Origin: Anaerosomatales bacterium
Lineage (GTDB): Bacteria; Actinomycetota; Coriobacteriia; Anaerosomatales; Anaerosomataceae
NCBI GenBank assembly: GCA_030019445.1
Contig: JASEEU010000001.1
Location: 372,001 to 436,000 of the forward strand
Direction of reading: 5' to 3'
DNA length: 64,000 nucleotides
Shown here: positions 1 through 64,000 of the stretch, one piece after another
Layout: each line of letters begins with the position of its first letter
Position numbering within the stretch: position 1 is the first letter of the stretch
The notes under the pieces: model-generated
Seen by the model: the letters and a program-made list of their open reading frames with translations, nothing else
Databases searched by the model: none
What the model was told of the DNA's origin: nothing
Translations under genes and position numbers: made by a program

Positions 1-515
1 CAAGACGTCTCCTCGGGCAACAGACCCGGCAGCAAGCGGACCCTGATCGTGCGTGCCTCATCGTCGAGGTCGAGGACGACATCCGTGATGACCGGCACGA
101 GCACCTCGCCGTACGGTCCGCCGGCGAGCACCCAGACGTCGTTGGCGCCGGTCACGATGGTGTCGGCTATGGCACCGATCGGACCGCGCTCGACGTCGAC
201 GACCGCCCAGCCGGTGACGTCGGGACCGCTGTCCGAGACGGGCACCTCCTCAGCGCGGGCCATGAGGGAGCGGTCGACGAGCTCGGCGGCGAGCCCGATG
301 GAGTCCACGCCGTCCAGCGACACGAGCGGCCCCTTCGGACCCTGGCGCACCGAGAGGATCGTGGTGGCCTGGAGCGCCGGGTGTGGGGGCGTGACGAACA
401 GCGGGATGCCGCAAGACGCATCGAGGGGCAGGTCGGTGAGCTGCTTCACCGAGACCTCCCCTCGAAGTCCGTGCGCCTTGATGATGCGCCCGATAGCGAT
501 GTACGGAGCGTCCAT
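1..515 (-). CDS. rimM: 16S rRNA processing protein RimM (3' end beyond window)
   Basis: Ribosome maturation factor for the 30S head; it binds ribosomal protein uS19 and helps late 16S processing. The translation from the ATG at 515 begins MDAPYIAIGRIIKAHGLRGE, the typical RimM N-terminal barrel with the (I/V)GxIxxxHGLxGE signature. A PRC-barrel-like second half follows, with residues such as GWAVVDVERGPIGAI. The C-terminus runs off the left edge of the window. It starts 3 bases after the khpA stop codon and is the last visible gene of the rpsP-khpA-rimM series, the usual bacterial order. Function is from family knowledge; the call itself is secure. Confidence 0.93.
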   Translation of the reverse strand, partial: MDAPYIAIGRIIKAHGLRGEVSVKQLTDLPLDASCGIPLFVTPPHPALQATTILSVRQGPKGPLVSLDGVDSIGLAAELVDRSLMARAEEVPVSDSGPDVTGWAVVDVERGPIGAIADTIVTGANDVWVLAGGPYGEVLVPVITDVVLDLDDEARTIRVRLLPGLLPEETS

Positions 516-518
516 CCG

Positions 519-770
519 CTAGCCGAGGACCTCCACGGTCGCATCCGCTGCGCCGTCGGCGGACGCAGCGGCCCGCACGAGCGTGCGGATGGCCTTGATC
601 ACGCGGCCCTGGCGGCCGATGACCTTGCCGACGTCGTCGGCGTGCGTCTGGACCTCGTAGACCGTCCGGTCGCCGTCACGATTCTCGGTGATGACGACGT
701 CATCAGGATTGTCCACGAGCGACGTCACGAGGAAGCGCACGAGACGCTCGATATCGGCCTTGGCTTCCAC
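519..770 (-). CDS. khpA: KH-domain RNA-binding protein KhpA
   Basis: Small single KH-domain RNA-binding protein of 83 aa. The GxxG RNA-contact loop is seen as GRQG at residues 52-55, inside VIGRQGRVIKAIRTLV. In Gram-positive bacteria KhpA partners KhpB/EloR and affects cell elongation and sRNA/mRNA binding; here its role is inferred from the family and from its place between rpsP and rimM. It starts with GTG at 770, three bases after the rpsP stop, and ends 3 bases before rimM, so the three are probably translated from one transcript. Confidence 0.92.
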   Translation of the reverse strand: MEAKADIERLVRFLVTSLVDNPDDVVITENRDGDRTVYEVQTHADDVGKVIGRQGRVIKAIRTLVRAAASADGAADATVEVLG

Positions 771-773
771 CGG

Positions 774-1202
774 CTACTCGGCCTCCGGCGCTTCGCCCTC
801 GGCGGCCTCGTCAGCGGCAGGCTCTTCAGCAGCAGGCTCCTCAGCTGCCGGTGCCTCTGCGGCTGCCTCGGCGGCAGGCGCCTCGGCGGGTGCTTTCGCG
901 GCTTCAGCGGCCTTGGCCTGTGCCTTCTTGGACTGCTTGGCCTCCGCCTTGGGGGCCTCCTTCTCGCCCTTGGCGATGGCGATCAGCTTCTCGACCGCCT
1001 CGCTCGGGGTGGCGCCTTTGGCGAGCCAGCCCTCGATCTTCTCGAGATCGAACTCGACGGTGCTCGGCGTGGTGCGCGGGTTGTACCGGCCGAGGATCTC
1101 GATGAAGCGACCGTCGCGCGGCGCGCGAGAGTCGGCGGCGACGACGCGGTAGAACGGCGCCTTCTTGGCGCCTGCGCGCGCCAGACGGATCTTGACTGCC
1201 AA
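774..1202 (-). CDS. rpsP: 30S ribosomal protein bS16 with long Ala/Glu-rich tail
   Basis: Small-subunit protein bS16. Residues 1-80 are the conserved fold ([20 protein letters not shown], then [13 protein letters not shown]). Residues about 80-142 form a low-complexity tail, first Lys/Ala-rich and then Ala/Pro/Glu-rich, so the protein is roughly 60 aa longer than the usual bS16 of 80-90 aa. Tails of this kind occur in actinobacterial bS16. The start codon is TTG at 1202, set by a GGAGG about 9 bases upstream; no ATG fits. First gene of rpsP-khpA-rimM, with its own promoter about 65 bases upstream. Confidence 0.95.
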
Positions 1203-1222
1203 AAACGTTCACCTCCACGGAA

Positions 1223-1246
1223 GGTGGCGGCCACACGTCGGCCACC
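1223..1246 (-). other. rpsP leader hairpin
   Basis: Inverted repeat GGTGGC (1241-1246 read on the minus strand) and GCCACC (1223-1228) in the 5' untranslated region of rpsP, ending a few bases before the GGAGG ribosome site. It could influence translation initiation or mRNA stability. No homology to a known ribosomal leader is claimed. Confidence 0.4.
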
Positions 1247-1270
1247 ACGTCTGAGCTAGAGCGACTGCTA

Positions 1271-1299
1271 ATGATATGCCATGAACCAGGCGGGGTCAA
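1271..1299 (-). promoter_or_regulatory. Sigma-70 type promoter of rpsP-khpA-rimM
   Basis: Read on the minus strand: -35 TTGACC (1294-1299), a 17-base spacer, and -10 TATCAT (1271-1276). Both hexamers match consensus at 5 of 6 positions with ideal spacing, so transcription should begin near 1264. It lies in the 134-base gap after ffh. Confidence 0.8.
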
Positions 1300-1336
1300 A
1301 ACAGGGCAGCCGCAGCCGTGCGCGTGTCCCGGAGCG

Positions 1337-2689
1337 CTAGAAGGGTGATGGGAAGCCGGGCGGGAGCGACCCGCGGCGCCGCTTCCCCTTGCCCTTCCCC
1401 GATTGCATCTTCTGGAGTTGTCTCACCATCTTCTGCGCCTCGGCGAACTGCTTGAGCATCTGGTTGACATCGAAGACCGTGACACCGGCTCCTGCGGCGA
1501 TGCGTTGGCGCCGCGAGCCGTTGATGATGGACGGCTTCGCCCGCTCCGCCCGGGTCATGGACTGGATGATCGCCTCCGTCCGCACGAGCGCGCGCTCGTC
1601 GACCTTCACGTCCTTCGGCAGTTTGCCGGCTCCGGGGATCATCCCGAGGATGTCGCCGATGGACCCCATCTTCTTGAGCTGCCGGAGCTGTTTCAGGAAG
1701 TCGTCGAGCGTGAAGCGTCCCTCGGCGAGCCGCGCCTCCATGTCCTCCATGTCGGCCGTCTCGGCGGCCTCCTGGGCCTTCTCGATGAGCCCGACCACGT
1801 CCCCCATGCCGAGGATCCGCTTGGCCATGCGTTCGGGATCGAAGATCTCGAGCGCGTCGAGCCGCTCCCCGACGCTCGCGAACTTGATGGGCTTGCCGCT
1901 GACCGCACGGACCGAGAGCGCGGCTCCGCCGCGCGCGTCGCCATCGAGCTTGGAGATGATGACGCCATCGAAGTCGACGCGCTCGGCGAACGCGGTCGCA
2001 GCGTTCACCGCGTCCTGGCCGGTCATGGCGTCGACCACCATGAGCACCTGGTCGGGTCTGACGGCGGCCTTGATGCGCGCCGCCTCGTCCATCATCGCTT
2101 CGTCGATGTGGAGCCGCCCTGCGGTGTCGATGATGACGACGTCCCGCATGCGGGCGACAGCATCCTTGACGGCGGCGGTAGCGATCGCGACCGGGTCCTG
2201 GCCGTCTCCGCGGAAGACGGGAAGGTCAAGCTCGCGGCCGAGGGTCTCAAGCTGGTCGATCGCCGCGGGACGGTAGACGTCGCATGCGACGAGCATGGGA
2301 TGTTTGCCATCCTTGCGCAGCCGGTTGGCGAGTTTGGCGGCAGCAGTCGTCTTGCCTGACCCCTGCAGGCCGACAAGCATGATGACGTTCGGGATCCGGT
2401 TCGTGAGCGTAAGGCGTGAGGGGGTGCCCCCCATGAGGGTGGTGAGCTCGTCGAGCACGATCTTCACGACCATCTGGCCGGGCGTGAGGCTCCGCATCAC
2501 GTCCTGGCCCACCGCCCGTTCGCGAACGCGGGCGACGAAGTCCTTGACGACGCCGAAGCTCACGTCGGCCTCGAGCAGCGCGAGCCGGATCTCGCGCATG
2601 GCGGCGTCGACATCGGCGGCGGCGAGCACGCCGCGGCCCTTGAGCTTGTCGAACACGCCCTGCAGGCGTTGAGAGAGGTTCTCGAACAC
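1337..2689 (-). CDS. ffh: Signal recognition particle GTPase Ffh
   Basis: The 54-kDa SRP GTPase. It binds signal sequences and SRP RNA and docks ribosomes on FtsY at the membrane. The N domain occupies residues 1-95. The G domain has P-loop GLQGSGKT (107-114), DTAGR (188-192) and SKLD (about 246-249). A methionine-rich M domain fills about 330-450, with the QMLKQFAEAQKMVRQLQKM stretch, followed by a basic C-terminus ending in PPGFPSPF. Length 450 aa is normal. It starts with GTG at 2689 behind CAGGAGG. The partner ftsY lies two genes upstream with lepB between, so three secretion genes are adjacent. Confidence 0.97.
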   Translation of the reverse strand: MFENLSQRLQGVFDKLKGRGVLAAADVDAAMREIRLALLEADVSFGVVKDFVARVRERAVGQDVMRSLTPGQMVVKIVLDELTTLMGGTPSRLTLTNRIPNVIMLVGLQGSGKTTAAAKLANRLRKDGKHPMLVACDVYRPAAIDQLETLGRELDLPVFRGDGQDPVAIATAAVKDAVARMRDVVIIDTAGRLHIDEAMMDEAARIKAAVRPDQVLMVVDAMTGQDAVNAATAFAERVDFDGVIISKLDGDARGGAALSVRAVSGKPIKFASVGERLDALEIFDPERMAKRILGMGDVVGLIEKAQEAAETADMEDMEARLAEGRFTLDDFLKQLRQLKKMGSIGDILGMIPGAGKLPKDVKVDERALVRTEAIIQSMTRAERAKPSIINGSRRQRIAAGAGVTVFDVNQMLKQFAEAQKMVRQLQKMQSGKGKGKRRRGSLPPGFPSPF

Positions 2690-2722
2690 GTGCCCTCCTG
2701 TCGTGCGGCCGGACTACTGAGA

Positions 2723-3283
2723 CTAGGGAGTCGGGTCGCCCGCGTCAATCAGCCGGACACGGTGCACCGGCGCGAAGATCGCGGCCGCCCTTCCCGCGAT
2801 GTCGCCGACGTCGACGGTGCCGATGAGGCGGCTATCGATCGAGGCCGGGCGGTTGTCGCCCGCAAGGAAGACGCGACCCTCCGGGACGACGAGCGGGCCG
2901 ATTCGCGGATACTCGCAGGCACGCCTGGTCAGGTCCCGGTGCGGTTCGGGCTCGCCATTGACGAGTATGCAGTCCCCCTGCACCTCCACGGTATCGCCCG
3001 AGACCGCGACCACTCGCTTGATGATCCTGACCGGCATGCCATTGCGCAGTGCCGCGGCAAGGACGATGTCCCCGCGCCGGGGCTCGGTGTAGTCGCGGGT
3101 GAATAGGACGCGGTCTGCGTCGTGGAGCGTGGGATACATGGAATCGCCCGAGACGACGGCCGGCCGGTATATGACGACGAATACGAGCACGACCACCACG
3201 AGCAGCGCGGTGAGGATCGCCAGAAGCGGCAGGTGGCGGCGGTCAGAATCCCGGAACGGGATGAAGCGCCACTCCGGGCCCAT
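2723..3283 (-). CDS. lepB: Signal peptidase I
   Basis: Membrane-bound serine protease that removes signal peptides from exported proteins. One N-terminal membrane segment (about residues 19-39) is followed by the extracytoplasmic catalytic domain. The nucleophile is Ser48 in SGDSMYPTL and the general base is Lys89 in RIIKRVVAVSGD; the C-terminal box AGDNRPASIDSR is intact. At 186 aa it is the short Gram-positive type. The ATG at 3283 lies 2 bases after the ftsY stop, and ffh follows, so lepB sits inside a protein-targeting operon. Confidence 0.95.
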   Translation of the reverse strand: MGPEWRFIPFRDSDRRHLPLLAILTALLVVVVLVFVVIYRPAVVSGDSMYPTLHDADRVLFTRDYTEPRRGDIVLAAALRNGMPVRIIKRVVAVSGDTVEVQGDCILVNGEPEPHRDLTRRACEYPRIGPLVVPEGRVFLAGDNRPASIDSRLIGTVDVGDIAGRAAAIFAPVHRVRLIDAGDPTP

Positions 3284-3285
3284 GA

Positions 3286-4203
3286 TCAGCGCTCCGGCGA
3301 CACGAGGGCCCGCGCGAACTCATCGGCGACGAAAGGCCGAAGGTCGTCGGCGCCCTCCCCGATCCCGATGCGCACGAGGGGTATGCCGAGCTCACGGGTG
3401 ATGGCGACGGCGATGCCGCCCTTCGCGGTGCCGTCCAGTTTGGTCAGCGCGATGCCATCGACGCCGAGCGCGCGATCGAACTCGCGGGCCTGAACGATGC
3501 CGTTCTGGCCGGTGGTCGCGTCCATGACCAGGAGGACCCGGACGGGTGCCGTGCTCTCACGCTCGGTGACGCGCTTGACCTTTGCCAGCTCGGCCATGAG
3601 GTCGGGCGAGGTATGCAGGCGCCCAGCGGTATCGATGAGGACCAGGTCGGCCCCACGGGAAGCAGCCTCGGCGAGCGTCTCGAACGCCACCGACGCGGGG
3701 TCGGTGCCGCGTTCGCGCTCGACCACGGGCACATCTGCACGCTCGGCCCAGATGCGGAGCTGCTCGATGGCGGCGGCACGGAAGGTGTCGGCGCTGCCGA
3801 TGACGACCGAACGCCCCGCGTCGGCCGCCTCCTTCGCCAGCTTGCCGACGGTCGTGGTCTTGCCTGTGCCATTGATGCCGACGACCAGCAGCGTCAGCGG
3901 GGACATGCCGAGGAAGTCCTCCCCCTCACCGGAGAACTCGGCGGCGATCCGCTCCGCGAGCAGGTCGAGCACCGCCGCGGCGTCCGGAAGGGCCTTGCGG
4001 GACGCCGCATCGCGCAGCGAGTCGACCATTTCGGCAACGGCGAGCGCGCCCATGTCCGCACGGATGAGGACCGCCTCGAGATCGTCCCAGAACTCGTCGT
4101 CGAGGTCGGGGCCTTTGCGGAGGAGGACGTTCAGCTGCCCCTGGATGCCCTCGCGCGTCTTGCTGAGGCCGGCGGAGAGCTTCTCATACCACGGGAGCGC
4201 CAT
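3286..4203 (-). CDS. ftsY: SRP receptor GTPase FtsY
   Basis: Membrane-associated SRP receptor; it forms the GTPase heterodimer with Ffh. The N domain covers residues 1-95, the G1 loop is GINGTGKT (109-116), and the SADTFRAAAIEQL insertion-box region and DTAGR follow. At 305 aa it lacks the long acidic A domain of E. coli FtsY, as in many Gram-positive bacteria; membrane binding would rely on the N-terminal helix (MALPWYEKLSAGLSKTREG). Its ATG at 4203 overlaps the end of smc by 20 bases, suggesting translational coupling. Confidence 0.96.
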   Translation of the reverse strand: MALPWYEKLSAGLSKTREGIQGQLNVLLRKGPDLDDEFWDDLEAVLIRADMGALAVAEMVDSLRDAASRKALPDAAAVLDLLAERIAAEFSGEGEDFLGMSPLTLLVVGINGTGKTTTVGKLAKEAADAGRSVVIGSADTFRAAAIEQLRIWAERADVPVVERERGTDPASVAFETLAEAASRGADLVLIDTAGRLHTSPDLMAELAKVKRVTERESTAPVRVLLVMDATTGQNGIVQAREFDRALGVDGIALTKLDGTAKGGIAVAITRELGIPLVRIGIGEGADDLRPFVADEFARALVSPER

Positions 4204-7200
4204 CCGCGACCTCCTCGAGCTCTCCGGTCGTCCGGTCGAGCCGCTGGCTGACGACCTTGCTCACGCCGTCGGCCTGCATGGAGACGCCGTAGAGGACATC
4301 GGCCATCTCCATGGTGCGACGCTGGTGGGTGACGATCACGAATTGGGTGTGGTGGCGAAGGCTGTCTACGAACGCGATGAAGCGACGCAGGTTGGAGTCG
4401 TCCAGCGCGGCCTCGACCTCGTCGAGTATGTAGAACGGACAGGGCCTGGTCCGGTAGACCGCGAAGAGCAGCGCCAGCGCAGTGAGCGACTTCTCGCCGC
4501 CGGACAGAAGCGACATCTTCTGCAGCCGCTTGCCGCGTGGCTGCGCGACGACTTCGACGCCGGTGGTCTCGGGGTCGTCGGGGTCGGTCAGGCTGAGCGA
4601 CGCCTGACCTCCGGGGAACAGGACGCCGAAGACTTCCTGGAAGTGGCTGTCGACGAGCTCGAACGTCTCGAGGAACCGGTCGCGGATCTTGCGGTCGATC
4701 GCGCGGATGATCTTCTGCAGCGCCTTCTGGCTCGCGAGCAGGTCGTCGAGTTGCTCCTGGAGGCGGTCTCGGCGGTCCTGGAGGTGGTCGAACTCCTCCA
4801 CGGCGACCGGGTTCACGGGACCGAGGTTGGCGATACGCTTGCGCAGCCGGTGCGCGCGCTCGATCGTCGCCTCCCGATCGTCGATGCGCGCGGCCTGCAG
4901 CGCCCGCTCGAGCGGGACGCCCAGTTCCTCGACGACTTTGGCGACCGCGGTCGTGACCTGGATCTCGAGCTGGCCCTTCTCGACCTGAAGGTGCGACATC
5001 GCGGCGGAGGCTTCCTCCACGGCGGACTGCGCGGTGCGCACGCCCTCCTGCGCCTCGTGGATCGTCTGCCTGAGGGATTCGGAGTCCGCCTGCTCGAAGC
5101 GGGCGCGGTCCCGGAGGCGGACGGCCCAGTGCTCCGCGCGTTCGAGGAGCACGGAGTACAGGTCGTGGAGCGGCTGGATGCGCTCCCGGAGCGTCTCGAG
5201 CGCGATCTCCGTGTCGCGCGATGCGGCGACGGTGTCGTCCAGCTCCGCGCGCTCGGCCGCAGCGGCGGCCATGCGTCGCTTCAGGTGCACCTCGCGCTCG
5301 GAGACGGCGGCGATCTCTACCTGACAGGTGGAGAGCCTCGTCGCCACCTCGGACTCCTCGCGATAGCGGGTGTCGCGTTCCTCTCGGCGCTGAGCGGACT
5401 CCTCCTCGAGCTCCTGGAGACGTGCCGTCGCCCGCTCGATGCGCTCGTCAAGCTCCCGTTCCTGGGGGCGGTCCTTGGCGGTGCGCTCTTCGATCTGACG
5501 GCGACGGAGGTCGATACCCGCCGCTTCCTTGTCGACGTCGGTGATGGACTGCTCGAGGCGGCCGATCTCCTCGCGGGTGGAGCCGTCCTCACCCGCAAGC
5601 GAGGCGACGCGCTGGCTCAGTTCGAGGGCCTGCTGCTGTTCCGCCGAGAGGGACTCTTCCGCGTTGACGAGGGCGGCTTCGGCTTCCCCAAGGGAGGCCT
5701 CGGTGGCCGCGAGCGCGTCCCTGAGGTCACCAAGACGTCGCTTGCGCGCGAGGACCCCGGAGTCCTCCTCGAGCTCAGGTCCCACACGGACCTTGCCCGA
5801 CGGCCATACGATGTGACCGGAGCGGGTGGCGAAGCGCGCCCGCGCATCAGGAGCGGCGGCGGCCCGCAGTGCGTCCTCAAGCGTGTCGAGCACGCGGATG
5901 TCGCCGATGAGCGCCTCGAGCGCGGCGCGGACATCGTCATGACACGAGATCTGATCGACGAGCCGGACGCCCGGTCCCGCGGGAGCCTCCCCGTGTCGTG
6001 CAGCCACCGGCATCACCGCGTAGTCGCCGCTCCCGTGCGCCTCGAGCGTGGCGACGACCTCGGCGGGCGATGCGGGATCACGGACGAGCACGCAGAAGAC
6101 GTCGGAGCCGAGGGCGGCTTCGAGCACGCGCTCGTACTCCTCGGAAACGGAGATGTGCTCGGTGAGCGGGCCGAGGACACCCGGAAGGTCCTTCTCCTTG
6201 CTGAGGAGCCACGCGAGTGCAGGTGACGCCGCCTCGAAAGCACGGTCTACCTCCTCGAGCGCGCGGATCTCGGCGCGCAGGTCGGTGAGCTCGTCACGGC
6301 GTCGTGTGAGTTCGGTGCGCCTCGACTCGACGAGCCGCACATGCTTGTCGACCTCGGACTCGGCGAGCGAGAGCTCCCGCCGCGCGCGGTCGAGCTCCGC
6401 CGTCGTCTGGTCGGAGCGGGCGCGGCGTGCGGCGAGCGTCTCGAAGAGCGCCGAACGCTGCTGCTTGACGGCCTCGGCGCGCTCCACGAGCAGCTCGGTC
6501 TCAAGGGAGAACGCCGAAAGCGCCTGTTTCACGTCGGCCAGCTCGAGCCGCGCGTCGTCGAGTTCCTTGCGGGTGCGGCGCTGCTCGGCGGTGACCTCGG
6601 TGAGGACCTCCTCGGCAGCCAGGCGCTCCTTCTTGGCGGTCTCGGCTTCCCGACGGACCTCCCCCAGCTGCGTATAGAGCGCCTGCAGCCGTGCTTCGGT
6701 GACCGCGCGCTCCTCGGCGATCTGCTCGACCTCCGACAGGCGCTGTGCGAGGCGGCTCTCGCTGTGGTGGATCTTCTGGCGCAGTTCCGAGAGGCGCTCG
6801 ACGAGGTTCTTGCCCTTCTCCTCGAGCAGCAGGAGGCCGGAGTTGAGGCGCTCGAGCACCGACTGGAGGCGGCGGCGCTGCTCGGAGAGATCGCCGACGA
6901 ACAGCCCCTTCTCCTCGAGCAGCGAGAGGAACTTGGCGAGCTCGCGCTCCTTCTCGGCGAGGCGGTAGCGAGCGAGCTCGATCTCCGCGTCCTGCTCGCG
7001 CTCGCGTTTGCACACGGCGTCCCACTGCTCCTGGAGCGCGCGAAGATCGGCGACGGCGAGCGCGACCTCGAGCTCCTTGAGCTCTGCGGCGAGGTCGCGG
7101 TACTCGGCGGCCTTGGTGGCCTGGCGTTGGAGCGGGCGGAGCTGGCGGTCGATCTCGGCGAGCACGTCTTTGATGCGATCGACATGGACGTCCATCGACG

Positions 7201-7744
7201 TGAGCTTGCGGACCGCGCGTTCCTTGCGCTTCTTGTGCTTGAGGACGCCAGCCGCCTCTTCGATGAGCGAGCGGCGGTCCTCGGGCTTGGAGTTGAGTAT
7301 CTCGTCGATCCGTCCCTGGCTGATGATCGAGTGCGTGTCCCGACCGAGGCCGGTGTCGTGCAAGAGCTCCTGTACGTCCATCAGGCGCACCGGCGTCTGG
7401 TTGACGAGGTACTCGCTCTCACCGCTGCGGAACATCCGGCGCGTGATGGTGACCTCGTCGAACTCGAGCGGCAGCGTGCCGTCTGAGTTATCGAGCACGA
7501 GGTCGACCTCCGCGACGCCGACCGGCTGTCTGGCCGAGGAGCCCGCGAAGATCACGTCCTCCATGGCGTTGCCACGCAATTGCTTCGCCGACTGCTCGCC
7601 GAGAACCCAGAGGACCGCATCGGAGATGTTGGACTTGCCGGAGCCGTTGGGGCCGACGATGACGGCGGCGCCGGGCTCGAACGTCATCCTGCTCCGGTCA
7701 GCGAACGACTTGAAGCCCTTCAGGGTCAGCGACTTGAGGTACAA
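4184..7744 (-). CDS. smc: Chromosome segregation ATPase SMC
   Basis: Condensin ATPase that loads on DNA with ScpA/ScpB and extrudes loops for chromosome segregation. Walker A is GPNGSGKSN (31-39). Two long coiled-coil arms (about 170-500 and 670-1000) flank a hinge near residues 500-660. The C-terminal head has signature LLSGGEKSL (about 1079) and Walker B/D-loop ILDEVEAALDD (about 1106-1116). Length 1186 aa fits the family. The first codon is TTG at 7744, with AGAGAGG upstream and no better in-frame ATG. It lies between rnc and ftsY, the same order as in Bacillus and Streptomyces. Confidence 0.97.
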   Translation of the reverse strand: MYLKSLTLKGFKSFADRSRMTFEPGAAVIVGPNGSGKSNISDAVLWVLGEQSAKQLRGNAMEDVIFAGSSARQPVGVAEVDLVLDNSDGTLPLEFDEVTITRRMFRSGESEYLVNQTPVRLMDVQELLHDTGLGRDTHSIISQGRIDEILNSKPEDRRSLIEEAAGVLKHKKRKERAVRKLTSMDVHVDRIKDVLAEIDRQLRPLQRQATKAAEYRDLAAELKELEVALAVADLRALQEQWDAVCKREREQDAEIELARYRLAEKERELAKFLSLLEEKGLFVGDLSEQRRRLQSVLERLNSGLLLLEEKGKNLVERLSELRQKIHHSESRLAQRLSEVEQIAEERAVTEARLQALYTQLGEVRREAETAKKERLAAEEVLTEVTAEQRRTRKELDDARLELADVKQALSAFSLETELLVERAEAVKQQRSALFETLAARRARSDQTTAELDRARRELSLAESEVDKHVRLVESRRTELTRRRDELTDLRAEIRALEEVDRAFEAASPALAWLLSKEKDLPGVLGPLTEHISVSEEYERVLEAALGSDVFCVLVRDPASPAEVVATLEAHGSGDYAVMPVAARHGEAPAGPGVRLVDQISCHDDVRAALEALIGDIRVLDTLEDALRAAAAPDARARFATRSGHIVWPSGKVRVGPELEEDSGVLARKRRLGDLRDALAATEASLGEAEAALVNAEESLSAEQQQALELSQRVASLAGEDGSTREEIGRLEQSITDVDKEAAGIDLRRRQIEERTAKDRPQERELDERIERATARLQELEEESAQRREERDTRYREESEVATRLSTCQVEIAAVSEREVHLKRRMAAAAAERAELDDTVAASRDTEIALETLRERIQPLHDLYSVLLERAEHWAVRLRDRARFEQADSESLRQTIHEAQEGVRTAQSAVEEASAAMSHLQVEKGQLEIQVTTAVAKVVEELGVPLERALQAARIDDREATIERAHRLRKRIANLGPVNPVAVEEFDHLQDRRDRLQEQLDDLLASQKALQKIIRAIDRKIRDRFLETFELVDSHFQEVFGVLFPGGQASLSLTDPDDPETTGVEVVAQPRGKRLQKMSLLSGGEKSLTALALLFAVYRTRPCPFYILDEVEAALDDSNLRRFIAFVDSLRHHTQFVIVTHQRRTMEMADVLYGVSMQADGVSKVVSQRLDRTTGELEEVADGAPVV

Positions 7745-7844
7745 CGACGGCCTCTCTCTGATCGCGCCAGCGGCGGCGGACGGTCGCGCAGGACGCCGAT
7801 AATGCTAACACAGGGAGGCGGTGCCGACGCGACGGAGCCAGTGC

Positions 7845-8543
7845 TCAGGAGCGCTCTTCGAGCCGCGCGAGCGCGGCCGCCGCCGCGGCCTTCTCGGCAT
7901 CCTTCTTCGAGCGTCCCGTGCCGTGCCCGACCACATGGCCGTCCACCGTCACCTCGACGGTGAACCGGCGGTCGTGAGGCGGTCCTTCGACGGCGGCGGT
8001 GCGGTACTCGGGCAGCACGCCGTCGGCGGCCTGGGTGTGCTCCTGCAGCGCGGACTTAGGGTCTTGCGGCGCGCCGGAGGGCTCGAGGAGTCGCGCGGCG
8101 AGCACGTCGACGACGACCTGGCGCGCGACGTCGAGACCCTGGTCGAGGTAGATGGCCCCGATGATCGCCTCGAAGACGTTCTCGAGGAGCGACCGCCGTG
8201 AGCGCCCCTCGCCGCGGGCGGCGCCGCGTCCGAGCCAGACGAGCTCGCCGATGCCGAGCTCGTCGGCGACCTCGGCGAGCGTCTCCCCCGCCACGGCCGC
8301 GATCTTCAGGCGGGTCAGCACGCCCTCCGGCTCATCGGGGTGCGCGCGATAGAGGTGGTCGGCGACGATGAAGCCGAGGACCGAGTCGCCGAGGAACTCG
8401 AGGCGCTCATAGCCCGCCGCGTCGGGCCGCTCCGCCGCGAAGGAGGGGTGCGTGAGCGCCATCCGGGCGAGCGCGGGGTCGGCGAACGTCACGCCGAAGC
8501 GCTCCTCGAGGATGCGGACGCGGTCCTCCGGGGCGGTCGCCAT
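7845..8543 (-). CDS. rnc: Ribonuclease III
   Basis: Double-strand-specific endoribonuclease that processes rRNA precursors and structured mRNAs. The catalytic signature [13 protein letters not shown] lies at residues 46-58, with the second acidic cluster in [17 protein letters not shown] dsRNA-binding domain fills the C-terminal 70 residues ([11 protein letters not shown] to [13 protein letters not shown]). Start ATG at 8543 gives [17 protein letters not shown] and 232 aa, the standard length. A longer in-frame extension into fabF exists but encodes no conserved sequence. Four bases separate it from fabF. Confidence 0.96.
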
Positions 8544-8547
8544 GCCG

Positions 8548-9774
8548 TCACGCCCGCCCGAAGAGCAGGCACGCGTTGTGCCCGCCGAAGCCGAAGGAGT
8601 TGCTGAGCGCCAGCGAGGCGTCGGTGGCGCGGGCGACGTTGGGCACGTAGTCGAGATCGCACGCGGGGTCGGGTGTCTGCAGGTTGATGGTCGGCGGCAG
8701 GATCCCCTCGCGCAGGGCCATGATGCAGGCGATGGCCTCCATCGCCCCGGCCCCGCCGAGCGCATGGCCGGTCATCGACTTGGTGGACGAGACGGGCGGC
8801 GGGTCGGCGCCGAAGACGGACGTGATCGCGAGCGTCTCACCCGCGTCGCCCTGCGGCGTGGATGTCCCGTGCGCGTTGATGTAGCCGACCGCCGAGGGGG
8901 CGACGCCGGCCTGCTCGAGCGCCGCGCGCATCGCGCGGGCCGCTCCGTCCCCTTCGGGATGCGGGGACGTGATGTGGTAGGCGTCCGCCGACGCGCCATA
9001 GCCGAGCAGCTCGCCGAGGATCGTGGCGCCGCGCTTCTCGGCAAGCTCCCACGCCTCGAGCACGACAACGGCTCCGCCCTCGGCGATCACGAAGCCGTCG
9101 CGATCGGCGTCGAACGGCCGGGAGGCGCCGGCGGGGTCGTCGTTGCGCGTCGAGAGCGCGCGGAGCGCGCAGAAGCCAGCGACGCCGAGCTCGGTGACGC
9201 CCGCGTCGAAGCCCCCGGCGATCACGACGTCGGCCGTCCCGCGGCGGATGGCCTCGCCCGCCTCGCCGATGGCATGGTTTCCGGTGGCGCAGGCGGAGAC
9301 CGGACAGTAGTTGATGCCCTGGGCGCCGTACTTGATGGAGATGAGCCCGGCGGCGAGGTCGGTGATCATCATCGGTACGAGGAACGGGCTCACGCGCCCG
9401 GGGCCGCGGTCGCGGAGGACGTGGTGCTGCTCCTCCATGACGTGCAGGCCGCCGATGCCGGAGCCCACGATCACGCCGAAGCGAGGGGCGAGCTCGTCGT
9501 CGACGACAAGGTCCGCCTGCGCCATCGCCTCGGATGCGGCGACGAGGGCGAACTGCTGGTACCGGGACATGCGGCGCGCCTCCTTGGGGTCGAGGACGTC
9601 CGCGGGGTCGAAGTCAGCGCAGTAGCCCGCGATGCGGCTTGGGTACGCGGAGGCGTCGAAGTGCGTGATGGGGGAAACCCCTGACCGGCCGGCGCTGATC
9701 CCCTCCCAGAAGGCGCTGACGCCCGTTCCCAGGGGGGAGACGATGCCCATGCCGGTGACGGCGACTCTCCTCAT
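8548..9774 (-). CDS. fabF: Beta-ketoacyl-ACP synthase II (FabF)
   Basis: Condensing enzyme that elongates acyl-ACP with malonyl-ACP in FAS-II. The catalytic triad is visible: Cys162 in [12 protein letters not shown], the first His in [11 protein letters not shown], and the second in [14 protein letters not shown]. Start ATG at 9774 gives [16 protein letters not shown] and 408 aa, typical for FabF. The ATG overlaps the stop of the upstream NPD/FabK-like gene (ATGA), indicating coupling. It is the only beta-ketoacyl synthase of the elongating type in the cluster, with no fabB and no fabA/fabZ in this window. Confidence 0.96.
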
Positions 9775-10733
9775 GACGGGTCTCCTTCGCTCGCGGCTCG
9801 CCACTCGGCGACGAGGCGCTCCATCAGTTCGGCCACGCTCGGGACGTCGTGGATGCGGGCGGCGGCGGAGCCGGCGAAGACAAGCCCGTCTTCGACGTCC
9901 CCGGACTGCGCCATGCGCAGGCGCTCGATGATGCAGTAGTCCTTGCCGCACTCTTTCAGGCACGCCTCGCACCGCTCGATGCGCGGGTACTCGCCCTCGG
10001 CAAGACGCCGGACGAAGGGGTTCGCGATCGCTCGTCCCGGCAGTCCGACCGGGCTCTTCATGACCACGATGTCGTCTTCCGTGGCCGAGACGTACATCTG
10101 CTTGAACGCGTCGGGCGCGGACGACTCGACAGTGGCAGCGAAGCGAGAGCCCATCTGGACGCCCGCCGCGCCGGCGTCGAGCACGCGCTTGATGTCGGCG
10201 CCGGTCACGACGCCTCCGGCACCGATGACGGGGACGGTCACCGCTTCGAGGATCTCGGGCAGCAGGTCGAGCATGAGACGATGGGTGCCGAGATGCCCGC
10301 CCGCCTCGACGCCCTCGACGACCACCGCTGATGCGCCGAAGCGCTCGGAGAGCTTGGCGACGCGCGCGGAGCCGACGATCGGGACGATCTCCACGCCGGC
10401 GTCGTGACACCACGTGAAGACGTCGCGGGAGAAGCCGGCGCCCGCGACGACGAGGTCGACCCCCTCGGCGATCGCGGCGTGCACGAGTTCCTTGAACTTG
10501 CGGACGGCCACCATGATGTTGACGCCGAGGACACCGGAAGTGGCGGCCCGCGCCGCGCGTACCTCGGCGGCGAGCTCGTCAGGTGCGAGGCCGGAGCCGG
10601 CGATCAATCCGATTCCTCCCGCCTCGGCCACTGCGGCCGCGAGCGGCCCCATCGATATGCGCACCGCCATGCCGCCCTGCACGATGGGTAGGCGTGCGGT
10701 ACGGGTGCCGATGGTGAGCGCTGGCAGTTCCAC
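9771..10733 (-). CDS. FMN-dependent NPD/FabK-like oxidoreductase with Cys cluster
   Basis: TIM-barrel flavoprotein of the 2-nitropropane dioxygenase/FabK family. It has IVQGGMAVRI near the N-terminus, GVNIMVAV, VEAGGHLG, VIGAGGV and GAAGVQMGSRF, which form the FMN phosphate and active-site regions. It differs from the second paralogue at 12769-13716 by an insertion near residues 250-270 bearing CEACLKECGKDYC, four cysteines that could bind metal or a cluster (inference). It may be a second enoyl-ACP reductase, or another NAD(P)H-FMN reductase acting on acyl-ACP or on nitronate-like toxins. GTG start at 10733 with GGAGG. Placed between acpP and fabF. Confidence 0.8.
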   Translation of the reverse strand: MELPALTIGTRTARLPIVQGGMAVRISMGPLAAAVAEAGGIGLIAGSGLAPDELAAEVRAARAATSGVLGVNIMVAVRKFKELVHAAIAEGVDLVVAGAGFSRDVFTWCHDAGVEIVPIVGSARVAKLSERFGASAVVVEGVEAGGHLGTHRLMLDLLPEILEAVTVPVIGAGGVVTGADIKRVLDAGAAGVQMGSRFAATVESSAPDAFKQMYVSATEDDIVVMKSPVGLPGRAIANPFVRRLAEGEYPRIERCEACLKECGKDYCIIERLRMAQSGDVEDGLVFAGSAAARIHDVPSVAELMERLVAEWRAASEGDPS

Positions 10734-10763
10734 TGTGGGCCTCCGTGTGGGTGGTCGTCCGTA

Positions 10764-10794
10764 CGCACGCCGGCGGTCCGACCGCCGGCGTGCG
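10764..10794 (-). terminator. Perfect 14-bp hairpin after acpP
   Basis: Left arm 10764-10777 and right arm 10781-10794 are exact reverse complements around a 3-base loop. It lies between the acpP stop and the next start. No U-run follows in either direction, so it is more likely an mRNA-stabilising or partial-termination hairpin than a full intrinsic terminator. Confidence 0.5.
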
Positions 10795-10806
10795 GGACGT
10801 GTCGGG

Positions 10807-11046
10807 CTAGGCGTTGGCGACTACGTAGTCGACCGCGTCACCGACGGTCTTGATATTCTCGGCCTCCTCGTCAGGGATGGAGATGCCGAACGACTCCTCG
10901 AGCGCCATCACGAGCTCGACGATGTCGAGCGAGTCGGCGCCGAGGTCGTCGATGAATGACGCCTCGAGGGTCACGTCGTCCTCCTCCACGTTCAGCTGGT
11001 CGACGATGACCTCCTTGATCTTGTCGAAGATCTCCTCTTTCTCCAT
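10807..11046 (-). CDS. acpP: Acyl carrier protein
   Basis: Acidic carrier of growing acyl chains in FAS-II. The 4'-phosphopantetheine attachment serine is in [18 protein letters not shown], the universal ACP motif. The chosen ATG at 11046 lies 8 bases after a perfect AGGAGG and gives a 79-aa protein starting [22 protein letters not shown] three codons earlier overlaps the Shine-Dalgarno sequence and is unlikely. Located between fabG and the NPD/FabK-like gene, with a perfect hairpin just downstream that may raise acpP dosage relative to its neighbours. Confidence 0.97.
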
Positions 11047-11097
11047 GTGGTCCACCTCCTCTCCCCTGTCGTTACAGGCATGCGCGATGCCGCGCGA

Positions 11098-11847
11098 TCA
11101 GGCGAACGTCATGCCTCCGTCTACCGCGACCACCTGTCCGGTGATGTACGCGGCCTCGTCGGAGGCGAGGAACGCCACAAGGGACGCGACGTCCTCGGTC
11201 GATCCGAAGCGCTTCATGGCGATGGCATCGAGGGCAGCGGTGCGTGCGGCCTCCGGAAGCGCCGAGGTCATGTCGGTCTCGATGAATCCCGGGGCGACGG
11301 CGTTGGCGCGCACGCCTCGCGAGGCGAGCTCGCGGGCGACGGTGCGCGTGAAGCCGATGAGCCCGGCCTTGGCGGCGGCGTAGTTCGCCTGGCCAGCGTT
11401 GCCGCTGATGCCGACGACGGAGGCGATGTTCACGATGGAGCCGGTGCGGGCCTTCATCATCAGCTTGGCCGCGGACCGGGTCGTGTTGAACGCTCCCGTC
11501 AGATTGGTGTCGATGACCGAGCGCCAATCCTCGTCCGACATGCGGACGAGCAGGCCGTCCCGCGTGATGCCGGCGTTGTTCACGAGGATGTCCAGGCCGC
11601 CGAGCTCCGCGTGTGAGCGCTCGACGAGCGCAGCAGCGTCGGCCGGATCGCTGATGTCCGCCCTGAGCGCCACGGCTGTGCCGCCGGCGTCGCGTATCGA
11701 TGCGACGACGGCGCGCGCGGCCTCCTCGCTCCCGGCGTAGTTGACCGCGACGGCCGCGCCGTCTGCGGCGAGCCGCCGGGCGATAGCTGCCCCGATGCCG
11801 CGGGACGAACCGGTGACGAGCGCACGCTTGCCGGTGAGATCGGCCAT
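11098..11847 (-). CDS. fabG: 3-oxoacyl-ACP reductase FabG
   Basis: NADPH-dependent reductase of the FAS-II cycle, short-chain dehydrogenase fold. Cofactor motif GSSRGIG (13-19), NNAG (90-93), and the catalytic Ser143, Tyr156 and Lys160 (YAAAK) are all present; the C-terminus SDEAAYITGQVVAVDGGM is typical of FabG. Length 249 aa is normal. Its ATG is one base from the fabD stop, so the fabH-fabK-fabD-fabG-acpP series is tightly packed. Confidence 0.96.
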   Translation of the reverse strand: MADLTGKRALVTGSSRGIGAAIARRLAADGAAVAVNYAGSEEAARAVVASIRDAGGTAVALRADISDPADAAALVERSHAELGGLDILVNNAGITRDGLLVRMSDEDWRSVIDTNLTGAFNTTRSAAKLMMKARTGSIVNIASVVGISGNAGQANYAAAKAGLIGFTRTVARELASRGVRANAVAPGFIETDMTSALPEAARTAALDAIAMKRFGSTEDVASLVAFLASDEAAYITGQVVAVDGGMTFA

Positions 11848-11848
11848 C

Positions 11849-12766
11849 TCAGAGCACCACCTCTACGACGAGTTCCAGCCCGCTGTCCTCGACGGCGTAG
11901 GCGTCGAGACCCTCCACCCGGCGTGCGAGACCCTTGAGCACCGAGCCAGGACCCGCCTCGACAAGGACCTCGGCACCGAGATCGGCGAGCGTGGCCATGG
12001 TCTCGGTCCAGCGCACCGGCTCGACCATCTGCGCTGCCAGTCGGGTCTTGAGGACGTCAGGATCGGTCGTCGCCGTGGGGTCGCTGTTCGGGACCACGGG
12101 TATGGCGGCCGGTGCGAAGTGCGCGGCCTCGAGCGTCCGGGCGAAGCGCTCGGCCGCCTCGGCCATCAGCGGCGAGTGGAATGCGCCCGCAACGTCGAGG
12201 GTGACGATGCGACGCGCGCCAGCCTCATGGAGCGCGGCGATGGCCGACTCGAGCCCGGCGTGCGTGCCCGAGACGATCACCTGTCCGGGGGCGTTGTCGT
12301 TGGCGACCCAGACGCCGGAGAGGTGGGCGACCGACTCGGCGACGAGAGAGCCGTCGAGGCCGAGCACGGCAGCCATGGCCCCGGGAGCCTCCGTCGCGGC
12401 CTGCGCCATGAGGCGCGAGCGCTCGATGACGAGCTCGAGGCCCGCTTCCGGGGAGAAGACGCCCGCGAGGGCGAGTGCGGCGTACTCGCCGAGACTGTGG
12501 CCTGCAAGCGCGACGGGCTCGAGCCCCGCGGCCAGCAGCGTGGCGCCCCATGCCCAGTCCGCCAGGTACAGCAGCGGCTGAGCGGCACGCGTATCACGGA
12601 GCGCATCGTCAGGTCCTTGGGATGCGATCGTCGCCAGCTCCAGGCCCGAAAGGCCTTCGGCGGCGTCGAGGAGCCGGTCAAGGCTGTCGAGGCCGGGAAG
12701 CCGGTCGAGCATGCCGACGCGTTGTGAACCCTGTCCGGGGAAGACGAGGGCGTGCGTGCGTGCCAT
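11849..12766 (-). CDS. fabD: Malonyl-CoA:ACP transacylase FabD
   Basis: Transfers malonyl groups from CoA to ACP to feed chain elongation. GQGSQ lies at residues 11-15, the nucleophile is Ser91 in GHSLGEYAAL, and the catalytic His197 is in GAFHSPLM. Length 305 aa is typical. Starts with ATG at 12766, 2 bases downstream of the fabK stop. Confidence 0.96.
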   Translation of the reverse strand: MARTHALVFPGQGSQRVGMLDRLPGLDSLDRLLDAAEGLSGLELATIASQGPDDALRDTRAAQPLLYLADWAWGATLLAAGLEPVALAGHSLGEYAALALAGVFSPEAGLELVIERSRLMAQAATEAPGAMAAVLGLDGSLVAESVAHLSGVWVANDNAPGQVIVSGTHAGLESAIAALHEAGARRIVTLDVAGAFHSPLMAEAAERFARTLEAAHFAPAAIPVVPNSDPTATTDPDVLKTRLAAQMVEPVRWTETMATLADLGAEVLVEAGPGSVLKGLARRVEGLDAYAVEDSGLELVVEVVL

Positions 12767-12768
12767 GC

Positions 12769-13716
12769 TCAGCCCTCCACCGCCGACGCCAGCCGACCGA
12801 TGACGAGATCCGCCTCGGCCATCATCTCGGTGATGATCTCAGCGGCGGGCTGCACCTTGCAGACCATCGCGGCGGCCTGTCCGGCCATGACCGACCCCAT
12901 GTCGATGTCGCCCTGCCGCATCGCGAGGGCCAGCTTTCCGCTGCCGAGCGCCTCGAGTTCCTCGGGGCGGTTGTCGCGATCGAGCTCCTCGAGCATGCGG
13001 GAGAGCTTGTTCTTCAGGACACGCACGGGGTGGCCCGTCGAGTACCCGGTCACGACGGTATCGCGGTCGCGCGCACGGACGATGCGATCCTTCACGTCGG
13101 GATGGATGGTGCACTCCTGGGCGCACATGAAACGGGTGCCGACCTGGACGCCTTCCGCGCCGAGAGCGAAGACGGCTGCGACTCCCCTGCCGTCGGCGAT
13201 GCCTCCCGCGGCGATGACCGGGATGTCGACCGCATCGACCAGCTGCGGCGTGAGCACCATGGTGGTGAGCTCACCGATGTGGCCGCCGGCTTCCATGCCT
13301 TCACCGATGATGCCGTCGGCTCCGATCGACTCCATGCGTTTGGCGAGCGCTACCGAGGGGACGACCGTGAGCACCTTGATGCCGCGGTCCTTGAGCGCGG
13401 TCATGTACTTGCCGGGATTGCCGGCGCCCGTCGTGACCGCGCTCACGCCCTCCTCGAGGACCATCTGCACGAGGTCGTCGATGTGGGGCGTCAGAAGCAT
13501 GAGATTGACCCCGAAGGGGCGATCGGTGAGCGTCTTGGCGCGACGGATCTCATCCCGGAGGATGTCGGTGGGCATGTGCCCCGCACCGATGAGCCCGAAC
13601 CCGCCGCCCTCGCTCACGGCCGCCGCAAGCTCGGCCGTGGCGGTCCACGCCATGCCGCCCTGGATGATGGGATGGTCGATGCCGAGCAGTCGGCTCACTC
13701 GGGTGCTCAGGGCCAT
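12769..13716 (-). CDS. fabK: Enoyl-ACP reductase II (FabK)
   Basis: FMN-dependent enoyl-ACP reductase completing each FAS-II cycle; replaces FabI and is triclosan-insensitive in characterised members. Typical signatures are PIIQGGMAWTA, GLIGAGHM, PFGVNLMLL, EGMEAGGHIGELTTM, VIAAGGIADGRG and GAEGVQVGTRF. The 315-aa length and its place between fabH and fabD are standard for FabK of Clostridia and streptococci. It lacks the cysteine insertion of the other paralogue in the cluster, so this copy is the better candidate for the main enoyl reductase. Confidence 0.93.
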   Translation of the reverse strand: MALSTRVSRLLGIDHPIIQGGMAWTATAELAAAVSEGGGFGLIGAGHMPTDILRDEIRRAKTLTDRPFGVNLMLLTPHIDDLVQMVLEEGVSAVTTGAGNPGKYMTALKDRGIKVLTVVPSVALAKRMESIGADGIIGEGMEAGGHIGELTTMVLTPQLVDAVDIPVIAAGGIADGRGVAAVFALGAEGVQVGTRFMCAQECTIHPDVKDRIVRARDRDTVVTGYSTGHPVRVLKNKLSRMLEELDRDNRPEELEALGSGKLALAMRQGDIDMGSVMAGQAAAMVCKVQPAAEIITEMMAEADLVIGRLASAVEG

Positions 13717-14706
13717 CTATCGAACCTCCTTGGTCCACCGCACGACGGCAGCCCCCCAGGTCAGTCCTGCTCCGAACCCGACGAGGGCGAGAACGTCGCC
13801 CGGGCGGAGATTGCCGCTAGTATACAGGTCGCCCATGGCCAGCGGAATCGAGGCCGCGGACGTGTTCCCGGTAAGCTCGATCGTCGACACGACGCGGTCG
13901 TGAGGCATCCCCATCCGATCGGCGACCGTGTCGAGGATCCGCTGGTTCGCCTGGTGCGGGATGAGCCAGGTCACATCGTCGGTCGTGAGGCCGGACTGTG
14001 CGAGCGCGCGCTCGGCGGTCTTGGGGATGACGCGCACCGCGAACTTGAAGACCTCGTTGCCCGCCATCCGGAGGTAGTGCTGACCTTCTCGGACACGCTC
14101 CTCGGTGCACGGCATCGCGGAGCCGCCCGCCGGGATCCGGAGCATGTCCGCGCCGGTACCGTCGGCGCCGAGATCGATGCCGAGCACCCCCGGCTCATCG
14201 GCGGCCTGCAGCACGACCGCTCCGGCACCGTCTCCGAACAACACGCAGGTCGCACGGTCGTCGAAGTCCACATGCCGCGTGAGCGCGTCAGCACCGATGA
14301 CGAGCACCGTTCGCGCACGGCCGCTCTCGATGGCGGTGGTCCCGGTGTGCAGGGCGTACACGAAGCTCGTGCACGCTGCCATGACGTCGTACGCGGGACA
14401 GCCGAGGCCGAGCAGCGTCTGGGTCAACGCCGCGGTTGACGGGAAGACCATGTCGGGGCTGGACGTGCCGACGAGGAGCAGGTCGACGTCCGCAGGCTCC
14501 ACGCCGGCGTCGGCGAGCGCAGCGAGACCCGCACGGTGCGCCAGATGCGAGGTGGCTTCCCCTCGCTCAGCGAGGCGGCGCTCCCGGATGCCCGTTCGCG
14601 TCGTGATCCACTCGTCGGAGGTCTCGACCATGCCCTCGAGGTCGCGGTTGGTAAGACGGCGGTCAGGCAGGTAGGTGCCGATGCCGATGATGCGGGCGCT
14701 CTGCAT
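13717..14706 (-). CDS. fabH: Beta-ketoacyl-ACP synthase III (FabH)
   Basis: Initiates fatty acid synthesis by condensing acyl-CoA with malonyl-ACP, and so sets straight or branched primers. The catalytic triad is Cys112 (AACTSFVYALH), His251 (IPHQANQRI) and Asn281 (ELTGNTSAAS). Start ATG at 14706 (MQSARIIGIGTYLP) has AGGAG upstream and gives 329 aa; an in-frame extension of 23 codons upstream has no ribosome site. It is the first gene after a 103-base gap from plsX that holds inverted repeats, so a regulated promoter here is plausible. Confidence 0.96.
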   Translation of the reverse strand: MQSARIIGIGTYLPDRRLTNRDLEGMVETSDEWITTRTGIRERRLAERGEATSHLAHRAGLAALADAGVEPADVDLLLVGTSSPDMVFPSTAALTQTLLGLGCPAYDVMAACTSFVYALHTGTTAIESGRARTVLVIGADALTRHVDFDDRATCVLFGDGAGAVVLQAADEPGVLGIDLGADGTGADMLRIPAGGSAMPCTEERVREGQHYLRMAGNEVFKFAVRVIPKTAERALAQSGLTTDDVTWLIPHQANQRILDTVADRMGMPHDRVVSTIELTGNTSAASIPLAMGDLYTSGNLRPGDVLALVGFGAGLTWGAAVVRWTKEVR

Positions 14707-14733
14707 GCGGGGGATTCTCCTCTGCTCGGTGTC

Positions 14734-14793
14734 GTCCCGTATCGGGACGGCGTCGAACGTCCGTGTAGTGTACACGTTCGCAGGGACGTTCGG
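14734..14793 (-). repeat. Inverted repeats in the plsX-fabH gap (operator candidate)
   Basis: The gap contains GTCCCG/CGGGAC (14734-14739 and 14743-14748), CGAACGT/ACGTTCG (14754-14760 and 14774-14780), a second ACGTTCGG copy (14786-14793), and the 8-base palindrome GTGTACAC (14768-14775). On the minus strand TACACT inside this block could serve as a weak -10 for fabH. Such dyads suit a lipid-responsive repressor, but no known consensus is matched. Confidence 0.35.
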
Positions 14794-14809
14794 AAGTTCG
14801 CCCGGACGC

Positions 14810-15808
14810 TCAGGCGTCGGGCGTGGCGACCGCTTCCGCGATCATGTCCGTGAGCCCCGCACGGACCGCGCGCGCACAGGCGTGGACGCCGTTGGCGATG
14901 GCTTTCGGCCCCGAGCTGCCGTGGCCGATGACGCACACGCCGTCGACGCCGAGCAGCGGCGCTCCGCCGTGCACCTCGGGGTCGATGCGACGCTTCAGCT
15001 CGGTGAGGCCCGGCTTGAGGACGGCGGCCGCCATCGTGGTGGCGAACGAGGCGGTCATGACGTCGCGGATGCGCGCGAACAGGCTCGCGGCGAGTCCTTC
15101 GAGCACCTTGAGGGCGACGTTCCCGGTGAATCCGTCGGTGACGATGACGTCGACGGTGCCGGCAGGGACGTCTCTGCCTTCGACGTTCCCAACGAAACCC
15201 GAGACCTGCTCGACCATGAGCGCGTGCGCCTCCTGCGCGAGGGCGGAGCCCTTCGTCGGCTCCTCACCGATGTTCAGTAGCCCGACGCGCGGCTCGGCGA
15301 TGTCGAGGACAGCGCGTGCATAGGCACTTCCCATGTGCGCGAACTGCACGAGGTTGCCGGCCTTGCAGTCAGCGTTGGCGCCGACGTCGAGGAGCACGCT
15401 CGGGCGGTCGCTTGCCGGGATGATCGCGGCTATGGCGGGGCGTGAGATGCCCCGGATGCGGCCCATGACGAGCGTCGCCGCCGCCATGCAGGCGCCGGTG
15501 CTGCCCGCCGAGAAGAACCCGTCCGCGTGCCCCTCGCGCACGAGCCTGCAGCCGACCACGATCGAGGAGTCCTTCTTCGAGCGCACCGCGGTGGCGGGGT
15601 GCTCGTCCATCGCGATGACCTCGGTCGTGGGTACGGCCGAGAGGCGGTCGCTCTCCTCGGCCAGCGGGATCACGACATCGGCGGGACCGGTCAGCACGAT
15701 GCGCAGGTCGGGGTCGTGCTCGAGTGCGGTGCGAACGCCGGTGACGACGACATCAGGCGCGTGATCGCCGCCCATGACATCGACGACGACCGTTGCGATG
15801 CGTGCCAT
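14810..15808 (-). CDS. plsX: Phosphate acyltransferase PlsX
   Basis: Converts acyl-ACP to acyl-phosphate, the donor for PlsY in phospholipid synthesis. N-terminal VVVDVMGGDHAPDVVV, the SGSTGA-like segment FFSAGSTGACMAAA, and the IGEEPTKGSALAQEAHALM region are characteristic. Length 332 aa is normal. ATG at 15808. Found next to fabH, as in most Gram-positive bacteria; the FakA/FakB pair at 23510-25992 produces the same acyl-phosphate from exogenous fatty acids, so the two routes converge here. Confidence 0.96.
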   Translation of the reverse strand: MARIATVVVDVMGGDHAPDVVVTGVRTALEHDPDLRIVLTGPADVVIPLAEESDRLSAVPTTEVIAMDEHPATAVRSKKDSSIVVGCRLVREGHADGFFSAGSTGACMAAATLVMGRIRGISRPAIAAIIPASDRPSVLLDVGANADCKAGNLVQFAHMGSAYARAVLDIAEPRVGLLNIGEEPTKGSALAQEAHALMVEQVSGFVGNVEGRDVPAGTVDVIVTDGFTGNVALKVLEGLAASLFARIRDVMTASFATTMAAAVLKPGLTELKRRIDPEVHGGAPLLGVDGVCVIGHGSSGPKAIANGVHACARAVRAGLTDMIAEAVATPDA

Positions 15809-15824
15809 ACGTGAGTCCTTTCGG

Positions 15825-16889
15825 TCAGGCGAGATCGAAGGCGCCGAGCACGGCGTTCATGTCGGTCGCCTCGCACAGCATATCGTGAATGCGAGCGGCC
15901 TTCTCGGGGTCGTGAAGCCGGACGCGGCCCATCAGCGCCTCCATCTTCTCGACGGCCGTCAGCGTGTCCGTGTCGACCAGCACCATCGGGACGCCGAGCT
16001 CCTCGGCGCGTGCCAGGACCAGAGAGCTCGGTGGCATGTTGCCGGTCAGGATGAGCGCGCGCGTGCTCGTCTCGAGCGCCGCAAGCTGGACGTCGGCCCG
16101 GTCACCACCGGTGATGACCGCCTTGCGGGCCTTGCGGCGGAAGAACCGCAGCGCCTTGTCCTGCCCCATCGCGCCCACCATGAACGACTCGACCGGATCG
16201 CCGAGGCGGTCCTCGGCGCACAAGACGGTGCCGCCGAGCGCGTCCACGATCTCGGCGACCGTCACTGACGACAGTGCCGCGTCAGCCGGCAGCACGCCGA
16301 AGACGGTGACGCCCGACGCGCTCAGGAACGGGACGACGCGACGGGAGATGAAGTCGAGCTGGCCCTCGTGCACCCAGTTGAGGAGCACTCCGCCGAGACG
16401 GTCGCCGAGCACAGAAGCGCAGGCCAGGACCTCGTCCGGAAGATGCGTGCCACGGGGCCGGTCGATGAGCAGCATGCGGGCATCGAGCAGCCCGGAGAGC
16501 GTGACGGCGGCGAGCTCAACGCTCTTCGCCTGGAAGGGGTCGCTCGGTCCCTCTATGACCATCGCGTCACGGCCTTCGGAGCAGGATGCGTACGCCTCGG
16601 CGACGCGCGGTGCGAGATCGCCGACCTCGTGGCTCAGCACCTGCTCGACGAACGCCTGGGTGCGGACGACCGGGCAGACGTCAGCGAGAGGGCCCGGACG
16701 CGAGAGCGAGCGGTTGACGTAGAGCGCGTCCTCGTCGGTGAGGACGCCGTCGACCGTCACGGGCATCGCGCCGAAGGGCTTGAAGTAGCCGACGTCAAGC
16801 CCCCGGAGGGCGAGCTCCCGGACGAGAGCGAGCGCTATGCCGCTCTTGCCCGAGTACGGAGCGGTGGATGTGACGAGGACCGCGCGCAT
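15825..16889 (-). CDS. AAA_26/DRTGG-domain protein (phosphotransacetylase N-terminal-like)
   Basis: 354-aa protein with a dethiobiotin-synthetase-like P-loop domain at the N-terminus (TSTAPYSGKSGIALAL, residues 7-20) and a DRTGG-type domain from about residue 215 (VESFMVGAMGQDKALRFF, then VITGGDRADVQLAALE). This architecture equals the N-terminal regulatory half of long phosphotransacetylases without the catalytic PTA domain. One base separates it from the upstream ADP-forming acetyl-CoA synthetase gene, a pairing also known in archaea, so a regulatory or assembly role for that enzyme is inferred. No enzymatic activity is claimed. Confidence 0.82.
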   Translation of the reverse strand: MRAVLVTSTAPYSGKSGIALALVRELALRGLDVGYFKPFGAMPVTVDGVLTDEDALYVNRSLSRPGPLADVCPVVRTQAFVEQVLSHEVGDLAPRVAEAYASCSEGRDAMVIEGPSDPFQAKSVELAAVTLSGLLDARMLLIDRPRGTHLPDEVLACASVLGDRLGGVLLNWVHEGQLDFISRRVVPFLSASGVTVFGVLPADAALSSVTVAEIVDALGGTVLCAEDRLGDPVESFMVGAMGQDKALRFFRRKARKAVITGGDRADVQLAALETSTRALILTGNMPPSSLVLARAEELGVPMVLVDTDTLTAVEKMEALMGRVRLHDPEKAARIHDMLCEATDMNAVLGAFDLA

Positions 16890-16890
16890 G

Positions 16891-18984
16891 TCAGCCTCCG
16901 ATCCCGATACGGACGTCGGCAGCGAAGACGCCGTCGCCCTTATCGTGCACGATGAGCGGGTTGATATCGAGCTCCGTGATGTCGGGGAAGTCGGTCACGA
17001 GCGCCGAGACGCGCGTGATGACGTCGGCCACCGCGTCGAGGTCCGCCGGGCGCTGCCCGCGCGCACCGCGCAGCAGGCCGAAACCCCGGATCTCCGACAT
17101 CATGCGGCGCGCTTCGTCGGCATTCACGGGGCACAGGCGGAATGTGACGTCCTTGAGGACCTCGACGTAGATGCCGCCGAGGCCGAACATGAGCAGCGGG
17201 CCGAACTGCGGATCGCGGTTGACGCCGATGATGACCTCCCGGCCCGGCGGGACCTGCTGCTGCACCGTCACGCCCCAGATACGCGCGTCCGCCATGTACG
17301 CGCGTCCGCGGGCGATGATGGTCTCGTATGCCTCGGCAAGCGCGTGCTCGTCCTCGATCCCCGTGCGGATGCCTCCGATGTCCGACTTATGCAGGATGTC
17401 CGGGCTCGCGATCTTCATGACCACGGGGTAGCCGATCTCGGATGCGACGCGTCGCGCGTCGTCAAGGTCGCGAGCGAGCTCGGCCGGCGGGACCGGTATC
17501 CCGTACGCGGCGGCGATGCGCGCGGCGGACTGTTCGGTGATGAACGTGCGCCCGGCGGCGCGGGCATGGTCGATCGCCGAGCGGACGACGCCCGGGTCAC
17601 CTTCGATCCGTCTCGGGACCGGTACCGGCGCCTCGAGCATCCTGCGCCGCCGTTCCATGGCCGAGAAGGTCCTGATGGCCCGCTCAGGGAAGGGGTAGTT
17701 CGGGATCCCGCCTTCCCCGAGCACGCGGATCGCCTCCGCGACGGCCGACTCGCCCATGAAGCACGCGAGCGTGGTGAGCCCGGTCTCGCGCGCCAGGGCG
17801 ACGACCTCGTCAGCGGTCCCCACGGCGTCGGTGGTGGCCTGGGGTGTCAGGATGACGAGGACGGCACGGACGTTCGGGTCTGCCGCGAGGACGCGGTAGG
17901 CGTCAGCGTAGCGTCGCGCGGGTGCGTCCCCGAGCACGTCGACCGGGTTGTAGAACGCCGCAGCGGTCGGGAGGGTCTCACGCAGCGCTGTCACCGTCTC
18001 CGATTCGAGGGCCGCGAGCGACACGCCGTCCCGCTCGCAGGCATCGGTGGCCAGGATGGCGGGGCCGCCGGCGTTGGTGAGGATGACGAGCCCGGGACCC
18101 TCCGGGAGCGGCTGACGGGCGAGGGCGACCGAGATGTCGAAGAGCTCCTCGACCGTGCGAGCCCGGGTGGCTCCGGCCTTGAGGAAGGCGGCGTCGTAGG
18201 CGCGCTCGGACCCCGCGAGGCTGCCGGTGTGCGACGACACCGCGCGGGCGCCGGCATCCGACCCGCCCGACTTCAGCGCGACGAACGGCTTCTCCCGCAC
18301 GAGATCGGAGACGGCCTCCACGAACGCGGCACCGTCGGACACCGCTTCGAGATACGCGGCGATGACCGAGGTGCGATCATCCGCCGCCCACGCGCGGATG
18401 AGATCCACTTCCGAGATGTCGGCCTTGTTGCCGAGCGAGACGAAGTGGGACAGGCCGATCCCCTGCCCGGCTGTCCAGTCGAGGACCGCGGTACCAAGCG
18501 CACCCGACTGGGACATGAACGCGATGGTGCCGGGGCGGGGCATGGTGAGCGCGAACGACGCGTTCATCTCCGAGGGTGTGGAGATCGCACCGAGACAGTT
18601 GGGTCCGAGCAGACGGATGTCGTGGCGTCGTGCGACATCGACGAGACTGCGTTCCAGCGCCGCACCCTGCGGGCCGGTCTCCTTGAACCCCGCCGAGATG
18701 ACGATCGCGACGGGCACGCGCTTCGTGCCGCACTCATCGAGGACGTCGGCTGCGAAGCGGGCGGGCACGACGATGACGGCGAGATCGATGTCGCCGGGGA
18801 CGTCGAGGACGCTCGGGTAGGCTTCCCGCCCGTCGATGCTCCCGACCATGGGGTTCACCGGATAGACCTCGCCGGTGAAGCCGCCGGTGACGAGGTTGTC
18901 ATAGACGATGCGCCCGACCTTGTCCTTCTCTCGGGACACGCCGACGACGGCGATCGACCGGGGGGAGAACAACGCGTCCAGCAC
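16891..18984 (-). CDS. ADP-forming acetate-CoA ligase (fused alpha-beta)
   Basis: Reversible acyl-CoA + ADP + Pi to acid + CoA + ATP, used by anaerobes to gain ATP from acetyl-CoA. The alpha part (about 1-460) has a CoA-binding Rossmann domain (SPRSIAVVGVSREKDKVG) and ligase-CoA domain with the phosphorylated His252 in SSHTGSLAG; the beta part (about 480-697) is an ATP-grasp domain with MKIASPDILHKSDIGGI. At 697 aa it is the single-chain form. GTG start at 18984, with AGGAGG just upstream and a perfect palindrome before that. Co-located with a DRTGG protein and plsX. Confidence 0.93.
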   Translation of the reverse strand: MLDALFSPRSIAVVGVSREKDKVGRIVYDNLVTGGFTGEVYPVNPMVGSIDGREAYPSVLDVPGDIDLAVIVVPARFAADVLDECGTKRVPVAIVISAGFKETGPQGAALERSLVDVARRHDIRLLGPNCLGAISTPSEMNASFALTMPRPGTIAFMSQSGALGTAVLDWTAGQGIGLSHFVSLGNKADISEVDLIRAWAADDRTSVIAAYLEAVSDGAAFVEAVSDLVREKPFVALKSGGSDAGARAVSSHTGSLAGSERAYDAAFLKAGATRARTVEELFDISVALARQPLPEGPGLVILTNAGGPAILATDACERDGVSLAALESETVTALRETLPTAAAFYNPVDVLGDAPARRYADAYRVLAADPNVRAVLVILTPQATTDAVGTADEVVALARETGLTTLACFMGESAVAEAIRVLGEGGIPNYPFPERAIRTFSAMERRRRMLEAPVPVPRRIEGDPGVVRSAIDHARAAGRTFITEQSAARIAAAYGIPVPPAELARDLDDARRVASEIGYPVVMKIASPDILHKSDIGGIRTGIEDEHALAEAYETIIARGRAYMADARIWGVTVQQQVPPGREVIIGVNRDPQFGPLLMFGLGGIYVEVLKDVTFRLCPVNADEARRMMSEIRGFGLLRGARGQRPADLDAVADVITRVSALVTDFPDITELDINPLIVHDKGDGVFAADVRIGIGG

Positions 18985-19009
18985 CCGTGAGCCCCCCTCC
19001 TGAAAGACG

Positions 19010-19033
19010 ACAGCGCCCCCGCGGGGGCGCTGT
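19010..19033 (-). terminator. 24-base perfect palindrome after rpmF
   Basis: The sequence from 19010 to 19033 equals its own reverse complement (arms ACAGCGCCCCC and GGGGGCGCTGT around GC). On the minus strand it follows the rpmF stop by 8 bases and is trailed by TCGTCTTTCAGG, a weak U-tract, then the ribosome site of the acetate-CoA ligase. Probable terminator or attenuator. Confidence 0.6.
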
Positions 19034-19041
19034 ACAGACGG

Positions 19042-19218
19042 TTACTCCGTCTCGACGATCTCTTTCCCGTCGTAGTACCCGCACTCGGGGCACACGCGGT
19101 GCGGCAGCTTCGGCTGATGGCACTGCGGGCAAAGCGAGCGGGCCGGTGCGGAGATATCGTGGGTCGCACGACGGCTGTCGCGCGAGGCGCGCGTCGTCTT
19201 GCGCTTCGGCACTGGCAT
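19042..19218 (-). CDS. rpmF: 50S ribosomal protein bL32
   Basis: 58-aa zinc-ribbon ribosomal protein. Start ATG at 19218 (MPVPKRKTTRASRDSRRATH) lies behind AAGGAG. Cysteines C30, C33, C43 and C46 form the zinc site (CPQC and CPEC), so this is the C+ form. The usual yceD/DUF177-rpmF adjacency is preserved, though separated by a 111-base gap with its own extended -10 promoter. Confidence 0.97.
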   Translation of the reverse strand: MPVPKRKTTRASRDSRRATHDISAPARSLCPQCHQPKLPHRVCPECGYYDGKEIVETE

Positions 19219-19289
19219 GGGTGCGTGCTCCTTCTTCCAAGGGTATCGTGCGCGCGTCCGGGCTGTAGCGCCCTGCGACGCAAGGCGAC

Positions 19290-19295
19290 ATTCTA
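19290..19295 (-). promoter_or_regulatory. Extended -10 promoter of rpmF
   Basis: On the minus strand TGC precedes TAGAAT (19290-19295), an extended -10 with 5 of 6 consensus bases. A TTGTCC lies 19 bases farther upstream, outside ideal spacing. It sits 70-odd bases before the rpmF ATG, between DUF177 and rpmF. Confidence 0.6.
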
Positions 19296-19329
19296 GCACA
19301 GGCAGCGGTCCAACGGACAAGAGCGCCGG

Positions 19330-19860
19330 CTACTCGTCCGCCTCGCCGAAGAGTCCCTTGAGCGCGGAGAACGGCGACTCGGGCTCGTCCGGCTCGCACG
19401 AGCACGGACCTTCCGAGAGGTCCGCTCCGCACGTGGGGCAGATGCCGGCGCAGTCGGGGTCGTGCACGGGTGCGAACGGCAACTCGAGCGCGAGCGCGCT
19501 CAACAGCGCGGGCATGAGGTCCACGGTGTCGGCCGAGATGATCTCGTACTCCTGCTCCTCAGGAACCTGCTCGACCTCGGCCGGTGTGACGTAGTACGCC
19601 TCGACGTCGCCGCGGACCTCGATGGGAAACGGCCGCAGACAGCGGACGCACTCGGTGCGGAGCGTCGCGGTCACCGAACCGGAGGCGACGATGCCCTCGC
19701 CTGCGTTGGTGACGCGGACGTCGACATGGGCGGGACCGTCCGGACTGAATTCGGACGAACCGACCTGGATGGTACCGAGGTCGACGTCGTCCTCCACGTG
19801 GAGCGACTCCGTGACCTCGTCGATGATCGACGAGAGGTCGACCGGATACGAGCGTTCCAT
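19330..19860 (-). CDS. DUF177 (YceD-like) zinc-ribbon protein
   Basis: 176-aa YceD/DUF177 protein; family members are linked to 23S rRNA accumulation and to the large subunit. Start ATG at 19860 (MERSYPVDLSSIIDEV). CVRC at residues 71-74 with RCLRPF, then a C-terminal CAGICPTCGADLSEGPCSC-type cluster (C137, C141, C144 and beyond), suggest two metal-binding knuckles. It ends in ALKGLFGEADE. It lies between the SepIVA-like gene and rpmF, matching both the conserved yceD-rpmF pairing and the DUF177-SepIVA adjacency seen in mycobacteria. Confidence 0.88.
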   Translation of the reverse strand: MERSYPVDLSSIIDEVTESLHVEDDVDLGTIQVGSSEFSPDGPAHVDVRVTNAGEGIVASGSVTATLRTECVRCLRPFPIEVRGDVEAYYVTPAEVEQVPEEQEYEIISADTVDLMPALLSALALELPFAPVHDPDCAGICPTCGADLSEGPCSCEPDEPESPFSALKGLFGEADE

Positions 19861-19864
19861 GGCG

Positions 19865-20323
19865 CTATCCGCGCTGGCCGATCTTGCCCTGCAGGCGATC
19901 GCGGCCGCGCTGGACGGCCGAGAGCAGCTTGCCGAGGTTGACCTCGAGGTTGGCGAGGATCTCATCGGCGTAGTCCTCCGCGCCGAGCCTGATCTCGCGC
20001 TCACGGTTGCGCGCGCTATCGAGTATCTCGGCCGCCTGCTGCTCGGCCAGCTTCACGATCTCCTGGTCCGCGGCCATCGCCTGGGCACGCTCGCGCGCCT
20101 CCTCGAGGATGCGGTTGGATTCCTTCTCGGCCTCTTCCAGCATCTCCTGGCGTTCCTTGACGATCCAGCGTGCCTGCTTGAGCTCGTCGGGGAACTGCGC
20201 CCTGATCTCGTCGATGATCTCGTAGACCTTCTCGGGGTCGACCATCTTGTTCGAGGAGAACGGCACGGTCCGGCCGGTATCGATCAACTCCTCGATCCGG
20301 TCGATGAGCGCCATGATATCCAT
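19865..20323 (-). CDS. SepIVA/DivIVA-like coiled-coil protein
   Basis: 151-aa protein that is almost entirely helical and charged. A short N-terminal segment (MDIMALIDRIEELIDTGRTV) precedes a long coiled coil rich in Glu, Arg and Gln. No membrane segment or catalytic motif is visible. In mycobacteria the gene beside DUF177 and rnc encodes SepIVA, an essential DivIVA-domain septation factor; the same neighbour here (DUF177) and the similar composition support orthology, but this is by synteny and general resemblance. Start ATG at 20323 follows GGGAGG. Confidence 0.68.
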   Translation of the reverse strand: MDIMALIDRIEELIDTGRTVPFSSNKMVDPEKVYEIIDEIRAQFPDELKQARWIVKERQEMLEEAEKESNRILEEARERAQAMAADQEIVKLAEQQAAEILDSARNREREIRLGAEDYADEILANLEVNLGKLLSAVQRGRDRLQGKIGQRG

Positions 20324-20333
20324 GCGTACCTCC

Positions 20334-20825
20334 CTACCGGGACTGCTTTGATCGCGAGGCAAGCGCCTCGCATACTGCGTCTGGCACGAGCCCTCGTACC
20401 GAACCGCCGTGCCGCGCGATCTCCTTCACGGCCGACGAGCTCAGGTACGCGTACTCCGGGATCGACATGATGAACATCGTCTCGATGCTCTTGTCGAGCC
20501 GGTAATTCAACTGAGCCATCTGGAACTCGCGCTCGAAGTCCGTGACGGCCCTCAAGCCCTTGATGATCACGTGCGCATCGAGCTCCAGGGCGAATTCTAC
20601 CAGGAGAGTGTCAAAAGGGAGTACCCGAACGTTGGGAAGGTGTGACACCGCGTCCTCGATGAACGCGACACGCTCGTCGATGGAGAAGAGCGGTCCACCG
20701 CCCTTGTCGGCGCTCAACGCCACGGCTACGACGACCTCGTCGAAGAGGACGGCCGCGCGCTCGATGACGTCGAGGTGCCCTGAGGTGACGGGGTCGTATG
20801 TGCCTGGGCAGAGCGCCCGCTTCAC
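20334..20825 (-). CDS. coaD: Phosphopantetheine adenylyltransferase
   Basis: Fourth step of CoA biosynthesis: ATP + 4'-phosphopantetheine to dephospho-CoA. The nucleotidyltransferase motif CPGTYDPVTSGHLDVIERA lies at the N-terminus, and the second motif is YAYLSSSAVKEIA. The GTG start at 20825 overlaps the rsmD stop (GTGA), which is the better choice than an upstream extension with no homology; it gives 163 aa, standard for CoaD. The rsmD-coaD pair is widely conserved. Confidence 0.95.
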   Translation of the reverse strand: MKRALCPGTYDPVTSGHLDVIERAAVLFDEVVVAVALSADKGGGPLFSIDERVAFIEDAVSHLPNVRVLPFDTLLVEFALELDAHVIIKGLRAVTDFEREFQMAQLNYRLDKSIETMFIMSIPEYAYLSSSAVKEIARHGGSVRGLVPDAVCEALASRSKQSR

Positions 20826-21403
20826 CGTGCCCGCTCCCCTCTCGCGTCCCGTGCGGCGTACGAGACCGTCGTCGTTCCGTACCGTCCGTGGCCCGCGTCC
20901 ACCAATCCCGGCGGCCACTGTACCTCGGCTCCCGTCGCGTGTTCGTATGCGACGAGCGCGTCATCGGCGAGCGCGCCGCCATTGACGAGACTTTCCAGTA
21001 ACTCCCTGACCTGGGCCGTTTCGATTCTATAGGGCGGGTCGAGAAGAATCAACGCGTAGGGCGCGTCCGCAAGCGCCGCGGGTCGCACGCCGAGGGCGTC
21101 CGCGCGCAGCACGTTCGCGCTGGCACGGGCGTCGAGCCGGTCGAGGTTTGCGCGCAGCGCGGCGAGCGCGGGGCCGCTTGACTCCACGAACGTCGCGCGC
21201 GCCGCGCCGCGTGAGAGCGCCTCGATACCGAGAGCGCCGCTGCCGGCGAACAGGTCGAGGACGGTCCTGCCGGCGAGGTCGAGCCCGCGTGCGCCGAGAG
21301 CCGAGAAGAGCGCTTCGCGTACGCGATCGCTCGTGGGACGCGTCGCGTCGCCGCGTGGCGCCGCGATCGTCCGGCCCCGCCACGTACCGGCCACGATCCT
21401 CAT
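20822..21403 (-). CDS. rsmD: 16S rRNA m2G966 methyltransferase
   Basis: SAM-dependent methyltransferase for G966 of 16S rRNA. Motif I VLDLFAGSGALGIEALSRGA, the VESSG acidic loop and catalytic LILLDPPY are present. ATG at 21403 overlaps the recG stop by ATGA and gives MRIVAGTWRGRTIAAP, 193 aa. The 3' end overlaps coaD by 4 bases. Likely translated in series recG-rsmD-coaD. Confidence 0.93.
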   Translation of the reverse strand: MRIVAGTWRGRTIAAPRGDATRPTSDRVREALFSALGARGLDLAGRTVLDLFAGSGALGIEALSRGAARATFVESSGPALAALRANLDRLDARASANVLRADALGVRPAALADAPYALILLDPPYRIETAQVRELLESLVNGGALADDALVAYEHATGAEVQWPPGLVDAGHGRYGTTTVSYAARDARGERAR

Positions 21404-23502
21404 CCGGCGCTCACCCACTCCCAGGCATCGGCGAACGTGCGCCTGACCTCGCGTCGCAGGAGCGCGTTACCGGGGTCGGCGAGGTGGGGGTCCGCCGAGA
21501 CGATCGCTCGAGCGTCCTCTCTCGCCTGCTCGACAAGGGCGAAGTCGTCGGTGAGCGAGGCGAGCCTGAGCGCGGGCAGGCCGCTCTGGCGGGGGCCGAG
21601 GACGTCACCCTCGCCCCTGAGGCGCAGGTCGTGCTCGGCCAGCTCGAAACCGTCGTTGGTGGACGCGACCGCCTGCATGCGCGCGCGCCCCTCATCGGTC
21701 TTCGGGTCCGCGAAGAGGAGGAACTCCCCGGGGTGCTCTCCCCGCCCGATGCGACCGCGGAGCTGGTGGAGCTGCGCGAGACCGTATCGCTCGGCGTTCT
21801 CGACGATCATCACCGTGGCGTTGGGGACGTCGACACCCACTTCGATGACCGTCGTGGCGACGAGGATGTCGATCTCGCCCGCACGGAACCGCCGCATGAC
21901 GTCGCGCTTCTCGGCGGTCTTCATCTGCCCGGTCAGCAGCCCGAGTCGGAGGCTGGGAAACACCTGGCGTCGCAGACGGCCGTACTCGGTGGTGGCGGCC
22001 TTGGCCTCGGCCTTCTCGGATTCCTCGACGAGGGGGCAGACGATGTAGGCCTGTCGGCCGGCTGCGACAGCCGCGCGCACCTGGTCGTAGGCGGCGCCAC
22101 GCGCCCCACGCGGCACCAGTCGCGTGGTGACATGGTCGGGACCGCGGCCGGCCGGGCGGACCCGCAGGTACGAGGTGTCGAGATCGCCGTAGAGCGTCAA
22201 CGCGAGGCTGCGGGGGATGGGGGTCGCGCTCATGACGAGGAGGTCGGTCGCCTCCCCCTTCTCGCGCAGCGCGAGGCGCTGCGTCACGCCGAAGCGGTGC
22301 TGCTCGTCGACGATGGCGAGCGTGAGGTGCGCGAACGCGACGTCGGCCTGGAGGAGCGCGTGCGTGCCGAAGCTCACGCAGACATCCCCGCGCGCGATGG
22401 CATCCAGCGTGGCGGCACGCTCGGCGGCGGGCGTCGCGCCGGTCAGGAGGCACCAGGAGACGTCGAGCGCGTCGAGGAGCGGGCCTACCTTCTCGGCATA
22501 CTGTGCGGCGAGCACCTCGGTCGGCGCCATCATCGCGGCCTGCGTGCCGGAGTCCGCCACAGCGGCGAGCGCCGCCGCGGCCACGGCGGTCTTGCCGGTC
22601 CCCACGTCGCCGAGCAGCATGCGGTTCATCGGGCGGCGTGACGCGAGGTCTGCGAGTATCTCGGCGATGGCGTGCTCCTGGTCGGCCGTGAGCTGGAAGC
22701 CGACGACGTCCGGGAAGCGTGCCGAGCGCTCGCCCTCCACCTCGTGGACGTGCCCGGTCCGCTCGTCGACGGCGTTGTGGCGGCGCAGGGCCATCCCCAC
22801 CTGGATGGCGAAGAGCTCGTCGTAGGCCAGCCGTCGTCGCGCGGCCTCCGCCTCGGCGGCGTCCTGGGGGAAGTGCACGGCGCGAAGCGCGTGGCGCAGC
22901 GACATCAGGTCACGCGATCTCCGGATCCACGCGGGGAGGTGGTCGGGGAGGTCCCCGGCGTGAGCGAGCGCCTCTGCCGCGAGGCGCCGAACCCAGTTGG
23001 TGCTGAGGCCCTCGGTGGCGCGGTGGATCGGGATGATCCGGGCGGTCTCTTCGGGTGCCCGAGCATCGCCGAGCTTCTCGACGAACGGTTGCCGCATCTG
23101 CTTCAGACCATACTCCAGCTCGACACGACCCGCGAACGCCACCCGCTCCCCTTCCCGGAATCGCTGCGCCATGTAGGGCTGGTTGAACCACACGCCGATC
23201 ACCGCCCCGGTCCCGTCGGTGAGCGCGACCTCGACGATGGTAAGGCGTGGGCGTGGTCGCTTGACCGTGATGGCGTGGACCGTGCCGACGACCGTCACGT
23301 CGGTGCCGGGTCGGGCGTCCGCAAGGGTCGCACGTGCCGAGAGGTCCAGGTAGCGGAAGGGGACGTGGTGCAGCAGGTCGCGGACGGTCGAGACGCCCAG
23401 GCGGGCGAGCGCCTCGGCCCGTCGGTCATCGACAAGACGTACGTCGATGACCGGGGCCTCGGCCGCGGCCAGCGCAGCCGCGCGTCGCTCGGCCTCGGAC
23501 AT
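21400..23502 (-). CDS. recG: ATP-dependent DNA helicase RecG
   Basis: Branch-migrating helicase that regresses stalled forks and processes Holliday junctions. The N-terminal wedge/OB domain fills about 1-230 (FRYLDLSARA, VWFNQPYMAQRF). Walker A is LLGDVGTGKTAVAA, Walker B is the DEQH variant IVDEQHRFGVTQR, and helicase motifs continue to LRGRIGRGEHPGEFLL. Start ATG at 23502 gives 700 aa, normal for RecG; the in-frame upstream sequence overlaps degV and has no family resemblance. Confidence 0.95.
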   Translation of the reverse strand: MSEAERRAAALAAAEAPVIDVRLVDDRRAEALARLGVSTVRDLLHHVPFRYLDLSARATLADARPGTDVTVVGTVHAITVKRPRPRLTIVEVALTDGTGAVIGVWFNQPYMAQRFREGERVAFAGRVELEYGLKQMRQPFVEKLGDARAPEETARIIPIHRATEGLSTNWVRRLAAEALAHAGDLPDHLPAWIRRSRDLMSLRHALRAVHFPQDAAEAEAARRRLAYDELFAIQVGMALRRHNAVDERTGHVHEVEGERSARFPDVVGFQLTADQEHAIAEILADLASRRPMNRMLLGDVGTGKTAVAAAALAAVADSGTQAAMMAPTEVLAAQYAEKVGPLLDALDVSWCLLTGATPAAERAATLDAIARGDVCVSFGTHALLQADVAFAHLTLAIVDEQHRFGVTQRLALREKGEATDLLVMSATPIPRSLALTLYGDLDTSYLRVRPAGRGPDHVTTRLVPRGARGAAYDQVRAAVAAGRQAYIVCPLVEESEKAEAKAATTEYGRLRRQVFPSLRLGLLTGQMKTAEKRDVMRRFRAGEIDILVATTVIEVGVDVPNATVMIVENAERYGLAQLHQLRGRIGRGEHPGEFLLFADPKTDEGRARMQAVASTNDGFELAEHDLRLRGEGDVLGPRQSGLPALRLASLTDDFALVEQAREDARAIVSADPHLADPGNALLRREVRRTFADAWEWVSAG

Positions 23503-23509
23503 GGGACTC

Positions 23510-24358
23510 CTAGAGCGGGTAGTACGCCAGGCCGACGGCGCCAGGGCCGGCGTACGTGCCGATGACCGCTCCGCACTCGTAGTCGGCGTCGTACTCGTAG
23601 CGAGCGCCCGCTGCGTCCAGGGCCGCATGCAGCTCGTCCACGAGGTGCGGAGCAATGGAGTGGAGGATCGCCAGTCGCACCGGGCCGTCGACCGAGTCGG
23701 CCGCCACCTGGGCTGCCATCTCGGCGATCGCCTTCTTGGTGCCCTTGACCTTCTTGAACGGCTCGATGGTCCCCTCGGTATTGAACGTCAGGACGGGCTT
23801 GATGTTGAGGAGCGAGGCCGCGAGTCCCTGCGCCTTGCCGGCCCGACCGCCCTTCACGAGGTAGTCCAGGGTGTCGAGCGCGAAGAGCAGGCGCAGGTTG
23901 TCGACGACGTGCTCCGCCGCCTGCGCGATGGCGTCGAGATCGCCTCCCGCTTGACGTGCGCGAAGCGCCGCCTTGATGACGAGCCCTTCCCCCGCGGTCA
24001 CGATGCGGGTGTTGATGACCCGGACCGGAACGGGGGCGTTGGCTGCTGCCATCATCGCTGACTCATACGTGCCCGAGAGCGGGGCAGTGATGTGGATCGA
24101 GACGATGCCCGTGCATCCGTCGTCGGCCAGCGACTGGTAGACCTCGGCGAATTCGCTGGGGGTGGGCTGCGATGTCTTAGGGAGATCAGGCGCAGCGGCG
24201 AGCTTGTCGAAGAAGGTCTCCGGCGTGATGTCGATCCAGTCGAGGTACGTGGTGTCTCCGAAGAGCACCTTCAGCGGCACCATGACGACGTCGTGGTCGG
24301 CCAACCACTTGGGGCCAAGGTCGCAGGTGCTGTCACAGACGATCCCGATCTTGCCCAT
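23510..24358 (-). CDS. DegV-family fatty-acid-binding protein (FakB-type)
   Basis: DegV/EDD-fold protein that holds a fatty acid for phosphorylation by FakA. Typical signatures: IGIVCDSTCDLGPKW at the N-terminus, TSQPTPSEFAEVYQ, SIHITAPLSGTYESAMMAA, and LDYLVKGGRAGKAQG. The immediately upstream gene is the FakA kinase, which makes a FakAB role the best inference; fatty acid preference cannot be told. ATG at 24358 (MGKIGIVCDS) is chosen on family alignment; an ATG seven codons earlier overlaps the fakA stop as ATGA and is an alternative. Confidence 0.9.
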   Translation of the reverse strand: MGKIGIVCDSTCDLGPKWLADHDVVMVPLKVLFGDTTYLDWIDITPETFFDKLAAAPDLPKTSQPTPSEFAEVYQSLADDGCTGIVSIHITAPLSGTYESAMMAAANAPVPVRVINTRIVTAGEGLVIKAALRARQAGGDLDAIAQAAEHVVDNLRLLFALDTLDYLVKGGRAGKAQGLAASLLNIKPVLTFNTEGTIEPFKKVKGTKKAIAEMAAQVAADSVDGPVRLAILHSIAPHLVDELHAALDAAGARYEYDADYECGAVIGTYAGPGAVGLAYYPL

Positions 24359-24375
24359 GGCGATCCCTTCGTCGG

Positions 24376-25992
24376 TCATTCGACTGAGAGAATGACGGGG
24401 TAGAGCGGCTGGTCGCCGCGATGCACCTCGATCTCCAGGTCAGGGTAGGCCTCGGCGGCCGCAGCGACGATCCGGTCGGAGTCCTCGTCGGTGAGGTCGG
24501 CTCCGGCAAGCACGGTGAGCGTCTCGGCATCCTCGGCGATCACTTCCAGAAGCCGGAGCGCGACGTCGGCGACGTCCTCTCCGACGATCTCGATCTCGTG
24601 GTCGTAGATGCCGATCACCTGGCCGGCCTTGATGGGACCGGCCTTGCCCTTGGAGTCCTTGATCGCGGTCGTGACCTCGCCGGTTCGCACGAGCGAGGCG
24701 GCATCGGTCATGGCGGCGGCGACGTCCTCAGCAGCGGTGGACGCGCCGTCGTAGGCGAGCATCGCCGAGAAGGCCTCGGCCACCGAGGTCGTCGGAACGA
24801 CGATCACGGGACGGTCGTGCAAGCCCGCAACCTGTTGCGCGGCCATGATGATGTTCTTGTTGTTGGGAAGGATGATCACCGACGCTGCGTCCACGCGCTG
24901 CGCTGCCTCGAGGAGCTCGGCGGTCGACGGATTCATGGTCTGTCCCCCGCTGACGACCTCATCGACGCCGAGGCTGCGGAGTATCTCGGCAAGGCCATCG
25001 CCCGCCGCGACCGCTACGAAGCCGATGGGCTTGGCGGGGGCCGCATCCTCGGCCTTAAGCTGGCGGGTCCGCTCGGCGGTCTGACGCCGCATGTTGTTGA
25101 TGTGGACCTCCGATACCTCGCCCATCGAGGTCGCCCAGGCGAGCACGGCGCCCGGGTCGTCGGTGTGGACGTGGATCTTGTAGGTCTCGGCGTCGCCCAC
25201 CACGAGCTCAGAACCGCCGGCGTTGGAGATGAAGTCGTCGATGATGCCCTTCTCGGCATCCGCGCCGTGAAGGAGGAACTCGGTGCAGTACAGGTACTCC
25301 TCGTCGTCCCAGTCGTTCTCGGGCTGCACGGCGAGCGTAGCCTCGGTGAGCTGGATGTCGCGCTCCTTGAACTCGTGGCCCTCAAGGCCGGCGACGAAGC
25401 CCTCGGCCAGCACGGCCAGACCGTAGCCGCCGGCATCGACGACGCCGTTCTCCTTGAGGACCGGGAGGAGCTCCGGACCCCGGCGGACCGACTCGTACGC
25501 GGCCTGGACCACGCTGTCGAGCAGCTCATCGGTGGTCGAGCCGGCGTCCGCACCCACGCGAGCGACCTTCGCGGCGTCCTTGAGCACGGTGAGCATCGTG
25601 CCCTCGACCGGCTTGCGGACCGCCTGGAAGGCGACCTTCTGTGCGCGCTCGAGCGCGTCGGCCACCGCCTGGGGACCGAGCTGCGCGCACTCCCCGACGA
25701 CCTCGCAGAGGCCGCGGAGGATCTGGCTCAAGATGACGCCCGAGTTCCCGCGTGCGCCCATGAGCGAGCCGTGGGTGATCGCGCGGCATACATCGGCGAG
25801 CGAGGCTTCGGACGCAAGCGCGTCGAGATCCGTCATCACCGCGTCCATGGTCAGTGACATGTTCGTGCCGGTGTCGCCATCGGGCACCGGGAAGACGTTC
25901 AGCTTGTTGATGTCTTCCTTGCGGGCCTTGAGAGCCTCGGCTGCGGCCGCGACGAGCAGCGCGGCCGACGGTCGATTCGGATGGTCGGCCAT
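24376..25992 (-). CDS. fakA: Fatty acid kinase ATP-binding subunit FakA
   Basis: DhaL-like kinase subunit that phosphorylates FakB-bound fatty acids to acyl-phosphate. The N-terminal DhaL domain has the Mg/ATP motif NVFPVPDGDTGTNM and SLMGARGNSGVILSQILRG. A middle domain includes CTEFLLHG and KIHVHTDDPG, and a C-terminal DegV-like region (about 330-538) has LPNNKNIIMAAQQ. Length 538 aa is typical. It follows asp23 (gap about 14 bases) and precedes the degV gene, the common asp23-fakA-fakB order. Product feeds PlsX/PlsY lipid synthesis. Confidence 0.93.
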   Translation of the reverse strand: MADHPNRPSAALLVAAAAEALKARKEDINKLNVFPVPDGDTGTNMSLTMDAVMTDLDALASEASLADVCRAITHGSLMGARGNSGVILSQILRGLCEVVGECAQLGPQAVADALERAQKVAFQAVRKPVEGTMLTVLKDAAKVARVGADAGSTTDELLDSVVQAAYESVRRGPELLPVLKENGVVDAGGYGLAVLAEGFVAGLEGHEFKERDIQLTEATLAVQPENDWDDEEYLYCTEFLLHGADAEKGIIDDFISNAGGSELVVGDAETYKIHVHTDDPGAVLAWATSMGEVSEVHINNMRRQTAERTRQLKAEDAAPAKPIGFVAVAAGDGLAEILRSLGVDEVVSGGQTMNPSTAELLEAAQRVDAASVIILPNNKNIIMAAQQVAGLHDRPVIVVPTTSVAEAFSAMLAYDGASTAAEDVAAAMTDAASLVRTGEVTTAIKDSKGKAGPIKAGQVIGIYDHEIEIVGEDVADVALRLLEVIAEDAETLTVLAGADLTDEDSDRIVAAAAEAYPDLEIEVHRGDQPLYPVILSVE

Positions 25993-26005
25993 GCCCTCTC
26001 CCGGG

Positions 26006-26356
26006 TTACTTGCGGACCTTGATGCCCTGAACGTGGACGTTGATGTCCGTCACCTGGACATCGGCGTCGTGCGTGAGCGCGTAGCGCACGCGGTCGACGA
26101 GGTTGCGGGAGACCTCGGCGAGGTTGGTCCCGTGTTCGACGACGATGTAGAGATCGACCGTGACGTGCTTGTCGTCCTCATTGTTGATGACGACGCCCTT
26201 GCGGAGCTTGTCGCCGGAGAGAAGCTGCGCGACGCCGTCCTTGAGCGACGGGCTCGCCATACCGACGACGCCGTAGCACTCGAGGGCGACGAAGCCGGCG
26301 ATATCGGCGAGGACATCGTTCGCGATGGTGACTGTGCCTTTGACCGCGTCCGTCAT
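26006..26356 (-). CDS. Asp23/Gls24 family envelope stress protein
   Basis: 116-aa Asp23 (DUF322) protein. Members are small membrane-associated proteins in Gram-positive bacteria, and the copy next to fakA is widely conserved although its role is not well defined. Sequence shows GTVTIANDVLADIAGFVALECYGVVGM, VTVDLYIVVEHGTNLAEV and VDRVRYAL, matching the family core. ATG at 26356 has GAGGAGG about 9 bases upstream. A TATACT -10 candidate lies about 45 bases upstream (26398-26403), without a clear -35. Confidence 0.9.
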   Translation of the reverse strand: MTDAVKGTVTIANDVLADIAGFVALECYGVVGMASPSLKDGVAQLLSGDKLRKGVVINNEDDKHVTVDLYIVVEHGTNLAEVSRNLVDRVRYALTHDADVQVTDINVHVQGIKVRK

Positions 26357-26439
26357 TACGGGGTCCTCCTCGGAACACGCTCGTCCAAAGTCAGACCAGT
26401 ATAGCGGAAACGTTGAGTTCACATCGGGCGTCGGAGTGG

Positions 26440-26469
26440 TTGTTTCGGCTCGTTGGCACATGGTAGTAT
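26440..26469 (+). promoter_or_regulatory. Promoter of rpmB
   Basis: -35 TTGTTT (26440-26445), an 18-base spacer, and -10 TAGTAT (26464-26469) preceded by TGG, an extended -10. Transcription would start near 26476. A leader hairpin (26491-26498 with 26501-26508) lies between it and the rpmB ribosome site. Confidence 0.6.
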
Positions 26470-26490
26470 GTGTGCGCTTTTCGCCCATGC

Positions 26491-26508
26491 GCGTCCGGCA
26501 CCGGACGC
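26491..26508 (+). other. rpmB leader hairpin
   Basis: GCGTCCGG (26491-26498) and CCGGACGC (26501-26508) are exact reverse complements; with a realistic 4-base loop the stem has 7 pairs. It ends 10 bases before the GAGGAG ribosome site of rpmB and could affect its translation or stability. Confidence 0.4.
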
Positions 26509-26532
26509 AGTGATATGTGAGGAGATCGACAG

Positions 26533-26721
26533 ATGTCCCAGGTCTGCAGCGTCTGCGGCAAGAAGCCGACCGCCGGGCGCAACGTCAGCCACTCGCACCG
26601 CGTCACGAACCGGATGTTCTACCCGAACATCCAGCGTGTGACGGTGGTCGTGGACGGCACGAAGAAGAAGAAGAACGTCTGCACCAAGTGCCTGAAAGCG
26701 GGCAAGGTCCAGCGCGGCTGA
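26533..26721 (+). CDS. rpmB: 50S ribosomal protein bL28
   Basis: 62-aa large-subunit protein. C5, C8 (CSVC) and C50, C53 (CTKC) form the zinc-binding C+ version. MSQVCSVCGKKPTAGRNVSH and the Lys stretch KKKKN are typical. Ribosome site GAGGAG lies upstream. It is the only plus-strand gene in the first 32 kb and is divergent from asp23-fakA, as in Bacillus and many Firmicutes. Confidence 0.97.
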   Translation: MSQVCSVCGKKPTAGRNVSHSHRVTNRMFYPNIQRVTVVVDGTKKKKNVCTKCLKAGKVQRG

Positions 26722-26728
26722 CCGAACG

Positions 26729-28471
26729 TCACGTGCCGTAACCAGGGACCCGGTTCCGCCCACCCTTGAGGACGTCGTTGAGGACGTCGACCACGGATGG
26801 GTCGAACTGGGTCCCTGCTTTGTCGTTGATCTCGGCGAGGGCCTGATCGGGGCGCATGGCGCTGCGGTATGGCCGCTCCGAGGTCATCGCGACATAGGCG
26901 TCGGCCACCGCGAGGATCCTCGCTCCAAGAGGGATGGACTCGCCGGCGATGCCCCCGAGATACCCCTCCCCGTCGAACCACTCGTGGTGGTGATACACGA
27001 TCGGCACCACGCTGCGCAGCGCGGGCGCCTCGGTCAGGATCTCGGCGGCGATCTGCGGGTGCATCTTGAGCAGTGCGCGCTCGACTGTGGACAACGGGCG
27101 CTGTTCGGTAAGGACTGACTCCCCCGCCTGCGACATCCCGATGTCGTGGAGCAGCGATGCGATCCGCAGCGCTTCGAGGTGCTCCTCCTCAAGCCCGAAG
27201 CTGGCGGCGATAGCCATCGCGAGATCCACGACGCGATCGGTACCGCCTGCGGCGTAGGGGTCCTTCGTCTCCATGGCGAGGGCCAACGCGCGCAGGGTAT
27301 CGAAGTAGAGGTCCCGGGAGGATGCGACGGCGCGGGCGTTGCGGAATGCGACGGCGGTCTGCTTGCCGAGCGTCTCCAGCGCGCGCAGGTGAGAGTCCGT
27401 GAAGCGAGACGGGAACGACTTGCTGCCGACGTTCAGGACGCCGAGGATACCGTCGTCATCTCCGATGGGGACGGACACGGCGGAGCGCACGCCATGGCGA
27501 CGGATCCCGCGCTGCTGACGGGCGGGCAGGTCTTCGATGAGCAGGGGCTGGCCGGTGGCGAGCACCCAACCGGCGATGCCTTCACCTGATGCGATCGAGG
27601 TCTCCTTGACGACATCGGCGGGCAGGCCATGCGATTGAACGATGACGAGCCGTTCAGTCGTCGCTTCGAGGAGCATCACGCTCGCCGTGGCGGCATCGCA
27701 GAGTCGCAGGGCGCGCTCCATGGCCGTCGAAAGAACCTCATCGGGGTCAAGTCTGCGGCTTAGGTCGCGTGCAGCCTCGATCAGCGAACGGGCGAGCTCC
27801 GTCTCGCTCTCGGCCACATGGAGCGCGAGCGCCCCGTGGAGTGCCGGGCGCACGCACGCGACCAGCGCATCAAGCGAGGCGGGATCATCGACGGCGGAGC
27901 CCGAGAGATCGATGCCGGCGACGCCGGTGGCGCCCCCCGCGTGCAAGGGGAACGCGTAGCGCGCGATCGTCCGCGACTCGTCGCCCGGCGCTCGGACGGT
28001 GGCGATCTCCTCGAAGAGGCGCGCATCGTCGCGAGCGACCCGTGCCATCACATCATCGCCGTCGAGCGATACCGGCGCCTGGGTCGGGCCCATCGGTCCC
28101 ACGGCCGCTATGGGCCGGAGCGTCCCGGACGACTCATCCACGAGCCAGAGGTGAGCCGAGACCGGATGGACGTCGGACCCGACGGAGCGCATGAGCGTGC
28201 GCAAGACGTGCTCGGGAGCGAGGGACTCATCGACGACCGGGGCCGCTGCGTCGGATCGAGCGGGAGCGGCGGCCGTCGGGCGCGCAGCTCCACGCGAGAA
28301 CGCCGGGGCGACCAGCACGATGAAGGCGGCCGTACATATGGCGGCAAGGACTCCCAGCGCAGGCGATGGCAGCACGACCGCGGCACCGCCGAAGGCGGCA
28401 GCCGCCAGACCCACCGCAAGAGATGATGCGGCGCGCCGGTGTCCGCCCGGGCTGTGACCTTGCTGCGACAT
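26729..28471 (-). CDS. Membrane GAF-HD-GYP protein with degenerate HD-GYP motif
   Basis: 580 aa. Two hydrophobic segments near residues 17-60 anchor the protein; a GAF-like region (about 85-215) and a clear GAF domain (about 220-370: ASVMLLEATTERLVI, GIAGWVLATGQPLLI) precede a C-terminal HD-GYP domain (about 385-570). The HD is present (LLHDIGM), as are MHP and YHHHEWFDGEGY. However the first metal-ligand His of GHSxRV is replaced (AGGTDRV), the Lys after HDIG is Met, and GYP is GYL. It may therefore bind but not hydrolyse cyclic di-GMP (inference). ATG at 28471. Confidence 0.85.
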   Translation of the reverse strand: MSQQGHSPGGHRRAASSLAVGLAAAAFGGAAVVLPSPALGVLAAICTAAFIVLVAPAFSRGAARPTAAAPARSDAAAPVVDESLAPEHVLRTLMRSVGSDVHPVSAHLWLVDESSGTLRPIAAVGPMGPTQAPVSLDGDDVMARVARDDARLFEEIATVRAPGDESRTIARYAFPLHAGGATGVAGIDLSGSAVDDPASLDALVACVRPALHGALALHVAESETELARSLIEAARDLSRRLDPDEVLSTAMERALRLCDAATASVMLLEATTERLVIVQSHGLPADVVKETSIASGEGIAGWVLATGQPLLIEDLPARQQRGIRRHGVRSAVSVPIGDDDGILGVLNVGSKSFPSRFTDSHLRALETLGKQTAVAFRNARAVASSRDLYFDTLRALALAMETKDPYAAGGTDRVVDLAMAIAASFGLEEEHLEALRIASLLHDIGMSQAGESVLTEQRPLSTVERALLKMHPQIAAEILTEAPALRSVVPIVYHHHEWFDGEGYLGGIAGESIPLGARILAVADAYVAMTSERPYRSAMRPDQALAEINDKAGTQFDPSVVDVLNDVLKGGRNRVPGYGT

Positions 28472-28548
28472 CCGTCTCCGACCGTCGTGCGCGAGCGTGC
28501 GGCCTCGGCGGGCCGCATACGTCGCTTATCGGCAGCACGGATGTATCA

Positions 28549-29220
28549 CTATAGTGCGCCTGGCGTCGACACGCTCGCAGGGCCGGTCGTCATCACCAGC
28601 AGCGTACCCGTTCCAACGCGTATCGTGACGATATCGGCGACCGCCTCGTTGCTGATACCGAGCGACGAGAGCGGCTCGAGCCGCGCGCCTGAGAGCGGGT
28701 AGCGCAGTCCCTCGAGGACGACGCCATCGCAGGGGGTCACGGCCACGCACGCGACCGGGGTGCCGGGAGCCACCCGGAGCCGTACGCCCGGACGATGCGT
28801 GCCCTCGAGGGCGTGGATGGTGAGCGACGGCTCGACGAGACGCGCCCGCAGATCCGCGCAGCGAGCGAGGGCACCGAGATTAGCGAGCGTGTGATCGAGG
28901 CGTCCCCCGAGGCAGGCGGTGAAGACGATCTCGTCGGCGCCGCGGCGCCGTGCGCGGTCGACGCACAGGTCGAGGTCGGAGGCGTCCTTCGCGATGGGGG
29001 CTTTCGTCGTCGGGACGTGTGCTGCCTCCAGGCGCTCAACCGCGCCCGGTCGGGCGGAGTCGAAATCTCCCACCACGACGTCGGGCCTGATCCCATTGTC
29101 GAGCAACCACTCCCCTGCGGCGTCGGCGGCGATCACGATGTCTGCCCAGGGCACGAGGGACGCCACGACCTCAGCCGAGCCGAGAGCGGGTGACGCGCCG
29201 ACGATCAGACAGCGTGTCAT
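28549..29220 (-). CDS. Thiamine pyrophosphokinase
   Basis: Transfers pyrophosphate from ATP to thiamine to give TPP. Family motifs are AADAAGEWLLDNG, VVGDFDSARPG, KDASDLDLCVDRA and GGRLDHTLANLG. Start ATG at 29220 overlaps the thiT stop by ATGA, giving 223 aa. Together with thiT behind a TPP riboswitch it forms a salvage operon: import of thiamine and one-step activation. Confidence 0.93.
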   Translation of the reverse strand: MTRCLIVGASPALGSAEVVASLVPWADIVIAADAAGEWLLDNGIRPDVVVGDFDSARPGAVERLEAAHVPTTKAPIAKDASDLDLCVDRARRRGADEIVFTACLGGRLDHTLANLGALARCADLRARLVEPSLTIHALEGTHRPGVRLRVAPGTPVACVAVTPCDGVVLEGLRYPLSGARLEPLSSLGISNEAVADIVTIRVGTGTLLVMTTGPASVSTPGAL

Positions 29221-29795
29221 CCCTGCCTCGATCCAGCGACCGGGACCACACGCGAGAGGACCGGAAGCACTGCGAGGGCGGCGGTGGCACAGAGGATGGC
29301 TGAGAGCGGCACGTACGAGTTGTACACGAGGGAGTAGAGCCACACGGGCTGACCTTCGGGAGCGTATGCACCAAAGAAGACCACTCCTGAAAGCCAGTGG
29401 ACGCCCCAGCGCGCTGTGGCCCCGAGGGCGATGGCGGGGACGACGCTGGTCCAGACCGCGCGCGCCTGGCGTCCGCGTTCGACGGCGTTGCGCCACGCGG
29501 GTGCAGCGATCCCCGCAAGCCCGCACATGAGGTATGCGACGGGGTAGTCGAGGAGATACTGCGCCCAGTGTACGGGTGGGTACGGGTCGATGAGGAAGTC
29601 CACCACCCCGTACAGCGCTCCGGCCACCAGACCCACAATGGGGCCCCGCCGCACGGCGAGCACGAAGAGCGGCAGCATGACGAGGGAGATCGTGCCTCCC
29701 TGGGGCATGCGCCAGAGCTTCAACGCATTCAGGACGGCGGCCAGTGCGATCGTGAGCGCGATCTCGGTGAGGATCCGTGTACGCGACTCAGTCAT
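29217..29795 (-). CDS. thiT: Thiamine ECF transporter S component ThiT
   Basis: 192-aa integral membrane substrate-binding subunit of an energy-coupling-factor importer. Six hydrophobic segments are visible; signature regions are EIALTIALAAVLNALKLWRMPQGGTISL, GLVAGALYGVVDFLI and HWAQYLLDYPVAYLMCG. ATG at 29795 follows GGGAG. ThiT works with the shared EcfA/A'/T module, not in this window. Preceded by a TPP riboswitch and followed, with a 4-base overlap, by thiamine pyrophosphokinase. Confidence 0.93.
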   Translation of the reverse strand: MTESRTRILTEIALTIALAAVLNALKLWRMPQGGTISLVMLPLFVLAVRRGPIVGLVAGALYGVVDFLIDPYPPVHWAQYLLDYPVAYLMCGLAGIAAPAWRNAVERGRQARAVWTSVVPAIALGATARWGVHWLSGVVFFGAYAPEGQPVWLYSLVYNSYVPLSAILCATAALAVLPVLSRVVPVAGSRQG

Positions 29796-29813
29796 GGTGC
29801 TCTCCCTTCCGGT

Positions 29814-29831
29814 GTACCGCAGGCGCGGTAC
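29814..29831 (-). other. Hairpin before the thiT ribosome site
   Basis: GTACCGC/GCGGTAC (29825-29831 and 29814-29820) with a 4-base loop, just 5' of the GGAAGGGAG ribosome site. It may belong to the expression platform of the TPP riboswitch. Confidence 0.45.
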
Positions 29832-29871
29832 GGGAAGAGCGTGGGGACCTGAGGGGGGCAGTGCCCCGGAT

Positions 29872-29959
29872 ACCGTTATGCTGGTCCGCATTATCGGTCC
29901 AGTCGTTCGGTCGCGACGTCGCGTCGCCTCTCAGCCGCTCACGCAGCTCCCGATACGGT
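29872..29959 (-). promoter_or_regulatory. TPP riboswitch (THI element)
   Basis: Read on the minus strand: closing stem ACCGT (29955-29959) with ACGGT (29872-29876), GGGAGC, a P2 stem AGCUG/CGGCU followed by the hallmark GGCUGAGAGG, a GC-rich P3 hairpin, then GAACGACUGGACCGAUAAU and GGACCAGCAUAACGG. These match the conserved CUGAGA and GAACCUGAUCUGG-UAAU-CCAGCGUAGGG blocks, with a lengthened P5 arm. It precedes thiT by about 75 bases, and its downstream genes are for thiamine uptake and activation, the expected regulon. Confidence 0.88.
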
Positions 29960-30007
29960 TGTGACGCCGCTATGGTGGCATGCCGCCGCTCGCGGCGCAA
30001 CCGGCTA

Positions 30008-31045
30008 CTACTCCATGGCCCTCAGGTACGGATACGGGTTGACCGCCGCTCCGCCGTTGGGGTGGATCTCGAAATGGAGATGTGGAGCGCTGGCGCTGGC
30101 GTTGCCGGTGCTTCCGACGTAGCCGATCACCTGTCCGGCACTGACCCGTCCGGAGCGGACAGCATAGCTCTGCAGGTGCGCGTAGTAGAACGCCCAGCCG
30201 TTGGTGCCGGTGAGCCAGATCGTGAGCCCGCCGAGGCTGTTGGACTTGGCGCGTACCGTACCGGCCATGACGGCGACGGTCGGCGTGCCATGCGGTGCCA
30301 TGATGTCCGTGCCCTTGTGGGACCTGCCGCCTGAGCGGGCGGCTCCCCACGTATCGGTGTAGTAGTAGGTGCCGCGGACCGGGAAGACCATGCCATTGGA
30401 GCCCGGGCTATAGGTCACGCCACTCTTCGCAGCCTCGCGCTTCAGCGCGGCCTCGAGGTCGGCGAGCGCCTTGTCGTACTCGGCCTGGGTGCTCTTGAGC
30501 TTCGACTCGAGCGCATCCGCGCGCTTCTTGAGGTCTGCGGCCTCCTTGGACTGCTGCTCCTTGAGCTCGAGAACCGCGGCGCGCCGTTCCTCGAGTTGTG
30601 CCTGCAACGACTCGACCTCGGCGATCACGTCCGCGTCATGCTCGCCGATGCGCTGCATGTACTCGACACGCATGAGGATGTCGTCCAGGTCGTCGCTCGT
30701 GAGCAGGAGCGCGATGTACTCGCTGCTCCCCCGCCGGTACATCTCGTTGACGCGCTCGCCGAGACGAGCTTGCGCTTCGGCCAACTGCTGCCTGGTCTCA
30801 GCAAGCTCCTTGTCCGTCTGTGCCAGCTCGGCCTTGGTCTTGTCGAGCTCCCAGTACGAATCGGAGTATGCGTCACCGGCGCGCTTCGCCTCGGCGCGGA
30901 GCGAGGCGAGCTTGTCCTTGAGCTGCGACACCTCGGACTTCGCGCCGAAGGCGACTGCCGGCATCATGAGCGCCACGACCATGGTCACGGCGAGTATCAG
31001 TCGTCCTTGTCTCGAACCCATCATCACCATCCGCATGCGGGTCAT
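30008..31045 (-). CDS. Secreted coiled-coil M23 peptidase
   Basis: 345 aa. A signal peptide (about 1-34, ending AVAFGA) is followed by a long coiled coil (38-205) and a LytM/M23 zinc peptidase domain (about 218-340). Zinc ligands are His243 and Asp247 (HKGTD) and His324 in HLHFEI, with His322 also present, so the enzyme looks active against peptidoglycan crosslinks. The coiled-coil plus M23 layout is shared with EnvC- and CwlO/PcsB-like hydrolases regulated by FtsEX. A dyad TGACCG-GAG-CGGTCA (31062-31076) and a TACACT -10-like box (31054-31059) lie just upstream. Confidence 0.9.
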   Translation of the reverse strand: MTRMRMVMMGSRQGRLILAVTMVVALMMPAVAFGAKSEVSQLKDKLASLRAEAKRAGDAYSDSYWELDKTKAELAQTDKELAETRQQLAEAQARLGERVNEMYRRGSSEYIALLLTSDDLDDILMRVEYMQRIGEHDADVIAEVESLQAQLEERRAAVLELKEQQSKEAADLKKRADALESKLKSTQAEYDKALADLEAALKREAAKSGVTYSPGSNGMVFPVRGTYYYTDTWGAARSGGRSHKGTDIMAPHGTPTVAVMAGTVRAKSNSLGGLTIWLTGTNGWAFYYAHLQSYAVRSGRVSAGQVIGYVGSTGNASASAPHLHFEIHPNGGAAVNPYPYLRAME

Positions 31046-31073
31046 ACCGCACTAGTGTACATGACCGGAGCGG

Positions 31074-32147
31074 TCACTCTCCGCCATAGGTAACGCCCAG
31101 GGCACGGTAAAGGGAACGGGCTATGGTATCTCCCCACGCGGGGTCGGCCAGGCGCGAGGCATCCGCCGGATCCTCGAGCGCACCGAGGCTCACCCGCACG
31201 CCGGGCGATCGGACCGCGCTGAGCACGTCGTCTGAGCGCGACCCGGGAGGCAGGACGCTGAGCCCGGGGAGCCGCGCGGCGGTCGTCATCGTGGCAGCCA
31301 GGTCGGTAGCGGCAGTGGCGACGCTCGCTTCCTGCGACGAGGCGGCGAGGATGATGACACCCGGGGGCTCACGCAGAACAACGACCAGCCCCACGTTGGC
31401 GATGGTGTCGGCCGCCTTGAGCGTATCGACACGGTCGGCACCCGCTGTGGCCGATGACACTGCGGAGCGTGTCAGGACGACGCGCGCACCGGAGGCCTCC
31501 AAGAGGGCCTGCAGTCTGCGCGCGACGTCGAGCGCCAGGTCAGTGGCATCGTCGGTGGGCCCGGGTGCCGGATCGATGCCGAAGACGAGGCCCTCCAGGT
31601 CATACGGCAACAGGACCGATGCATCGAGCGACTTGGCGGCTACGGTCAACCGGACCGCGTCTCCCGTGCGGATGTCGCCGCCCGGCGCAGGAAACGACTC
31701 GAGGACGATGCCTTCGGGGCTCGTGGATGTGCGCCTGTCGAGCACGACGGTCAGGCCACGCTGGGACAGCAGAGACGTGGCGCCTTCCAGGTCGCGCCCG
31801 ATGACGTCGGGCATCGCGAAGGTCTCAGAGCCGGCCGATACGATCACCGTGACGACGGTGTCACGTCTGACCGACGTGCCCGCGGCGGGACTCTGGCTGA
31901 CGACGCTGCCTTCCGGGACCTCCACGGAGAACTGGCGACGACCCTCGGCCATCGCCAGTCCGGAGAGCGCGAGGCTATCGCTCGCCACCGCGAGCGGAAG
32001 GCCGCTCACGTCCGGCACAGCGCGTAGCGACGATCGATACCGCCACACGCCGAGGGCGGCAGCACTTGAGAGGATGATGATCACAGCCAGGACCGACGGG
32101 ACGAGCCACCGCGGCACCAGCGGTCTTCTGCGAGGTCGTTCGCTCAT
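31074..32147 (-). CDS. Membrane-anchored PASTA protein with amidase_3-like domain lacking zinc ligands
   Basis: 357 aa. One transmembrane segment (about 13-34), two PASTA repeats (about 43-105 and 110-170: VPDVSGLPLAVAS, MPDVIGRDLEGATSLL), then an N-acetylmuramoyl-L-alanine amidase type-3-like fold (about 185-355). The fold is suggested by VFGIDPAPGP, RLQALLEASGARVVLTR and ADTIANVG. The catalytic DPGHGG histidine is Pro here (DPAPGP), the SIHxN strand is replaced by VVVLREPP, and the usual Glu ligand pattern is absent, so it is probably a peptidoglycan-binding pseudoenzyme. ATG at 32147. Adjacent to an M23 peptidase gene. Confidence 0.75.
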   Translation of the reverse strand: MSERPRRRPLVPRWLVPSVLAVIIILSSAAALGVWRYRSSLRAVPDVSGLPLAVASDSLALSGLAMAEGRRQFSVEVPEGSVVSQSPAAGTSVRRDTVVTVIVSAGSETFAMPDVIGRDLEGATSLLSQRGLTVVLDRRTSTSPEGIVLESFPAPGGDIRTGDAVRLTVAAKSLDASVLLPYDLEGLVFGIDPAPGPTDDATDLALDVARRLQALLEASGARVVLTRSAVSSATAGADRVDTLKAADTIANVGLVVVLREPPGVIILAASSQEASVATAATDLAATMTTAARLPGLSVLPPGSRSDDVLSAVRSPGVRVSLGALEDPADASRLADPAWGDTIARSLYRALGVTYGGE

Positions 32148-32210
32148 GCTGCGAGTATAGCAACTGCGATGCCGAATACCCGTGGTGACCTGCAGAGATG
32201 GCCACGGGGC

Positions 32211-32240
32211 TTGCGACCCGCGCCTGTGGGACGGTATCGT
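32211..32240 (+). promoter_or_regulatory. Candidate promoter of the FmdB-like gene
   Basis: TTGCGA (32211-32216), 18-base spacer, TATCGT (32235-32240), about 40 bases before the ATG at 32281. Both hexamers match 4 of 6 positions. Confidence 0.4.
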
Positions 32241-32280
32241 ACGGTACCGCCGTCCCGCCAGAGACCCCTGGAGGTCGCTG

Positions 32281-32562
32281 ATGCCCACGTACGACTATCG
32301 CTGCCGCGACTGCGACGCGACGTTCGAGATCACCCGTCCCATCGGGGACGGCTCCCCTGTCTGCTGCCCCGGGTGCGGAGGCGAGACCAAGCGCGTCTTC
32401 ACGCCCGTCGGGGTCGTCTTCAAGGGCAGCGGATTCCACAACACCGACTATCGAGCGTCGGGCGATGGCGCCGCGAGCTCCACGGTATCAGCCCCGGCTT
32501 GCCCGAGCGCCGGATCCGAGGGGTGCGCGTCCTGTCCGGCGGCGTCCGGGGACAAGCCATAG
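32281..32562 (+). CDS. FmdB-family zinc ribbon protein
   Basis: 93-aa protein beginning MPTYDYRCRDCDATFEI, the FmdB/CxxC_CxxC_SSSS domain, with CRDC and CPGC knuckles within the first 45 residues. The remainder is low-complexity (Ala, Ser, Gly) with extra cysteines CPSAGSEGCASCPA. FmdB was named as a putative regulator of formamidase; the molecular role of this family is not established. Ribosome site GGAGG lies 8 bases before the ATG. Isolated on the plus strand between two minus-strand genes, and ends at a shared bidirectional terminator. Confidence 0.9.
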   Translation: MPTYDYRCRDCDATFEITRPIGDGSPVCCPGCGGETKRVFTPVGVVFKGSGFHNTDYRASGDGAASSTVSAPACPSAGSEGCASCPAASGDKP

Positions 32563-32586
32563 CGACCGTCACGGCGTCACGTACGA

Positions 32587-32615
32587 ACAAAGGCCCCCGG
32601 TGACGGGGCCTTTGT
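32587..32615. terminator. Bidirectional intrinsic terminator between FmdB-like gene and glpX
   Basis: 11-bp perfect stem ACAAAGGCCCC/GGGGCCTTTGT with a 7-base loop. A and T runs flank the stem, so it can terminate both the plus-strand gene and the convergent glpX transcript. Confidence 0.85.
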
Positions 32616-32639
32616 GCACGCACACCGCTCGGCGCTGTG

Positions 32640-33605
32640 TCAGTCCATGCGGACCCAGAAGCGCTCGGCGCCCGTTCGATACACGGTCTCGATGAAACGC
32701 ACGGTCCCCGTCTTGCCGTCCATGGCGACGGAGTGCGTGCGAGCGCCCTGACCGAAGTATTTCACACCGCGCAGCATCTCCCCGTCGGTGACGCCGGTGG
32801 CGATGAAGGCCGCCTCGTCTGTGTTGACCAGGCAGTCCATGTCGAGCACACCATCGATGTCGCAACGCGCCATCTTCTCGGCGCGCGCCCGCTCCTCGTC
32901 GTTGCGGAAGCCGAACCGACCCATGAACGTCCCGCCGATGCACTTCATCGCCGCGGCGGCGAGCACGCCCTCCGGTGCCCCACCCGCTCCCATGTACAGG
33001 TGGATGCCGGTGCCTTCGATGGAGGTGGCCACCGCGCCAAAGACGTCCCCGTCGGAGATCAGCCGGATCCGGGCACCCGTCTGACGCACCTCGGCGATCA
33101 GGTCGGCGTGCCGGTCTCGGTCCAGGACGCAGACGACGATGTCCTCCACAGGGCGGTTGAGGGCTTTGGCCACGTTGCGGACGTTCTCAGTGGGAGTCGC
33201 GTCGATGTGGACGGCCCCTGCGGCGGCAGGGCCGGTGGCGATCTTCCACATGTAGGTGTCGGGCGCGTTCAGGAGCGTGCCCTTGGGACCGAACGCGAGG
33301 ACGGCAAGCGAGTTGGGCTGACCGTACGCGGTGAGGTTGGTGCCTTCAAGCGGGTCGACGGCGATGTCGATAGGCTCGCCGCCGCCGCCGACCTTCTCGC
33401 CGATGTAGAGCATCGGGGCCTCGTCCCGCTCGCCCTCACCGATGACGATCTCGCCGCTGATCTCGAGAATGTCGAAGGCCTCGCGCATCGCCTCGACCGC
33501 GGCGCGGTCAGCCGAGTGCTTGTCTCCCTTGCCCATCCACCGCGCCGCAGCCAGCGCAGCGGCCTCGGTGACCTCGAGCATCTCTACGATACGCGTGTTC
33601 CGCAT
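32640..33605 (-). CDS. glpX: Class II fructose-1,6-bisphosphatase GlpX
   Basis: Gluconeogenic phosphatase, Mn-dependent. Signatures: [16 protein letters not shown] (metal site), [26 protein letters not shown], and [24 protein letters not shown]. The 321-aa length is normal, with ATG at 33605. In most actinobacteria GlpX is the only FBPase. No other central-metabolism gene is adjacent. Confidence 0.95.
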
Positions 33606-33642
33606 GTCGGTACTCCTCCCTCGGAACGTGCTCCATCGATCG

Positions 33643-34998
33643 TCACGTGACGCGTCTCAAGCGGGCAACGAAGTGGCCATCAGGACCTCCGAGCGGCGGC
33701 CACGAGCGGAAGCACCGCCTGTCGGTGATGAACCTTCCCCACTCCCCGGCCACGAAGGATTCCACCGGTTCGAGCTCCCACGTGCCGTCGGTCTCCGCGA
33801 GGAACGCCGAGACGACATCCTCGTTCTCACTGCGGGTGACCGTGCAGGTAGAGTACACCATAACGCCGCCCGGCCGGACAACGGAGGCCGCCGAGGACAT
33901 GAGTGCGCCCTGCAGCTCGGCGAGTCGCGCGGGATCACCCGGGTCGAGGCGCCAGCGCTTGTCAGGATGGCGGCGCAGCGACCCGATACCGGTGCACGGC
34001 GCGTCGATCAGGGCGAAGTCGAAGCTTCCCAGGCGGGCGAGCTCCCCGGCATCGGTGGCATCGACGGTCACCGCGGTGACCCCTGGAACCCTGAGCTCGG
34101 TCATGCGCCGCTCGAGGATGCCGGCCTTGAACGCGTGCACATCCACGCTCGTGACGCGGACCGGCCCTCCCCGGCGCGCCGCGACTGACTGGACGCCGAA
34201 CGTCTTGGTGCCGCGTCCTGACGCGACCTCGAGCACCGACGCTCCAGGGTCGGGGGCGAGGACCACCGGCGCGAGCTGGGCGGCGGCGTCGGTGATCACC
34301 GCATAGCCGGCAGCGGTCGCGCTTCCGCGGACCGCCGCTGCGCCCTTACGGCACACCACGGCGAGATCGTCGGGCGGCGACGCGGCGGGCTCGGCCCCGT
34401 CGTCTGCAAGGCGCCGGAGGCACTCCTCGGCAGAAGCACGAAATGGGTTGAGGCGCGCGTAGAGCGGAGCCGGTTCCTGGTCGGCGGTGAGCATCTCCGT
34501 CGCCGCCGACCACCCGAGGTCATCGATGAGGAGCTCGACGAGCCAGAGCGGATGGGCGGTCGACCGTGCAAGAGCGGCAGTGTCGGAACCCGGGTCGCCC
34601 CACGGGAAGTCGGCTGCGTGCTCCGAGAGTCGACGCAGGACGGCGTTGACGAGCCCGGTGGCCTGAGGACGGACCGTGCGCGCGGCGGTGACCGCCTGAT
34701 CGACCGCGGCCCGCGCGGGCGTCCGGGCGAACAGGAGCTCGTAGGCACCGAGCCTCAGGATGTCGAGGAGGCGCGGCTCGAGCCGTGCCGGAAGCGTGGC
34801 GTGCTCGCCGAGCGCCTCGTCAAGCGTTCCCTCGGCCGCGATGACGCCGAAAGCGAGGCGACGCGCGAACGCCGCCTGGACGGTGGGGAGCCCGGCGCGG
34901 GCGACCTCCTCGTCCACGACCTGCCGGGCGAACGCGTCGCGTCTCCGGATGGCCGAGAGGGCCGAGAGCGCGGACGCTCGAGCCGGGTCCAGGGGCAT
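33643..34998 (-). CDS. rsmB: 16S rRNA m5C967 methyltransferase RsmB
   Basis: N-terminal NusB-like RNA-binding domain (about 1-135) fused to a SAM-dependent m5C methyltransferase domain. Motif I is [13 protein letters not shown]; catalytic cysteines are in [15 protein letters not shown] and [15 protein letters not shown]. Length 451 aa is standard. Starts at 34998 right after the fmt stop; the priA-def-fmt-rsmB order matches many bacteria. Confidence 0.95.
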
Positions 34999-34999
34999 G

Positions 35000-35920
35000 T
35001 CAGAGCGCCGTCCACTCGGCGGAGTCGTCGAGACGCGCGCCGCACGACCACGCGTCTCCGCTCATGCTCGCGCGGCCGGCAGGCCTCACGACGGTCAGCT
35101 CGACGCCACCGTCGGAGAAGCCCACGACAAGCCCGCCGGGACCGGCCTGCACGGACCCCATCGGGAGCGTCGTGACCGAGGCCTGCGCGGCGGCCACGGT
35201 CATGCACGTATCGCCGACACGCAGCCGCGCTGGCGCCCTGCGCGAAGACGCCCGGATCCTGCGTAGCGCTGTGGCGACGTCGAGGTCGGGGCAGAGCGCG
35301 ACATCCTCGGCGGTGATCTTGGGCGCGTACGTCGCCTGTGACTCGTCCTGGGGGGTCCAGCTGACGGTGCCGGTGGCGATCGCGGCCAGCGTCGCCACCA
35401 GCGCCTCGGCGCCCGCGGCGGCGAGAACGTCCGCGAGCTCGTCGGCGGTGAGGTCTTCGATCGGAACGGGCACCTGTGATGCGTAGGGTCCCGTATCGAG
35501 GCCCTCTTCCATCCGCATGATGCTGACGCCGGTGACCTCGTCACCTGCGAGGATGGCGCGCTCGATAGGCGCCGCGCCGCGGTAGCGCGGCAGCAGCGAG
35601 GCGTGGACGTTGATGCAGCCGTGGGCGGGGATGCCGAGGACCTCGCGGGGCAGGATCCTGCCGTATGCGGCCACGCAGATGACATCGGGTCGGAGCGCGG
35701 CGAGGGTGCCGGTCACCGCCGGGTCGCGGAGCGACTCCGGCTGATAGACGGGAAGGCCCGCGGCAGCGGCAGCGTGTTTGACGGGGGGCGGCGCGGGGCG
35801 TCGACCGCGACCCGACGGGCGATCCGGTTGCGTGAACACGCCGAGAACGCGATGCGCACTGACGAGCGCCTCGAGCGACGGGACCGCGAACCGGGGGGTC
35901 CCCATGAATACGACGTCCAT
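35000..35920 (-). CDS. fmt: Methionyl-tRNA formyltransferase
   Basis: Formylates initiator Met-tRNA with 10-formyl-THF. MDVVFMGTPRFAVPSLEAL, QPDRPSGRGRRPAPPPVK, and the catalytic block INVHASLLPRYRGAAPIERAI are clear; the C-terminal OB-type tRNA-binding domain follows. 306 aa is normal. 18 bases downstream of def, the enzyme that removes the formyl group. Confidence 0.96.
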   Translation of the reverse strand: MDVVFMGTPRFAVPSLEALVSAHRVLGVFTQPDRPSGRGRRPAPPPVKHAAAAAGLPVYQPESLRDPAVTGTLAALRPDVICVAAYGRILPREVLGIPAHGCINVHASLLPRYRGAAPIERAILAGDEVTGVSIMRMEEGLDTGPYASQVPVPIEDLTADELADVLAAAGAEALVATLAAIATGTVSWTPQDESQATYAPKITAEDVALCPDLDVATALRRIRASSRRAPARLRVGDTCMTVAAAQASVTTLPMGSVQAGPGGLVVGFSDGGVELTVVRPAGRASMSGDAWSCGARLDDSAEWTAL

Positions 35921-35938
35921 GCTCCCCCTCTTCCGGCG

Positions 35939-36433
35939 CTAGCGACCCTCGGTGGAATGCACCTCGTTGTACGTCCGCAGCGCGGCCTTGCGGGCCTCTC
36001 CCTGCACCCGGTCGAGGATCAGAACGCCATCGAGATGATCGGTCTCGTGCTGGATGACGCGGGCGACGAAACCCTCAGCGTCCACGGTCACCTCCTCGCC
36101 CTCGAGCGTGAGGCCGACACATACGATGCGCTGGCTCCGCTCGATAGGAACCGAGATGCCCGGGACCGACAGGCACCCCTCCTCGTCCAGTTCCGTCTCC
36201 TCGGAGCGCTCGATGATCTCGGGGTTGCAGAGCGCGTGCAGCTCGTCGTCGACATCGAAGACGATGACGCGCTTCTGGATGCCGATCTGCGGCGCGGCGA
36301 GCCCGACGCCCTGATGCTCGTACATCGCCTCGGCCATGGCGCGAACGAGCGCCCGCAGACCTCCATCGGTCTTCGGGTCGACATCCGCTGCCTTCTGCTT
36401 CAGAGCGGGGTCCGGATGGGTCAGCACGCGCAT
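35939..36433 (-). CDS. def: Peptide deformylase
   Basis: Fe/Zn hydrolase removing N-formyl groups. All three motifs are present: GVGLAAPQIG (residues 42-51), EGCLS (85-89, metal ligand Cys87) and QHETDHLDG (128-136, His129 and His133). ATG at 36433 gives 164 aa, the usual start MRVLTHPDPALKQKA; in-frame codons upstream to 36514 are possible but lack homology. A TACAAT -10-like box lies about 60 bases upstream, at the end of priA. Confidence 0.95.
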   Translation of the reverse strand: MRVLTHPDPALKQKAADVDPKTDGGLRALVRAMAEAMYEHQGVGLAAPQIGIQKRVIVFDVDDELHALCNPEIIERSEETELDEEGCLSVPGISVPIERSQRIVCVGLTLEGEEVTVDAEGFVARVIQHETDHLDGVLILDRVQGEARKAALRTYNEVHSTEGR

Positions 36434-36529
36434 CTCCACATTCCAATCGGCGAGTTCGGATGAGGGCATAGCAAAGGCGATGCCGCTCACCGGTATTGTA
36501 CCAAGCCTCACCACGGGGGCCGAAGCGCT

Positions 36530-38869
36530 TCAGACGAGCTCGATGGGATCCACGTCGACGACGACGGACGTCCCCTCAGGCACCCGGATCGCATCGACGA
36601 CCGGACCGACCGCTGCGGCGACCGGCGCGTCAGGGGACGCCTTCACGAGGACGTGCCAGCGATGGCGGCCCTTCAGACGAGCGAGCGGCGCCGGCGCCGG
36701 CCCGATCACCGTCCAGTCGTCCGGAAGCCCGGCCGCAAGAGCACGGGCGACCTCGGCGGAGGCCGCGCGTGCTTCGCGCAGGGCGCCGCTCGTCACGATG
36801 ACGTTACAGAGGCGTCCGAACGGCGGGTAGCCGAGCGGGCGGCGGTCGGCCTGCTCTGACTGCAGGAGCAGTCCGGGGTCGCGTTCGGCCACTGCGCGTA
36901 TCGCGGGGTGCTCGGGCCAGTACGTCTGGATCACGACCGTGCCGGGTGCCTCGCCGCGTCCGGCCCGCCCGGAGACCTGCTCCAGGAGTTGGAACGTGCG
37001 CTCCGCCGCGCGGAAGTCCGGCACATGCAGCGTGGTGTCAGCATTCAACACACCGACGAGGACGACGTCGGGATAGTCGAGTCCCTTGGCCACCATCTGC
37101 GTGCCGAGCAGCACGCCGGACCCCGTTGCTTCGAAGCGTGCAAGCGCGCGCTCGTGTCCGCCCTTCCCCGTCGTCGTATCGGCGTCCATGCGGACGACGG
37201 GCAGAGCCGGGAAGAGCGAGGCGAGTTCCTCTTCGACGCGCTGCGTTCCCGCCCCGAAGCGGCGCAGGTACGCGCTGCCGCAGCGAGGGCACGTCACGGG
37301 CGCGGGGTGCGTGGCACCGCAGTGATGGCAGACGAGGGTTCGAGTGGTGTCATGGTACGTAAGCGATACCGAGCAGCTCTCACATCGGGGGACGAAGCCG
37401 CATTCGCGGCAAAGGAGGAAGGATGCATACCCCCTTCGATTGAGGAAGAGCACGGCCTTGGCGCCGTCCTCGGCCACGCGGCCGAGTCCCTCGAGCAGAG
37501 GTCGGGAGAACATGGAGCGATGGCCGTCGGAGAACTCGGCCCCCATGTCGACGATCGTGACAGCGGGCGGTCGACCGCCGCCGACACGTTCCGGCAACGC
37601 GATGCGACGATACCGTCCCGTCTCGGCCCGGTGCAGGCTCTCCATGCTCGGCGTGGCCGAGCCCAGCACGAGCACGGCCCCGCGATCGCGGCAGATGGTC
37701 TCGGCGACCTCTCGCGCATGGTAGCGCGGCGTGCTCGACTGCTTGTACGAGGGCTCGTGTTCCTCATCGATGATCACGAGACGCAACCCCTCGACGGGAG
37801 CGAACAGCGCGGAGCGCGCACCGACCACGACGTCGACCACGCCCTCCATGACGAGTTGCCATTGGTCGAAGCGCTCTCCCGGGGAGAGCCTGCTGTGAAG
37901 GACGGCGACGCGGTCGCCGAAACGGCTCCTGAAGCGACCCACCGTCTGCGGCGTCAGCGATATCTCCGGGACCAGCACGATGGCGCGGCCGCCTCCGGCC
38001 ACCGCGTCCTCGATCGCGCGGAGGTACACCTCCGTCTTTCCGGAGCCCGTGACGCCGTCGCACAGCACCACGTCGCCCGGGGACGCCGTGCGGATAGCCT
38101 CGAGCGCGTCCGCCTGGCCCTCCGAGAGCCGCTCGTGTCGCGGCGCTGCGTAGGCGCGCGCGTCCGGTCCCCGCACGCGACGGCGCTCTTCGACCTTCAC
38201 GACGCCGAGTTCCTCGAGCCGTCGCAGGGCCCCGTCCACATGGCCGAGAGCAGCCCGCAGCTCCGGTGCGGTGACGGGACCGGCGACGAGCGCGTCGAGC
38301 ACGGCGCGCTGGAGCGTTGCGTTGGCGGCGGGTGCGAACGTGGCGCCCGCGACGAGCGAGACCACGCGCTCGGTGGCGGGCCGAGCGGCAGGCGGCTTCA
38401 GCCGGTAGGTGCGCTCGGCAGAGCGTGCACGGTTCCGACGAGCCAGACGGCGCGACTCGGCCGGGGAGAGGTCATCGTCCCAGATCGTCTCCCCTGTCTC
38501 GACGTCGCGCCAACCACGCTGAAGGGTGGGCGCGCCGCCCGGGGGCAGGAACAGCCGGAGCGCCTCAGCGAGCGGGGCATGGTACTCCTGAGCGATCCAC
38601 CCAGCGGTACGAACCGCGCCCGGAGAGAACATGGCGGGGCCGAGGACGTCGGCGATGGGTCGGACGTCCTGAAACTCGGTCTCGGCCATCCGACCGACCA
38701 CGAAACCGATCGCGGCACCCGCCCCGAGCGGGAGCAGCACGGGCGCGCCGGTCACCGCGCGCGCGTCGAGCGCGCTGGGGACGGCGTAGTCGAGCGGCGC
38801 GTCGAGCGCGCGCGTGGGCAGGTCGACCACTACACGGGCGTAGCCTGCGATGGGCGTGATCTCATCCAT
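36530..38869 (-). CDS. priA: Primosomal protein N' (replication restart helicase PriA)
   Basis: Restarts stalled forks. N-terminal DNA-binding region (VVVDLPTRALDAPLDYAVP) is followed by helicase domains with Walker A CDGVTGSGKTEVYL, VLVPEISLTPQ, DEEH, and eight cysteines in CRECGFVPRCESC and CHHCGATHPAPVTCPRCG that bind two zinc ions, and RAGRGE motif VI. ATG at 38869 (MDEITPIAGYARVVVDL) gives 779 aa. An ATG 10 codons upstream lies inside a hairpin and is less likely. Confidence 0.94.
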   Translation of the reverse strand: MDEITPIAGYARVVVDLPTRALDAPLDYAVPSALDARAVTGAPVLLPLGAGAAIGFVVGRMAETEFQDVRPIADVLGPAMFSPGAVRTAGWIAQEYHAPLAEALRLFLPPGGAPTLQRGWRDVETGETIWDDDLSPAESRRLARRNRARSAERTYRLKPPAARPATERVVSLVAGATFAPAANATLQRAVLDALVAGPVTAPELRAALGHVDGALRRLEELGVVKVEERRRVRGPDARAYAAPRHERLSEGQADALEAIRTASPGDVVLCDGVTGSGKTEVYLRAIEDAVAGGGRAIVLVPEISLTPQTVGRFRSRFGDRVAVLHSRLSPGERFDQWQLVMEGVVDVVVGARSALFAPVEGLRLVIIDEEHEPSYKQSSTPRYHAREVAETICRDRGAVLVLGSATPSMESLHRAETGRYRRIALPERVGGGRPPAVTIVDMGAEFSDGHRSMFSRPLLEGLGRVAEDGAKAVLFLNRRGYASFLLCRECGFVPRCESCSVSLTYHDTTRTLVCHHCGATHPAPVTCPRCGSAYLRRFGAGTQRVEEELASLFPALPVVRMDADTTTGKGGHERALARFEATGSGVLLGTQMVAKGLDYPDVVLVGVLNADTTLHVPDFRAAERTFQLLEQVSGRAGRGEAPGTVVIQTYWPEHPAIRAVAERDPGLLLQSEQADRRPLGYPPFGRLCNVIVTSGALREARAASAEVARALAAGLPDDWTVIGPAPAPLARLKGRHRWHVLVKASPDAPVAAAVGPVVDAIRVPEGTSVVVDVDPIELV

Positions 38870-38885
38870 GAGTCGAAGCATAGCG

Positions 38886-38914
38886 GAGCCCGCCGACATC
38901 GTGCCGACGGGCTC
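38886..38914 (-). terminator. Hairpin after metK
   Basis: On the minus strand, arms 38903-38914 and 38886-38897 form a 12-pair stem with two G-U pairs around a 5-base loop, 21 bases after the metK stop and before priA. No strong U-run follows, so it is a leaky or stability hairpin. Confidence 0.5.
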
Positions 38915-38935
38915 CGTATGACTGCTCTGACGGGA

Positions 38936-40183
38936 TCAGCCGATCGCTGCGCGCAGCGCGTCCACGCGGTCGGTGCGCTCCCACGTGAAGTCGCCGTCGT
39001 CTCGCCCGAAGTGCCCGTACGCCGCCGTCTTGCGGTAGATCGGACGACGAAGGTCGAGGTCGCGGATGATCGCGCCGGGACGCAGGTCGAACACCTCGTT
39101 GACGGCCCTCTCGATGGCGCGCGGGTCCACCGTGGCCGTGCCGAACGTCTCGACGAGCACGGAGAGCGGGTGCGCGACGCCGATCGCGTAGGCGAGCTGG
39201 ATCTCGCACCGCTCTGCGAGGCCCGCGGCGACGACGTTCTTGGCGACCCACCGTGCTGCGTACGCCGCTGACCGGTCGACCTTGGTGCAGTCCTTGCCCG
39301 AGAAGGCGCCGCCGCCGTGGCGACCCATGCCGCCGTAGGTGTCGACGATGATCTTGCGGCCCGTCAGACCAGAGTCTCCCATGGGTCCGCCGATGACGAA
39401 GCGGCCGGTGGGGTTGACGTAGATCTCAGCGCCCTCCCACTCAAGCTCCTCGAGCGCGAAGACCGGCTCGATCACGTGCTCGATGAGGTCCGGTCGCATC
39501 AGGTTCTCGATGTCGACGCCGTCGGCGTGCTGCGTGGAGATGAGGATCTTCTCCACGGCGACCGGCTTGTCATCCTCGTAGCGGACGGTGACCTGCGTCT
39601 TGCCATCGGGCCTGAGGTAATCGATCACGTCCGCCTTGCGGACGGCGGTGAGACGCTCGGCCAAGCGGTGCGCGAGGTAGATGGGCGCGGGCATCAGCTG
39701 CGAAGTCTCCGTGCATGCGTAGCCGAACATCATGCCCTGGTCGCCGGCGCCGATGCGGTCGAGCGGGTCCGTGTCGCCGTGCTTGATCTCGTACGCCTCG
39801 TCGACACCCTGCGCGATGTCGGGGCTCTGCTCGTGGATGGCGGTCACGACGCCGCATGTCTCGTAGTCGAAACCGTACTTGGCGCGCGTGTAGCCGATGT
39901 CCTTCACGGCGTGTCGGACGATCGTGGGGATGTCCACATAGGCGTGCGTGCGGACCTCGCCGGCGACCACGATGAGTCCGGTGGTGGTCAGCGTCTCGCA
40001 CGCGACGCGGACGTAGTCAGGAGATGCGGCTGACCCCTTGTCGGTCACATAGCCTTCCTCGGCAAGCTCGCCCTCGCGCGTGATGATCGCGTCGAGGATC
40101 GCGTCCGAGATCTGGTCGCACATCTTGTCGGGGTGTCCCTCGGTGACGGACTCCGAGGTGAACAGGTACTCGCGCTCGGCCAT
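38936..40183 (-). CDS. metK: S-adenosylmethionine synthase
   Basis: Makes SAM from methionine and [26 protein letters not shown], the [12 protein letters not shown] hexapeptide region, and [19 protein letters not shown] (P-loop) are intact. Length 415 aa is standard. ATG at 40183. Preceded by a SAM-I riboswitch with an intrinsic terminator, so its product represses its own synthesis. Confidence 0.97.
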
Positions 40184-40202
40184 TGACGCTCCTCACTCTC
40201 CG

Positions 40203-40219
40203 GCCCGGCAGCACCGGGC
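40203..40219 (-). other. Second leader hairpin of metK
   Basis: GCCCGG (40214-40219 on the minus strand reading) and CCGGGC (40203-40208) form a 6-bp stem with a 5-base loop between the riboswitch terminator and the metK ribosome site. Role unknown; may stabilise the mRNA. Confidence 0.4.
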
Positions 40220-40241
40220 TTGATCCTTCGGTCCCGGGCAA

Positions 40242-40272
40242 GAGAAAAGCCCCTTGCCCGGACAGACAAGGG
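40242..40272 (-). terminator. Intrinsic terminator of the metK SAM-I riboswitch
   Basis: Minus strand: CCCTTG (40267-40272) pairs with CAAGGG (40251-40256) around a 10-base loop, followed by GCTTTTCTC as the U-tract (to 40242). It is placed directly after the aptamer, as expected for a transcriptional OFF switch. Confidence 0.8.
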
Positions 40273-40306
40273 ACCTCGGCATGGCGCACACGCGCCTCGC
40301 TATTCC

Positions 40307-40433
40307 CTCATCTTCCAGACGTATCCGTCTGCCGCAATGTGGCACCGTGCGCCGCTTTCGCGTCGGTTGCCGGGGTGTCGTCGGGTGCGGTCCCTCGACC
40401 CTCTGCAGCGCCTGAGCGCTGCCTCGTGATGAG
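40307..40433 (-). promoter_or_regulatory. SAM-I riboswitch (S box)
   Basis: Minus strand: P1 CTCATC (40428-40433) with GATGAG (40307-40312). It has the P2 region ending GCUGCAGAGGGUCGAGGGA, CCCGGCAACC, GGUGCCACAUUGCGGCAGA, and the 3' end CUGGAAGAUGAGGG. These match the conserved GAGGGA, GGCAACC, GGUGC and AGAUGAG blocks of SAM-I. It leads into a terminator and then metK, whose product is SAM. Confidence 0.93.
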
Positions 40434-40442
40434 AACGAACGC

Positions 40443-40471
40443 ACCATAGCACGCCCCGCCGTGACTGCCAA
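40443..40471 (-). promoter_or_regulatory. Promoter of the metK leader
   Basis: Minus strand: -35 TTGGCA (40466-40471), 17-base spacer, -10 TATGGT (40443-40448) preceded by TGC, an extended -10. The transcript start near 40436 falls 2-3 bases upstream of the S box. Divergent from the plus-strand gene at 40525. Confidence 0.7.
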
Positions 40472-40487
40472 GCGCACGACGACGCGG

Positions 40488-40493
40488 TATAGT
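40488..40493 (+). promoter_or_regulatory. -10 box of the PsiE-like gene
   Basis: TATAGT (40488-40493), 5 of 6 consensus, 31 bases before the ATG at 40525. No clear -35 is seen; the region overlaps the divergent metK promoter. Confidence 0.5.
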
Positions 40494-40524
40494 GGTGCGA
40501 CCGCAGAACGATCCGGGAGGTGCC

Positions 40525-40941
40525 ATGAAGCCGTCTCAGCTGCTCGACCGCGCGACGCTGTACATCGAGGGCGCCGTCGCCGGCCTCCTTGTCATCCTCG
40601 CCGCGCTCGGCGTCGTCGACATCGTGATCAAGATGTACGAGGTCACCCTCGCCGAGGGGTTCATGACGCCGGAAGGCATCACGCGCACGATCGACACGGT
40701 GCTCGTCGTCTTCATCGTCATCGAGCTCATACGGATCGCGGTCGCCTATATGCAGCACAAGAACGTCGTCGGGACAGTGCTCGAGGCGGGTCTGGTCGCG
40801 GTCGTCCGGAAGCTCGTCATCTTCGAGAGCACCGAGAAGGTCCTTGAGAAGGCGGGCGCGCTCGCGGTGCTCATCCTCGCTGTCGGCATCACGTGGTATC
40901 TGCTGCGTCGGACCGAGAAGGACGCGCCAGACGTCGCATAG
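40525..40941 (+). CDS. Phosphate-starvation-inducible PsiE family membrane protein
   Basis: 138-aa integral membrane protein with about four hydrophobic segments, including IEGAVAGLLVILAALGVVDIVIKMYEVT, TVLVVFIVIELIRIAVAYM and AGALAVLILAVGITWYLL. The pattern and length match the PsiE/DUF family; molecular function is unknown. GGGAGG precedes the ATG. The gene ends 37 bases before the gltX GTG, so the two may be co-transcribed. Confidence 0.8.
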   Translation: MKPSQLLDRATLYIEGAVAGLLVILAALGVVDIVIKMYEVTLAEGFMTPEGITRTIDTVLVVFIVIELIRIAVAYMQHKNVVGTVLEAGLVAVVRKLVIFESTEKVLEKAGALAVLILAVGITWYLLRRTEKDAPDVA

Positions 40942-40978
40942 CGATCCTGTGCCCGGCCGTGTGAGAGAAGGGAAGTCC

Positions 40979-42448
40979 GTGAGCCAGCCTGTCCGCGTTC
41001 GCTTCGCGCCGAGCCCCACCGGCCACCTGCACATCGGTGGCGCGAGGACGGCGATCTACAACTGGGCGTTCGCGCGCCGCAACGGGGGAGCCTTCGTGCT
41101 GCGGATCGACGATACCGACCCCGAGCGGTCCACCGCCGAGAACACCGCCGCCATCCTCCGCTCCCTGCGCTGGCTCGGTCTGGACTGGGACGAGGGTCCC
41201 GAGGCGGGCGGGCCGTACGGGCCGTACTTCCAGACGGCGCGGGGACCCCTGTACGACGAGGCGCTCGCCCGGCTCCAGGAGGCGTCAGCCGTCTACCCCT
41301 GCTTCTGCTCGCCGGAGGAGCTTGCCGAGAAGCGCGATGCGTCCCGCGCTGCGGGCGGTCCCGCAGGGTACGACCGGACCTGCCGCTCGCTCGAGCCGGC
41401 CGCGGCCGCCTCGCGCATCGCCTCCGGCGAGCCGCATGTGTGGCGCATCGCGGTGCCTGAGTCCCGAGGGGACGTCATCTTTGACGACGCCATCCGCGGG
41501 ACGGTCACCTTCCCCGCCGACGCGCTCGACGATTTCGTCGTCGTGCGCTCGGACGGCACGCCCACGTACAACTTCGCGACGGTGGTCGACGACGTGTCGA
41601 TGGAGATCACTCACGTCGTCCGCGGAGATGACCACCTGTCGAACACGCCGAGACAGATCGTGGTGTTCGAGGCGCTCGGCCAGGCCGTTCCGACGTTCGC
41701 GCACCTGAGCATGATCCTCGGCTCTGACGGCAAGCGGCTGTCGAAGCGCCACGGCGCGACGTCGGTCGAAGCGTACCGGGACGAGGGGATCCTCCCCGAG
41801 GCGCTCGTCAACTACCTTGCGCTTCTCGGCTGGTCGCTCGATGACAAGACGACCGTGTTCGACGCGGCCACGCTCGTGGACAACTTCTCGTTCGACCGTG
41901 TCTCCAAGAATCCGGCGGTCTTCGATCCGGAGAAGCTCGCATGGCTCAACGGGGTGTACATCCGCGACCTCTCCCCGGCCGAGTTCGCCGAGCGCGTGAC
42001 GCCGTTGCTCGTCGACGCCGGACTGCTCCGTGCCGAAGACGCGGCGACGCGCCGCCCCTGGCTCGAGTCCCTCGCGCCCTTGGTGGCCGAGCGGGTCAAG
42101 CGCCTCACGGAGGTCCCGCCGGCGGTGGCATTCCTCTTCGCCGACGACATCGAGATCGATCCGTCCGCTGCCGAGAAGGTCCTCAGCGTCCCGGGCGCTC
42201 GTGCGGCGCTCGAGACGGCTGCTCACGAGCTGGGCGCCGTGGAGCCGTACGAAGCGGCGGCGATCGAGAGCGCGCTGCGCGCCGTGCCCGAGCGCCTCGG
42301 CCTGAAGCCGAAGCAGGTCTTCCAGGCCGTGCGCGTCGCGATCAGCGGCAGCACCGTGAGTCCCCCGCTGTTCGAGTCACTGGAGCTGCTCGGCCGTGAG
42401 CGCGCTGTCGCACGGCTCGAAGCGGCCACGCGACTGGCCGCCGAGTAG
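40979..42448 (+). CDS. gltX: Glutamyl-tRNA synthetase
   Basis: Class I aminoacyl-tRNA synthetase. VRVRFAPSPTGHLHIGGARTA contains the HIGH-type motif and GKRLSKRHGATS the KMSKS-type motif. The GTG start at 40979 lies after GAAGGGAAG and gives 489 aa, typical. Because a separate glnS occurs just downstream, this enzyme is probably discriminating (Glu only), though many actinobacteria without glnS use a non-discriminating form. Adjacent tRNA-Gln and tRNA-Glu are its cognate context. Confidence 0.96.
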   Translation: MSQPVRVRFAPSPTGHLHIGGARTAIYNWAFARRNGGAFVLRIDDTDPERSTAENTAAILRSLRWLGLDWDEGPEAGGPYGPYFQTARGPLYDEALARLQEASAVYPCFCSPEELAEKRDASRAAGGPAGYDRTCRSLEPAAAASRIASGEPHVWRIAVPESRGDVIFDDAIRGTVTFPADALDDFVVVRSDGTPTYNFATVVDDVSMEITHVVRGDDHLSNTPRQIVVFEALGQAVPTFAHLSMILGSDGKRLSKRHGATSVEAYRDEGILPEALVNYLALLGWSLDDKTTVFDAATLVDNFSFDRVSKNPAVFDPEKLAWLNGVYIRDLSPAEFAERVTPLLVDAGLLRAEDAATRRPWLESLAPLVAERVKRLTEVPPAVAFLFADDIEIDPSAAEKVLSVPGARAALETAAHELGAVEPYEAAAIESALRAVPERLGLKPKQVFQAVRVAISGSTVSPPLFESLELLGRERAVARLEAATRLAAE

Positions 42449-42458
42449 CCCGGGCGGG

Positions 42459-42487
42459 TTGACACGTGCCCGACCCGCAGGTAGGAT
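42459..42487 (+). promoter_or_regulatory. Promoter of the tRNA-Gln/tRNA-Glu operon
   Basis: Perfect -35 TTGACA (42459-42464), exact 17-base spacer, -10 TAGGAT (42482-42487). It lies 33 bases upstream of the mature tRNA-Gln 5' end; a GC-rich hairpin follows in the leader. Confidence 0.82.
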
Positions 42488-42520
42488 TCCTATTCGCGCC
42501 CAGGAGCGCCTGGGGCGCGA

Positions 42521-42596
42521 TGGGGTGTGGTGTAACTGGCAACACGTCGGATTCTGGTTCCGAAGAGTCTAGGTTCGAGCCCTAGCACCCCAGCCA
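42521..42596 (+). tRNA. tRNA-Gln (anticodon CUG)
   Basis: Acceptor stem TGGGGTG pairs with CACCCCA, discriminator G, encoded CCA at 42594-42596. Anticodon stem TCGGA/TCCGA encloses the loop TTCTGGT, giving anticodon CUG (codon CAG). The T arm contains GGTTCGAGCC. Followed 5 bases later by tRNA-Glu. Confidence 0.95.
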
Positions 42597-42601
42597 TGAA
42601 C

Positions 42602-42678
42602 GGCCCGTTAGTCTAGTGGACGAGGACGCCGCCCTCTCAAGGCGGAGATCACGGGTTCGAATCCCGTACGGGCTACCA
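42602..42678 (+). tRNA. tRNA-Glu (anticodon CUC)
   Basis: Acceptor GGCCCGT pairs with ACGGGCT (with a G-U at the end), discriminator A, CCA encoded at 42676-42678. Anticodon arm CCGCC/GGCGG encloses CTCTCAA, giving anticodon CUC (codon GAG). The T arm contains GGTTCGAATCC. Confidence 0.95.
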
Positions 42679-42687
42679 GACCTCTCG

Positions 42688-42716
42688 CAGGCCTGAGTCA
42701 CACCGACTCGGGCCTG
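42688..42716 (+). terminator. Terminator after tRNA-Glu
   Basis: Arms 42688-42699 and 42705-42716 form a 12-pair stem (one G-U) with a 5-base loop, followed by TTGTCGTTC. Closes the tRNA operon. Confidence 0.75.
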
Positions 42717-42781
42717 TTGTCGTTCATGCGGATGATGCGGGCGCGGCAGCGCGATCCCCTCTCGGCCATGCTCCGAGACTG

Positions 42782-42790
42782 TGCTATCTT
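42782..42790 (+). promoter_or_regulatory. Extended -10 promoter of glnS (leaderless)
   Basis: TGC followed by TATCTT (42785-42790). The initiation base expected 7-8 nt downstream coincides with the A of the glnS ATG at 42798, and no Shine-Dalgarno is present. The transcript is therefore probably leaderless. Confidence 0.55.
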
Positions 42791-42797
42791 CGCACCC

Positions 42798-44498
42798 ATG
42801 GAAAACGAGACCCCCGCCCCTGCCGAACGCTCCGACTTCATCCGCGAGATCGTCGCCGCGGATGTCCGAGAAGGCCGTGTCGACGGCGTCGTCACACGCT
42901 TCCCGCCGGAGCCCAACGGCTACCTGCACATCGGGCACGCGAAGTCGATCTGCCTGAACTTCGGCATCGCGAACGAGTTCGGCGGTCGGTGCCACCTGCG
43001 CTTCGACGATACGAACCCCACCAAGGAGGAGCAGGAGTACATCGACTCCATCGAGGCCGATGTGCGCTGGCTCGGATTCGACTGGGGCGAGCACCTCTAC
43101 TTCGCGTCCGACTACTTCGAGCAGCTCTACGAGTGGGCCGTCTACCTCATCAAGCAGGGCAAGGCCTACGTGGACGACCTCTCCGCCGAGGAGATCAGGG
43201 CGTACCGGGGAACGCTGACGGAGCCGGGGACGGAGAGCCCGTGGCGCGACCGCCCCATAGACGAGAACCTCGACCTCTTCGAGCGGATGCGGGCCGGCGA
43301 GTTCCCGACCGGCAGCCGTGTCCTGAGAGCCAAGATCGATATGTCCTCCGGCAACATCAACTTCCGCGACCCGGTCATGTACCGCATCGTGCACGCGACG
43401 CATCCCCGCACGGGGGACGCCTGGTGCATCTACCCCTCGTACGATTTCGCGCACGGCCAGTCAGACGCCATCGAGGGGATCACCCACTCGATCTGCACGC
43501 TCGAGTTCCAGGACCATCGCCCGCTCTACGATTGGTTCATCGAGAACCTGCCCGTCCCGTCCACGCCCCATCAGTACGAGTTCGCCCGGCTCAACCTCAC
43601 GCACACGATGCTCTCCAAGCGCGTCTTGCTGCGTCTCGTGAAGGAGGGTCACGTCCGCGGCTGGGACGACCCGCGGATGCCCACGCTTTCCGGGCTGCGC
43701 CGGCGCGGCTTCCCCGCCGAGGGGATCCGCGAGTTCGCGGCGATGATCGGCGTGGCGCGCGCCGACAGCGTGGTTGAGATCGAGATGCTGGAACACGCGG
43801 TTCGTGACGTGCTCAATCGCGACGCGCTGCGGCGGTTCGGCGTGCTCGACCCCCTCAAGGTCGTCATCGAGAACTTCCCGGGGGGCGTCGTGGAGCACAT
43901 GGACGTCGTCAACAACCCCGAGGACCCTTCGGCCGGGACGCGCAGCGTGCCCTTCACGCGAGAGCTCTGGATCGAGCGCGAGGACTTCATGGAGGACCCG
44001 CCGAAGAAGTTCTTCCGTCTCGCACCTGGCCGGGAGGTCAGGTTGCGCTCCGCGTACTTCGTCACGTGCACCGATGTCGTGAAGGACGCCGACGGTCGCG
44101 TGACCGAGATCCGCTGCACCTACGACCCCGAGACCCGCGGCGGCAGCGCACCTGACGGGCGCAAGGTCAAGGCCACCCTGCACTGGCTCTCAGCGCCGCA
44201 TGCGGTTCCCGCGGAGGTCCGGCTCTACGACCACCTCTTCGCGAGCCCGTATCCCGGCTCTGACGGTCGTGACCTGTTCGACGACCTCGAGCCCGCCTCC
44301 GAGACGGTCCTTGAGGGGTGTTACGTGGAGCCGGCGCTCGCCCAGGCGCCCGTCGGCCAGACCGTCCAGTTCGAGCGGCTCGGCTACTTCTGCCCCGATC
44401 CGGACTCGACGCCGGAGCACCCGGTCTTCAACCGCACGCTCACGCTCAAGGACACCTGGGCGAAGCTGCGGTCGCAGGGTCGGCACGACGGTTCCTGA
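42798..44498 (+). CDS. glnS: Glutaminyl-tRNA synthetase
   Basis: Class I synthetase for Gln. [18 protein letters not shown] gives the HIGH motif and [13 protein letters not shown] the KMSKS-type motif; the C-terminal half holds the two beta-barrel anticodon-binding domains ([30 protein letters not shown]). 566 aa is normal. Most actinobacteria use GatCAB transamidation rather than GlnRS, so its presence here suggests acquisition or lineage retention. No ribosome site precedes the ATG at 42798; an extended -10 box ends 7 bases before it, consistent with a leaderless mRNA. Confidence 0.95.
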
Positions 44499-44570
44499 CC
44501 GCCACGGCGCCGGGTGCCGCCGGATTCAGGCGCGTCGTGGCTCTCCCCTCGCATCTGGCCCGCTACCTGC

Positions 44571-44576
44571 TAGAAT
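44571..44576 (+). promoter_or_regulatory. Promoter of rnpB
   Basis: TGC followed by TAGAAT (44571-44576), an extended -10, placing +1 at about 44583-44584, exactly where the RNase P RNA P1 stem begins. The -35 region (about 44548-44553) is poor. Confidence 0.65.
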
Positions 44577-44583
44577 CACACTC

Positions 44584-44923
44584 GGAGTGGGCCAGACGGC
44601 CGCGCGCCCTCGGGCGTGAGGAAAGTCCGGACTCCACAGGGCAGGGTGCCTGCTAACCGCAGGGCGCGGCGACGCGACGGAAAGTGCCACAGAAAAGGAA
44701 ACCCCCTCGGCCTCGGCCGGGAGGAGAGCTGAAACGGTGCGGTAAGAGCGCACCAGCGTCACGGCAACGTGGCGGCTTGGCAAACCCCACCTGGAGCAAG
44801 GGCGAATAGGAGCGGTCAAGGTCGGCCCGACCGACGCTCGGGTATGCCCGCGTGAGGCCGCCGGCGACGGCGGTCCCAGATAGATGGTCGTCCACGACAG
44901 AATCCGGCTTACCGGCCCACTCC
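44584..44923 (+). ncRNA. rnpB: RNase P RNA, bacterial type A
   Basis: Catalytic RNA that matures tRNA 5' ends. P1 is a perfect 10-bp pairing of GGAGTGGGCC (44584-44593) with GGCCCACTCC (44914-44923). The conserved core GAGGAAAGTCCGGACTCCA, AGAAAAGGAAACC, GAAACGGTGCGGTAAGAGC and CAGAATCCGGCTTA are all present. About 340 nt, normal for a GC-rich actinobacterium. The chelatase gene ends 11 bases downstream on the opposite strand. Confidence 0.97.
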
Positions 44924-44933
44924 ACCCACACGT

Positions 44934-46904
44934 TCAGGCGCTGCGAACGCGCTCCCTGACCGCCTCGGTGAGCGCGCCCCCGCCGATGTCGGCGAGCCGG
45001 ATGTACTCCCCGCCCGCCACGCGCGCGATCTCGCGTGCGGCGGTCCCGGATCCACGGGCGCTCGTGGTGTCGATGACGATCGTGTTGACGCGCGCCTCCT
45101 TGAGACGAGCTGCGGCATCGCGTGCGTCATTCGAGCCGATACCGTCCGCCAGTGCCACGTTGGCGCGACCATCGGTCACGAGCACGAGCCAGGGGATCAC
45201 CTCGTCGTTGCGGCGTGTCTCGGACGAGAGGAGCTCGAGCCCCTTCACGATCCCGTGCGCGAGCGGTGTGGCGCCGCCGGTGGGCAGCGACCGAAGTTTC
45301 AGCTGCGCGAGCTCGACGCTCGCCGTGGGTGCGAGGACGACCTCGGCGGTCTCTCCTCGGAACGCGACGAGTCCGACACGGTCGCGCCGCTGGTAGGCAT
45401 CGACGAGAAGCTCGAGCACCGCGGCCTTGGCGGCATCCATCCGGTTCTGCGCGCCCATGGAGCCGCTCGCGTCCACGCAGAAGACGATCGACGCGCCGAC
45501 GCGCCGGCGACGCACCTTGTTGCGGATGTCGCCCGGCTCGACGGCGATCGCCATCTCGCTGTCGCGTTCACGCTGGTAAGGCGCGGCGGCGCGCAACGTC
45601 GCGTCAAGCGCGACGTCGGCCGGCGTCCCCGGACGCGGGATCTCGGCACGCACGTACCGGCCCGAGCGGTCGTCAGAAGTGGTCTCCTGCCGCCTGCCGC
45701 CATACGAGCGCCGCATGCGGTCGACCTCCACCGAGAGCGGACGCTCGATCTCGAGCGCGGCGTCGGCGGGACCAGCGCCCTCCGACACCTCACGCAGCGC
45801 GCGGAGCGCGGCCGCGCCGTCCTCCGCACCGTCTCCCGGGGAGTCGCCGTCTGTGTCGCCGCCTTCGCCAGATCCGGCATCGCCGAGGAGGGAGCGGACG
45901 TGCGACTCGTCGAAGCGGTCTTCCTCGAAGGGGGCACGCTTCATGCGGTGCGCAAGCACCATGGGAGCCACACGTCGGATGTCGGCGGCGGTGACCTCAC
46001 GCCGATCGTGGAGGAGCGCGAACGCCGCCGCGGCTCGCGCCATGACGAGGTCAGCACGGTGTCCGTCGACGCCGAGCTCGGCGCAGACGGATGCGATGAG
46101 GAAGAGCAGGTCGTCGTCGAGCTCGATGTCGGGCAGGAGCGCCCGGGCACGGTCGAGACGGACCGCGAGGTCGGTCTCGGCGACAGCCCAACCGCGCGCG
46201 AACGCATCAGGGTCGTCCTCGAACGCGCGTCTGCGACGCATGATCTCGACGCGCTCTGCGGCGTCACCGATGCCGCGCACGTCCACGCAGAGCCCGAAGC
46301 GGTCGAGCAGTTGCGGACGGAGCTCGCCCTCCTCGGGATTCATCGTGCCGATGAGGATGAAACGCGCAGGATGCTGGTGGCGGACCCCCTCGCGCTCGAC
46401 CACGCTCACGCCGCTCGCCGCGGCGTCGAGCAATGTGTCCACGATGTGGTCGTCGAGCAGGTTCACCTCGTCGACGTAGAGCAGTCCGCGGTTGGCGGCA
46501 GCGAGCAGGCCTGGTTCGTAGCGTCGCGCTCCGTGCTTGAGAGCGTGCTCAAGATCGAGCGTGCCGACGACCCGGTCCTCGGTGGCCGAGACGGGCAGCT
46601 CCACGAGCTGCGGACGGCGCCGCATGACGGGAAGGTCGCCCTCATGGGAAGCCTCCGCGCAGCGTGAGCAGCGGTGCCGCTCCTCCACGGGATCGCACCC
46701 GTACGGACAGCCCTCGACGACATCGATCTCAGGGAGGACCGCCGCGAGCGCACGCACCGCGGTGGACTTGGCCGTGCCCTTCTGACCCCGGATGAGCACC
46801 CCGCCGACACGGGGGTCGACGGCGTTCAGCAGCAGCGCGACCTTGAGATCGTCCTGACCCACGATCGCGCTGAACGGGTACGTGCGCCCGGTGCGCTCGC
46901 TCAC
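44934..46904 (-). CDS. Fused ChlI-ChlD type magnesium/cobalt chelatase ATPase
   Basis: 656-aa protein with an AAA+ chelatase I domain (Walker A GQKGTAKS at 40-47, Walker B GLLYVDEVNLLDD) and a C-terminal von Willebrand A domain with MIDAS motif DASGSMG; an acidic linker (about 345-400) joins them. Four cysteines, 66, 70, 79 and 82 (CPYGC and CSRC), sit after Walker A. Such fused proteins serve CobN-type cobaltochelatases or related insertion systems; no CobN/BchH large subunit is in this window, so substrate and partner are unknown. GTG start at 46904 with GGAGGGG. Confidence 0.85.
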   Translation of the reverse strand: MSERTGRTYPFSAIVGQDDLKVALLLNAVDPRVGGVLIRGQKGTAKSTAVRALAAVLPEIDVVEGCPYGCDPVEERHRCSRCAEASHEGDLPVMRRRPQLVELPVSATEDRVVGTLDLEHALKHGARRYEPGLLAAANRGLLYVDEVNLLDDHIVDTLLDAAASGVSVVEREGVRHQHPARFILIGTMNPEEGELRPQLLDRFGLCVDVRGIGDAAERVEIMRRRRAFEDDPDAFARGWAVAETDLAVRLDRARALLPDIELDDDLLFLIASVCAELGVDGHRADLVMARAAAAFALLHDRREVTAADIRRVAPMVLAHRMKRAPFEEDRFDESHVRSLLGDAGSGEGGDTDGDSPGDGAEDGAAALRALREVSEGAGPADAALEIERPLSVEVDRMRRSYGGRRQETTSDDRSGRYVRAEIPRPGTPADVALDATLRAAAPYQRERDSEMAIAVEPGDIRNKVRRRRVGASIVFCVDASGSMGAQNRMDAAKAAVLELLVDAYQRRDRVGLVAFRGETAEVVLAPTASVELAQLKLRSLPTGGATPLAHGIVKGLELLSSETRRNDEVIPWLVLVTDGRANVALADGIGSNDARDAAARLKEARVNTIVIDTTSARGSGTAAREIARVAGGEYIRLADIGGGALTEAVRERVRSA

Positions 46905-46926
46905 GTCACCCCTCCGACAGCAGACA

Positions 46927-46950
46927 GCCTACCTACAGTATATGGTAGGC
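46927..46950 (-). promoter_or_regulatory. Dyad GCCTACC-N10-GGTAGGC over the chelatase -10
   Basis: 24-base inverted repeat (46927-46933 and 46944-46950). Its spacer holds TATACT on the minus strand (46937-46942), a good -10 about 33 bases before the chelatase GTG. The position suggests an operator that blocks RNA polymerase; a transcript hairpin is an alternative. A smaller CCCAC-AAT-GTGGG stem lies just upstream. Confidence 0.55.
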
Positions 46951-46997
46951 AGGCCGCTGATGCTACCCACATTGTGGGGTCTGGTGGACCTTGGAGG

Positions 46998-48011
46998 TCA
47001 GACCGACTTCCACTGGAAGCTGCCGCACTCGGCCGGAGTGCTCTCCCCCGCCTTAGGGCATGTGTTGGCGTAGACGCAGTCCTCACACGTGTAGTCGGAG
47101 AGCTGCACGTCCCCTCCCTCGTAGCCCGGAGGGGTCGCGGAAGGCGGTTCATCGGCCCCGTAGTCGCCCATGATGACGGCCTTGGGCGCCACGAACTCGT
47201 CCTCACCGATGGAGGTGCCGCGGATCATCGAGTCATCTTCTACGACAGGCTGTGCATCGGGCTCGACGACGGACTCGTCGGCCTCCACGCCCGGGACTGC
47301 GTCAACAGGCTCGGCGTCCGCCTCGGCCATCTCGAGAGACGGCTCCTCGGGCGTGACCGGTTCCACGTTCGCCCACGGCCAGCCCCCGTCAGGTGCGCCC
47401 TCCGGCTCGGTGACGCCCATCGGCTCGGCGACGTCGGTCTCAGCGGGCTCGGCAGGCTCAGCCGCGGGTGCCTCGGCGCCGAGCGATGCGATCGCGGCCG
47501 CAAGGTCGTCGGTGCTCTGTGCCGAGTCATCGTCTGTATCGCCCGGCGCCTCGACGTTGGATCCGGCTACGAAAGCGAGAGGCTCGTCAGCGTCCGGCGC
47601 GAGCGGCTCCCCGACGGACGCGACCTCCTCGGCCGGTGGCACCGACTCGGGCGCGACGATACCTTCCGACTCCAGCGACGTCGCAGCGCGCCGGAGCGCG
47701 CCCGCCAGGCCCTCGCCTTCATCGGCGGAGGGCGCCTCCACAGCGGTGGCGTCCGCCTCGGGCGTCTCCTCGGCGGGTGCTTCCCACGCGCTCGCTGACT
47801 CAGCGAGCGGTGCGGTGGCTTGCGGCACGAGGAGCACCGGGGTCGCTGCGGCCAGGTCTGCGATGAACACGTCGTGGTCTGCGGTGGTGGCGCCGCTTGC
47901 GGCAAGCGTGGAGAGCGCTGCCATGGCTTCGTCGCGAGTGTCGTAGACGGCGCTCGACAGGATGCGGAGCGAGCCGTCGGCGCGGTCACGATCAAGCAGG
48001 AAGAACGACAT
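46998..48011 (-). CDS. Acidic, Ala/Pro/Glu-rich protein with C-terminal Cys cluster
   Basis: 337 aa, function not recognised. A small folded N-terminus (MSFFLLDRDRADGSLRILSS, about 1-70) is followed by a long low-complexity, strongly acidic middle (about 70-285) and a conserved-looking end with CEDC, then VYANTC, then C in STPAECGSFQW, giving Cys spacing CxxCx5Cx9C. This may bind zinc or a cluster (inference). No signal peptide or membrane segment. ATG at 48011 follows GAGGAG. Upstream of the chelatase, on the same strand, 93 bases away. Confidence 0.75.
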   Translation of the reverse strand: MSFFLLDRDRADGSLRILSSAVYDTRDEAMAALSTLAASGATTADHDVFIADLAAATPVLLVPQATAPLAESASAWEAPAEETPEADATAVEAPSADEGEGLAGALRRAATSLESEGIVAPESVPPAEEVASVGEPLAPDADEPLAFVAGSNVEAPGDTDDDSAQSTDDLAAAIASLGAEAPAAEPAEPAETDVAEPMGVTEPEGAPDGGWPWANVEPVTPEEPSLEMAEADAEPVDAVPGVEADESVVEPDAQPVVEDDSMIRGTSIGEDEFVAPKAVIMGDYGADEPPSATPPGYEGGDVQLSDYTCEDCVYANTCPKAGESTPAECGSFQWKSV

Positions 48012-48076
48012 CACGCATCTCTCCTCGCACGCGGCACGCCGCGCTGACGGAAGCGGGCTACTCTCCATTCACCCAT

Positions 48077-48105
48077 ATGCTACGGGGTGCGTCGGTGACG
48101 GGCAA
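48077..48105 (-). promoter_or_regulatory. Promoter of the acidic Cys-tail protein gene
   Basis: Minus strand: -35 TTGCCC (48100-48105), 17-base spacer, -10 TAGCAT (48077-48082), each matching 4 of 6. Expected start about 60 bases before the ATG at 48011. Confidence 0.5.
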
Positions 48106-48133
48106 CACACGCTGATGCTCGCCACGCTGCGCG

Positions 48134-48142
48134 TGCTACCAT
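48134..48142 (+). promoter_or_regulatory. Candidate extended -10 of the DEDD exonuclease gene
   Basis: TGC then TACCAT (48137-48142), 32 bases before the ATG at 48174; no convincing -35. Confidence 0.35.
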
Positions 48143-48173
48143 AGGCGGCGACCGGACGAAAGCGCATCACCCT

Positions 48174-49865
48174 ATGCTAGCTGGTACAACCCTTTCTCAC
48201 GGCGACTTCGTCGCGGTGGACATCGAGGCTACGGGATGTCGTCCCGGCAGTGATGACATCCTCGAGATCGGCGCGGCGCGCGTCAGCGCCGGCGCGATCG
48301 TGGGACGCTTCTCGGTCCTCGTGAGACCGACCGCGCCCATCCCGCCCGCGATCCGCCATCTGACCGGTATCGACGACGAGATGGTGGCCTCGGCCGGGTC
48401 GGTCACCGACGCGATGCACGCGTTCCGGGCGTTCGCCGAGGGCGCGGTGCTCGTGGCGCACAACCACCGCTTCGACCTCGGCTTCCTCGACTACGAGGCG
48501 GAGCGCGCCTGGGGCGAGCCGTTCCAGCGCCCCATCCTCGACACGCTCGCCCTGTCGCGTCGCCTGCACCCGGAGTTGCACCGACACAACCTCCGTGCGC
48601 TCGCCGCGTTCTACGGAGCGGAGACGGTCCCGAACCACCGTGCAGAGGCCGACGCGCTCGCCACAGCGGAGATCCTGACCCGCATGCTGCCGGAACTCGA
48701 GGCCCGCGGCCTGGCGACCGCCGGCGATGCCGCGCAGCTGTGCGGGCTCGCGTGCCAGGGCGCGCTCTCCCGCAAGCTCGTCATGGCGACCGACCTGCCG
48801 GACGAACCGGGGGTGTTCCTGTTCCGGGACGCCGAGGGACGGGTCGTCTACGTCGGCAGGGCCAAGAACCTTCGTGCGCGGGTCCGCAGCTTCTTCTACG
48901 CGCCGACCGACTCGGAGCAGGCGGGGCCGGCGCTCGTTGCCTCGTCGGTCTCACATCGTGTGTGTCCATCACCCCTGGATGCTGTTCTTGTCGAGAGCCG
49001 CCTGCTCTCGCGCTATCGTCCCGGCCACCATCGAGACCACGAGCGTGGCCGCGCCGCGGTGTACGTCTACGCCGACACCCACAACCGTTTCCCGTCGGTC
49101 CGCGTCGTCCGCCGACGGTACCGTCGGGGAACGGTCATCGGTCCGCTCTCCAATCGGTGGGCTGCCGAGACGCTCGTGGAGTCGCTGAGGGCGCACTTCG
49201 GCCTGCGACAGTGCGCCCGGCGTCTGGACGGGAGCGCACCCGATCGGCCGTGCGCCCGTCGCGCCGACGGGACGTGTCCGAGCCCGTGTCTCGGCAGTAT
49301 CCCGGCCGAGGAGTACCGGGTGCGGGTGGACAGCGCCCTCGGCGTCTTCGACGGCGCGGGACCGCGGTTCCGACTTGCGCTCCAAGAGCGCCGCGAGGAA
49401 GCCGCCGCTGATCAGCGCTACGAAGAAGCGATCGGCCATCGCGATGCTCTGCGGGCATACGACCGGACCATGTCGGCGCTCAGGGTGGTACGCGAGGTGA
49501 CGCAGGATGCCGGACGTGTGGTCGTCGAGGGTGGTGACCGTGGCGCGGCGCTGCACTTCCTGCGCAACGGGTACCTCGCCCGCACGCTACGCCTCAGCCG
49601 CGCGCAGCTGGCGGGTGCGGGCTGGGAGCCGCTTATCGACCGTGCGGTTCGGCAGGCGTTCGACGAAGCCGATGACGGTCCGGGGCACCTGACCGAGCGT
49701 CAGCTGCGCGACATCTTCCTCATCCACTCGTACCGCTCCCAGCAAGCGCCGCAGGAGGTGGCGCACGCGGGTGACGCCGCGGAGACGGCCCGACGCATCG
49801 TCGCGGTCGTGCGACGCCTCATGCGGATCCCCGTGAACTCGCACGGAGCGCCTTCAGACGATTGA
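48174..49865 (+). CDS. DEDD exonuclease fused to UvrC-like GIY-YIG domain
   Basis: 563 aa. N-terminal DnaQ-type 3'-5' exonuclease (about 10-175) with FVAVDIEATG (Exo I), HNHRFDLGFLDYE (Exo II) and HRAEADALA (Exo III). Next a GIY-YIG nuclease (about 205-290: GVFLFRDAEGRVVYVGRAKNLRARV, catalytic Glu in AVLVESRLLSRYRP). A UvrC-like cysteine set follows (CARRLDGSAPDRPC, then CPSPC), matching UvrC's Fe-S ligands, and a UVR-like helix (REEAAADQRYEEAIGHRD). It lacks the UvrC RNase H and HhH parts. Actinobacterial homologues are annotated as DnaQ/UvrC hybrids. The 3' end overlaps nfo by 47 bases. Confidence 0.88.
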   Translation: MLAGTTLSHGDFVAVDIEATGCRPGSDDILEIGAARVSAGAIVGRFSVLVRPTAPIPPAIRHLTGIDDEMVASAGSVTDAMHAFRAFAEGAVLVAHNHRFDLGFLDYEAERAWGEPFQRPILDTLALSRRLHPELHRHNLRALAAFYGAETVPNHRAEADALATAEILTRMLPELEARGLATAGDAAQLCGLACQGALSRKLVMATDLPDEPGVFLFRDAEGRVVYVGRAKNLRARVRSFFYAPTDSEQAGPALVASSVSHRVCPSPLDAVLVESRLLSRYRPGHHRDHERGRAAVYVYADTHNRFPSVRVVRRRYRRGTVIGPLSNRWAAETLVESLRAHFGLRQCARRLDGSAPDRPCARRADGTCPSPCLGSIPAEEYRVRVDSALGVFDGAGPRFRLALQERREEAAADQRYEEAIGHRDALRAYDRTMSALRVVREVTQDAGRVVVEGGDRGAALHFLRNGYLARTLRLSRAQLAGAGWEPLIDRAVRQAFDEADDGPGHLTERQLRDIFLIHSYRSQQAPQEVAHAGDAAETARRIVAVVRRLMRIPVNSHGAPSDD

Positions 49866-50682
49866 TGTTCTCGGCGTCTTTGAACGGCGCCTCGCCGGGC
49901 ATCTCCATCACCGCGCATGCGGCTGTCAGCCGCGGCTCGGCGAACATCGCCTCGAAGCCCTCCAAGCCGATCGCGCCATCCCCGATCCACGCGTGGCGGT
50001 CCTTGCGGGACCCGAGCTCATGCGCGCAATCGTTGGCGTGGACGAGTCCGATCGCGTCCGTCCCGCACGCCGCTTCGAGTCGATCCATGACGGTGCGCCA
50101 TCCGTCGCGATGACCGAGGTCGAGGCCCGCCGCCCACGCGTGGCAGGTGTCGAGACAGACCCCGGTCCGTCCGCGAACGGGGCCCGGGAGCGACGCGAGC
50201 ACATCGCCGAGCTCTTCGGGCGTGGCCCCGAACGTCGTCCCCGCCCCCGCGGTGTTCTCCAGCAGGAGGCGCACGCTGTCCGTCCCTGATGCCGAGAAGG
50301 CCGCCGAGACGCCCTCTGCGATCCGCTGCGCTGCCATCGTGGGACCATCAGGAGCCGTCCCCAGGTGTGTGACGACAGCCACGGCTCCCAGCAGCTCGCC
50401 CCGGGCGAGCTCGTCAGCGAGCGCACGCACGGAGCGCTCCCGGAGCGCATCGTCGAGGGTACCCAGGTTGATGAGGTACGCCGTGTGCGTGAAGGCGGGT
50501 CCCACGCCGGCGGCCGCGAGGGCGGGTGCCAGCTCGGCGGCCTTCTCGGCACAGAGCGCCGGCGCCCGCCACTGCCGCGGGCTCTTCGCGAAGAGCTGGA
50601 TGCACTCCGCTCCGACGTCGCGCGCGTACTCGGCGGCCTTGGGATAGCCGCCTGCGGCGCTCACATGGACACCGATCCTCAT
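49819..50682 (-). CDS. nfo: Endonuclease IV (AP endonuclease Nfo)
   Basis: Trinuclear zinc TIM-barrel that cuts at abasic sites and repairs oxidised ends. Zinc ligand motifs: FTHTAYLINL, HLGTAPDG, LLLENTAGAGTTFG, GVCLDTCHAWAAG, HANDCAHELGSRKDRHAWIGDG and MEMPGE. 287 aa, normal. ATG at 50682 follows GGGAGAG. Convergent with the DEDD/UvrC-like gene (47-base overlap) and divergent from dinB with only about 50 bases between starts. Confidence 0.96.
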   Translation of the reverse strand: MRIGVHVSAAGGYPKAAEYARDVGAECIQLFAKSPRQWRAPALCAEKAAELAPALAAAGVGPAFTHTAYLINLGTLDDALRERSVRALADELARGELLGAVAVVTHLGTAPDGPTMAAQRIAEGVSAAFSASGTDSVRLLLENTAGAGTTFGATPEELGDVLASLPGPVRGRTGVCLDTCHAWAAGLDLGHRDGWRTVMDRLEAACGTDAIGLVHANDCAHELGSRKDRHAWIGDGAIGLEGFEAMFAEPRLTAACAVMEMPGEAPFKDAENINRLKALRASSRGSA

Positions 50683-50722
50683 GGACTCTCTCCCGCTTGC
50701 TGTGCGCAGACGCGCCTCGCAC

Positions 50723-50728
50723 TACACT
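50723..50728 (+). promoter_or_regulatory. -10 box of dinB (leaderless)
   Basis: TACACT (50723-50728), 5 of 6 consensus, lies exactly 6 bases before the dinB ATG at 50735, so +1 would be the A of ATG. TTGCTG at 50697-50702 is a possible -35 with a long 20-base spacer. Confidence 0.5.
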
Positions 50729-50734
50729 GGAGGC

Positions 50735-51937
50735 ATGGACGAGAGCGTACCATCCTGGACGGGTCGGGCCATCCTCCACGTGGACATGGACGCGTTCTTC
50801 GCGAGCGTGGAGCAGCTCGATCATCCCGAGTGGCGGGGACGTCCCGTCATCGTCGGCGGCTCCCCGGACGGCCGCGGCGTCGTCTCGGCCGCAAGCTACG
50901 AGGCGCGTCGCTTCGGCGTCCGCTCTGCCATGCCCTCGGCGCAGGCAGCGCGGCTCTGTCCTGACGCGGTGTGGGCCCCGGCGCGGTTCGACCGCTACCG
51001 GGAGCTCTCGCGCGCGGTGTTCGCTCTGTTCGGGGATATCACACCCGATGTGGAACCGATGTCGGTCGATGAGGCGTACCTCGACGTGACGCCCGCCACC
51101 CACGGCGAGGACCCGGTCGGCGTGGCACAGCGCATCCAGTCGGCCGTCGACGAGCTTGGGCTCTCGTGCTCGATCGGCGTTGCGACATCGAAGTCGGTGG
51201 CCAAGATCGCGTCGGACCATCGCAAGCCGCACGGGATCACCGTCGTCCCTCCCGGCACGGAGCGCGCGTTCCTCGCTCCCCTCCCGGTGACCGCCCTTGG
51301 CGGCATCGGTCGGTCGACGGCGGCACGTCTCGCCGGGGTGGGCGTCCGCACGCTTGGCGACCTGGCCGCGCTCGATCCCGCGACCGCCGGTCACCTGCTC
51401 GGCTCGGCGGGAACGAGCCTGCTGGAACGCGCCCGGGGTGTCGACGCCCGACCGATCGACACAGGCCGCGAGCGCAAGTCCGTCTCGGCGGAGCACACGT
51501 TCTCCACCGACATCCACACCCGCGACGAGGTCGAGATGCACATGCGGGCGCTCGTGGAGCGCGTGACGTCCCGATTGCGCCGTGCCGGCGTGGCCGGACG
51601 GACGGTGACGGTGAAGCTGCGGTTCGCCGACTTCACGACGCGCACCGCGCAGCGCACGCTCGCCGGGCCAAGCGACCTGGGGGCCGAACTCGAGCCGGTC
51701 GCGCTCGAACTGCTGGCCGAGGTGTGGTCGGTCGGAACGGGATTGCGGCTGCTCGGCTTCGGCGTCTCCGGTCTCACCGACCCGTCCCGCCAGCTGGACC
51801 TCTTCGGCGCCGATTCCGACGCCGTGCGCCACGGCGAGCTCATGCGCGGCATCGACGCGATCCGCGGTCGCTTCGGCGAGGGCAGCATCTCGATCGGGCC
51901 GCCGCGGAGGTCTTCTCGCGAGCGCGACGAAGGGTAA
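50735..51937 (+). CDS. dinB: DNA polymerase IV (DinB)
   Basis: Y-family translesion polymerase. AILHVDMDAFFASVEQLDHPE and SVDEAYLDVTPA carry the catalytic carboxylates; GIGRSTAARLAGVGVRTLGDL is the thumb HhH region, and a little-finger domain follows. Near the C-terminus (about residue 367) RQLDLFGAD matches the beta-clamp-binding pentapeptide QLDLF. ATG at 50735 (MDESVPSWTGRAILH) gives 400 aa. No gap in conserved motifs. Neighbours are nfo, a lipoprotein gene and DnaE2. Confidence 0.95.
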   Translation: MDESVPSWTGRAILHVDMDAFFASVEQLDHPEWRGRPVIVGGSPDGRGVVSAASYEARRFGVRSAMPSAQAARLCPDAVWAPARFDRYRELSRAVFALFGDITPDVEPMSVDEAYLDVTPATHGEDPVGVAQRIQSAVDELGLSCSIGVATSKSVAKIASDHRKPHGITVVPPGTERAFLAPLPVTALGGIGRSTAARLAGVGVRTLGDLAALDPATAGHLLGSAGTSLLERARGVDARPIDTGRERKSVSAEHTFSTDIHTRDEVEMHMRALVERVTSRLRRAGVAGRTVTVKLRFADFTTRTAQRTLAGPSDLGAELEPVALELLAEVWSVGTGLRLLGFGVSGLTDPSRQLDLFGADSDAVRHGELMRGIDAIRGRFGEGSISIGPPRRSSRERDEG

Positions 51938-51970
51938 GTGCGTAGTGTGACGTCTGAAAGGAGTCTCGTG

Positions 51971-52405
51971 ATGCGCCGAACCGCGATCGGCTTCGTTCTC
52001 CTCCTGCTCGTTCTCGGGTTGTCTGCGGCCGGCTGCGCTTCGTCCGGGAGCGCCGACGATCCCGGCGACGATGCCGCGCAGGACGACGACGTGCCCGCCG
52101 CGCCCTTCGCCGAACCCGGGCTCAGCGAGGATGCCGACGGCGCCGTCGCGTACGGGACGCTCGTCTACCGCGACCTGGAGGGCGGGTTCTGGGGTGTGGC
52201 GGACGGCCTTCCCGACGAGGTGGACGAGACGACGCCCCTCGTTGTCGTCATCGCGAACCCGGGCGACCTGGACGACTCGTTCTGCGCCATGAAGAACGAC
52301 TACGTACGCGTGACCGGCGTGATGGTCGAGGGCGTGAGCATCCGCATGGCCGGACCGGAGATCGAGGCCGACGCGGTCGTAGCCGCCGAGGTGCCTGCCG
52401 AGTAG
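51971..52405 (+). CDS. Small secreted lipoprotein
   Basis: 144 aa. A lipoprotein signal (about 1-24) is ended by the lipobox LSAAGC; the mature part is Asp-rich near the start (DDPGDDAAQDDD) and then has a beta-rich domain (AYGTLVYRDLEGGFWGVADGL, LVVVIANPGDLDD, YVRVTGVMVEGVSIRM) that resembles an OB- or DUF-like fold. Function unknown. AGGAG precedes the ATG at 51971. It follows dinB by 33 bases on the same strand and faces the dnaE2 3' end (1 base gap). Confidence 0.82.
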   Translation: MRRTAIGFVLLLLVLGLSAAGCASSGSADDPGDDAAQDDDVPAAPFAEPGLSEDADGAVAYGTLVYRDLEGGFWGVADGLPDEVDETTPLVVVIANPGDLDDSFCAMKNDYVRVTGVMVEGVSIRMAGPEIEADAVVAAEVPAE

Positions 52406-52406
52406 G

Positions 52407-55400
52407 TCACCCGCCCTCGGCGTAGACGTCGGCGTGCTCCCAGGACTCCTCCTCGGGCGCGCCCGCTCCCGGTCGCGTGGGTCCCATCGGCCCGAGCCCG
52501 ACGCCGCGTCGCATGCGGACCGGCGCGCCTGTCCCCGCACGGACGACGTAGGGCGCGATCTTCTCGGCCACGATCGCGAGCCCCCGCTCGTGGTTGTTCT
52601 GCAGCACGCCCTCCACGACGTATGCGCGGTGCTTGACGATGACGTCGCCGTAGCGCCCGAGCGTATCTTCGAACACGACGACGTCGAGCAAGCCTGTCGG
52701 GTCCTCCATCGTCAGGAAGCACGTCCGCTTGCCCGAGCGCGTGCGCGGCGTCTGAGCCCGCTCCCGCACCCCGCACACACGGACGCGGGTGCGGTCGGAG
52801 AGACGCGGGAGGTCGCGCGCCCAGGTGACGCCGCGTCGCTCGAGGTCCGCGCGCGCGAGCTCGAGGGGATGCGCGGTGAGCGACAGGCCGATGAGCTCGA
52901 GCTCCGCACCGACGCGCCGCGCCGGCGACCAGCCCGAGACGTGGCCGGCGTCTTCACGTTCCCGCGCACGCGCCGGTGCGATCAGCAACGTGTCGTCGCC
53001 GGCCACGCCCTGCCTGGCGATGACCGCTTTGAGCTCGGGGACCAGCGCGAGCATCTCGTCGCGCGTGGGTGGTCGTCCGAGGTCGGTCACCCCCAGGCCA
53101 TCGAGAGCCCCTACGCGAACGAGGCTCTCGGCGGCCGGCTCCTCGGCGCGCGTCCGTGCAAGGAAGTCCGCGAGGTCGGCGAAGGGCCGCACGGCCCGTT
53201 CGCGCTCGATCGCGGCGAGCAGGCGCGAGGTCATATGGAGGAGGTCTTTGAGGCCCACGCGTACGGCGCCCCCTTCGTCCTCCACACGGTACTCCGCCGA
53301 GGATGCGTTGATGTGCGGCGCCAGTATCCGGATGCCGTGCCGCCGGGCATCGTTGACGACGAGCCGCGGGCTGTAGAACCCCATCGGCTGGTTGTTCATG
53401 ATCGCGGCCACGAACTCGGCCGGATAGTGCGCCTTGAGCCAGGCGCTCGCATAGCTCACGACGCCGAAGCACGCCGCGTGCGCCTTGCAAAAGCCGTAGG
53501 CGGCGAACCCCTGGAGCTGGCGGAAGACCTCCTCGGCCACCTCGGGTGTGGTGCCGAGCGCCACGGCCCGGTCGACGAAGTGCGCGTGGATGGACTCCAT
53601 CTCCTCGCGTGAGCGGTCCTTGGTCATCGCGCGCCTGAGGGAGTCCGCCTCGGCGAGCGTGAAGCCGGCGACCTTCTCGGCCACCCGCAGCACCTGCTCC
53701 TGGTAGAGGATGACGCCGTAGGAATCGGCCAGCACCGGGCCCATCGCCGGATGCGGCACGGTCACCGGCTCCACGCCATGGCGGCGGCGGATGAAGGGCG
53801 TGATCATCTCGGCCTCCAGAGGACCCGGCCGAAAGAGCGAGATCGCGGCGATGATGTCTTCGAACGTGCGCTCCCGCAGGCGCGTGGCGAGGTTACGCTG
53901 GCCGCTGCTCTCGAGCTGGAACATGCCGACCGTGTCCGCCGAGGATATGAGCTCGTAGACGCGGGGGTCGTCACGAGGGTCGAGCTCGAAGGGCTCGGGG
54001 ACCGCGCTCTCACCCGCACGCTCGCGCGCCATGGCCACCGTGTCGCTGATGGCCGAGTGCATCCTGAGGCCCAGGATGTCCATCTTCACGAGCCCGAGCG
54101 CCTCGATGTCGTCCTTGTCGTACTGCGAGACCACGACGCCCTTGGCCGCCCACTGCAGCGGCATCCACGTGTCGATCGGCTCGCGCGTGATGATGAAGCC
54201 GCCGAGGTGCGTGCCGAGGTGCATGGGGCACGCCTCGAGCTGGCTCGCGAGCTCGATGAGCAGCGCGTGCTCGGGCGCTTTGAGGGGATGGTCGCGACAC
54301 TCGGGGTAGGTCTCGAGCACCTCGGCAAGCCGGCTCGCGCGGACCCACGGCAGGTAGCGCGAGAGCGCGTTGACGGTGTCGGACGGATGGCCGAGCGCGC
54401 GCGCCACGGTGCGGACCGCGCTGCGCGCCGTCATCGTGTTCACCGTGGCGACCATCGCGACGTGGTCGTGCCCGAAGCGGTCGTAGATGTAGGCGATGAC
54501 CTCGTCCCGACGGCGGGAGTCGAAGTCGACGTCGATGTCGGGCATCTGGCGCCGCTCGGGGTTGAGGAAGCGCTCGAAGAGCAGGTCGTAGGCGATGGGG
54601 TCCGCGTCGGTGATGCCGAGCGCGTAGGTCACGATCGAGTCTCCCGCGCTCCCGCGGCCGCTGCACCGGATGCCTTCGCGCCGGGCGAAGTCCACGATGT
54701 CTTTCACGACGAGGAAGTACTCGGCATACCCGAGATCGGAGATCACGGCGAGCTCGTGCTGAAGACGCCGCAGCGCCTCGGGGGTCATCGGCCGGTAGCG
54801 GTCCTCAAGGCCGCGCCAGGCGGCCTTGGAGAGCACCGAGTACGGCGTCTCGCCGCGCGGGACCTCCACCGAGGGGAAGTGCAGCTGTCCGAGGCCGAGG
54901 TCCAGATCGCAGCGCGCGGCGATCTCAAGCGTGGCGTCGCACGCTTCGGGCATGCCCGAGAAGAGCCGACGCATCTCCGACGCTGGTTTGAGCCAGAGCT
55001 CGGCGTTGGAGCGGTCGTACGGGCCCGGGAGCGTCGTCCGTGCGCCTGCCGATGCGAGGACGTCATGGAGCCGGAAGCGGTCGGCGGTGGTGTAGTGCAC
55101 ATCGTTGGTGGCGACGACCGGCAGCCCGCACCGCTCGGCAAGCGATGCCAGACCGCTCACGTAGCGGGGGCTCTCCGGTGTGAGCAGATGCATGAGCTCC
55201 ACGTACAGGTCTCCCGGAGCAAGGCAGCGCGCAAGGCGTCGGAGCGCGCGCTCGGCGCGTCCCGGGCGCCCGGCGAGGACCGCGCTGCCGACCTCTCCGC
55301 CGGGACATCCCGTCAGGCCGATGAGCCCTTCGGAGAGCGCTTCGAGATCGGTGATGCCGACGAGCGACGCCTCATCTCCCGAGCGCACGTGGGCGCGGGA

Positions 55401-55772
55401 GATGAGGCGGCAGAGGTTGCGGTAGCCGGTCATGTCCTTGACGAGCAGCGTCAGATGGAAGCCGCCGTAGCCCGCCGCGCGCCCGAAGCCGACCGGCGCC
55501 GGAACGGGCAGCCGCTCCTCGGGCGGCAGGTCGCCCTCACCGCCGAGCGTCCCCGCCGCCTCGATGACCACCTCGGCGCCGATGATCGGACGGATGCCCG
55601 CCGCGATGGCGGCGCGGTAGAAGCGGATGGCTCCCGAGAGGCCCTGGTGATCGGTCAGGGCGAGAGCGGGCATGCCGAGCGAGACGGCCCGCTCGATCAG
55701 CGCACCGATGTCGGCGGCACCATCCATGAAGCTGAAGTTCGAATGCACGTGGAGGTGGACGAACGAGGCCAC
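52407..55772 (-). CDS. dnaE2: DNA polymerase III alpha subunit, DnaE2/ImuC type
   Basis: 1121-aa C-family polymerase. PHP domain starts FVHLHVHSNFSFMDGAADIG and ALALTDHQGLSGAIRF, the NFSFLDGA-type signature of DnaE2; catalytic carboxylates lie in PDIDVDFDSRRRDEV and further motifs follow (HLGGFIITREPI, KMDILGLRMHSAI, GYGVILYQEQVL-like YGVILYQEQV, SLRRAMTKDRS). The C-terminal OB domain is present. Expected error-prone translesion function. GTG start at 55772 is 2 bases after the DUF6504-like stop, so both are on one SOS-controlled transcript. Confidence 0.92.
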   Translation of the reverse strand: MASFVHLHVHSNFSFMDGAADIGALIERAVSLGMPALALTDHQGLSGAIRFYRAAIAAGIRPIIGAEVVIEAAGTLGGEGDLPPEERLPVPAPVGFGRAAGYGGFHLTLLVKDMTGYRNLCRLISRAHVRSGDEASLVGITDLEALSEGLIGLTGCPGGEVGSAVLAGRPGRAERALRRLARCLAPGDLYVELMHLLTPESPRYVSGLASLAERCGLPVVATNDVHYTTADRFRLHDVLASAGARTTLPGPYDRSNAELWLKPASEMRRLFSGMPEACDATLEIAARCDLDLGLGQLHFPSVEVPRGETPYSVLSKAAWRGLEDRYRPMTPEALRRLQHELAVISDLGYAEYFLVVKDIVDFARREGIRCSGRGSAGDSIVTYALGITDADPIAYDLLFERFLNPERRQMPDIDVDFDSRRRDEVIAYIYDRFGHDHVAMVATVNTMTARSAVRTVARALGHPSDTVNALSRYLPWVRASRLAEVLETYPECRDHPLKAPEHALLIELASQLEACPMHLGTHLGGFIITREPIDTWMPLQWAAKGVVVSQYDKDDIEALGLVKMDILGLRMHSAISDTVAMARERAGESAVPEPFELDPRDDPRVYELISSADTVGMFQLESSGQRNLATRLRERTFEDIIAAISLFRPGPLEAEMITPFIRRRHGVEPVTVPHPAMGPVLADSYGVILYQEQVLRVAEKVAGFTLAEADSLRRAMTKDRSREEMESIHAHFVDRAVALGTTPEVAEEVFRQLQGFAAYGFCKAHAACFGVVSYASAWLKAHYPAEFVAAIMNNQPMGFYSPRLVVNDARRHGIRILAPHINASSAEYRVEDEGGAVRVGLKDLLHMTSRLLAAIERERAVRPFADLADFLARTRAEEPAAESLVRVGALDGLGVTDLGRPPTRDEMLALVPELKAVIARQGVAGDDTLLIAPARAREREDAGHVSGWSPARRVGAELELIGLSLTAHPLELARADLERRGVTWARDLPRLSDRTRVRVCGVRERAQTPRTRSGKRTCFLTMEDPTGLLDVVVFEDTLGRYGDVIVKHRAYVVEGVLQNNHERGLAIVAEKIAPYVVRAGTGAPVRMRRGVGLGPMGPTRPGAGAPEEESWEHADVYAEGG

Positions 55773-55774
55773 GG

Positions 55775-56188
55775 TCAGTCACCGATGCCCGTCAGCAGCC
55801 AGCGACCGGCGATGCGGTCGTACGCGAGGTCATAGAGGCCGCCGCGCGCGAGGACCCGGAAGCAGCGGCGGCTCATCCGCGTTCGAAGGTCCCACCAGGA
55901 ACGCTCCACGCTCCACGTCTGCACGAGGGCGTCGACCGGGTACCGCCTGCCGGCGTACGTGAACGAGGCCGGACAGCTCCGTGTCCCGTCCCAGACGACG
56001 TCGACCTCGTGCTCGACCCGTTTGCCCGCTCCGATCGGACGTGGCGGCAGGTCTGAGGCACGCATGATCCAGGGGCTCCGCAGCAGCTCGAGCACCACGG
56101 GAAGCCGGGTGTTCTGAGCCTCGAACAGGTCGAGCGGCTGGCCCGGACGCTTGGGATCGAACTCTTTGATGGCGCGATTCCGGCCCAT
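55775..56188 (-). CDS. DUF6504-like small protein with clamp-binding-like motif
   Basis: 137 aa. Residues 16-22 GQPLDLF resemble a beta-clamp-binding peptide. The C-terminal part (SWWDLRTRMSRRCFRVLARGGLYDLAYDRIAGRWLLTGIGD) matches the DUF6504 pattern of proteins encoded beside error-prone polymerases in actinobacteria (recalled from family knowledge, not searched). No catalytic motif is visible. It may link DnaE2 to the clamp in place of ImuB (inference). ATG at 56188 has GGAGACG upstream; the gene starts an SOS-controlled transcript with dnaE2. Confidence 0.7.
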   Translation of the reverse strand: MGRNRAIKEFDPKRPGQPLDLFEAQNTRLPVVLELLRSPWIMRASDLPPRPIGAGKRVEHEVDVVWDGTRSCPASFTYAGRRYPVDALVQTWSVERSWWDLRTRMSRRCFRVLARGGLYDLAYDRIAGRWLLTGIGD

Positions 56189-56256
56189 GAGGCGTCTCCG
56201 AGGGTAAGAGACCGGGCGCGGAAGGAGCTTTCAGGGGTCCACGCCCGGCATGGTCC

Positions 56257-56285
56257 AGTATAGCGAACGTATGTTCGGTATACAA
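56257..56285 (-). promoter_or_regulatory. Promoter of DUF6504-dnaE2
   Basis: Minus strand: -35 TTGTAT (56280-56285), 17-base spacer, -10 TATACT (56257-56262). Expected start about 60 bases before the ATG at 56188. The spacer contains a LexA-type palindrome. Confidence 0.75.
56264..56277 (-). promoter_or_regulatory. LexA (SOS) box
   Basis: CGAAC-GTAT-GTTCG (56264-56277), the Gram-positive/actinobacterial SOS consensus CGAAC-N4-GTTCG with an exact palindromic arm. Located between the -35 and -10 boxes, where LexA binding would block transcription. Confidence 0.85.
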
Positions 56286-56321
56286 GACGCCTCTGACACC
56301 GGCGACGGGACGTGCGGGAGA

Positions 56322-57638
56322 TCAGGCGGTCGCGCTGTCCTGTGAGAGCTGGTGGTGGCTCACGCTCCACAGTTCGCCCGCGTCCAACGAGGCGAGGAGC
56401 GCATCCACACACGCGGGGTCGAACTGGATCCCCCTGAACCGCATGAGCTCGGCGCGGGCCTCCGAGAGGCGCATGCCGCTGCGGTACGGGCGGTCGGACA
56501 TCATCGCGTCGAACGCGTCCGCCACGGCGAGGACTCGCGCGAGCAGCGGGATCCGCTCCCCGAGCAGGCCGTCAGGATACCCGGTCCCGTCCCACCGCTC
56601 GTGGTGGTGCCTGACGGCGGGAACAAGGTCACGCACGAACGGGATCGACTCGATGATCCGAGCGCCCATCTCGCTGTGCTCTTCGATGACGTGTCGCTCG
56701 TCGGGATCGAGGCGACCCGGCTTGAGCAGGATCGCCTCGGACACGCCGATCTTGCCGATATCGTGCAGGAGCCCGCCGACCTCGAGCTGGCGCATCTCGT
56801 TCGCATCGAGCTTCATGCGCCGGCCGATCGCCAGCGCGTATTCGGTGACGCCGAGGGAGTGACGCGCGGTATAGCTGTCCTTGGCGTCGACGGCGGTCAC
56901 GAGCGCCTGCAGCGTTCCCACCGAGTGCTCCTCGATATCACGCAGCGAGCGCTCGAGCCGTTCGTTGATGAGCGCCGCCTCCGCCTCGGTGTGGCGTAGC
57001 CGGTGCTCGGCCTTCCGGACGATCTGGAGCTGTGTGACGTAGAGCAGGAGCGCGCCGAAGATGACGATGCCCCAGATGACGAGATTGGCCCGCAGGATGA
57101 GCGTCTGCACCGGAGCATAGCTCTGGTACGTCTCGAACACGCCGAACGGCTTGTCGAGCCCGGGACGATATAGCGGCGCGTAGATCTCCATGAGCGTGCC
57201 GAGGCGCTCGAACTGCGAGCGGCTCTCGTCCTCAGCGCGGCGCTCGATCTGCGAGACGACCTCTCCGCTGAGCGCGGCGACGATCGCGGGGTGATCGTCG
57301 AAGGTGAGGCCCACGCCCTCGCCGTCGCTCGAATACACGAGCGTGCCGTCGGCGTTCCACAGCTTGATGGTGTCGATGCCGCCGACCCGGAGGTTGGCCG
57401 CGATCTCCTGGTCGAGGTGGTCGCTCGTGACCTGGTCGAGCGGACCGGAGAGGTCGGCGCCGTGCAGCTGTTCCACGATCACGGCGTTGACCATGGTGCT
57501 CATCGAGCGGCTGGACTCGTTGACGATCGTGTCATCCACGATCCATGTCACGGCGACGCCAAGAAGCACCGCCATCGCGGTGCTCAGGATGAAGCTCTCG
57601 AGCGCGTATCTACCGACGATTCCGAGCCGTCGTCTCAT
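56322..57638 (-). CDS. Membrane sensor with canonical HD-GYP cyclic-di-GMP phosphodiesterase domain
   Basis: 438 aa. Membrane segment 1 (about 10-34), an extracytoplasmic sensor region (about 35-180), segment 2 (about 183-202, LVIWGIVIFGALLLYV), a short coiled coil, and a C-terminal HD-GYP domain (about 240-420). Motifs are intact: TARHSLGVTEYALAIG, LLHDIGKIGV, IEEHSEMGA, HHHERWDGTGYPDGLLGE and DAFDAMMSDRPYR, so it should be active. ATG at 57638, 16 bases after the feoB stop. Its neighbour feoB hints at no particular signal. Confidence 0.92.
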   Translation of the reverse strand: MRRRLGIVGRYALESFILSTAMAVLLGVAVTWIVDDTIVNESSRSMSTMVNAVIVEQLHGADLSGPLDQVTSDHLDQEIAANLRVGGIDTIKLWNADGTLVYSSDGEGVGLTFDDHPAIVAALSGEVVSQIERRAEDESRSQFERLGTLMEIYAPLYRPGLDKPFGVFETYQSYAPVQTLILRANLVIWGIVIFGALLLYVTQLQIVRKAEHRLRHTEAEAALINERLERSLRDIEEHSVGTLQALVTAVDAKDSYTARHSLGVTEYALAIGRRMKLDANEMRQLEVGGLLHDIGKIGVSEAILLKPGRLDPDERHVIEEHSEMGARIIESIPFVRDLVPAVRHHHERWDGTGYPDGLLGERIPLLARVLAVADAFDAMMSDRPYRSGMRLSEARAELMRFRGIQFDPACVDALLASLDAGELWSVSHHQLSQDSATA

Positions 57639-57654
57639 CTCCCACCCAATCCGG

Positions 57655-59682
57655 TCAGGACCAGCCTAGCAGGGGCAGCACCCTGGCCGCCGTGCCGCCC
57701 GTCACAAGCGCGACGACGAGCGTCCATCCCACCACGAGCGCAGCGCGACGCCATCCCTGACGCCTGGCGAGCACCGCGATGGTCGAGATGCACGGGAACG
57801 CCAGCGTGTTGACGAGCGCGAAGACGACGATGTCCGTCGACGACATGAACGTCGTCAGGTCCTGCGTCCCGCTCCCGGTGATCGCGACCGCCATTGCCAC
57901 CAGCAGTTGTAGTGCCAGTTCCTTGCGGAGCAGGCCGAGCAGGAGCGTGAGACCAGCTACGGCGGGCAGACCCAGGAGCCCGGTCACGAGCGGAGAGAGC
58001 GGCTCGGCAAGCCGTGTCAGCCATCCGGTCTCGTACAGGCCGCCGAGGACGAGGCTCCCGACGACGACGATCGGCATCGCCACGTAGACGAACTCCCGGA
58101 ACTGGTCCCAGGCACGGGCGATCACGCGAGACGCCTTAGGCCGGCGGAACGGGAACATCTCCATGACCAGGCCGGACGAGCGGCCGGGCAGGAAACGGTC
58201 GAGGAGCAGACCGGTGCCCAGATCAAGGAGCAGGACGATGCCGAACACCGCCAGTGTCGGGGCGAGCCCGAGGTAGTGGCCGACAGCGCCGAGGATCACC
58301 GCGGTCCGCGCGCTGCACGGCACCATCGCGGCGAGCGCCGAGGCGATGAACCGCTCACGATCGTCAGGAAGCGTGTCGGCGGCGGCCACCGCGGGGACGT
58401 TGCACCCCGCCGCGGCCACGAGCGGCAGGATCGCGTGTCCGTGCAGGCCGAGGCGGTGCATAGCCCGGTCAGCCAGGAACGCCACCGAGTTCAGGTAGCC
58501 GCTATCCCGCAGGATGCCGAGCAGCACGTAGAAAGTCAGGATATACGGCAGGCCGATAGCGAGCGAGGCTTCCACGCCGGCGTCCAGCCCCCAGAGGAGC
58601 GTCCTTCCCAGCGCCGTATCCCCCGCCACGGCCGTGACAGCGTCAGTGATCACCGGTGAGACATGCGCCGCCCACATCGCCGAGAACCCCGACGCGAGCG
58701 CGTCGCCCACGGCGAACAGGAAACCGAACACGCCGGCGAGCACCGCCAGCAGGATGATGACGCCGCTCACACGCGACGTCGTGAACGACCACAGATCGCG
58801 GGCACGGGAGGCCGGCACCTGCGTCGCTACCTCTTCGGCTATGGTCTTCGCTCGCTCATGACGAGCGCGCGCGAGCACGACGCCCGCACGCTCACCGGTT
58901 TCCGCGCGCACCCGTCCACGAGCGAGCCGTGCCGCTTCAGCGAAGGCGGCGCCGTCCTCGAGAGCGTCGAGCCATACCCTCAGTTCCGGGTCGTTGCGCA
59001 ACGCCGCGACGGCGAGCTCGCGTGCCGAGAAGCCCTCGGGGAGTCGCTTCAATGCCGCCGCCGACTCCCGCAGGGACCTCAGCGCGCCATCGACGGGGTC
59101 GCCGTACGCCGGTGGCGTCGCTGGCGGCGTGCCCACGGCGTCGAGCACCGCATCGACGAGCTCCTCGACACCGCGCCCTTCGGACGCCACCATCGGCACC
59201 ACGGGGACCCCGAGGTGGTCGCTCAAGAGCGCCTCGTCGATCTCGAGGCCGCGATGGCGGGCTTCGTCCGTGAGGTTCAGCGCAACCACCACAGGGACGG
59301 ACGACTCCATCACCTCGAGCGCGAGGACGAGGTTGCGCGCGAGGTTCGTGGCGTCCACCACGACCACGACGACATCGGGGGCGAGGTCACGCAGCGCATG
59401 CCGTGCGGTCCACTGCTCGTCGGGAACCCCGGACAACCCGTACGCACCTGGAAGGTCGGCGACGGTGAATCCGCGTCCACGGAAGACGGTCTTGCCCGAC
59501 TGGACCTCGGTGGTGGTGCCCGGGTAGTGCGCCGTCTCCACACCGAGGCCTGTGAGACGGTTGAAGAGCGTCGACTTCCCGACGTTCGGGTTCCCGGCAA
59601 GCACGACGAGCACGCCCGGCTCATCCGGTCGCGCGAGCGGCGCAGGCTCGCGGTGCGCCGACTCCACAGCCGTGCCGCTCAT
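57655..59682 (-). CDS. feoB: Ferrous iron transporter FeoB
   Basis: 675 aa. N-terminal GTPase (G1 GNPNVGKST at 30-38, G3 DLPGAYGL, G4 NLTDEA), a helical GDI-like region, and a polytopic membrane domain with two Gate motifs (ILPLVAAAGCNVPAVAAADT and LVNTLAFPCISTIAVLA). Length is somewhat under E. coli FeoB (773), typical of Gram-positives. No separate feoA or feoC is adjacent. Starts 3 bases after the regulator gene, probably co-transcribed. Confidence 0.95.
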   Translation of the reverse strand: MSGTAVESAHREPAPLARPDEPGVLVVLAGNPNVGKSTLFNRLTGLGVETAHYPGTTTEVQSGKTVFRGRGFTVADLPGAYGLSGVPDEQWTARHALRDLAPDVVVVVVDATNLARNLVLALEVMESSVPVVVALNLTDEARHRGLEIDEALLSDHLGVPVVPMVASEGRGVEELVDAVLDAVGTPPATPPAYGDPVDGALRSLRESAAALKRLPEGFSARELAVAALRNDPELRVWLDALEDGAAFAEAARLARGRVRAETGERAGVVLARARHERAKTIAEEVATQVPASRARDLWSFTTSRVSGVIILLAVLAGVFGFLFAVGDALASGFSAMWAAHVSPVITDAVTAVAGDTALGRTLLWGLDAGVEASLAIGLPYILTFYVLLGILRDSGYLNSVAFLADRAMHRLGLHGHAILPLVAAAGCNVPAVAAADTLPDDRERFIASALAAMVPCSARTAVILGAVGHYLGLAPTLAVFGIVLLLDLGTGLLLDRFLPGRSSGLVMEMFPFRRPKASRVIARAWDQFREFVYVAMPIVVVGSLVLGGLYETGWLTRLAEPLSPLVTGLLGLPAVAGLTLLLGLLRKELALQLLVAMAVAITGSGTQDLTTFMSSTDIVVFALVNTLAFPCISTIAVLARRQGWRRAALVVGWTLVVALVTGGTAARVLPLLGWS

Positions 59683-59685
59683 CCG

Positions 59686-60357
59686 CTAACCCCGGCGCCT
59701 CTCGCGACGGCGACGCGGCTCGACGACGATCTTGCTGGCGATGTCACGACCGAGCGCGTAGCGCGAGCCCCCGACCTCGACCATCATCGGGCCCTTGAAG
59801 GGCGCGACATCGCAGACCTTCACGGTCGTGCCGGGGAACATGCCCAGCGACGCGAGGTACGTGAGCAGGTCCTCGTCCTCGTCTTCGACACGCAGCACCG
59901 CGGCCTCGCACTCTGATGCCTGTTCGGACAGCGGCTCCCCCATCCGATCGGCCACCGTGCCGTCTGCGGCGGGGATGGGGTGGCCGTGAGGACACTCCGA
60001 CGGGTTGTCGAGGAAGCGCTCCAGGGCCTCCTGAACCCTCGGCGACAGCGCGTGCTCCAGCAGACAGGCGTCCTCGTGCACGTCCTCCCAGGGGATGCCG
60101 AGGGTGTCGACGAGGAACCGCTCGGCAAGCCGGTGGCGCCGGATGATGTCGAGCGCGGCCTTCGTGCCCGCACTGGTGAGCGCGACCGCGGTACCCGGGC
60201 GCGTGATGTAGCCCTGGGTCTTGAGGCGTTTCAGCGTGGCGGTGACGGTCGGCCCTGAGACGCCGAGCTCCTCGGCGATCTGCGTCGGGCGGACGTCTCC
60301 TCGCTCGGCAAGCTTGTAGATGGTCTCGAGGTACTCCTCGAGCGTCGCGCTCGGCAT
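59686..60357 (-). CDS. DtxR-family iron-dependent regulator with C-terminal FeoA/SH3-like domain
   Basis: 223 aa. HTH (about 1-65: LEEYLETIYKLAERGDVRPTQIAEELGVSGPTVTATLKRL), dimerisation/metal domain (about 66-140), and a FeoA/SH3-like domain (about 150-215). By alignment to DtxR, ligands Cys98, Glu101, His102 (primary) and His75, Glu79, His94 (ancillary) are present; the position of DtxR Met10 is Glu8, as in MntR-like proteins. The presence of Cys98 favours iron sensing. CPHGHPIP follows. ATG at 60357 behind GGAGG. Likely autoregulates this regulator-feoB operon. Confidence 0.9.
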   Translation of the reverse strand: MPSATLEEYLETIYKLAERGDVRPTQIAEELGVSGPTVTATLKRLKTQGYITRPGTAVALTSAGTKAALDIIRRHRLAERFLVDTLGIPWEDVHEDACLLEHALSPRVQEALERFLDNPSECPHGHPIPAADGTVADRMGEPLSEQASECEAAVLRVEDEDEDLLTYLASLGMFPGTTVKVCDVAPFKGPMMVEVGGSRYALGRDIASKIVVEPRRRRERRRG

Positions 60358-60409
60358 CCCGACCTCCGGTGTCAGTCGCACGAGTCGTGCGAACGGACGT
60401 GCTTAGCCC

Positions 60410-60438
60410 AGTCTACCAGGCATGAGTAGCGTTCGTAA
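60410..60438 (-). promoter_or_regulatory. Promoter of the DtxR-feoB operon
   Basis: Minus strand: -35 TTACGA (60433-60438), 17-base spacer, -10 TAGACT (60410-60415) preceded by TGG (extended -10). About 50 bases upstream of the ATG. No clear DtxR/IdeR box was recognised over it. Confidence 0.5.
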
Positions 60439-60477
60439 GCCGCTGTCCGACGCATCATGAACGCCCGCGACTCGTCG

Positions 60478-60522
60478 CCGTCCGGAGTCCTTCCATCCCT
60501 GGCGCGGCTCCGTCCGGAGTCC
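60478..60522. repeat. 13-base direct repeat pair
   Basis: CCGTCCGGAGTCC occurs at 60478-60490 and again at 60510-60522, 32 bases apart start to start. They lie upstream of the DtxR promoter and downstream of the reverse reading of the RNA promoter. Possible regulator sites; function unknown. Confidence 0.5.
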
Positions 60523-60568
60523 ACCCGCATCCGTTCATCAGGAATGCGGACGATCTCCCCAATCCGCC

Positions 60569-60598
60569 TTGACGCGGGGGCGGACGCTCGCCTAGAGT
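60569..60598 (+). promoter_or_regulatory. Promoter of the intergenic structured RNA
   Basis: -35 TTGACG (60569-60574), 18-base spacer, -10 TAGAGT (60593-60598). The expected +1 (about 60605-60606) coincides with the 5' base of a perfect 10-bp closing stem, and no coding gene starts downstream on this strand. Confidence 0.7.
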
Positions 60599-60605
60599 GA
60601 GAGCC

Positions 60606-60774
60606 GTCCCGAGAGGTCGGACCGATCGAACCTCGAAAGGCAGCGTACCAGTAGCTACCGGACGGGGCGTCGGCAGGAAGGCACCGTGTGAGCGGGCCGG
60701 GTGGCCGGGGTCCTGGAAGGCAAGAAACGGGAAGCTGTTGAGTAGTGGCCCTCGTAGGTAAGGTCTCTCGGGAC
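60606..60774 (+). ncRNA. Orphan structured RNA of unknown family
   Basis: About 170 nt with its own promoter in the 450-base gap between the DtxR gene and queD. Closing stem: GTCCCGAGAG (60606-60615) with CTCTCGGGAC (60765-60774), exact over 10 pairs and extendable by G-U pairs. Nested inside are ACCU/AGGU (60630-60633 with 60756-60759), CAGC/GCUG (60641-60644 with 60734-60737), CAGGA/UCCUG (60674-60678 with 60711-60715) and GGCC-GGGU-GGCC (60695-60706). No long reading frame. It could be a 6S-like RNA or a member of the raiA-type class, but neither was confirmed; no SRP, tmRNA or RNase P signature is visible. The 3' end is not well defined. Confidence 0.6.
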
Positions 60775-60807
60775 ATCTCTGTGCCCTGATGACCTGCGGT
60801 GCCGTCC

Positions 60808-61173
60808 TTACGGGCGGTAGACGAGCCGGGCCACGGGCGACTCCCACACCGCGACCTCGGTGACACGAACCTGCTCCCCGACCTTCTCGGCCAGGCGCTC
60901 GCAGATCACGCGGGCGAGGTTCTCGGCGGTCGGGCTCACCGTGTCGAACGGCGGCACCTCGTTGATGTAGACGTGGTCGAACTCGGCCAGCACCGCCGCC
61001 AGGTCGGCCTTGAGCGCCTTGAAGTCGTAGACGATCCCGATGTCATCGAGCGCTTCCCCCGCAACGGTCACCTCGACGTCCCAGGTGTGCCCGTGAAGGT
61101 TGCGGCACTCGCCCGGATACCCGTAGAGCGCGTGGGCCGCATCGAAGTGGCCTTTGATCGTGAGCTCGTACAC
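60808..61173 (-). CDS. queD: 6-carboxytetrahydropterin synthase QueD
   Basis: Second step of the 7-deazaguanine (queuosine) pathway. GHFDAAHALYG and GECRNLHGHTWDVEV supply the three zinc histidines and the catalytic Cys; the C-terminal EVAVWESPVARLVYRP has the Glu. 121 aa, normal. GTG start at 61173 with GGAGG 8 bases upstream; a GTG three codons earlier overlaps that site. No other queuosine gene is in the window. The stop lies in a small hairpin CCGTCC-TTAC-GGGCGG. Confidence 0.93.
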   Translation of the reverse strand: MYELTIKGHFDAAHALYGYPGECRNLHGHTWDVEVTVAGEALDDIGIVYDFKALKADLAAVLAEFDHVYINEVPPFDTVSPTAENLARVICERLAEKVGEQVRVTEVAVWESPVARLVYRP

Positions 61174-61174
61174 C

Positions 61175-61642
61175 CTACTCACCTCCGAAGAGCGCGTCCT
61201 GTCGCCACGAGCCGCTGCCGCAGCGGTCGCCGACGGATGTCCGCGCATCCATGGCCTCGTTGGCGAGCGCGTCAGCCTCCGCGTTCTCCGCGCGTGGTAC
61301 GTGGCGGACGTCGACCCGCTCGAATCGAGCCATCGCCGATACGGCGGCGGCGTAGAGCGGCTTGAGATTGGGGTGCTTCACGCGGTACTCACGGCGCAGC
61401 TGCTTGACGATGAGCTCGCTGTCCATGCGGACTTCGAGCGCACGGGCTCCCCGCTCGGCGGCGGCCTCGAGGCCGAGGAGAAGACCCTCGTATTCGGCGA
61501 CGTTGTTGGTGGTCTCGCCGAGGTACCGGCCGGCACGACAGACGATCTCGCCGGAGTCGTCTCGAAGGATGATCCCCGCGCCTGCGGGACCGGGGTTGCC
61601 GCGCGCTCCCCCGTCGGTGTTGAGCACCCACGTGCCGGGCAT
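61175..61642 (-). CDS. rnhA: Type I ribonuclease H
   Basis: 155 aa. The active-site DEDD residues lie in NTDGGARGNPG, AEYEGLLLGLEAA, RMDSELIVKQL and ENAEADALAN. The sequence matches RNase HI of the archaeal/sporulation-like subtype without a hybrid-binding domain. Removes RNA from RNA-DNA hybrids. ATG at 61642 overlaps the stop of the zinc-ribbon gene (ATGA); its 3' end abuts queD. Confidence 0.93.
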   Translation of the reverse strand: MPGTWVLNTDGGARGNPGPAGAGIILRDDSGEIVCRAGRYLGETTNNVAEYEGLLLGLEAAAERGARALEVRMDSELIVKQLRREYRVKHPNLKPLYAAAVSAMARFERVDVRHVPRAENAEADALANEAMDARTSVGDRCGSGSWRQDALFGGE

Positions 61643-62367
61643 CAGGCGTCCTTGCCGTCGCGGACGACGAGCAGCCGGTGGCAGGTGGGACAGATCGCGA
61701 CCGCCGGACCGGCGAGCAGCGCCTGGACGCGCTCGGCGGGAAGCGCCATGCGGCACGCGCTGCACACACCGTCGCGAAGCGCTCCTACCGCCACGCCGTG
61801 CTTGGTGGCGAGCGCCTCCTCGTAGCGCGCGGTCAGCTCCGCGTCGAGCTCCTTCAGAAGCGTCGTGCGCTTGCGCTTGAGCGTGGCGATCTCGCCCGTG
61901 AGCTCGCCGCCTGCGTGCTTGAACTCCTCGACGAGCCGCGCCTCGCGTGCGGCCAGCTTCGTGAGCGCGTCGCGGACCTTCTCGGCCTGTGCCTGACCGT
62001 TCTCCAACTTCTCCATGAAGCCCATCGTCTGATTGTCGAGCTTGTCTCTCCGTCTCCTGAGCGAGTCGAGCTCGCGCGAGAGGTTCTGCAGCTCCTTAGG
62101 GTTGGTGACGTCGCCCGAGAGGATCTTGGCCTGCTCTACCTCCATCTTCTCATCGAGAAGGGCGGCCTCGTCCTCGTTGGCCTTGATGAGGCGCTCGGCG
62201 TCGGCCACGTACGTCTCGGCCTTGCCGAGCAACGCCTCGACCTCGCGCATCTTGTGACGAAGGGAGAGGATCTCCTGCTTCTCGGGCAGCGCCTCGAGGC
62301 GCTTCTCGGCACGCAGGATCGCGGCGTCCGCATCGGCGATCGCGAGGAGTACCTTCGCTGCTTCCAT
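61642..62367 (-). CDS. Coiled-coil protein with C-terminal C4 zinc ribbon
   Basis: 241 aa. Long coiled coil (about 5-190, Ala/Glu/Arg-rich) and a C-terminal C4 zinc finger with CSACRMALPAERV and CPTCHRLL. This matches the family annotated as C4-type zinc ribbon domain protein (CT398-like), often located beside NIF3 and RNase H in actinobacteria; proposed roles include flagellar or secretion regulation in other bacteria, unproven here. ATG at 62367 overlaps the NIF3 stop by ATGA. Confidence 0.88.
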   Translation of the reverse strand: MEAAKVLLAIADADAAILRAEKRLEALPEKQEILSLRHKMREVEALLGKAETYVADAERLIKANEDEAALLDEKMEVEQAKILSGDVTNPKELQNLSRELDSLRRRRDKLDNQTMGFMEKLENGQAQAEKVRDALTKLAAREARLVEEFKHAGGELTGEIATLKRKRTTLLKELDAELTARYEEALATKHGVAVGALRDGVCSACRMALPAERVQALLAGPAVAICPTCHRLLVVRDGKDA

Positions 62368-63473
62368 CAACGCCCCTTCGCTGTCCACCAGGCCACCACG
62401 GGCTCATCCGCGACCACGCGCACGTCGCTGTCAGCCACGACGGCTCGCACGGCGTCCGCGAGGACGCGCACGAGCGGCCACTCGGTGGCGTCGTGCCCCG
62501 CCTCGATCACCGCGCAGCCGGCTTCCACCGCGCCCGTCGCGCCATGATACCGCACCTCGCCACCGACCAGGACGTCGGCTCCCGCCGCGATCGCGTCTGG
62601 CACGAGGCCGCCGACCGACCCGTTGCCGACCGCGACGGTCGAGACCATGCGCTCCGGGTCCCCCCAGACCCGCGGCTCCACGCCCAGGCGGGTCGCCACG
62701 AGCGTCGCCAGGGACGCGAGCGTCAACGGCGCGTCGGGCACGCAGAGCCTGCCGAGACGTGCGGCGCCCCGGGAGAGGCGCCCCTCGGTAGCGATCACCA
62801 CCGGCTCCTCATACGGGTGCGCGTCGCGGATCGCGGCGAGCACGGCGGCTCGAGAAGCCCGTGGTGCGACCATCTCCACGCGCGTCTCAGGCGCGCCTGC
62901 TCCGGAGGCCGAAGCGACCGGACGGGCCCCGTCCAGCGGCTCGAACATCCCGGTGCCGTCGTTGAAGAACGCGCACCGCTCGTACTCCCCGATCCGCCCG
63001 GCGCCCGCGCGCCCAGCGGCCTCGACGACGGACTCGACCGCCGCCCCGGGGACATAGGTGACGATACGGTCCACCTCCTGCTCGGCGCGCTCGAGAGGGC
63101 GCATGATACGCAGCCCGAGCGCGCGCGGGAGCGCCTCGGCCCCGGCGGGGGCACGATCGAGGTTCGTGTGGAACGCAGCGACGGCGACCCCGTGCCGTAC
63201 GGCAGCGAAGGCGCCCGGAGCGCTCCCGGGTGTCAGCGTGGGCGGGCTCTCCAGGAAGAGCGGATGATGCGTCAACAACAGGTCGTGTCCCTGCTCGGCG
63301 GCACGACGCACTGACGTAACGGACGCATCGAGCGTCACCAGGACGGAACGCACCGGCGACCCGGGATCGCCGACCGCAAGCCCGACGCGGTCCCACGGCT
63401 CGGCCCACTGCGACGGGAAGCGCTCTTCGAGCGCGGACAACACATCGAAGACGCGCAGCTGCTTGGCAGACAT
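62367..63473 (-). CDS. Nif3-like dinuclear metal center hexameric protein
   Basis: 368 aa, the long form with a central insert between the two halves. Metal ligands are in LLTHHPLF, AFHTNLDRAP and AGHDATEWPLV. NIF3/YqfO proteins bind two metal ions; some have GTP cyclohydrolase-like activity, but cellular roles vary. ATG at 63473 (MSAKQLRVFDVLSALEERF). Overlaps the zinc-ribbon gene by 4 bases; one base separates it from the PHP gene upstream. Confidence 0.92.
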   Translation of the reverse strand: MSAKQLRVFDVLSALEERFPSQWAEPWDRVGLAVGDPGSPVRSVLVTLDASVTSVRRAAEQGHDLLLTHHPLFLESPPTLTPGSAPGAFAAVRHGVAVAAFHTNLDRAPAGAEALPRALGLRIMRPLERAEQEVDRIVTYVPGAAVESVVEAAGRAGAGRIGEYERCAFFNDGTGMFEPLDGARPVASASGAGAPETRVEMVAPRASRAAVLAAIRDAHPYEEPVVIATEGRLSRGAARLGRLCVPDAPLTLASLATLVATRLGVEPRVWGDPERMVSTVAVGNGSVGGLVPDAIAAGADVLVGGEVRYHGATGAVEAGCAVIEAGHDATEWPLVRVLADAVRAVVADSDVRVVADEPVVAWWTAKGR

Positions 63474-63474
63474 C

Positions 63475-64000
63475 CTAGAGACCGACCTCCTCCGGCACGC
63501 GCTTGCGGAACACGAGCACGCTCTGGTAGCCAGCCGAGCGCAACGCCGCCGCCGCCTCGTCCCATGCCGCGCCGACCTCCCCGGGCCGGTGCGCATCGGA
63601 GCCGACCGTCATGGGGACGCCTGCGCGGTTCAGCGCTCGCAGGAACGCCATGGAGGGGTAGAGCTCGCGGCACGGCTTGCGGAGACCCGCCGTGTTCACC
63701 TCGACGGCGACCCCGGCTGCCGCGAGCCGCTCGGCACACCACTGGTAGCGCTCGTCCAGCCCGCCCGGCGGCAGGAAGTTGAACTTCTTCATAAGGTCCG
63801 GGTGACCCATCACGTCGTAGAGGCCGGTCTCGGCCGCCTCGCACACGAGCGTGAAGTAGCGGTCCCACAGCGCGTCGAGATCGCGACCCTCGTACCCGTC
63901 TGTGCGGTCCGGGTCGTCGAACGCCCAGTCGTCGAGGTAGTGCACCGACCCGAGCACGACGTCGAAGTCCGCCGACGCCAGCGCGCGCTCCGTCTCCTCC
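63475..64000 (-). CDS. PHP-domain histidinol-phosphatase-type hydrolase (5' end beyond window)
   Basis: C-terminal 175 residues of a PHP hydrolase. DFDVVLGSVHYLDDWAFDDPDRTDG, DVMGHPDLMKKFNFLP and VGSDAHRPGEVGAAWDEA contain the metal-binding His and Asp residues. These blocks match HisJ/HisK-type histidinol phosphatases, although sequence alone cannot prove histidine synthesis over a general phosphatase role. The N-terminus lies past the right edge; the last codons are read from GGAGGAGACG at the boundary. Confidence 0.85.
   Translation of the reverse strand, partial: EETERALASADFDVVLGSVHYLDDWAFDDPDRTDGYEGRDLDALWDRYFTLVCEAAETGLYDVMGHPDLMKKFNFLPPGGLDERYQWCAERLAAAGVAVEVNTAGLRKPCRELYPSMAFLRALNRAGVPMTVGSDAHRPGEVGAAWDEAAAALRSAGYQSVLVFRKRVPEEVGL

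Follow-up and report, generated by a model that had tools for sequence, protein, structure and literature searches.

A LexA box within the promoter of a DUF6504-dnaE2 operon in an uncultured Coriobacteriia bacterium, overlapped by a PafBC-like element

Results and Discussion

A predicted SOS promoter ahead of DUF6504 and dnaE2

In an uncultured Coriobacteriia bacterium (genome 97.6% complete), an operon encoding a DUF6504 protein and the error-prone polymerase DnaE2 is very probably under LexA/SOS control, as judged from its sequence, such that LexA would occlude the promoter and DNA damage would induce it. The relevant features of the 64-kb window (i.e., the whole stretch of DNA analyzed) are:

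50681..51937, plus strand: dinB-type Y-family polymerase gene, active-site motifs kept, convergent to and beyond dnaE2
52407..55772, minus strand: dnaE2, error-prone C-family polymerase, 1121 aa, GTG start at 55772
55775..56188, minus strand: DUF6504 protein, 137 aa (ATG at 56188, stop at 55775; Pfam PF20114)
56257..56262, minus strand: -10 hexamer TATACT, 17 nt from the -35, TANNNT conserved in place
56264..56277, no strand: palindromic LexA (SOS) box CGAACGTATGTTCG, assigned by sequence and by conservation (47/48 promoters)
56277..56298, minus strand: RecA-NDp/PafBC-like element TGTCAGAG-GCGTCTTG-TATACC (TGTCAGAG-N8-TA), directly upstream
56280..56285, minus strand: -35-like hexamer TTGTAT, weak, TTG conserved

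The plus strand reads AGTATA (56257-56262), G, CGAACGTATGTTCG (56264-56277), GT and ATACAA (56280-56285), which on the minus strand gives TTGTAT-ACCGAACATACGTTCGC-TATACT, with the perfect LexA box CGAACATACGTTCG lying inside the 17-nt spacer. The original prediction had placed a LexA box between these two hexamers, and the sequence agrees with it. It had also assigned the box to the promoter of a DUF6504-dnaE2 operon, which holds as well, since both genes lie downstream on the minus strand with 2 nt between them; an HD-domain gene is found upstream of the operon on the same strand. The box at 56264..56277 matches the SOS-box pattern CGAACNNNNGTTCG, and the operon shares with the Gram-positive and actinobacterial LexA system (CGAAC-N4-GTTCG) the same 14-mer, the kind of target gene and the location of the box within the promoter. 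There is no difference in kind, the host being an uncultured Coriobacteriia lineage, and a literature search found no paper joining Coriobacteriia, LexA and the SOS response.

Within the window, the perfect 14-mer occurs once (0.15 copies expected), and the combined pattern of promoter and box also once when two mismatches are allowed, as compared with 0 of 100 shuffles. No perfect LexA box was found for dinB in these 64 kb. The hexamer TTGTAT matches TTGACA at only 3 of 6 bases, and a consensus promoter scan made no call at 56257-56285 because of this weak -35. Genome-wide, the 12-mer core GAACNNNNGTTC was found at 26 sites vs. 19 for a reversed-pattern control; this count, barely above the control, was dropped as proof of a LexA role, and the site is taken as real because of its position and conservation rather than the frequency of its core.

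Conservation of the box across the order

Conservation was evaluated on 48 promoters, namely the window and 47 fetched loci of the same order, all upstream of DUF6504 (loci from the genome-contig set mostly duplicate the genomes given G handles, and were not taken as independent). A perfect LexA box precedes DUF6504-dnaE2 in 47 of these 48 genomes, window counted. In an alignment of 41 promoters, for which the box core was a precondition and the box is hence perfect in 41/41, TTG stands at a fixed distance from the box in 35 and TANNNT in 39, and the flanks carry little information outside the box, TTG, TANNNT and a TGTCAGA block. The single promoter without a box belongs to G045, whose dnaE2 is split into two overlapping pieces in different frames. 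The gene is in pieces in one genus (L099, which is the same as G045, and G058), and in G045 the loss of the box alongside the broken dnaE2 looks as if the operon were decaying. In three other promoters (L045, L052 and L102), the box grows into a near-perfect palindrome of 24-26 bp, of the type GTATATCGAACATATGTTCGATATA(C/G), with TATA on either side.

LexA and its other predicted targets

The absence of LexA from the genome had been named as grounds for rejecting the original prediction; the genome does encode LexA, in one copy, and the protein has its DNA-binding and S24 domains, an Ala-Gly cleavage site and the Ser/Lys pair. Boxes of the same type are found in this genome at lexA (two), recA, ruvC and uvrD, of which the ruvC box has a core (GAACATACGTTC) identical to that of the DUF6504-dnaE2 operon, and the recA box likewise sits within a 17-nt spacer (TTGACA-17-TAGCGT). 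The single LexA, the matching boxes and the order-wide conservation of box and promoter geometry all support the operon as a predicted SOS target, as originally proposed, and on these grounds we infer LexA repression with near certainty.

An overlapping PafBC-like element

The PafBC-like element overlaps the -35, and its final base doubles as the opening base of the LexA box. The consensus of mycobacterial RecA-NDp (PafBC) promoters is tTGTCRgtg-8 nt-TannnT (PMC5656591), with which the element shares TGTCRG, the 8-nt gap and TA; further likenesses are that both PafB and PafC are encoded and that recA appears dually controlled. Unlike in mycobacteria, the two signals overlap at the dnaE2 operon, TGTCRG is followed by A rather than T, and the -10 of the window (TATACC) lacks the last T of TANNNT. 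Because of this missing T, whether the element is used in the window is uncertain and our confidence in this part of the model is moderate: from the sequence, a PafBC input at this promoter is about an even proposition, and the PafBC-type promoter could be weak or vestigial, both here and in most members of the window family.

The element lies 22 nt from the box core in 27 promoters, where the -10 is TATAYC and ends on the base with which the LexA box begins; in the window family, this -10 is mostly TATACC or TATATC, without the final T. In eight others (L033, L036, L041, L048, L051, L054, L100 and L102, with TGTCATA in L036), the element is shifted by 7 to 18 bp and lies 29 to 40 nt from the box. 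Roughly one in four of the promoters showed no recognizable element of this kind.

A first alternative is that LexA is the operon's sole controller, the PafBC-like element being a relic or a coincidence. The absent final T in the window family and the promoters without a recognizable element are both in its favor, as is the reported RecA dependence of dnaE2, imuA' and imuB induction in Mycobacterium tuberculosis (PMC8151990). However, of 47 operon promoters, 35 have TGTCRGA in the 80 nt ahead of the box, and in 34 it is followed by N8-TA, against 0.014 expected from Markov shuffles. Moreover, the sixth base of the -10 is T in all eight shifted elements, as the published TANNNT consensus requires (PMC5656591), and other actinobacterial DUF6504 promoters also join the element to a LexA box, several of those elsewhere in the phylum having a full PafBC-type motif ahead of it. 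We consider control by LexA alone possible, at a probability clearly short of even.

It could also be argued that the TGTCAGAG block serves the TATACT promoter, whether as an upstream element or as the site of another activator, and is not part of a PafBC promoter. Within the window family, the block stands at a constant spacing from TTG and TATACT, so that the data from this family alone do not decide the partner of TGTCAGAG. In other families, the block moves relative to both the box and TATACT and yet keeps N8-TANNNT, and the same motif is found at recA (in canonical form in this genome and in 24 of 30 relatives) and beside lexA, which makes such a role unlikely. As for a chance palindrome with no LexA role, the scant genome-wide enrichment of the 12-mer core would allow it, but a box that is perfect and in place in 47/48 genomes and common to lexA, recA, ruvC and uvrD renders it highly improbable.

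Returning to the reading with a PafBC input, the pattern TGTCRGWS-N8-TANNNT has 10 matches in the genome vs. 1 for the reversed pattern, and 797 vs. 88 over 61 genomes. Among the 10 are the match at recA, one beside lexA that points toward a small gene, and one adjoining a LexA box on contig C18. PafB and PafC are encoded by tandem genes that match the PafBC chains of solved structures, and a PafC domain is present in 57 of 61 relatives. No proteasome subunit gene was found in the genome.

Other loci carry the PafBC-type motif as well. The gene divergent from lexA (L076:2502-2879, minus strand; G000:C11) has the full motif as its promoter and encodes 125 aa with a hydrophobic segment, a LysM-like stretch and no Pfam match; its product presumably resembles the YneA/Rv2719c cell-division inhibitors. 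At L089:1471-1925 (G000:C18), the motif is followed 28 nt on by a LexA box and then by a small ORF that has no Pfam match and begins with the clamp-motif-like MQQLDLGL. At L103:1143-1700 (minus strand), it lies upstream of a gene pair for an AbrB/MazE-type antitoxin and a PIN-like toxin.

DUF6504 as a distant relative of ImuB-C

In comparisons with ImuB by hhalign and hmmsearch, the DUF6504 profile aligns to the extreme C-terminus of the Candidatus Manganitrophus ImuB (hhalign E 3e-5) and to a profile of six ImuB sequences (77%, hhalign E 2e-5). Profile alignment was used because the Pfam DUF6504 model gave a single, sub-threshold hit on the six ImuB proteins, none of which reaches the Pfam cut-off. 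Massilia matches from the DUF6504 search were discarded as unrelated proteins and not ImuB. One structure prediction gave a fold of seven strands over residues 60-136, mostly at high confidence, and a low-confidence N-terminus; this model agrees with published descriptions of ImuB-C as a beta-barrel (PMC12926913). We regard DUF6504 as a stand-alone protein remotely related to the C-terminal domain of ImuB (ImuB-C). Its N-terminus holds a GQPLDLF-like motif conserved in the order and missing from the DUF6504 proteins that stand alone in other actinobacterial groups, and we take GQPLDLF to resemble a beta-clamp binding motif. The relatives gathered by DUF6504 are Coriobacteriia and Actinobacteria metagenome bins.

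A paralogue of dnaE2, of replicative type and 37% identical, lies elsewhere in the genome. The six DUF6504-less genomes that are at least 90% complete (G014, G023, G032, G036, G040 and G051) hold only the replicative paralogue (34-36% identical), which indicates that DUF6504 and dnaE2 go together. No ImuB was found in the 97.6% complete genome, the sole Y-family gene being of DinB type, and a single RecA-family match was obtained. At its C-terminus, DinB has a clamp-like QLDLF motif and a segment resembling the RecA N-terminus (RecA-NT-like): DinB GIDAIRGRFGEGSISIG is similar by eye to RecA EQIERKFGKGSLMRLG, and the segment is similar in 35 neighbors. The gene itself closes what looks like a DNA-repair cluster (48174-51937) of an exonuclease and GIY-YIG-type protein, an endonuclease IV-like ORF divergent from dinB, and dinB, the first two items having been named by eye.

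This gene set matches, at the sequence level, a DnaE2/ImuB-C/PolY/RecA mutasome, a type already described as DnaE2B-[ImuB-C]-PolY-RecA in actinobacteria, where the complex itself is putative (Nucleic Acids Res. 2026, PMC12926913; precursor 2019, PMC6511836). Shared with that type are dnaE2 with a stand-alone ImuB-C-like protein and no ImuB found, and a Y-family polymerase with a RecA-NT-like motif. Unlike in that type, PolY is here convergent and outside the operon, and the ImuB-C-like protein is extended at its N-terminus by a stretch that contains GQPLDLF.

Proposed regulation and its significance

In the model that we favor, LexA dimers on the box in the 17-nt spacer would deny sigma-70 RNA polymerase access to TTGTAT/TATACT. 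Filaments of RecA on single-stranded DNA would trigger LexA self-cleavage, upon which DUF6504 (as an ImuB-C-like adaptor) and DnaE2 would be co-produced. As the genome yielded no ImuB, DnaE2 would most likely partner the adaptor, RecA and the neighboring DinB in translesion synthesis. The upstream PafBC-type element is probably a second damage input, acting by activation, and as its -10 overlaps the SOS -35 and abuts the box, LexA bound there would block both starts. The original prediction was incomplete, as it included neither the PafBC-like overlap nor the kinship between DUF6504 and ImuB.

Across the order, it is tempting to speculate, at about even confidence, that the DnaE2/ImuB-C promoter is a two-sensor promoter. 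In some 40 bp, a PafBC-activated start would overlap a LexA-repressed sigma-70 start, LexA would veto the two alike, and maximal expression would require PafBC activated by ssDNA as well as the loss of LexA, all in a genome that yielded no proteasome gene.

That dnaE2 should be under SOS control is in itself expected. An overlap of the LexA operator with a PafBC-type element on the mutasome operon would, if true, place mutagenesis induced by damage under the two sensors jointly, in contrast to M. tuberculosis. Since the M. tuberculosis dnaE2, imuA' and imuB genes are reported as RecA-dependent (PMC8151990), a demonstrated PafBC input at dnaE2 would be a novelty. PafBC control would then reach the Coriobacteriia, including a genome without any proteasome gene among those found, and these promoters would form a conserved natural set for testing how LexA and PafBC share one promoter.

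Follow-up and report, generated by a model that had tools for sequence, protein, structure and literature searches.

6S RNA is a rod-like molecule that has its own promoter and internal-loop sequences that are not near-invariant. RNAIII of Staphylococcus aureus is driven by the LytTR regulator AgrA, comprises about 514 nt, encodes a peptide, is branched and pairs with mRNAs. Families of free-standing structured RNA that occur in nearly all members of a bacterial order are rare, and the majority of the known ones (6S RNA, tmRNA, RNase P RNA, raiA/ModT) matter to core physiology. raiA/ModT (RF03072) is a structured RNA of about 200 nt from Actinomycetota and Bacillota, an abundant molecule that influences growth transitions in trans (PMC11706538).

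The 64,000-nucleotide stretch from an Anaerosomatales bacterium that we analyzed, here termed the window, very probably contains a real gene for a further folded RNA that does not code for protein. On the plus strand, positions 60606 to 60775 specify a predicted molecule of 170 nt with G60606 as its 5' end, and our family model R2 matches it over its full length (1-170) with a score of 154.9 bits. Structured RNAs that stand alone in this way are already known as a general kind, and the function of this one may likewise turn out to be of a familiar type.

Relation to known families, promoter and coding status

The original prediction, made from the sequence alone, had offered a 6S-like or raiA-class RNA or else a new family. 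The two named classes are not supported. The window reaches the gathering cut-off neither of 6S RNA (RF00013) nor of raiA RNA (RF03072), and a separate copy of each resides elsewhere in the same genome, raiA at G000:C1:40748-40977 (157 bits) and 6S RNA at G000:C11:128139-128301 (57 bits, cut-off 46.4). A comparison with Rfam 15 gave nothing on the RNA of the window, either at the gathering cut-off or, in the window region, at E values up to 10; likewise, in 24 loci from relatives the RNA was not overlapped by any match with an E value of 1 or less. The best chance matches in the window region are far under the cut-off (sodF_sRNA, 18.7 bits, and ASpks, 15.2 bits, on the other strand). Conversely, R2 found no match at E up to 10 on the raiA locus of the same genome, the 6S RNAs of two relatives and two rRNA loci, such that 60606-60775 was its sole match in a search of the window together with raiA, 6S and rRNA loci. 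These results support a new family, and its novelty is confirmed in the sense that it has no relative in Rfam 15 at the thresholds applied. A search of the openly accessible journal literature on RNAs of these groups returned nothing on the RNA locus. The RNA shares general traits with raiA/ModT, but the latter branches at a multi-helix junction whereas the RNA from the window forms a rod without branches and differs in its core motifs, and the two do not match in sequence or structure in either direction.

A sigma-70-type promoter, TTGACG-18-TAGAGT (60569-60598, plus strand), points into the RNA as originally proposed and is the one promoter-like site within 60360-60900, a region for which shuffled sequences lead to an expectation of 0.1. 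Its -35 element (TTGACG, 60569-60574) is separated by a spacer of 18 nt from the -10 element (TAGAGT, 60593-60598), which ends 7 nt before the 5' base of the RNA. Both elements are recognizable in 69 of 95 copies as compared to 30 of 94 control windows, and the commonest position of the -10 element among the 95 copies is again 7 nt before the RNA, i.e. the distance between promoter and RNA is conserved. Transcription from this promoter would start at the first base of the closing stem, and the RNA would then accumulate as a stable molecule. No reading frame is conserved through the RNA, as any given frame is open in at most 49 of the 95 copies. An intrinsic terminator was looked for and not found in the window copy, for which reason the 3' end of this RNA is not fixed. 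A T-rich stretch immediately 3' of the closing stem is present in 49 of 95 copies.

Fold and covariation of the RNA

Taken by itself, the window sequence folds only moderately better than its shuffled versions (z -2.4), and the structural case from one sequence is therefore no more than suggestive; it is comparison that decides. Comparing copies established how and on which strand the RNA folds, where its promoter lies, that it is conserved at an ancestral locus and that it does not code for protein. The fold was assessed in a structure-blind alignment of 49 copies (A1). Here, 92.3% of cells are paired and 24 of 45 pairs have changed on both sides, with none of these measures attained by any of 500 shuffles. 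Sliding the partners by one to three columns lets pairing fall to 47% or less. The original prediction had asked for covariation in relatives and had named a lack of stem conservation or covariation as its refutation; the outcome is the opposite, the stems being both conserved and covarying. Among all column pairs of the alignment, covariation is highest (32.1) at one of the canonical base pairs of the fold, which belongs to the helix formed by 60640-60643 and 60735-60738. Upon inclusion of divergent copies (96 model matches), 35 of 45 pairs exhibit double-sided changes in 587 cells versus 191 in shuffles, figures from an alignment that was fitted to the structure and leans towards it. As an independent check, the five-pair form of this top covarying helix was anchored on its flanking motifs and found 90.1% paired in 91 copies, with pairing dropping to 36% or less when one side is slid by one base. 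In every one of the 49 copies, folding is better for the plus than for the minus strand (consensus -92.5 versus -65.9), and the reverse strand was for this reason rejected as the RNA.

The closing stem P1 connects 60606-60618 with 60762-60774. Proposed as a stem of 10 bp, it is in fact longer and comprises 13 bp including two G.U pairs; it is 99.7% paired in the 49 copies, with G-C replaced by A-U at pair 6. From there, the RNA is predicted to continue without branching as a rod, which is made up of about ten short helices and capped by a GNRA tetraloop (GUGA in the window, 60688-60691). The apical loop conforms to GNRA in 93 of 95 copies, in the variants GCAA, GUGA, GCGA, GAAA, GUAA and GAGA. 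Purine-rich internal loops would break up the rod, among them the near-invariant core segments GUACCAGUAGC (60645-60655) and GAAACGGGAA (60724-60733) that lie opposite each other across the rod and consist of invariant or near-invariant columns in alignment A1 as well as in other classes. A local hairpin, GGCAGC-GUACCAGUA-GCUGCC, was also considered as it fits many copies and nearly that of the window. It was rejected because its strands are unmatched locally in other classes, where compensating changes preserve the distal pairing. In some copies (L102:4011-4216, L103, L104 and L112), a hairpin-like insert of about 20-35 nt is present between the core GAAA and GGGAA with the remainder intact, which suggests that this position is tolerant and solvent-facing.

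With its length of about 170 nt, which is similar to that of 6S RNA, its unbranched rod shape, separate promoter and free-standing layout, the RNA calls to mind a divergent 6S RNA, which would bind RNA polymerase as a mimic of an open promoter. We consider this highly improbable: an RNA passing the Rfam cut-off for 6S exists separately in the same genome and this cut-off is passed in eight of 13 genomes searched, whereas the RNA from the window does not match 6S. Furthermore, it lacks a single large central bubble and, unlike 6S RNA, features near-invariant internal loops, a GNRA cap and one to three paralogues. In the reading that we favor, the near-invariant internal loops and the tetraloop would instead provide the surfaces at which a conjectural protein partner binds or a tertiary fold is held together. 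Alternatively, GUACCAGUAGC and GAAACGGGAA might be seeds for pairing with target mRNAs rather than sites of tertiary or protein contacts. Outside the closing stem, no other part of the RNA is as conserved as these segments, and LytTR-driven RNA is known to pair with mRNAs elsewhere (AgrA/RNAIII), but both are embedded in the rod opposite each other and are conserved across classes that probably have few targets in common. A base-pairing small RNA thus appears unlikely to us, and structural or protein contacts are preferred as the role of the two segments.

Distribution, copy number and gene neighborhood

A DNA search detected homologues in 50 of 61 genomes including that of the window, mostly at 70-77% identity and often in two to three copies per genome. 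Within the order (Anaerosomatales and allied lineages of the class Coriobacteriia), a covariance model built from 49 copies detected the RNA in 63 of 69 genomes and in 49 of 51 near-complete ones, the number of copies per RNA-bearing genome ranging from one to three. A second model, derived from 96 matches, revealed full-length RNAs in other lineages of Actinomycetota (29 genomes out of a phylum-wide sample of 396), while none of about 80 sampled genomes of Coriobacteriia outside the order contained the RNA. Candidatus Aquicultor (class Candidatus Aquicultoria) is among the matches beyond the order, which named records place in Coriobacteriia. Matches of a short pattern in contigs of Lachnospiraceae and other scattered genomes are unsupported by the family model and were treated as chance, as were those in viral contigs, for which the best model match has an E value of 0.13.

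The genome of the window harbors two further copies on contig C18 that are 96% alike. They reside in 300-nt repeats (L032:4346-4645 and L032:5950-6249), 1,604 bp apart, that flank a gene resembling MBL-fold hydrolases. Two nearby copies, in tandem or in opposite directions, also occur in some genomes of family f12. In genome G014, two contigs (L015:1676 and L043:3881) break off within the RNA or at its edge, a pattern that would arise if the assembly had failed on near-identical copies. Copy numbers taken from draft genomes may be too low.

In the window, the RNA is preceded by a divergent gene for a DtxR-type iron/manganese repressor with an FeoA domain (59686-60381; Pfam PF02742, PF01325 and PF04023) and followed by a convergent queD gene (60808-61248; 6-carboxytetrahydropterin synthase family, Pfam PF01242). 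Both genes are on the minus strand, just as had been noted at the outset. The RNA sits between dtxR and queD in about 20 of the 49 loci aligned first and also in further families of the order. queD marks the ancestral locus. In other classes, queD is located near the RNA on the opposite strand at L095 and, with one intervening gene, at L099; the same is true for rnhA, which directly neighbors the RNA at L091 and is separated from it by one gene at L087 and L092. This recurrence of queD or rnhA as neighbors in other classes suggests that the locus has a single ancestral origin. In the family to which the window belongs, a further set of RNAs, paralogous to the first, is situated downstream of gatB. 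Elsewhere in the window, an RNase P RNA (class A, 44584-44927) and two adjacent tRNA genes (42521-42675) are encoded on the plus strand.

Its location beside genes for a metal regulator and a pterin enzyme, together with structure and promoter, could indicate that the RNA is a cis-acting leader, a riboswitch or an attenuator of a neighboring gene. This possibility, to which we ascribe very little weight, is largely refuted by orientation, as the flanking genes run opposite to the RNA both in the window and at the majority of such loci. Moreover, the genes downstream differ between paralogues and classes and include queD, rnhA, a cation-efflux-like gene and an MBL-fold gene. Since flanking genes are on the opposite strand or variable, the RNA most likely acts in trans. 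A promoter of its own, a conserved covarying fold, no conserved frame and no common downstream gene on the same strand are thus found together, i.e. the properties of a free-standing structured non-coding RNA, and the regulatory type of RNA proposed for this locus is supported.

We infer that the RNA is transcribed and functional, and think it rather probable, if by a limited degree, that it represents a new family of structured RNAs that stand alone and act in trans, probably as protein-bound particles, and are switched by a LytTR regulator in the order. It would act in trans as a stable particle in the style of raiA/ModT and would not regulate its neighbors. The RNA is old enough to be shared by several classes and its ancestral locus can be traced. 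More tentatively, with a confidence somewhat short of even, it may be regarded as an ancient RNA of housekeeping type in deep-branching Actinomycetota that works beside 6S and raiA RNA in a dedicated RNA-protein particle and has come under LytTR control in Anaerosomatales. If this were true, it would constitute the third global RNA regulator in these genomes after 6S and raiA.

Upstream repeats and predicted control by LytTR regulators

Within the order, direct repeats (ACCGTTCGTC/ACCGTTCAGC) that recur with a period of 21 bp precede the promoter. The boxes have the consensus ACCGTTCGTCG/ACCGTTCAGCG and are positioned near -137, -117, -96 and -75. Over all copies, 225 box matches were counted on the RNA strand versus 30 on the opposite strand and 26 ± 3 in shuffles, and self-similarity of the upstream regions peaks at lags of 21 and 42. 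Two-box arrays number 75 in the 9.75 kb that precede the RNAs versus six in 862 kb of other DNA from the same loci, an enrichment over flanking DNA of about 1,000-fold that is somewhat inflated because the box matrix was trained on those same upstream regions. At the chosen threshold, a two-box array is seen in only 46 of 78 copies of the order. In the window, a matrix scan placed the proposed LytTR sites at 60477-60541 on the plus strand, with three boxes in phase at 21 bp (TCCTTCCATCCC at 60488, TCCGTCCGGAGT at 60509 and TCCGTTCATCAG at 60530) and one out of phase (GCCGTCCGGAGT at 60477), all of which are degenerate or weak except for the last one at 60530.

AlgR, a regulator of the LytTR type, recognizes the core site CCGTTCGTC, and LytTR regulators bind repeats spaced by about 12 bp, which for repeats of 9 bp amounts to 21 bp from start to start (PMC4064291; PMC6193735). 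Direct repeats 11-13 bp apart and upstream of the -35 element, as in LytTR-dependent promoters, are a property of the family in the order and are weakly developed in the window copy, the last strong box of which is farther from the -35 element than the published 10 bp. We infer, with good support from the motif, that the RNA is subject to LytTR-dependent activation in Anaerosomatales. A response regulator of the AlgR/AgrA type bound to the 21-bp-phased repeats would activate synthesis of the RNA, the level of which would then track an external signal. The promoter architecture of the RNA would in this way predict its regulator. The proposed logic, in which direct repeats arranged in pairs allow a LytTR response regulator to drive a structured RNA, is that of RNAIII, although LytTR control is only predicted here; RNAIII differs from the RNA of the window in length, encoded peptide and branched structure, and homology is not claimed.

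The repeats could also be sites for an activator other than LytTR, for example a general one related to growth rate or of nucleoid type, with the RNA itself being as described. The motif is similar to that of AlgR from a distant phylum and a LytTR regulator is only proposed. Conversely, the core, the strand, the distance of 21 bp and the placement upstream of -35 fit published LytTR sites, and no such array is present directly upstream of the promoter of the rRNA operon in the same genome. We therefore deem a different activator rather unlikely, albeit worth bearing in mind, and retain LytTR as the predicted type of regulator. Other classes lack the upstream array and feature A/T-rich upstream stretches instead, so that control via the repeats is probably specific to the order and was added in that lineage.

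LytTR proteins are encoded in all 13 genomes of the order that were searched, and their co-occurrence with the boxes is uninformative as all genomes tested encode such proteins, whether they have the boxes or not. One REC-LytTR protein was confirmed by Pfam. A REC-LytTR gene at L162:1057-1800 (also at L158, L160 and L168) holds a conserved place across the order between genes for a glutamate-synthase-like oxidoreductase and a secreted or membrane-anchored protein, and its product is a candidate for the regulator of the RNA. A genome-wide search for box arrays with a loose pattern returned a few candidate targets and was too noisy for naming a regulon. In the genome of the window, two-box arrays with a spacing of 21 bp also exist at L129:1500, L151:1500, L156:1500 and L127:1500, loci that are possible members of the same regulon; the array at L129:1500 lies immediately upstream of an open frame (L129:1589) that probably encodes a membrane protein.
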